A stretch of DNA of 21,094 nt. It comes from a virus. Below the pieces are notes generated by a model. The model saw only the letters and a program-made list of their open reading frames with translations. It was not told the origin of the DNA and did not search any database. Where the stretch lies: the IMG/VR virus record IMGVR_UViG_3300036832_000700, positions 1 through 21,094 of that record; one strand, written 5' to 3'. A program made the position numbers and the translations under genes. The first letter of the stretch is position 1. Every line of letters begins with the position of its first letter. Positions 1 to 21,094 of the stretch are shown here, piece by piece.

Positions 1-1
1 C

Positions 2-1219
2 TGGGAGATCTGGGACCGGCCGAACCGGCGGATCATCTGGATGGTGCGCGACATGGGCGGCATCGTCTTCCGCGTCGACGGCGACACCTACAATCTCACC
101 GGTTTTTACCCGATCCCCAAGCCGATGTTGGCGGTGACAACGTCTGACACCCAGATCCCCCGGGCGTTTTATGATTTGTACGAGGATCTCGCCGACGACC
201 TCGACGAAACCAGCAAGCGCATCTCGCGGCTGATGAAGCAGATCAAGGTGCGCGGCGCCTACAATGCCGCCAATTCCGAGATCAAGGACATATTGACCGC
301 CGATGACCACAAGATGATCGCCGTCGCCGGCATCGACCTCGCTACCGGCGGGCTGCAGTCGCACATCTGGATGATGCCGATTTTGGAATTCATGAATGCC
401 CTCGACAAGCTGATCGCCGCCCGCGAGGTGCTGAAGAACGTCATCTACGAGGTGATGGGCATCAGCGACATCATGCGCGGCGCTACGAAGGCCAGTGAGA
501 CCGCCACCGCCCAGCGGATCAAGGGGGCGATGGGCATGGTGCGGCTCAGCGATCAGAAGGGCCAGGCCGCCAACTTCGTCACCGATTTGCTCAGAATGAA
601 GGCCGAACTGATTGCCGAGAATTTCGACCAGCAGACCTTGACGCTGATGACCGGCGAGGACGTCACCGACGAGGTGATGAATATCCTGCGCTCGGATTTC
701 CTCCGCACCTGCATGATCGACATCGAGGACGATTCGACGGTTTCGGCCGACGAGCAGGAAGAGCAGCAGTCGATGTCGATGGTGCTCGGCTCGCTCGGCC
801 AGATCATCCAGGGGACGATCCCGCTGATGCAGATCTTCCCCGATCCGATCGACGTCGGCCGGCTCAGCATTGCGATGATGAAGATGGCGCTGCACCCGAT
901 CCGCTATTCGCGCGGCGTCATCGAGCTGCTTGACGATTTCGAAGACCAACTGGAGGTCAAGGCGCAGCAGGCGGCCTTGCAGCAGGCGATGCAGCCGCCG
1001 CCGATGCCTCCAGGCCTTCCACCGCCGGGGATGGCTTCGCAGCCCGCGCCACCGGCTGGCGGAGGACCGGGCGGTGACCTGCCGAGGCCGGCTGCCGCCC
1101 ACCCGCCGATGCATCCCGGCGGCCCGCTGATCCACGGCGGTGGCGTGCCCGCCGCCCCGCCGGGTCCGGTGCCCGGTCCGGGCGCACCACCGCCAGGAGG
1201 CGGCCCACAACTGCAATAG
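2..1219 (+). CDS. Phage portal protein, C-terminal part (5' end outside window)
   Basis: The reading frame is open from the first bases of the window, so this is the 3' part of a longer gene (about 405 codons visible). The opening residues (EIWDRPNRRIIWMVRD, then DGDTYNLTGFYPIPKP) match the style of podovirus portal proteins, which form the dodecameric ring through which DNA enters and leaves the capsid. The middle (FMNALDKLIAAREVLKNVIYEVMGISDIMRGATKASETATAQ, read in pieces) is the helical wing/stem-like region typical of the family. From about 963 the protein becomes a low-complexity tail of Pro, Gly, Ala and Met of roughly 85 residues, unusual for a portal C-terminus. It is followed 9 bp later by the next gene. 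The family call is secure by sequence style and by position ahead of scaffold and capsid; the role of the tail is unknown. Confidence 0.85.
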   Translation, partial: WEIWDRPNRRIIWMVRDMGGIVFRVDGDTYNLTGFYPIPKPMLAVTTSDTQIPRAFYDLYEDLADDLDETSKRISRLMKQIKVRGAYNAANSEIKDILTADDHKMIAVAGIDLATGGLQSHIWMMPILEFMNALDKLIAAREVLKNVIYEVMGISDIMRGATKASETATAQRIKGAMGMVRLSDQKGQAANFVTDLLRMKAELIAENFDQQTLTLMTGEDVTDEVMNILRSDFLRTCMIDIEDDSTVSADEQEEQQSMSMVLGSLGQIIQGTIPLMQIFPDPIDVGRLSIAMMKMALHPIRYSRGVIELLDDFEDQLEVKAQQAALQQAMQPPPMPPGLPPPGMASQPAPPAGGGPGGDLPRPAAAHPPMHPGGPLIHGGGVPAAPPGPVPGPGAPPPGGGPQLQ

Positions 1220-1228
1220 GAGATGACC

Positions 1229-1504
1229 ATGGCCAAGTCCCACGACCGCGACAATGACCCCGCCGACGAGACGGCTCCGAAGCCGATCCTGCCCGACGAC
1301 CTGAAGCCTGCCGATGGCGGCAAGACCGGCCCGGTCGGCAAGGCGGTCCAGCCGACCCGCGCCACCACCATCGAGGAGGAGGGCATCGGTGATCGCGATC
1401 CCTACCCCGAGGGCAACCCGCCGACGTCGCAGACGACCGAAAACTCGCCGATGGCGCCGACCCACCAGAACGTCAACACCCTGCACCCGGACGCCGCCCC
1501 ATGA
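1229..1504 (+). CDS. Small acidic hypothetical protein
   Basis: A 91-residue hydrophilic protein rich in Asp, Pro, Thr and Glu (MAKSHDRDNDPADETAPK at the start), with no hydrophobic segment and no domain I recognise. Two in-frame ATG codons exist, at 1223 and 1229. AGGAG at 1218-1222 touches the first but lies 6 nt before the second, so 1229 is preferred. It ends in an ATGA overlap with the next gene, which points to translational coupling. Composition suggests an intrinsically disordered protein. Its place between portal and scaffold suggests a head-associated or accessory role, but nothing in the sequence shows which. Confidence 0.65.
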   Translation: MAKSHDRDNDPADETAPKPILPDDLKPADGGKTGPVGKAVQPTRATTIEEEGIGDRDPYPEGNPPTSQTTENSPMAPTHQNVNTLHPDAAP

Positions 1505-2088
1505 CCCAGACCATGCCCTTGCCGATCACCGCGGCGATGCTGGCGCTCGCCAACCCGAATGCCGGTAGGCCGCGCTACAACACCCCGGCCGACTGGGCTG
1601 GCGGCGTTTCCGGTGACGATGTTGCAGTGTCGACCGCCAATGTCGCCATCGGCCGCGCCTGCGACAGCGGCAGCAATCCCGACTATGCGCCGCGCACCCA
1701 GGTGCAGAAGGCTGGCCTTGCCAACCTGACGCCCGGCACGGTGATGGCGACGATTGTCACCCGCAAGCGCGGCTGGATCGCCGTCCGCCAGCCGTACAGC
1801 GCCCGACCGGTGTCGCCGGCTGGCGACCCGACGATCACTTCGCTCAACCCGAATACCGGCGTGCATGGCGGCGTCAACGTCATGGTGGCGATCACCGGCA
1901 CCAACTTCACCCCATACTCCGACGTCTATGTCGGCGGTTCGGCGGCGCCGTTCCTCTATGCCCGCTACATCTCGCCGACCGAGATCGACATCCTGATGGA
2001 TTGCGGCCGGTCGATCGCCGGTGTCGCGACGGTGCAGGTGTTCGACCATGGGGTGATGACGGCGCCGACCAATTTCACCATCACATAG
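1501..2088 (+). CDS. IPT/TIG (Ig-like) domain protein, possible virion decoration
   Basis: A 195-residue protein. Residues from about 110 to the end form an IPT/TIG-type Ig-like beta sandwich: PTITSLNPNTGVHGG, then VMVAITGTNFTP, VYVGGSAAPF and a final hydrophobic strand (APTNFTIT). These match the family pattern of a Pro-x-Ser-Pro-like opening, a Gly-rich turn and the 'G-x-F/N-F' strand. The first 100 residues are not recognised; they contain TPGTVMATIVTRKRGWIAVRQP, which may be a second small beta domain. There is no signal peptide. Start is by ATGA overlap with the upstream gene and there is no clear ribosome binding site. Ig-like domains are common on phage heads and tails, where they bind weakly to cell surfaces, so a decoration role is an inference. 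Confidence 0.75.
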   Translation: MTQTMPLPITAAMLALANPNAGRPRYNTPADWAGGVSGDDVAVSTANVAIGRACDSGSNPDYAPRTQVQKAGLANLTPGTVMATIVTRKRGWIAVRQPYSARPVSPAGDPTITSLNPNTGVHGGVNVMVAITGTNFTPYSDVYVGGSAAPFLYARYISPTEIDILMDCGRSIAGVATVQVFDHGVMTAPTNFTIT

Positions 2089-2104
2089 AATAAGGAGTGA
2101 GGAG

Positions 2105-2314
2105 ATGGCAGTGCAGACGCTGCCGCGGACCAGTTCGGCGATCTCTAGGGCCGTCTATGACGATGCGGCGCGGATGCTGTTCGTCACCTTCGTCAAGGAC
2201 GGCCTGACCTATGTCTATAAAAACGTGCCGCAGTCGGAATACGACGGCCTCGCCAGTGCCGGCTCGGTCGGCCAGTATTTCAATGCCCACATCCGCGACA
2301 GCTACGCGACATGA
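2105..2314 (+). CDS. KTSC domain protein
   Basis: A 69-residue protein that is almost entirely a KTSC domain. It has the typical layout: a Ser-x-x-Ile/Val opening (SSAISRAVYDDAARMLFVTF), a beta hairpin with TYVYKNVPQSEYDGL, and the closing SVGQYFNAHIRDSY, which corresponds to the family's 'G..fn..Ir..y' ending. The domain is named for a KTSC motif in some members; here that position is changed. KTSC proteins are found in many phages and bacteria and their biochemical role is not settled. The ribosome binding site region is AAGGAG followed by GAGG just before the ATG. The stop overlaps the next start (ATGA). Confidence 0.8.
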   Translation: MAVQTLPRTSSAISRAVYDDAARMLFVTFVKDGLTYVYKNVPQSEYDGLASAGSVGQYFNAHIRDSYAT

Positions 2315-2568
2315 GCAATCCGCGCGACATCGTGCCGAAATTCGGCCTGCCCTACGACTACGAAACCGGGCTGTTGTTGACAGATCACCAGATTGCGCGC
2401 ATCGAGAGAATAAAGGAAGTGCACCGCATGGTGCTGGCGGTGCTGCACGATTGCGAAGGCTCGGCGCCCGGCAACCCGACCTTCAACAGCGAGCGGATGC
2501 GCCAGGCATCGACGCAACTCGAACTGGCGATGATGCTGGCCAAAAAGGGAGCACTGGAAAACCCGTGA
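2311..2568 (+). CDS. Acb2/Tad1-like hairpin protein (candidate anti-CBASS / anti-Thoeris sponge)
   Basis: An 85-residue, mostly helical protein. Residues about 28-50 (HQIARIERIKEVHRMVLAVL) form a first helix, followed by a loop (DCEGSAPGNPTFN). The second helix (ERMRQASTQLELAMMLAKKG, then ALENP) fits the remembered consensus of the Acb2/Tad1 hairpin family, of the form 'S-R-E-x-S-L-A-x-T-x-L-E-E-A-x-M-W-A-N-A-x-I-A-R-N-E'. Shared positions are A, T, L-E, A-M, A and the terminal N. Known members bind cyclic nucleotides (CBASS and Thoeris signals) and so block host abortive immunity. Differences here are a longer inter-helix loop and loss of the common Trp. The call rests on recalled family pattern and on context among small accessory genes; binding activity is an inference. 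Confidence 0.55.
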   Translation: MSNPRDIVPKFGLPYDYETGLLLTDHQIARIERIKEVHRMVLAVLHDCEGSAPGNPTFNSERMRQASTQLELAMMLAKKGALENP

Positions 2569-2855
2569 CGGTCTGGGTCATTCGTGACGGCAAGCTGGTC
2601 GATAAGGCAAGCCTTTATCGTCATGAGCCGGTGAGCGGATTTCCGACGCCGCGCATTTCCAGAATCGAGCCGTTCATCTCGCCGATCGATGACAAGGAGA
2701 TCAGCAGTTGGGGCGCCCGTGACCGGCACATGAAGGAGCACGACTGTTTCGACCCGCGCGACCTCGGCAAGGACCACCAATGGCGGCGCGGCCGCGAGGT
2801 ACAATTGAAGGAGGCCCAGGAGGCCAAGGACGATGGCAGCTTCGAATGGCGTTGA
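2565..2855 (+). CDS. Hypothetical protein of the portal-scaffold interval
   Basis: A 96-residue protein starting at GTG 2565 in a GTGA overlap with the upstream gene. A longer in-frame extension upstream exists but would overlap two good genes, so it was not used. It opens TVWVIRDGKLVDKASLY, a short beta hairpin, and continues with a Pro-rich segment (PRISRIEPFISPIDDKEISS). The end is charged and probably helical (HQWRRGREVQLKEAQEAKDD). Small proteins with this 'W-V-x-R-D-G-K-L-V' opening recur just before scaffold genes in phages of proteobacteria, but I know no function. Its last 23 bp overlap the scaffold gene and carry that gene's AGGAGG. Confidence 0.7.
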   Translation: MTVWVIRDGKLVDKASLYRHEPVSGFPTPRISRIEPFISPIDDKEISSWGARDRHMKEHDCFDPRDLGKDHQWRRGREVQLKEAQEAKDDGSFEWR

Positions 2856-4026
2856 TGGCATCGGCAATGGCGCCGACACATCGGCCCCGGCGCCCGACGA
2901 CAAGCCACAATCGTTAAGAGACGTCGCCGAACAGGCGTGGGACGACCTCGAGGCCGAGGCCGACGAGGAAGAGTCGCAATCATCACCGCAGCCACGCGAC
3001 GACGGTCGCGACGAGCGCGGCCGCTGGGTGGCCAAACACCCAGAAACCATTCCGGGCGAGCAGACAGCAGTCCCAGCCCCGGCAGTACCACCGGCGTCTC
3101 CGCAACAACGGCCTGACCCAGCCTCGAGCAGTCAGCCGCCACAGCACTGGAGCCAGCAGGACCGCGACACCTTCGCCAGGTTGCCGAAGGAGGGCCAGGA
3201 CTTCCTTCTTCGTCGCCATACCGAAATGGAGCGGGACTACACGGCCAAGACGCAGGCCGCAGCGACAGCAGTTGAGTTTACCCAGGCCCTGACGCCGGTC
3301 TTCACCAATCCCGACCTGCAACGATCCCTGGTTGACCCGAATGGCCAGCCGGTCCACCCAGCCGAAGCGATCCGGCAGTGGGCCCAGGTGCACATGCGCG
3401 CCAGCCACCCCGATCCGCGAGTTCGAGCCGGATTGCTGCGAGACCTGGCCCAGGGCATGCAACTCAACCCAGCGGCAGTGTTCGGCCAGTCACAGCAGGG
3501 TTCACCGGTCCCCGGCATGACGCCGGAAGACCTCAAGGATCCCGCACTCCGTCAATTTGCCGACTACGTCGCCGACACCCACTCGGGGGTCGCGGCCCTT
3601 CGCAACGAACTGGACATGATCAAGCGGCAATCGGTCGAGCAGCAGAGATCTGCCGCCACTGCCGCCGCCAAGCAGGGAATTGATGCGTTTGCCGATGCTG
3701 TCGATCAGCAGGGCCGCAAGGTCTATCCGTATTTCGACGCCGTGCTGCCGGAATTGATGGATCTCTATCGCGCCAATCCTGCCCGCGACCTGCGTGAAGC
3801 CTATGATACTGCCTGTCGGATGTCGGCGACCGTCTGGGGGCAGATCCAGCAGGCTCAGTCGTCACAATCGCGACGACAGCAGGACAATGCCCGTGCCGCC
3901 GCCGCCGCCCGTGGGAACATCCGCGGACGAACGGCGCCGGTGTCGAAGGGCGATCAATCCGGTTCGCCGCAAGGACTGCGCGCCGCCCTGGAGGCAGCCG
4001 CCGACGAGGTCGGTTTCGAGGGCTGA
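2833..4026 (+). CDS. Head scaffolding protein
   Basis: A 397-residue highly polar protein directly before the major capsid gene, as expected of a scaffold that templates procapsid assembly and then leaves. The first 100 residues are acidic and disordered (AEADEEESQSSPQPRDD) and contain the RDERGRWVAKH-type motif seen in many scaffold N-termini. Residues about 103-215 form an ordered helical part (QHWSQQDRDTFARLP, then FLLRRHTEMERDYTAKTQ, then HPAEAIRQWAQVHMRA). The rest is helical and Ala/Gln-rich, ending in a basic disordered tail (RGNIRGRTAPVSKGD) and a short acidic terminus. AGGAGG at 2818-2823 is 9 nt before the ATG. The identification rests on composition, motif style and position. Confidence 0.85.
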   Translation: MAASNGVDGIGNGADTSAPAPDDKPQSLRDVAEQAWDDLEAEADEEESQSSPQPRDDGRDERGRWVAKHPETIPGEQTAVPAPAVPPASPQQRPDPASSSQPPQHWSQQDRDTFARLPKEGQDFLLRRHTEMERDYTAKTQAAATAVEFTQALTPVFTNPDLQRSLVDPNGQPVHPAEAIRQWAQVHMRASHPDPRVRAGLLRDLAQGMQLNPAAVFGQSQQGSPVPGMTPEDLKDPALRQFADYVADTHSGVAALRNELDMIKRQSVEQQRSAATAAAKQGIDAFADAVDQQGRKVYPYFDAVLPELMDLYRANPARDLREAYDTACRMSATVWGQIQQAQSSQSRRQQDNARAAAAARGNIRGRTAPVSKGDQSGSPQGLRAALEAAADEVGFEG

Positions 4027-4044
4027 TAGCCCCGGGAGCCGAAC

Positions 4045-4998
4045 ATGGCGTCGCCAAACAACATCACCAACCTGATCGCCACGACGATCAACAACTACGT
4101 CAAGACGTTTCAAGATAACGTCAGCAATTCCAACGCCCTGACCGCCATGCTGAGGATGGGCGATAGAATAAGGACAGTAGACGGCGGCAAGACCGTCAGT
4201 TGCACCCTGCAATACGCGGCGGAAACCTTCGCCTGGTACCAGGGCACCGACCTGTTGTCGCGGGCATTGGCGGAGACGATCTCCGAGGCCGACTTCGACC
4301 CGGCCAATGCGGTGGCGAGCGTCACCATCTCCGGGCCGGACCTTGCCAAGAATGCCGGCAAGGAGCGGATCCTCAATCTGCTCGAAGGCAAGATGGACAA
4401 CGCCCAGAACACGATGAACAACAACATCACCAAGGCGATCTATGGTGATGGAACGCTGGCGAAATCCTTCGCCGGCCTCAAGGCCTTCGTCACCGACAAC
4501 GGCACCGGCGTCGTCGGCGGCATCGACGCCAGCACCTGGCCGTTCTGGGCCAACCAGTTCCAGCCGCTGACGCTCGGCACCGGCCTGACCTATGCGGTCT
4601 TGAAGGCCGGGATGAACTCGCTGTGGATGAAACTGATCCGCGGCACCGAGCACCCCGACCTGGTGGTGATGGATAGCATGCTGTATTCGACCTACGAGGG
4701 CGGACTGCAGGAAAATCAGCGGTTCGGCGATGCCAAGCTGGGCGGCCTCGGATTCGAAACCTTGAAGTACAAGCAGGCGTCGGCAGTGTTCGACGGGACG
4801 CCGACCGGGCTTGCCGGCGGCTATATGCTGAATACCAAATATTTGAAACTGGAGGCTTACACCGGCCGCAATTTCCAGCCGCTGGACGTGCCGGATCAGA
4901 CCCCCGACATGGATGCCGTCACCCACCACATTGCCTTCATGGGCGGCCTGACGCTTGCCAACCGGGCGATGCAGGGTCGGTTGCAAGTCCCGGCTTGA
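4045..4998 (+). CDS. Major capsid protein
   Basis: A 317-residue protein with the look of a HK97-fold coat protein of podovirus/siphovirus type. The N-terminal helix region (ITNLIATTINNYVKTFQDN) is followed by a long spine-like segment with TVSCTLQYAAETFAWYQG. Next comes an E-loop/P-domain stretch (ILNLLEGKMDNAQNTMNN), then AIYGDGT leading to FAGLKAFV, a motif frequent in phage coat proteins. A later A-domain contains HPDLVVMDSMLYSTYEG, with YKQASAVFDGTP and a C-terminal KYLKLEAYTGRNFQP. It follows the scaffold by 18 bp and has a GGGAG-type ribosome binding site. A hairpin lies just downstream. The call is strong by position and sequence style. Confidence 0.92.
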   Translation: MASPNNITNLIATTINNYVKTFQDNVSNSNALTAMLRMGDRIRTVDGGKTVSCTLQYAAETFAWYQGTDLLSRALAETISEADFDPANAVASVTISGPDLAKNAGKERILNLLEGKMDNAQNTMNNNITKAIYGDGTLAKSFAGLKAFVTDNGTGVVGGIDASTWPFWANQFQPLTLGTGLTYAVLKAGMNSLWMKLIRGTEHPDLVVMDSMLYSTYEGGLQENQRFGDAKLGGLGFETLKYKQASAVFDGTPTGLAGGYMLNTKYLKLEAYTGRNFQPLDVPDQTPDMDAVTHHIAFMGGLTLANRAMQGRLQVPA

Positions 4999-5036
4999 TT
5001 GATCGCGTTTCGTTTCGCCGAACCTGGCGCGATCAT

Positions 5037-5079
5037 GGAGGAGGCCGGTCGATCCGACATCTGTTGGCTGGCCTCCTTC
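5037..5079 (+). terminator. Strong hairpin after the capsid gene (terminator or processing site)
   Basis: The 111-bp gap between capsid and the next gene holds an imperfect inverted repeat. Arm 5037-5052 (GGAGGAGGCCGGTCGA) pairs along all 16 positions with arm 5064-5079 (TTGGCTGGCCTCCTTC), counting four G-T wobbles, around an 11-nt loop. No run of T follows, so it is not a classic intrinsic terminator. It could weaken read-through, or stabilise the 3' end of the capsid message and so raise capsid yield over later genes. The remaining bases of the gap hold only the ribosome binding site (AGAGGAG at 5096-5102) of the next gene. Confidence 0.55.
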
Positions 5080-5109
5080 GCCCCTCAAACGGCGTAGAGG
5101 AGAAAAAGC

Positions 5110-5646
5110 ATGTCTTCGGAAACCCCGCTGCTGGTGACCTTCTGGCGTGGCTCGCAGCCCACCGGCGTCAATTCCAAGGACGGCCTGCCGGTGTTCAAGT
5201 CGTGCGTGATGATCACCGTCGCCCGGCCGCCGTGGCTGAAGCTTGATCGCGTCGCCACCGAGGAAGAGATGGAGCTTTATGGCGACGCCTACAAGGCGTT
5301 CCTGAAGACCGACCACGCCCGGTCGCCGAATCTCGAGGGCTATCCGCTGGCCAACTGGCCGGTGATCACCGCCGCCCGCCTCGACATGTTCGCCGCCCGT
5401 GACATCTTCACCGTCGAGCAATTGGCGAAGATCAGCGGCCGCCGCGACCTGCCGCCCGACATGCTGGAGATCGCCGGGCGCGCCAAGGCCTTCGTCGAGA
5501 TGCAGAATTCCACCGGCAAGTACGAGACGCTGGTCAGGGAAAAGGACCAGGTGATCGAGGCGCTCAGCGAAGAAAACACCCACCTGAAGCGCGAGCTGAC
5601 CAAGGCGACCCAGACGCTCAACCTGCTGCGCGAGAAGGTGGCGTAA
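5110..5646 (+). CDS. Hypothetical protein with C-terminal coiled coil, post-capsid position
   Basis: A 178-residue protein. The first 60 residues look beta-rich (PLLVTFWRGSQPTG, then FKSCVMITVARPPWLKL) and the middle is mixed. The last 50 residues form a clear coiled coil with heptad spacing (EKDQVIEALSEENTHLKREL and on to NLLREKVA). The segment WPVITAARLDMFAARDIFTVEQLAKISG resembles a small helix-hairpin module that often follows capsid genes in alphaproteobacterial phages, but I cannot name the family. AGAGGAG sits 7 nt before the ATG. The position suggests a head completion or capsid-associated factor; this is inference. Confidence 0.7.
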   Translation: MSSETPLLVTFWRGSQPTGVNSKDGLPVFKSCVMITVARPPWLKLDRVATEEEMELYGDAYKAFLKTDHARSPNLEGYPLANWPVITAARLDMFAARDIFTVEQLAKISGRRDLPPDMLEIAGRAKAFVEMQNSTGKYETLVREKDQVIEALSEENTHLKRELTKATQTLNLLREKVA

Positions 5647-6069
5647 ATGGCCCGGCTCGGCACCGCCCGCGACATCGTCTCCGACTGTTCGATGGAACTC
5701 GGCATGTCGCAGCAGCCGATCTCGACGGTCACCGGCACCCTCGACCAGGACATTTCGCAGATGATGGCGCTGCTGTCGGCGGTCGCCGACGAGGTGATGC
5801 TCGAGGAGCCCTACCGGTCGTGGCTCGGCGACGAGGTGTGGGTCAACGACGTCGACGGCAATCCCAAGCCGCGCCCCGACACCGACACCGACGTCATATT
5901 GTTCGACCGGCGGCTGGCGATCGACGGGCTGAAATACGTCTTCCTGCAGGCCAAGGGCCTCGAGTTCGGCGAGCAGCTGCGGTCGTTCATCAACCGGATG
6001 AACCGGCTGGCGACCCGGGCGGCGATCACCGTCGTCGACCTCGACTGCGACGAGGGGAGGGTGATCTAG
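5647..6069 (+). CDS. Head-tail adaptor-like protein (P22 gp4 / tubular-A position)
   Basis: A 140-residue mostly helical protein that starts straight after the stop of the previous gene. It opens with a helix (TARDIVSDCSMELGMSQQP), followed by DQDISQMMALLSAVADEVMLEEP and a helix near the end (FGEQLRSFINRMNRLATRAA). This helix-loop-helix bundle, its length, and its place between capsid and hub genes suit the ring of adaptor proteins that docks under the portal (P22 gp4 or T7 gp11 type). A DGNPKPRPDTDTDVILFDRR hairpin sits in the centre. The family is inferred mainly from order and architecture. Confidence 0.65.
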   Translation: MARLGTARDIVSDCSMELGMSQQPISTVTGTLDQDISQMMALLSAVADEVMLEEPYRSWLGDEVWVNDVDGNPKPRPDTDTDVILFDRRLAIDGLKYVFLQAKGLEFGEQLRSFINRMNRLATRAAITVVDLDCDEGRVI

Positions 6070-7917
6070 ATGCGGATGATGCCGACCCGCACCCTCAGTC
6101 CCAAGCCGTTGCTGGTCAAGGGCCGCATCGCCTCTGAGACCGCCACCTTCACCGCGCCGCTGAAGGGCCTCAACCTGTCGACCGAGCAGACGACCGGCGA
6201 CCCGCAGACGGCGCCGATCCTCAGCAATTTTGTTGTCAATGAGAGTTCGGTCGACTGCCGCCCCGGCTTCCGGTCGTTCTACAGCCACCCCGACTTGAAG
6301 CCGGTGGTGACCATGGCGCCGTTTGCCGGCGCCAGCCCGCAGCTGCTGCTCGCCACCAACGGCAAGCTTTGCACCACCGGCGCGACGCTCAATTCCGGCT
6401 ATCTCGCCGACGACTGGTCGTGGACGTCGTTCGCCAATCTCGGCCAGGTCGACTACCTGGTGCTCGCCAACGGCCACGACGGCGTCTGGTCGTGGGACGG
6501 CGGGGCGCTGCCGACCGTCGCCCCCGGCATCGTCACCGTCAGCAAGCTGACGAAGACCAACCCGGCGACCTGCACCGTCGCCAGCACCGACATTTCCAAG
6601 TTTCACAATGGCGACTACGTGACGATTACCGGCGGCAGCGGCACCGGCATGGTCAATGCCAACGGCCCGCACCTGATCACCTCGGTCAACGTGCCGCCGA
6701 ATACCTTCACCTTGGCCGGCGTCGACTGCTCGACCGGCACCGCCGACCAGACCACCGGCGTCACCGCCCAGCCGGCGATGTCCGGCGACCTGGTGAAGGA
6801 GATGATCATCGGCGCCACCGGCGACGGCTGGTTCAATGCCAACCTGATCAACATCGTCCTTGCCCACCAGAACCGCATCTTCATGGCCGACACCGTCAAC
6901 CTCGTCGCCTATTACCTGCCGCTGCAGCAGAAGAACGGCGTGGTGAAGAAGATCCCGCTGAACGCCGTCTTCAAGCGCGGCGGCACCGTCCGGGCGATGT
7001 ATTCCTGGTCGATCGACGGCGGCGCCGGCCAGAACAACCAGCTGGTGATCTATACCGACCAGAACGAGGCGGCGATCTACCAGGGCACCGACCCCGACAC
7101 CGACTTCTCGCTGGTCGGCGTCTACCGCTTCGATTCGCCGATGTCGAAGCACGCGCTCAGGCAATACGGCGGCGAACTCTACGTGCTGATCTCCACCGGC
7201 GTCGTGCCGATGTCGACCTTGATGCGCGCCGAGGCCGAGCAGCTGGGGATTGCCGACCGCTCGGTGCTCACCGAGTTCCAGCAGGTGTCGTCGCGCAACC
7301 CGGCCGGCGTCGGCGGCTGGCATCTCGGCATGGACTATTCCACCGGGCGGATGATCGCCAATATGCCGCTCGGCGCCGCCAACACCTACCGGCAGCTGGT
7401 CCGCAAGATGCCGGCGTCGATCTGGACGCGCTTCGACAACCTGCCGGCCCGCACCTGGGCGTGGCTCGGCAACACCCTCTATTTCGGCGACGACCTCGGC
7501 AACGTCTGGATCCTCGACCCGCTGCAATTGTCCGACAACGGCAACCCGATCCACTGCGACCTGCAGTTCGCCTGGTCGACCTTCCGCTCGGCGGCCTTCA
7601 AGGACATCAAGATGGTGCGGCTCTACTACACCACCGACGGCAACCCGCAGCCGTTCGTCGACGTCAAGACCGACTTCGACCCGTCGCCGGCGCAGAACCG
7701 CCCCGACGTGTCGCAAAGCCTGTTCGGCGCCGTCTGGGATGTCGCCGACTGGGACATCTCCGACTGGGCGGCCGGCGAACTCACCTATGGCGGCTGGAAC
7801 GGCTGTGCCGCCAAGGGCAACGTCGTCGCCGTCCGCGTCACCTGCGACGTACTCGGCTGCTCGTTCAAGGTCAAGGGCGCCGACGTCCTCTGGGAACAAG
7901 GCAGTGTCATGGGATGA
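6070..7917 (+). CDS. Tail hub/nozzle protein with beta-propeller and FCCH-like insert
   Basis: A 615-residue beta-rich protein in the position of P22 gp10 (packaged-DNA stabilisation, tail hub). The N-terminal region contains ATFTAPLKGLNLSTEQ and SNFVVNESSVDCRPGFRSF, typical of phage hub proteins that list parameters before a propeller. Propeller-like blades follow, with repeated 'LLLATNGKL', 'DYLVLANGHDGVWSWDG' and later 'RTWAWLGNTLYFGDDLGNVW' elements. Residues about 154-233 form an inserted small barrel resembling the FCCH-type domain of phage tail proteins (VTVSKLTKTNPATCTVAS, then HNGDYVTITGGSGTGMVN, NTFTLAGVD). GAGGGGAGGG lies 8 nt upstream of the ATG. Function is inferred from order and fold pattern. 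Confidence 0.75.
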   Translation: MRMMPTRTLSPKPLLVKGRIASETATFTAPLKGLNLSTEQTTGDPQTAPILSNFVVNESSVDCRPGFRSFYSHPDLKPVVTMAPFAGASPQLLLATNGKLCTTGATLNSGYLADDWSWTSFANLGQVDYLVLANGHDGVWSWDGGALPTVAPGIVTVSKLTKTNPATCTVASTDISKFHNGDYVTITGGSGTGMVNANGPHLITSVNVPPNTFTLAGVDCSTGTADQTTGVTAQPAMSGDLVKEMIIGATGDGWFNANLINIVLAHQNRIFMADTVNLVAYYLPLQQKNGVVKKIPLNAVFKRGGTVRAMYSWSIDGGAGQNNQLVIYTDQNEAAIYQGTDPDTDFSLVGVYRFDSPMSKHALRQYGGELYVLISTGVVPMSTLMRAEAEQLGIADRSVLTEFQQVSSRNPAGVGGWHLGMDYSTGRMIANMPLGAANTYRQLVRKMPASIWTRFDNLPARTWAWLGNTLYFGDDLGNVWILDPLQLSDNGNPIHCDLQFAWSTFRSAAFKDIKMVRLYYTTDGNPQPFVDVKTDFDPSPAQNRPDVSQSLFGAVWDVADWDISDWAAGELTYGGWNGCAAKGNVVAVRVTCDVLGCSFKVKGADVLWEQGSVMG

Positions 7918-8396
7918 AAAGAATCGTATCGCGACGGCCGGATCTCGACTTCGTCACCTTCATCAGTGAGGTGAGTGGCGTCGACTATTTTTCGCAGCCG
8001 CTCGGTGACCCGAACCTGTGGTTCGTCCTGTCGATCAAGGACGCCGGCGGGCGGGTGATGGCCGGCTTTGCCGTCGAATACCTGCACGACTTCGACGCGC
8101 TGTTTGCCGGCTTCGTCGTCGACCGCCGCGCCTTCACCCGGCGGATCCTGATGGTGCTGTTCGCCTCGCTGTTTGCGCGCGTCGCCCGGCTGACCGCCAA
8201 GATCGATCCGGAGCACCACGCCTCGAAGGACATCGTCCGGCGGATGGGCTTCGTCTACGAGGGGTTCCTGCGCCGCGGCCTCGACGGCGACCGCGACGCC
8301 GAGCTCTACGGCATGCTCGTCGAGGACTGCCGTTACCTGCCGGGCTTCCGGGCCCGCCCGACCTTGACGGCGCCGGCGACCGCCACCATGCACTAG
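7914..8396 (+). CDS. GNAT-fold phage protein (P22 gp14-like position)
   Basis: A 160-residue protein starting in an ATGA overlap with the hub gene; an upstream in-frame extension is a shadow of that gene. It has the outline of a GNAT acyltransferase fold: a beta strand (NLWFVLSIKDAGGRVMAGFAV), then a helix rich in Arg (RAFTRRILMVLFASLFARV). The strand ARLTAKIDPEHHASKDIVRRMGF follows, with the family-typical 'N/S..S...v.rkmGF' arrangement, and then YEGFLRRGLDGDRDAELYGM. P22 gene 14 (DUF2824) is a GNAT-like virion-assembly protein at the same place after gp10. Whether this one binds acetyl-CoA cannot be told: a clean Q/R-x-x-G-x-G/A loop is not visible, so a structural role is likely. Confidence 0.7.
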   Translation: MKRIVSRRPDLDFVTFISEVSGVDYFSQPLGDPNLWFVLSIKDAGGRVMAGFAVEYLHDFDALFAGFVVDRRAFTRRILMVLFASLFARVARLTAKIDPEHHASKDIVRRMGFVYEGFLRRGLDGDRDAELYGMLVEDCRYLPGFRARPTLTAPATATMH

Positions 8397-8406
8397 GGAG
8401 AGGACG

Positions 8407-9369
8407 ATGAGTTTCCTGTTCAAGACGCCGAAGGCTCCCGATCCCTACCAGACGGCGGCGGCACAGCAGAACGCCAACGTCGGCGCGGCGACCGCCAGCG
8501 CGGTGATCAACAACGCCAACGAAAACAACCCCTACGGCTCGGTGAACTACAGCCAGACCGGCACCCAGCAGGTGCCGGACGCCACCGGCAAGATGATGAA
8601 CGTGCCGCAGTTCACCCGCAACGTCACCTTGTCGCCGGCGCAGCAGAACCTCCTCAACCTCGACACCCAGACGCAGACCAATCTCGGCGAACTCGGCGTG
8701 TCGGAATCGTCGAAGCTGCAGGGGCTGCTCGGCACCAATCTCAACACCGAGGGGCTGCAGGACTGGTCGAAGCCGAACGCCCCGACCGCCTACAATCCCG
8801 ACATGTTTTCCGCCGAGCGCGACAAGACCAGCCAGGCGCTGCTCGACCGCTACCACGCCCAGGCCGACCCGCAGCGGGCCTCGGCCGAGGCGACGCTGGC
8901 GGCGCGCGGCATGGCGCCGGGAAGCCAGCAGTGGGGCGACGTGCAGGGCACCGAGAACCGCGCCGACGTCGACGCCGCCAACCAGGCGTTCCTTGCCGGC
9001 GGCCAGGAGCAGTCGCGCATGTACGGCCTGCAGCAGGCCTCCGACCAGGCGCAGCAGGACTATTCGGCATTCCTCAACAATCTCAGGGGCGGCCAGTTGC
9101 AGGAACGCCAGACGCTGCGCAACGCGCCGATCAACGAGATTTCCGCCTTGCTGTCCGGCAGCCAGGTGACGGTGCCGCAGTTCCAGCAGTTCAGCCGCCA
9201 GGGCGTCGATTCGGCGCCGGTCGGCCAGTACATCAACCAGAACTACCAGAACCAGGTGGCGCAGTCGTCAGCGAAGACCGCCGGACTGTTCGGCCTCGCC
9301 GGCAACATCCTCGCGGCGCCGATGACCGGCGGCACGTCGCTGGCCGGGACGCTGGTGAGCAAGCTTTGA
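8407..9369 (+). CDS. Putative internal virion / DNA ejection protein
   Basis: A 320-residue Gln/Ala/Asn-rich, mostly helical protein. The opening FLFKTPKAPDPYQTAAAQ, followed by ATASAVINNANENNPYGSVN and a short beta segment (YSQTGTQQVPDATGK), is a recurring N-terminal module. It occurs in phage internal or tail-associated proteins of this genome type. The centre has long amphipathic helices (SPAQQNLLNLDTQTQTNLGE; RYHAQADPQRASAEATLAARG). The end carries a hydrophobic Gly-rich segment (AGLFGLAGNILAAPMTGGTS) that could insert in a membrane. GGGAGAGGA precedes the ATG. Its position after the hub genes matches the ejection proteins (gp7/gp20 type), but homology to those was not established. Confidence 0.65.
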   Translation: MSFLFKTPKAPDPYQTAAAQQNANVGAATASAVINNANENNPYGSVNYSQTGTQQVPDATGKMMNVPQFTRNVTLSPAQQNLLNLDTQTQTNLGELGVSESSKLQGLLGTNLNTEGLQDWSKPNAPTAYNPDMFSAERDKTSQALLDRYHAQADPQRASAEATLAARGMAPGSQQWGDVQGTENRADVDAANQAFLAGGQEQSRMYGLQQASDQAQQDYSAFLNNLRGGQLQERQTLRNAPINEISALLSGSQVTVPQFQQFSRQGVDSAPVGQYINQNYQNQVAQSSAKTAGLFGLAGNILAAPMTGGTSLAGTLVSKL

Positions 9370-9379
9370 GGAGTGAGAG

Positions 9380-9886
9380 ATGCCACAGAACAACAACCAG
9401 GATCAACGCAGCTTCCTCGCCCGGCTGATCGCCGGCGGCGCGGCCGGACCGCGCGGCGACCCGTTCGCCAACGAGAAATCGATGTTTGCCCAACCAGCCG
9501 CCGCCAACGTGCCGGTGCCGATCCCGCGCCCCGATAGCATGGCCGCCAATGCCACCTCGCCGAGCTCACTGATCCAGACGCCAGCCGCCGCCGCCGCAGC
9601 CGCACCGGCTCCGATCGCCGCCAACGCCACCTCGCCGTCGTCGCTGCTGCAGACGCCACCTGGGCCTGGGCCCGGGCCGATCCCGCTGGAGGCGCTCAGC
9701 AATCCCAATGACTTCAATGCCACCATGCCGCGCCGGCCGTTTTCGCCGTCGCCGGTGATGGCCGGGCTGCTCGGACGGCAGTCGCCGAAAAAAGCCGCCG
9801 CAGCCGCCCAGGCCGCCGCAGCCGCACCGGCAGCGCCTGCGCCGTTCTCAGTGCTTCATCCGTCGACTTGGTTAGGAGGTAGCTGA
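9380..9886 (+). CDS. Ala/Pro-rich low-complexity protein with internal repeat
   Basis: A 168-residue protein of strongly biased composition. It begins with a short ordered-looking piece (NNNQDQRSFLARLIAGGAAG). It then carries two copies of a 15-residue unit (AANATSPSSLIQTP and AANATSPSSLLQTP, residues 54-68 and 79-93) separated by an Ala/Pro linker. A PPGPGPGPIP stretch follows, and then an Ala-rich part ending in FSVLHPSTWLGGS. GAGGAG is 6 nt upstream of the ATG. It sits between two ejection-type genes and probably travels in the capsid as a flexible protein; this is an inference from location. Confidence 0.6.
   Translation: MPQNNNQDQRSFLARLIAGGAAGPRGDPFANEKSMFAQPAAANVPVPIPRPDSMAANATSPSSLIQTPAAAAAAAPAPIAANATSPSSLLQTPPGPGPGPIPLEALSNPNDFNATMPRRPFSPSPVMAGLLGRQSPKKAAAAAQAAAAAPAAPAPFSVLHPSTWLGGS
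9539..9658 (+). repeat. Two-copy 45-bp coding repeat, period 75 bp
   Basis: Units at 9539-9583 and 9614-9658 encode 13 identical residues of 15 (AANATSPSSL-x-QTP). The DNA differs at several synonymous sites (for example agctca against tcgtcg for Ser-Ser or Ser-Leu positions), which indicates an old duplication kept at protein level. Confidence 0.75.
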
Positions 9887-10110
9887 TGCCCGGCCTATTG
9901 CAGGCAAATCCGAACCAGCAGGGACAGGCGCTGCCGATGCTGCCGTCGTCCGGCCAGCCGCTCAGCAACCTGCAGCAGATGGTCCAGGCGCGCGCTCCGC
10001 CGCTGAATGCCCAGGCGGCGATGATCCAGGCGCTGAAGCAGCGCGCCACCCAGGGTGGCATGCAGATGCAGAGCGCCAATCCGTATCTGAAGAAGATGTG
10101 GGGAGGATGA
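9886..10110 (+). CDS. Small Gln/Met-rich protein
   Basis: A 74-residue protein overlapping the previous stop (TGATG) with a strong TAGGAGGT at 9873-9880. It is rich in Gln, Pro, Ala and Met (LSNLQQMVQARAPPLNAQAA, then MIQALKQRATQGGMQMQS) with one likely helix in the middle and ends in PYLKKMWGG. I do not recognise a family. Coupling to ejection-type neighbours on both sides suggests it is a minor internal virion protein or its partner. Confidence 0.6.
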   Translation: MPGLLQANPNQQGQALPMLPSSGQPLSNLQQMVQARAPPLNAQAAMIQALKQRATQGGMQMQSANPYLKKMWGG

Positions 10111-10113
10111 TCG

Positions 10114-10863
10114 ATGGCGACGCTGCTCGGTGCATTGCTGAGGAACGAGAGTGGCGGGCGCAATGTCGCCAACACCACGCAAGGGACGTCGTCGGGCCAG
10201 GCGCAGGGCTATTTCCAGATCACCACCGGCACCTGGAACGAGTTCGGCGGCGACAAATATGCGCCGAACCCGATGCAGGCAAGCTACGCGCAGCAGGCCG
10301 ACATCGCCTCGAAGATCCCGCTGAGGCGCTGGGACAAGAGCACGCTCAGCGCCATGCAGGGCACCGGCAAGCCGATCGATCCCAACAAGACCCTCGGCGA
10401 AAACCTCAGCGCCCAGGGCGAAGGCTTCGGCACGGATCCGAGCGGCGGTGCCGCCCAGCCGGCGCATGCCGCCAGTGTCGCCAGCCCGCAGGCCGCCACC
10501 GATGCTGCCGGGCCAAGCCAGCAACCGACCACCCCATCCCAGACAACTCTTCCCGCTCCAGGACAACCGGGCGGGGCGATGGGACCGGCCAATCCGCCGG
10601 GATGGACCGGACCGCAGCCAACCGCCCCGGCACCGCAGCGCGTCGACCTCGCCAAGGAGATGACCAACGCCTTTTCGAAGTTTGGCAGCGACATCGCCGG
10701 CGGCGGGGCGCAGCCGCAACTGTCGACGGCGGCGATGGCGATGCCGAAGGCGGCGATTACCACTAGCCCGGAGATCGCCTCGGTCGATCCGCAACAGCAA
10801 CAGATTCAACAGCAGCGCATGGCGCTGGCACTGCAGCGGCTGAACGCCGGAAGGTTGGTGTAA
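10114..10863 (+). CDS. Lytic transglycosylase-like virion protein
   Basis: A 249-residue protein whose first 90 residues resemble a lysozyme-like transglycosylase domain. ALLRNESGGRN places the probable catalytic Glu at residue 12, followed by GQAQGYFQITTGTWNEFGG, which fits the conserved 'G-x-x-Q-x-x-x-x-T-W' part of the fold. Then come AQQADIASKIPLRRWDKSTL and a short end. Such domains in virions open the peptidoglycan locally so that the ejected DNA can cross. The second half is a Pro/Gln/Ala-rich tail with no domain. GGGGAGGAT lies before the ATG. There is no signal peptide, as expected for a virion-carried enzyme and not for an endolysin secreted by Sec. Confidence 0.75.
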   Translation: MATLLGALLRNESGGRNVANTTQGTSSGQAQGYFQITTGTWNEFGGDKYAPNPMQASYAQQADIASKIPLRRWDKSTLSAMQGTGKPIDPNKTLGENLSAQGEGFGTDPSGGAAQPAHAASVASPQAATDAAGPSQQPTTPSQTTLPAPGQPGGAMGPANPPGWTGPQPTAPAPQRVDLAKEMTNAFSKFGSDIAGGGAQPQLSTAAMAMPKAAITTSPEIASVDPQQQQIQQQRMALALQRLNAGRLV

Positions 10864-10864
10864 C

Positions 10865-12097
10865 ATGGCCATGATCCCCGCCCCGGCAACCTCGTCGCCA
10901 GCCGCCACCCCGCCGGCGCCGTTCGGCGGCTTCGGTCCGCGGATGGTGTCGTTCAGTTCCCCCGATGCCGCCAACCCGACAGGCGGCCAGACGCTCGACG
11001 CGCTGATGGCGCGGCAGAAGGCGCTGCAGGCGAGCCAGGCGCAGCCGGACCCGACATCGCTCGCCTCGCCATGGCTCGGCCTGTCGAACCTGGTCGGCAA
11101 GGTCAACACCGCGGTCGGCCTCGACCAGGCAAAGACCCAGGAGGCGCTCGGCCGCCAGCAATTGGCCCAGGCGATGAACCAACGCGATCCGACGACCGGC
11201 GAGCTCACCCCCGACGCCCAGGCGACGGTGATGCGGCTGGCGCCGACCGTCGGCGAGGATCTCTACAAGACGAGCCTGGAACGGCGGGCGCAGCTGGAGC
11301 AGATCAAGGCGCAGCAGGAAACCTGGGCACCGGATCCGAACCACCCCGGCCAGCTGATCAGCAGCCAGGGCAACGTCAAGAATGTCACCGGCGTGCCGCA
11401 TCCGACCACCGACGCCGAGCGCCAGGCCTTCCATCTCAGGCCTGAAGATCCCTTTTACACCGACGAGAACGGCATCCCGCAGCCGATCGGCCCGAAGGGC
11501 GAGGTGGAATATCGCGAGTCGGAACTGCAATCTGCCAAGCTCGATGTCCAGAACAACGAGGCGGCGCAGAAACACCTCAACGAGGCGCTCGACTACCTTA
11601 ACACCGGCATCAACACCGGCATGCTGACCGGCGGCAAGAAACTGCTCAGCAACGTGCCGGGCATCGGCGGCCTCGTCGACAAGGATACGGTCGACCGCAC
11701 CACCCAGTACAACGACATCTTCAACGACCCGGCGATGCAGTCGGCAATGCGGGCTGGCATGGTCGGCATCCCGGCCGACGATATTGCCACCTTCATGCGG
11801 ACGATGACCAGCCCGGCGAACAGCATCGACGACAAGCGGAAGGCGGTCAACGACATGCGCGACCGGATGACGATGATCCACGACCGGCAGGTCAGTCACC
11901 TGCAATACGCTATAACCGGACATCCCGATACGTCGCCGCTGCCGCAACAGACGCAGAAGCCGCCGACCCTGACCCCCGCCCAACAACAGCAGGCGGTTGC
12001 CGATGCGCGGACGGCAATCGGATTGCATCCTGAGAAGCGGGCTGAGTTCCTCAAGCGACTGCGCGACAATGGCATCACCGTGCCGGGAGATCTCTGA
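10865..12097 (+). CDS. Putative internal virion protein
   Basis: A 410-residue protein starting 2 nt after the previous stop, with a weak ribosome binding site, so probably coupled. It has a Pro/Ala-rich N-terminus, then long helices: DALMARQKALQASQAQP, TQEALGRQQLAQAMNQRDP, LYKTSLERRAQLEQIKAQQE, DVQNNEAAQKHLNEALDYLN. The segment between contains WAPDPNHPGQLISSQGNVKN. The later half is also helical (FMRTMTSPANSIDDKRKAVN), ending with a Gln-rich piece. I do not recognise the family. Helical, Gln-rich proteins in this place typically are ejected with DNA. Confidence 0.6.
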   Translation: MAMIPAPATSSPAATPPAPFGGFGPRMVSFSSPDAANPTGGQTLDALMARQKALQASQAQPDPTSLASPWLGLSNLVGKVNTAVGLDQAKTQEALGRQQLAQAMNQRDPTTGELTPDAQATVMRLAPTVGEDLYKTSLERRAQLEQIKAQQETWAPDPNHPGQLISSQGNVKNVTGVPHPTTDAERQAFHLRPEDPFYTDENGIPQPIGPKGEVEYRESELQSAKLDVQNNEAAQKHLNEALDYLNTGINTGMLTGGKKLLSNVPGIGGLVDKDTVDRTTQYNDIFNDPAMQSAMRAGMVGIPADDIATFMRTMTSPANSIDDKRKAVNDMRDRMTMIHDRQVSHLQYAITGHPDTSPLPQQTQKPPTLTPAQQQQAVADARTAIGLHPEKRAEFLKRLRDNGITVPGDL

Positions 12098-12098
12098 G

Positions 12099-13427
12099 AT
12101 GGCCGGCCTGTTCGATGACGTCCTTGCTCCCAGCGCTGGCCAGCCGGCAACCGCCGCGGCGCCGTCGTCCGGCAATGTTGGTCTATTCGACGACGTCATC
12201 ACCCAGGGAGATCGGGACACTGTCGACCGCCGCAACAAGCTGAAGCAGATCGCTTACCAGTCGATGACCGGCGACCTCGGCAGCAAGGATGCCAACGACC
12301 TGATGTCGCTCGGCGATATCGGCATCGACAAGTACAGCTGGGGTGCGGCCAGGCCGCTGACCGCCGCCATCAATGCCTTCTCGGGCCAGGGCTTCCCGGC
12401 CGACTCGACCTTTGGCGAGCGCTACGGGGCCAGCGAGTCGGCCTATGACCGGAAGATCGCCGAGGATCGCGCCAGGACCGGCGGCGTCGGCAAGATGGTC
12501 GGCGGGGTCGGGACGGTGGCATCGTTGTTTGGTCCGGCAGAGATCGGCGCGTTGACCAAGGCCGGCGACGTGATCAAGGGGGCGACGGAGGCGAGCGGCC
12601 CGGTGCGCCGGTGGCTGGGTGCGCACAGCTTCAAGCCGGCGCTCGATATCGGCACCGGCAGTGCGGTGCAGGGGGCCTCGGAGAGCAGCGGCGGCGCCTG
12701 GGACCGTACCAAGGCGGCGTTGACCAAGGGCGTTGAAAATGCTGTGGTCGCCGGCATCGCCAGTCCGGTGATCAGTGTCCCGGCGCAAGGTGCCGCCAGA
12801 GTCCTCGCCCGGCCGGCGAGTGCCGCCTTCAACGCGATCGATCGGCCGCTGAACGCTGCCTATGATTATCTGACCGGTGGGGCCAAGGCGGCGGAAGCAG
12901 CAGCACCGGCAGCGACGGCAGCGACAGAGACGGCACCATCGGCAGCGGCACCGTCTGGAACGCCGGAATCATTGCCAGGCTGGGTGAAGGCATACGCACC
13001 GCCTGCCACGCCGGCTGCCGCTGCCGCCCCCGTTGCCGCAGATGTCGGTGCGCCGGCGGCCACGACGAATGGACCTGGAGCCTTCCGCAATGCCCTCGGC
13101 TTCATCGATAGAAACATCCTGCACCCGGGCGCAGTCTTTGGCGCCGGGTCGGCAGTCACGACCGGTGCCGGCCTCTATGGCGCCGATCCGGTAACGGCCA
13201 GCATCCTCGGCGGCGCGACCACCGCAGGACTGGGCGGGCTGAAGGCGGCACTGAGGGTTGCATCCCAGCAGGGGGCGGAAGACATACCGGCAGCATTGTC
13301 GGTGCCGACGCGCGAGAACCTGGCACGGCTGCGTGCGCTCGGGGTGATCCGCGATGCCAGCAATCTCGGGACGGCTGCTGTCTTCGCCAATGCTCCAGGC
13401 GGCGGCGGTGGCGGGGGAGGTTATTGA
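12099..13427 (+). CDS. Putative ejection protein with two GLFDDV motifs and Ala/Gly-rich membrane-active region
   Basis: A 442-residue protein. An upstream in-frame extension is a shadow of the preceding gene; ATG 12099 has GGGAG at 12085-12089 and begins MAGLFDDVLAP. The motif GLFDDV occurs twice, at residues 3-8 and 28-33, joined by a flexible Ala/Pro/Ser linker. Short repeated FDD-type motifs of this kind recur at the N-termini of large internal phage proteins. A Gly/Ala-rich hydrophobic part follows (KMVGGVGTVASLFGPAEIG, then a long Ala-rich zone). The C-terminal half has two hydrophobic helices (FGAGSAVTTGAGLYGADP; ASILGGATTAGLGGLKAALR) that could insert in a membrane. It ends in a poly-Gly tract. 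A channel-forming ejection protein is a reasonable inference. Confidence 0.6.
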   Translation: MAGLFDDVLAPSAGQPATAAAPSSGNVGLFDDVITQGDRDTVDRRNKLKQIAYQSMTGDLGSKDANDLMSLGDIGIDKYSWGAARPLTAAINAFSGQGFPADSTFGERYGASESAYDRKIAEDRARTGGVGKMVGGVGTVASLFGPAEIGALTKAGDVIKGATEASGPVRRWLGAHSFKPALDIGTGSAVQGASESSGGAWDRTKAALTKGVENAVVAGIASPVISVPAQGAARVLARPASAAFNAIDRPLNAAYDYLTGGAKAAEAAAPAATAATETAPSAAAPSGTPESLPGWVKAYAPPATPAAAAAPVAADVGAPAATTNGPGAFRNALGFIDRNILHPGAVFGAGSAVTTGAGLYGADPVTASILGGATTAGLGGLKAALRVASQQGAEDIPAALSVPTRENLARLRALGVIRDASNLGTAAVFANAPGGGGGGGGY

Positions 13428-13543
13428 TGCTTGCGCTTCTCCTCGAGGTAGCGGTCGAACCAGCGGTCGAGGCGCTCACCGAAGTGTTTGCCAATGAAAT
13501 ACCAGCAGGCGGAAACAATGACGACTGAGAGAGGAATGCACAT
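13421..13543 (-). CDS. Small single-span membrane protein on the opposite strand (not a shadow)
   Basis: A 40-residue open frame on the minus strand. Residues 4-18 (PLSVVIVSACWYFIG) form one membrane segment. A charged helix follows (KHFGERLDRWFDRYLEEK) with a basic end. A GGAG core (plus positions 13550-13553) stands exactly 6 nt before the ATG, and a sigma70-like promoter lies just beyond it. The stop overlaps the last bases of the convergent plus-strand gene. The reverse-complement plus ORF at 13427-13528 (33 aa) has neither a good site nor a natural protein look. I do not recognise a family. A small inner-membrane protein made from its own promoter inside a late operon is typical of moron genes, including exclusion proteins; that role is inference. 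Confidence 0.6.
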   Translation of the reverse strand: MCIPLSVVIVSACWYFIGKHFGERLDRWFDRYLEEKRKHQ

Positions 13544-13571
13544 GCGGATCTCCGTGGATGGGTATGACCCT

Positions 13572-13600
13572 CATATACGGTAGACCGTTCATATATTCAA
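13572..13600 (-). promoter_or_regulatory. Sigma70-like promoter for the minus-strand membrane protein
   Basis: Read on the minus strand there is TTGAAT (plus 13595-13600), a 17-nt spacer, and TATATG (plus 13572-13577). These match TTGACA and TATAAT at four of six positions each with ideal spacing. Transcription would start near 13565 and give a short leader of about 22 nt before the ATG at 13543. The stretch is clearly more AT-rich than its surroundings. Confidence 0.55.
13577..13588. promoter_or_regulatory. Possible operator palindrome in the promoter spacer
   Basis: ACGGT-AG-ACCGT is a perfect inverted repeat of 5-bp arms with a 2-bp centre, lying between the -35 and -10 hexamers of the minus promoter. 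A repressor bound there would block the promoter. A second short repeat, GGGT-ATG-ACCC, lies at 13560-13570 in the leader. A known repressor for it is not in this window. Confidence 0.4.
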
Positions 13601-13610
13601 GGGATGAAGC

Positions 13611-15833
13611 ATGCCGACGCGTGACGATCTGGCAGTCTATAATCCGGCCCGTGCCTCGACCGACACGTCGCTGCCGACCGGCTATGCGCCATGGTCGCAG
13701 GTCACCAGCTACACGCCGTCGACTGGCGAGAACATCGGCAACTGGCTGCACAACCTGACCGGCTCGCGCTCGATCGCCGACAAGGCCGAGATGGGCTGGG
13801 GGATGACGCCGATGGCGGCGGCCGAGGATGCCGGCTATCTCGGTGGATCCGGTGCCAAGACCCAGGCGGCGATCTCTGCCATCGGTGCAATCCCCGAGGC
13901 TGGCAAGGCCTTAGCGGTCGGTGGTCATGGCCTGGCGATGTTCCTCGGCCCGAGGTCACAATTGTTCGACCGCAAGATGGCCGATCTCGCCCAGGAGATG
14001 GCGTCCAAGGGCGCAACCCGTGACGAAATCTGGAAGGCGACCGGCAGCGACAAGATCGCCGGCACGATGCTGGGACCACGCGGCGAGCCGATGCAGGAAA
14101 TCAGCGACGTCGGCGCCCGATTCAACGATCCATCGGCCTACAGTGACAAGGCCCCCGATTTTACCGCCGGCGATGTCTTCCACCATCCGGCCGGTTACGA
14201 GGCCTATCCAGAACTGGCAAACACGGAATTTAACTGGCGCAACTCTGCCAACGTCCACGGCTCCTACACCAGGGGCGATCCGCCTTCCGGCTACCCGCCG
14301 ACCGCCGAGGTCAGCCTGTACGCTCCTGACAAACCTGGCACAATGCTGCACGAGAATTTCACCCACGGCGTCCAGGACATCGAGAACTGGCCGAAGGGCG
14401 GCAACACCAATTTCCTCAACCCCGGTACCCCGGCGTGGGACATCTATCAGGAGCGGCTGAAGGCGATCAACACGCCGATGTCGCCCCAGACGTTCGAGTC
14501 ATCCGGCCTATCGGACCCGCAGTTCACCTACGACGACTACCTGAAGCAGCACAACGACGCGCTGAAGAACCCGACGCATTCCCGCATGCTCGATCGCGTG
14601 GCGCAGGAGGAGGCGGTCAACGAGGCCTACCAGCGCAGCGCAGGCGAGGCGCAGGCCCGCAACGTGCAGGCCCGCAAGGACATGACGCTCGACCAACTGA
14701 AGGCGACACCGCCGTGGGAGACGCAGGACATCCCCACCGACCGGCAGATCGCGACCTATCCGAGAGATGCTGGCCCGCAATTTTCGCGCACCGACCTCGC
14801 CGGCCAGATGCTGCGGGATTACCCCGGCGATCCGGCGGCGGTGACGCCGAAGGGCAAGAACCCTGAATGGTTCCACGGTGTCAGCGGTGGCCCGAAACTG
14901 CCGACACCGTTCAGCGAACTGACCTCGACCACGGTTCCGACTGAAGGCTCGGCGATGCTGGCTGACAAGCCGATGTCGCCGGAAGATTTTCAAAGGAACA
15001 GTTGGCTGCTGCCGCTCTATGGCGACAAGTCAATTGCCGGCCAGACGCTCGTCGACGTCAACGGACAACCGCTGGCGACACCGCAGAATCTTGGTGGTGG
15101 TGGCCGGTTCATGCAGGCAAACCCCGGCGCGTTGTGGGCATCTGATCAAAGCAAGGGCACGAAGATCACCGGCAAAGTGCAGGCGTTGGAGCAGGAGAGC
15201 GGTCTGCCGGTCAATGCGACCCATGTGATAATGGGACCGACCAGTGGCGATTTCGCTCACATGACGGCCCGCCCACTGCTTCAGTTGACCGACCAGAAGG
15301 CGATTAGCAGTGACCAGGCAAGAGCCTTCGACGATCGCATGGTCGCTGAGGGTGTGAATAACTGGCCAGGCATCAGGAACGTTGGCGAGGACTGGCTTAA
15401 CGCGCCAGGCACCCATCGGGCGGCATTGGCCAAGACGATGCAGTTGGCGCCGTTCGCCAATGACCCGGCATTTGGCAATGTTGCCGCGGTTCGCAAGGCG
15501 ATCACCGAACCGGAACTGATGCACGCGCCGATGCTGACCAGCGGCATGACGGTCGGGCAGTTTGCCCCCGGCGGCGCGGTTGTGCCGGGTGCCGGTACGC
15601 ATGAGACCTATAATACCGACTGGCTTGGCCAGCATATCGGCAACATGGGACAGGTGCCGTTCAGCAAGATGTTCCCGGATGTGCTGTCAGGATATCTGGC
15701 GAAGAATCCGGCGCTGGCAGGTAATCTGCCGACGATAGGCTACTCGGTCGAGCGGCAGATACCGGCGCAAAAGCTTACCCAGCAGTGGCTGGACAACATC
15801 ATGCCGTGGTGGGAGAGGAGAAACTCTCAGTGA
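13611..15833 (+). CDS. Large 740-aa protein with zincin-like region; polyvalent-protein candidate
   Basis: A 740-residue protein with AAGGG 7 nt before the ATG. The N-terminal 100 residues include YAPWSQVTSYTPSTGENIGN and two hydrophobic stretches. Around residues 225-265 lies HGSYTRGDPPSGYPP, then EVSLYAPDKPGTMLHENFTH, then GVQDIENWPKGGN. This is close in style to predicted zincin-like domains of phage polyvalent proteins, which read 'L-H-E-x-x-H-G-V/I-Q....G-G'. Here the motif is H247-E248-N-F-T-H252, one residue too long for HExxH. The middle is helical and charged. The C-terminal 300 residues (GGGGRFMQANPGALWASDQS near residue 496, then VNATHVIMGPTSGDFAHMT) look like another enzyme-like or structural domain that I cannot name. 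It is flanked by two opposed small genes. Function is unknown. Confidence 0.6.
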   Translation: MPTRDDLAVYNPARASTDTSLPTGYAPWSQVTSYTPSTGENIGNWLHNLTGSRSIADKAEMGWGMTPMAAAEDAGYLGGSGAKTQAAISAIGAIPEAGKALAVGGHGLAMFLGPRSQLFDRKMADLAQEMASKGATRDEIWKATGSDKIAGTMLGPRGEPMQEISDVGARFNDPSAYSDKAPDFTAGDVFHHPAGYEAYPELANTEFNWRNSANVHGSYTRGDPPSGYPPTAEVSLYAPDKPGTMLHENFTHGVQDIENWPKGGNTNFLNPGTPAWDIYQERLKAINTPMSPQTFESSGLSDPQFTYDDYLKQHNDALKNPTHSRMLDRVAQEEAVNEAYQRSAGEAQARNVQARKDMTLDQLKATPPWETQDIPTDRQIATYPRDAGPQFSRTDLAGQMLRDYPGDPAAVTPKGKNPEWFHGVSGGPKLPTPFSELTSTTVPTEGSAMLADKPMSPEDFQRNSWLLPLYGDKSIAGQTLVDVNGQPLATPQNLGGGGRFMQANPGALWASDQSKGTKITGKVQALEQESGLPVNATHVIMGPTSGDFAHMTARPLLQLTDQKAISSDQARAFDDRMVAEGVNNWPGIRNVGEDWLNAPGTHRAALAKTMQLAPFANDPAFGNVAAVRKAITEPELMHAPMLTSGMTVGQFAPGGAVVPGAGTHETYNTDWLGQHIGNMGQVPFSKMFPDVLSGYLAKNPALAGNLPTIGYSVERQIPAQKLTQQWLDNIMPWWERRNSQ

Positions 15834-16023
15834 GCACTGGCCTGTACCGCCTGTCGATTTCGTCAAAGATGCGCTGGGCGTCTTCCTCGCTCCAGTCGTG
15901 GCTGTCGGGCTGTCGCTCGATGCCAAGCTCGGCGGCGATTTCGTCCTGGCAGAATGAGAAAAATTCGACAAGTTGCTGCTCGACGATCTCTTCCTCGTCC
16001 GGGGTCAATTTATATTCGGTCAT
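15799..16023 (-). CDS. Small acidic protein on the opposite strand
   Basis: A 74-residue acidic, mainly helical protein (TEYKLTPDEEEIVEQQLVEF, then CQDEIAAELGIERQPDS, then EEDAQRIFDEIDRRYRPVL). Its residue pattern is natural. The plus-strand ORF opposite it is Ser-rich and looks like a complement artefact. It overlaps the 3' end of the 740-aa gene by 35 bp, tail to tail. ATG at 16023 is preferred over an in-frame TTG at 16059. There is no real ribosome binding site before the ATG (only CGGGGC), and a weak promoter would place the mRNA start at or very near the ATG, so a leaderless message is possible. The family is not recognised. Confidence 0.55.
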   Translation of the reverse strand: MTEYKLTPDEEEIVEQQLVEFFSFCQDEIAAELGIERQPDSHDWSEEDAQRIFDEIDRRYRPVLTESFSSPTTA

Positions 16024-16030
16024 GCCCCGA

Positions 16031-16059
16031 GATTTAAACCTGCGGATTAACGTTTGCAA
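16031..16059 (-). promoter_or_regulatory. Weak promoter candidate for the acidic minus-strand gene
   Basis: On the minus strand, TTGCAA (plus 16054-16059) is followed after 17 nt by TAAATC (plus 16031-16036), matching consensus at four and three positions. The ATG at 16023 lies 7 nt beyond, about where transcription would start. The -35 element overlaps the ribosome binding site of the plus-strand fibre gene. The low match makes this tentative. Confidence 0.25.
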
Positions 16060-16072
16060 GGAGGGTCCGTAA

Positions 16073-17149
16073 ATGGCTTATAATGGCTCGGGCACCTATA
16101 TCCGCGTCACCAATTGGCAGGCCGATGCCACCGCCAAGGTGAAGATCAAGTCTGACCGGCACGACACCCAGGACGACGATTTCGCCAGCGCGCTGTCGAA
16201 CGTGCTGTGCAAGGACGGCCAGAGCCAGCCGACGTCCAACATCCCGATGAACGGCCACATCCTCACCGGCATGGGCACGCCGGTGGTGGCGACCGATTCG
16301 GCGACCAAGGGCTATGTCGACGGCGTTAAATCGTTCTCGACCGGTCTGGCAATCAGTGGCGCTGATGCAAACGGCACCCTCAGTTTCTCCTCGACGACCG
16401 GCGTCAACGGCCTGAGCTTCACCGGTGCCGATCTCGGCTGGTTTGCCCGGCTGTCGACCGCCGCCGGCCCGGGAACGCCGCCGATGCCGGCAGCCACCCC
16501 CAATCGCCTCGTTCTCAACGACAAGCCGGACGCCAGCGGCACCGACGTGCTGACGATCGACGAAGCGGGGCGGATCTTCGGCAACGCCAACCTGCAACTC
16601 GGCGGCAATATCTTTTATGACGGCACGGCGTGGCGGGTGAAGGTGGCCGGCTATCCGGCGCTGGTCAGCCAGATCGGCTCGGATGGCTCCGTCCATTGGT
16701 ACTCAACGGCGGCCTCGACGGCGGCGGGCGCGGTCGCCACCCTGGTGCAGACGCTGCTGCTCGACCATGCCGGCAACCTGACGGCGACGGCCAGGGTCAC
16801 CGGCAATGACGTGCTGTCGAAGGGCATCGTCTACGCCAACAACGGCAGCACCTACCTCAACACCGATGGCAACATCAACGGCTCTGTCTATGGCGGCTAT
16901 CTGACCAACTGGGTCAACAGCCAGGCGCTCGCCTATGCCAACCAGCAGGTATCGAAGATCCGCATACGCCGCGCCTCGGAGGGCTCTATCGGCGCGTCCG
17001 GTTCCGGTGCCGGGACGACAAAGGTTCCCGTCGGCGCAATGGTCACCGGCATGACCACCAGCAGTTTCTCGCCGGTGGCGCTGTTCTACATGTACCTACA
17101 ATCCTTCGACCCGGTAAACGGCTGGGTTGGAGCGTCACCGGATGGGTGA
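16073..17149 (+). CDS. Tail fibre protein, first copy
   Basis: A 358-residue protein with strong AAGGAGGG at 16058-16065. The N-terminus (NGSGTYIRVTNWQADATAKV) probably attaches to the tail. The segment SNIPMNGHILTGMGTPVVAT leading to DSATKGYVDG is the classic phage fibre element 'P-M-x-G-x-x-L-T-G-L..P....-A..-K-x-Y-V-D'. The central part is beta-rich (RLVLNDKPDASGTDVLTIDE) and the end has helix plus strands (LAYANQQVSKIRIRRASEGS; then FYMYLQSFDPVNGW). The coiled or beta-helical trimer would carry receptor-binding elements at its C-terminus. The next gene follows after 3 nt, as is usual for a fibre partner. Confidence 0.8.
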   Translation: MAYNGSGTYIRVTNWQADATAKVKIKSDRHDTQDDDFASALSNVLCKDGQSQPTSNIPMNGHILTGMGTPVVATDSATKGYVDGVKSFSTGLAISGADANGTLSFSSTTGVNGLSFTGADLGWFARLSTAAGPGTPPMPAATPNRLVLNDKPDASGTDVLTIDEAGRIFGNANLQLGGNIFYDGTAWRVKVAGYPALVSQIGSDGSVHWYSTAASTAAGAVATLVQTLLLDHAGNLTATARVTGNDVLSKGIVYANNGSTYLNTDGNINGSVYGGYLTNWVNSQALAYANQQVSKIRIRRASEGSIGASGSGAGTTKVPVGAMVTGMTTSSFSPVALFYMYLQSFDPVNGWVGASPDG

Positions 17150-17152
17150 GTC

Positions 17153-17479
17153 ATGCAGATTACCAATTTTGGCCATTTCCAGACCATCATCCGCTCGCCA
17201 CGCAAGCCGATATGCTTTGAAAACGAACTCGGACAGGACTGGTACGACATGCGCAAAAGCCTGACGACATGGGATTATCATGGCGAGTTCGTCAACGCCG
17301 TCTATGGCGCCTGGGCGCTGGTCGACGAGAACGGCGTGGTGACCAACGTCGAACAGGATCCGTCGCGGCTGATGCCCGGCGACCGCACCGTGCTCGGCAT
17401 CGACGCCGACCCCGAGGATATCGAGCCGGGGATGGTCTGGGATGGCAAGCAGTTGCTGGCGAGGGAGACCGTCCAATGA
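17153..17479 (+). CDS. Small fibre-associated protein
   Basis: A 108-residue acidic soluble protein (QITNFGHFQTIIRSPRKPIC, then WYDMRKSLTTWDYHGEFVNA, then AWALVDENGVVTNVEQDPSR). It follows the fibre gene by 3 nt with a weak GGGTGAG site and ends in an ATGA overlap. The aspect and position suit tail-fibre assembly proteins, but I cannot match it to a named chaperone family, so this is a positional inference. Confidence 0.6.
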   Translation: MQITNFGHFQTIIRSPRKPICFENELGQDWYDMRKSLTTWDYHGEFVNAVYGAWALVDENGVVTNVEQDPSRLMPGDRTVLGIDADPEDIEPGMVWDGKQLLARETVQ

Positions 17480-18177
17480 CCACCGTGCAGCGCAGCATTT
17501 TCGTCAATGTCATCGAACCCCAGGTGCTGTCGATGAACGTCCCGGCCAACATGCCGCTGACCGTCAACCTCACCTATTACGACCAGGCCGGTTCGCTGGT
17601 GACCAGCGACTTGCTGGCGCAGCTGCAACTGACCGGCCGCACCTGCAACAGCGCTGCCGATGTCTATCCGGTGCCGGCGACCGACATCGTCAACGGCAAG
17701 GCGCGGGCGGCGATCGGATCCGGTGAGCTCACCGACATGAACGGCTATCGCCTGCGGCTGGTCGGCACCTTCAAGGGCGACACGACGCTGCTGGCGCTCG
17801 GGGTGCTGCGGCTGACCGAATCGGCCGGCATCGACATGACGCCGATCGACGTCATCGACTCGATCCCGCTCAGCCTCACCTACGGCTACATCGCCAACAT
17901 CGACATCCACCTGTGGCAGGACGCCGGCAAGGCGACGCCGTTCGACCTGACGACGGCGACGATCACCGCCTCGACCTATCTGATCGACCAGGTAACGCCG
18001 CTCACGCCGTTCGCCATCTCGACGGTCGGCCCCGGCGAGGTGATGCTGCAGCTGACCGACGTGCAGATCGCCACCCTGCCGGTCACCTGCTGGTGGTCGC
18101 TCAGGGCCTCGAACGCCGCCGGGATCACCACCCTGTGCCAAGGAACCGTCACCGTCATCGGGAAGCCAGGGCCATGA
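17476..18177 (+). CDS. Two-domain beta-sandwich (BppU-type) tail protein
   Basis: A 233-residue protein that starts in an ATGA overlap; the longer upstream extension is a shadow. Two halves look alike: residues about 20-115 (MPLTVNLTYYDQAGSLVTSD to LALGVLRLTE) and about 130-230 (SLTYGYIANIDIHLWQDAGK to ITTLCQGTVTVIG). Each opens with a 'polar-strand-x-D-x-A-G' strand and ends in a strand followed by a turn. This tandem arrangement resembles the N-terminal BppU-like sandwiches found in fibre attachment proteins of phages. It probably anchors or adapts the following fibre. The internal homology was judged by eye. Confidence 0.55.
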   Translation: MTTVQRSIFVNVIEPQVLSMNVPANMPLTVNLTYYDQAGSLVTSDLLAQLQLTGRTCNSAADVYPVPATDIVNGKARAAIGSGELTDMNGYRLRLVGTFKGDTTLLALGVLRLTESAGIDMTPIDVIDSIPLSLTYGYIANIDIHLWQDAGKATPFDLTTATITASTYLIDQVTPLTPFAISTVGPGEVMLQLTDVQIATLPVTCWWSLRASNAAGITTLCQGTVTVIGKPGP

Positions 18178-20048
18178 CCGACGTCACCATCACCGCCGAG
18201 GACATCGTCGTCACCGTCGAGCAGCCGGTGGCACCACCCTCGGCGCCGCCGCCGAACATCGGCCTGGTGGAGATTTCCCAGGTCGTCCAGCGCGGCTCGA
18301 TCTGGCTGACCGGTTCCGGCGCGCCGACCATTGCCGGCGGCCAGGTCGGCGACCTCTACCTCGACGTCACCACCGGCGACATCTACCGCTGGCAGAATGG
18401 CGCCTGGGTCTACCAGGGGACGTTTGCCCCCTCGACGCTGACCGGCGCCGAGATCCTCGCCGAGCTGATCACCGTCGACGGCGCCGGATCCGGCCTCGAC
18501 GCCGACCTGCTCGATGGCCAGCAGGGCGTTTACTACGCCACCCAGAGCGATATGACGGCGGTGCAGGCGAAGAACACCGCGCAGGACACCTCGATCCAGG
18601 CCAATACCACCAACATCACCACCAACACCACCAACATCAACACCAACACCACCGCCATCGCCACCGAGACCACCAATCGCACCAATGCCGACACGACGCT
18701 GACCAACAATCTGGCAACCGAGACGACGAACAGGACGAACGCCGACACGGCATTGCAAAACAACATCAATCTGAAGGCCAACATCGCCTCGCCGGTTTTC
18801 ACCGGCGATCCCCAGGCACCGACGCCTTCCGCCGCCGACAACGACACCTCGATCGCCACGACGGCCTTTGTCACCACCAAGGTGGGGAACTATGTGCTGA
18901 AGGCTGGGGACACAATGACCGGCAACTTGACATTGCCGAATGATCCGGCAGCGGCAATGCAGGCGGCGACCAAGCAATATGTCGATGCCAAGGGCGGTCT
19001 CGCCGATGCACCGAACGACGGCAAGACTTACGGCAGGCGCTCGGTGGCATGGACACCGGTCGTTCAGCTGACGGCGCGGCCACGCAACCGGGTGGTCAAC
19101 GGCAACATGGCGATCTCGCAGGAACTTGGGCTAACCGGAACGGTGACCAACAACGCGTTCCCCGCCGATCAGTGGTCGATGCAGATAAATGGGCTATCGA
19201 TGTCTTCCGCCATGACGTCGGGGACCGCGCCAGCAGCACCATCCGGCAGCCGCAACGTCATGGATACATGGTTCACGGTTGCCAAGGCATCATTGGCGGC
19301 AAGTGATTACGGGCTTATCAACCAGACCATCGAAGGCCAGACCATCTCCAATCTCGGCTGGGGAACGGCCAAGGCCATTCCGGCTGTCGCGGTCGTCAGC
19401 GCCTATGCCGATACACCGGGTAACTACACGCTGGCTGTCGGTAATCAAGCGGCCACCTATACCTTCACCAAACTTGTCGCCCTGACGACCGGCTTCCAGA
19501 GCTTCGTGGTGCCGATCCCGGCGCAGCCAAGCGGCGTGTGGCCCATCGACAATACCGCCTGCGTTCGCATCTGGCTGACTGCTGCGTGCGGCACAACTCT
19601 TACGTCACCCGCTGACAATGCGTGGGCAGCCGGAAATTATCTCGCCTCGCCGGGGCAGACGAACAATGCGGCGGTGATCAACAAGCATCTGGTGTTCACC
19701 GACGTCGGCCTTTACGCCGACCCCGACAATACCGGCCTGCCGCCGCCGTGGGAGGTGCCGGATTACGCGACGGAACTGGCGCGGTGCCAGAGGTACTGGC
19801 AGACGTTCGATAGCCAGTGGGCGATGTACGGCCCGGCAGCGCAGGCATTTCAGATTGCCAAGCCCTATCCCGTCACCATGCGTGCCACTCCGGCCAGCAG
19901 TGTCATAGCAACCGGTACGTTGACCAACGTGACTGGTGCCAATATTGGCGGCATTACTACCAAGGTGGCGATGATGCTTGGGTCAGCGGTCGCCACGGGT
20001 TCGACCGGTGTCTACAATTCCGTATACGCCCTGAATGCCCGAATGTGA
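18174..20048 (+). CDS. Long tail fibre protein with carbohydrate-binding-like C-terminus
   Basis: A 624-residue protein starting in an ATGA overlap. After a Pro-rich start, residues 45-100 contain GQVGDLYLDVTTGDIYRWQN, typical of fibre repeats, and GSGLDADLLDGQQGVYYATQ, a frequent fibre element. Residues about 125-205 are a Thr/Asn heptad coiled coil with a duplicated 18-residue unit. Then come SPVFTGDPQAPTPSAADNDT with SIATTAFV, and GDTMTGNLTLPNDPAAAMQ with ATKQYVDAKGG, both standard phage fibre motifs. The C-terminal 300 residues start NRVVNGNMAISQE and contain INQTIEGQTISNLGWGTAKA, typical of a receptor-binding beta-sandwich at fibre tips. It is probably the host-range determinant. Confidence 0.85.
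   Translation: MTDVTITAEDIVVTVEQPVAPPSAPPPNIGLVEISQVVQRGSIWLTGSGAPTIAGGQVGDLYLDVTTGDIYRWQNGAWVYQGTFAPSTLTGAEILAELITVDGAGSGLDADLLDGQQGVYYATQSDMTAVQAKNTAQDTSIQANTTNITTNTTNINTNTTAIATETTNRTNADTTLTNNLATETTNRTNADTALQNNINLKANIASPVFTGDPQAPTPSAADNDTSIATTAFVTTKVGNYVLKAGDTMTGNLTLPNDPAAAMQAATKQYVDAKGGLADAPNDGKTYGRRSVAWTPVVQLTARPRNRVVNGNMAISQELGLTGTVTNNAFPADQWSMQINGLSMSSAMTSGTAPAAPSGSRNVMDTWFTVAKASLAASDYGLINQTIEGQTISNLGWGTAKAIPAVAVVSAYADTPGNYTLAVGNQAATYTFTKLVALTTGFQSFVVPIPAQPSGVWPIDNTACVRIWLTAACGTTLTSPADNAWAAGNYLASPGQTNNAAVINKHLVFTDVGLYADPDNTGLPPPWEVPDYATELARCQRYWQTFDSQWAMYGPAAQAFQIAKPYPVTMRATPASSVIATGTLTNVTGANIGGITTKVAMMLGSAVATGSTGVYNSVYALNARM
18663..18770 (+). repeat. Tandem 54-bp coding repeat in the fibre coiled coil
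   Basis: Units 18663-18716 and 18717-18770 both encode TETTNRTNAD followed by T/A-x-L-x-NN. The codons differ at many synonymous sites: for example Arg is cgc in one and agg in the other, and several Thr codons are acc against acg. The protein repeat is thus kept while the DNA has drifted. Confidence 0.8.
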
Positions 20049-20056
20049 GGACGCCC

Positions 20057-20242
20057 ATGCCCGTAACCTCGGCCGAATGGCTCCCCGACGACCCGATGCG
20101 CGATTACCCGGCGCTCAAGGCGGTGATCGACGGGCAGGAATGGACGATCCCCGACGACATGAGCCTGGGGCTCCGCAAGCAGGTCGAGGAGTGGGTGGAG
20201 GCGGGCAACCGGATCGCCCCGGCAGTGGAGGTGAAGACGTGA
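20057..20242 (+). CDS. Small hypothetical protein after the fibre
   Basis: A 61-residue soluble protein (PVTSAEWLPDDPMRDYPALK, then VIDGQEWTIPDDMSLGLRKQ). A GAGG lies a few bases before the ATG. It has a beta-hairpin-like centre followed by a helix, and ends in a GTGA overlap with the next gene. No family is recognised; such short genes often sit behind fibre genes. Confidence 0.6.
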   Translation: MPVTSAEWLPDDPMRDYPALKAVIDGQEWTIPDDMSLGLRKQVEEWVEAGNRIAPAVEVKT

Positions 20243-20475
20243 CTGACAAACCCGACAACGTTGACGTTGAGCGCCTCCTAAGAGGACGAGCGGATTTCTT
20301 CACAAGTTGCGGTGAGGCAAAATCGGCAAGCTTGATGAGGGAAGCAGCAAACGCCGTCGAAGCCTTGCGCGCCGAGAACGCGAGACTGCGGGAATTCGCC
20401 ACAGTCATCTTGGCAGACCGTCTCAACGAACTGGAGGAGGATGAAGCATGTCGTATTTCAATGACCCGAAGCTGA
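20239..20475 (+). CDS. Small coiled-coil hypothetical protein
   Basis: A 78-residue protein starting at GTG 20239 in a GTGA overlap. A longer in-frame upstream ORF is a shadow of the previous genes. It contains a heptad-like helix (EAANAVEALRAENARLREFA) and an acidic end. Its last 28 bp overlap the next gene, which has its own strong AGGAGGA. No family is recognised. Confidence 0.55.
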   Translation: MTDKPDNVDVERLLRGRADFFTSCGEAKSASLMREAANAVEALRAENARLREFATVILADRLNELEEDEACRISMTRS

Positions 20476-20711
20476 ACCTGTCGCAGGTTGGCATGAGCCG
20501 ACCGGCGTCGGCGGCCGAGCTCCTTGAGAAGCAGGAGAAACAGATACAGGTCGACCATGCCGAGCGCACCTACATGTTCTCCAACATGATGCAGTCGGCC
20601 GAGGCCATCCGCCGTCAGGCGCTGGGACTTGACCAGCAGCGGGTGGCCGACCTGCTCGACGAGGCGGTGGAGATCCTCGTCGCTGAGTGGAACAAGGCAC
20701 GCAAACGCTGA
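20448..20711 (+). CDS. Small helical hypothetical protein (Acb2/Tad1-like hairpin not excluded)
   Basis: An 87-residue protein with AGGAGGA shortly before the ATG. It has two helices (SAAELLEKQEKQIQVDHAER and RQALGLDQQRVADLLDEAVE) and ends in ILVAEWNKARKR. There is no hydrophobic segment, so it is not a holin. The two-helix layout is superficially like the small hairpin protein near 2311, but the conserved 'L-E-x-A-M-M' pattern is absent. Function is unknown. Confidence 0.65.
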   Translation: MSYFNDPKLNLSQVGMSRPASAAELLEKQEKQIQVDHAERTYMFSNMMQSAEAIRRQALGLDQQRVADLLDEAVEILVAEWNKARKR

Positions 20712-20962
20712 TGACCCTGCTGTTCGGCGCACTGCTGGCGTCCGGCATCGAGGTGATCGTCGTGCATCAACTGGATGGCCGCGAGGCGATCATCAACACG
20801 GCGCAGATCACCCAGTTGATCGAGGAGCGCGCCAAAGGCAGCCCGCACAAGATGCTGAGCGACAGGGTGCATTGCGTCGTGGCGCTCTCCGATCGGCGCT
20901 GGGTGGGCACCGTCGAGACCTGCGAGCAGATCCATGCGATGCTGAAGGAGAAGACGCCATGA
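20711..20962 (+). CDS. FlbD-like small protein
   Basis: An 83-residue protein starting in a TGATG overlap. From residue 15 it reads VIVVHQLDGREAIINTAQIT and QLIEE, then VHCVVALSDRRWVGTVETCE. This matches the FlbD-like pattern 'I-x-V-x-x-L-D/N-G-x-x-x-x-I-N....I..I-E....T-x-V-x-L..G....V-x-E-S'. The N-terminal 14 residues (TLLFGALLASGIE) are extra and hydrophobic. An in-frame GTG at 20753 would give a protein of the usual FlbD-like length but has no good ribosome binding site. Phages of alphaproteobacteria often carry such small beta proteins; role unknown. Confidence 0.55.
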   Translation: MTLLFGALLASGIEVIVVHQLDGREAIINTAQITQLIEERAKGSPHKMLSDRVHCVVALSDRRWVGTVETCEQIHAMLKEKTP

Positions 20963-21094
20963 GCGACCGGCTGGTGACCGTCCACAGGACAGGCGACCGG
21001 TCGACCGTCAAGACGGTCATGGCAGTGTTGGCAGCCGAGACGGAAAAACTGCTGCGCCAGGCGGTGACGATGGTGGAAGCCCAGACGGCCGAAC
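20959..21094 (+). CDS. Unrecognised gene, N-terminal part (cut by window edge)
   Basis: It starts in an ATGA overlap with the FlbD-like gene and remains open to the end of the window (45 codons). The visible part (SDRLVTVHRTGDRSTVKTVM, then AVLAAETEKLLRQAV) is a basic start followed by an amphipathic helix. Too little is visible to assign a function. Confidence 0.5.
   Translation, partial: MSDRLVTVHRTGDRSTVKTVMAVLAAETEKLLRQAVTMVEAQTAE

Follow-up and report, generated by a model that had tools for sequence, protein, structure and literature searches.

The closest described relatives of the protein considered here are small phage proteins built on a helical hairpin, and the Pfam family PF24729 is named for two of them, Acb2 and Tad1. 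Acb2 (anti-CBASS 2) is characterised by assembly as a homohexamer, by binding of cyclic di- and trinucleotides and by the blocking of CBASS. Vs.4/Acb2 of phage T4 (PDB 7uq2; PF24729; phrog_717) is a two-helix hairpin of 88 amino acids. Its variant Y8A has been described as binding-deficient, and T68M lowers the affinity (PMC12657230). Acb2 p26 of a Pseudomonas phage (PDB 8h2j, 8h2x) is also a hairpin, with a threonine at the same place in helix 2 and an N-terminal GY..(S/T) motif. Tad1 carries the hairpin as its C-terminal domain and has an N-terminal β-sheet domain (PMC12043709). A further group consists of short hairpin-only proteins (phrog_1454; Paenibacillus phage Tripp, Gordonia phage Chidiebere, Microbacterium phage Quhwah and mycobacteriophages), which have the same Pfam domain, start with F.YH..T and end with MWANA.IAR. 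No functional test of these short phage proteins was found in the literature searched.

Here, we compared these systems with an open reading frame in a window of 21,094 bases, which is the whole stretch of DNA analysed, from the IMG/VR virus record IMGVR_UViG_3300036832_000700. The frame is located at 2311-2568 on the plus strand, runs from ATG to TGA and encodes a protein of 85 amino acids that matches PF24729. Based on sequence comparison and on predicted structures, its putative function is that of a divergent Acb2-like sponge for nucleotide signals, made together with the head proteins, a reading to which we give a probability of roughly 0.55. Membership of the Acb2/Tad1 hairpin superfamily, which an earlier note on this DNA had proposed, is likely.

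The gene belongs to a series that runs on one strand in the order portal, 93-residue frame, TIG, KTSC, hairpin, 96-residue protein, scaffold-like protein and major head protein. The series begins with the C-terminal part of the portal protein, which is cut by the edge of the window (41-1219; phrog_12082, E 1.7e-70). A frame of 93 amino acids separates it from a TIG/IPT-domain protein (1501-2088; PF01833, E 2.4e-9), and a KTSC-domain protein of 69 amino acids (2105-2314; PF13619, E 6.5e-20) comes directly before the hairpin gene. Downstream are a conserved small protein of 96 amino acids with a GTG start (2565-2855), which is found in all relatives with 41-58% identity, a protein called scaffold-like by its position and length only (2833-4026; 44-51% identity to relatives), and the major head protein (4045-4998; phrog_9953, E 4.7e-75). 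The placement of the frame among head genes, as the earlier note had it, is thereby confirmed. Elsewhere in the window, segment 10114-10863 encodes a transglycosylase-like domain (PF06737, E 6.8e-11), probably of a virion-associated wall enzyme, and a protein of 740 amino acids (13611-15833) has a weak match, under the cut-off, to LPD23, a large polyvalent protein domain (E 5e-4).

The hairpin gene overlaps both of its neighbours by four nucleotides, its start with the stop of the KTSC gene (ATGA) and its stop with the start of the 96-residue gene (GTGA). Orthologs occupy the same slot in five related virus contigs, L003, L004, L007, L015 and L016; the first two were reached through the head protein, and L007, then L015 and L016, through ortholog alignments. 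Because of the two overlaps and the five orthologs, the frame is a real gene and more than a chance frame. A scan of positions 900-5200 for sigma-70-like promoters found none. Judged from the genes, the hairpin gene is very probably transcribed within the head operon, since it overlaps on both sides and no sigma-70-like site was found. A separate early promoter for it was considered and rejected on these same grounds.

PF24729 was the only Pfam family matched by the window protein (E 3.2e-5), and its score of 24.5 bits lies just below the curated cut-off of 27 bits. Two orthologs exceed the cut-off (L004, 28.4 bits; L007, 27.1 bits), and the remaining three of the six sequences, L003, L015 and L016, gave no PF24729 match. 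Among the weak PHROG hits of the orthologs are phrog_717, which holds T4 Vs.4, and the two families that the short hairpins match, phrog_1454 and phrog_15810. A home-made PF24729 profile was built on 13 known members and controlled with 500 shuffles; the window protein scored 6.9 against 5.1 for the best shuffle, L004 14.6 against 8.9, and L007 14.4 against 8.2. The margin of L016 was slight (9.4 against 9.0), and neither L003 nor L015 exceeded its own shuffles. In the reverse search, T4 Vs.4 alone exceeded its own shuffles. When profiles were compared with hhalign, the alignment of the six orthologs scored 26.9 against the Vs.4-type alignment and 29.0 against a mixed PF24729 alignment, while 150 column shuffles reached maxima of 16.6 and 17.7, respectively. 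The family relationship thus has the support of the Pfam match, of the orthologs above the cut-off, of profile-profile scores that go beyond their shuffles, and of two predicted folds with Acb2 chains among their top PDB matches. The sequence scores do not separate Vs.4 from the short hairpins as the nearest branch.

Other searches were negative within their scope. The window protein had no significant sequence match to Pseudomonas Acb2 p26 and no match in PADLOC or NCBIfam. Neither tblastn of phages with P0001 and P0003, nor a search of viral contigs with the P0001 sequence, nor searches of genome contigs, for which the head protein and the ortholog alignment served as queries, gave a match; PDB sequences searched with P0001 and with alignments A1 and A3 gave no significant match. 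A match of L003 to LTXXQ (PF07813; E 0.012, under the cut-off) was set aside as noise of helix composition, as known hairpin proteins also match this family.

The structure of the window protein predicted by AlphaFold2 from the six-sequence alignment, as a single chain, is a helical hairpin of two long antiparallel helices, with a mean pLDDT of 83.4 and a pTM of 0.66; the block pLDDT is 84-94 over residues 21-80. By DSSP, helix 1 consists of residues 25-49 (2383-2457) and helix 2 of residues 61-83 (2491-2559), which carry Thr68. There is no strand of at least three residues, and the β-sheet domain that distinguishes Tad1 is absent from this protein of 85 amino acids. The model of the L007 ortholog, built from the same six sequences and so not fully independent, is alike. 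Among 350,542 PDB chains, the two best Foldseek matches of the window model were T4 Vs.4 with cGAMP, with E-values that are not significant (0.43 and 1.0) and probabilities of 0.90 and 0.51. In a viral structure library, 8 of the 27 top rows were named Acb2/Tad1 hairpin proteins. With the L007 model, Acb2/Vs.4 chains took PDB ranks 2, 4, 6, 10, 14, 18 and 26 (Foldseek E 2.1, not significant), and Pseudomonas Acb2 p26 was among the matches of both models. VIA-align gave the window model a Z of 7.1 to Vs.4 and of 6.5 to Acb2, and an unrelated helical hairpin reached 7.6. No single structural E-value is significant, and the evidence lies in the fact that the predicted models keep bringing up one small family. 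The earlier note had named the lack of a profile match together with a predicted fold other than an oligomer of helical hairpins as the outcome that would speak against the relationship; a profile match was found, and the predicted fold of the single chain is a helical hairpin.

Of the solved structures, T4 Vs.4 is the best match of the window model, though a weak one, and the two proteins share the helix-2 pattern A-x-T-x-L-x-x-A-x-M. In the window protein it reads A66-S-T68-x-L70-E71-x-A73-x-M75-A77, so that the family pattern seen earlier in this helix is real, and it is partly invariant in the orthologs. Residues invariant in all six sequences are P4, R5, D6, P14, E18, T19, G20, Q27, H46, G50, S51, R62, M63, E71, A73, M75, A77, K79 and E83. 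Residue 68 is threonine in the window protein, L004, L007 and L015, aspartate in L003 and isoleucine in L016. The common tryptophan, which Vs.4 has in helix 2, is missing as the earlier note had said; residue 76 is leucine in the window protein and methionine, tyrosine or phenylalanine in the orthologs. A long loop between the helices, which it had also described, holds in comparison with the short hairpin-only members and fails in comparison with Vs.4, where the inter-helix stretch is longer (77 residues against 58 profile positions in Vs.4, and 57 against 50 in the window protein).

The most distinct part of the protein is its N-terminal segment of residues 4-24 (2320-2382), defined from the ortholog alignment and mapped onto T4 Vs.4 by Pfam coordinates and hhalign. 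Vs.4 does not share this segment, whose pattern, PRD...[FWY].[VL]P..xETG..LT, is specific to the ortholog group; residue 11 is aromatic in all six sequences (F, W, Y, W, F, F). Neither the GY..(S/T) motif of Pseudomonas Acb2 nor the start and end motifs of the short hairpin-only proteins are found in the window protein. In the same mapping, Tyr8 of T4 Acb2 aligns with Gly20, which is invariant, and Thr68 of T4 aligns with Thr68. The sequences thus indicate that one residue that T4 Acb2 needs for binding, the N-terminal tyrosine, is absent and that another, the helix-2 threonine of the pocket, is kept. Since Tyr8 is replaced by an invariant glycine, the putative pocket cannot be the same as in T4 Acb2, and the window protein should not be filed as Acb2. 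It may nonetheless work like Acb2. As a conjecture, the missing stack could come from the N-terminal segment, a candidate replacement in which residue 11 is aromatic throughout.

The window hairpin protein is 38-41% identical to its orthologs, while the major head protein is 73-77% identical, so that, by these identities, the hairpin gene diverges much faster. Between the hairpin genes of L015 and L016, dN is 0.114 and dS 0.373, values that indicate purifying selection overall. In the same pair (L015 5649-5918, L016 5657-5926), residues 61-89 have about 15 non-synonymous and 5 synonymous changes and the earlier residues 6 and 14 (Fisher p 0.010), for a split chosen post hoc from the alignment of this single pair, with an insertion just downstream. 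This excess in helix 2 may reflect recombination or relaxed constraint.

The slot that holds the gene is variable, with the TIG gene as its left border and the scaffold-like gene in its right border region. Other relatives (L009-L013), which have closely similar head genes and a major head protein 68% identical, have an unrelated frame of 81 amino acids in the slot and no hairpin gene there, as read in L009 and L010. In L009 this frame (MDLTMADEPEVEPQ...) is located at 2992-3237, with the TIG gene on one side and the conserved gene for the small protein on the other; it is also seen in L010 and probably in L011-L013. In L015 and L016, the slot holds extra frames of 99, 83 and 61 amino acids, and the KTSC protein was above the cut-off in the window only, among 12 records searched (the window and 11 related). 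The interval between the TIG gene and the small-protein gene looks like an accessory-gene slot. Longer contigs of two of the relatives without the hairpin gene in the slot, G008 and G010, which are nearly identical to each other, encode a different PF24729 protein of 72 amino acids (44.3 bits) immediately ahead of the large terminase, on the reverse complement at 5054-5272 of L024 (G008:26000-38000) and at 4453-4671 of L025. In L003, L004, L015 and L016, where the terminase is covered, the slot gene is present and no PF24729 gene precedes the terminase. In this clade, each genome examined over both places therefore carries a single hairpin gene, at one or the other of these late positions. The hairpin gene behaves as an exchangeable accessory.

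A late structural position had been called unusual for such a gene, a view that the annotated phages contradict, since several of them have PF24729-type genes among packaging, portal or head genes. In a hand-picked sample, the gene lies between portal and major head protein in Microbacterium phage Quhwah, adjoins the portal gene in Gordonia phages Chidiebere and UBSmoodge, is upstream of the terminase in mycobacteriophages MalagasyRose, Nergal and Wintermute, and is found between spanin and terminase in E. coli phage 716R3. Several of the short hairpin-only proteins share this kind of place with the window gene. However, the genes of Paenibacillus phage Tripp and Gordonia phage JSwag are located in replication or nucleotide-metabolism regions, and that of T4 is near regB and the vs genes, unlike the head-gene position in the window. 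The position of PF24729 genes is thus free, as late and other regions both occur, and late positions recur. In Chidiebere (L032 2486-4777) and UBSmoodge (L028 3977-6280), the portal gene is followed, according to the annotation, by a short hairpin, an RNA ligase and a VIP2-like ADP-ribosyltransferase. With an RNA ligase beside a possible signal sponge, this group may represent a counter-defence cluster.

Three other explanations were weighed. Chance could make a protein that is short and helical resemble the PF24729 profile, and the score below the cut-off, the half of the ortholog group without a match and the weak Foldseek E-values fit this; we consider it improbable, as two orthologs pass the cut-off, the profile comparison goes well beyond its shuffles and Acb2 comes up with both models when all PDB chains are searched. 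The protein could instead take part in head assembly or be a minor virion protein, a hairpin that acts with portal, scaffold or capsid and whose likeness to Acb2 is only one of fold or ancient descent. A slot conserved amid head genes would also fit an assembly role: it lies between the TIG and small-protein genes in six contigs, two of which have additional small genes there, the window gene is tied to its neighbours by overlaps without a promoter-like site in 900-5200, and the helical hairpin is a common fold. Against such a role are the relatives that make a 68%-identical major head protein and have the unrelated 81-residue frame instead, the PF24729-type genes of replication regions, which show that the family also occurs away from head genes, and a divergence far above that of the head protein. 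We regard a head role as unlikely.

A third explanation keeps the protein in the hairpin superfamily and assumes that nucleotide binding was lost in favour of another task in host takeover, such as inhibition of a host protein by direct contact. It would account for the invariant Gly20 in place of Tyr8, for the missing tryptophan and for the new conserved N-terminal segment. However, the threonine whose change to methionine weakens T4 Acb2 (PMC12657230) is kept in the window protein and in three of the five orthologs, and in sister phages a different PF24729 gene takes its place, which points to a common task; we consider a loss of binding rather doubtful. The points that weigh against a signal sponge are the window score under the cut-off, the three unmatched sequences, the Foldseek E-values, a VIA-align score no better than that of an unrelated hairpin, L003 and L015 not rising above their shuffles, and the invariant glycine at the place of the T4 tyrosine.

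Under the sponge reading, the gene would be co-expressed with the head genes, and its product, a small helical hairpin, would form oligomers. The oligomer would bind, but not degrade, a nucleotide second messenger of a host defence such as CBASS, Thoeris or a similar system, and with the messenger sequestered the defence effector would stay off. If the signal arises together with the capsid protein, a sponge in the head operon would be well timed. A bolder and tentative version, which we think is unlikely in its full form, is that of a separate branch of hairpin sponges in which the tyrosine pocket has been replaced by the new segment (aromatic 11, ETG), and which would take up a signal other than those of Acb2 and Tad1, be made with the capsid and be present when capsid-linked signalling starts.

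With the relationship described here, the Acb2/Tad1 hairpin superfamily reaches a phage clade that is known, in this analysis, from environmental contigs. The ortholog set provides natural variants without a residue that T4 Acb2 needs for binding, and should these variants still bind a signal, viral sponges would take up a broader range of ligands than the current motifs suggest. Furthermore, a single clade has its hairpin genes in either of two late positions, before the terminase or between portal and capsid, and it thereby becomes possible to test whether expression at the time of the capsid makes a difference against capsid-linked defences.
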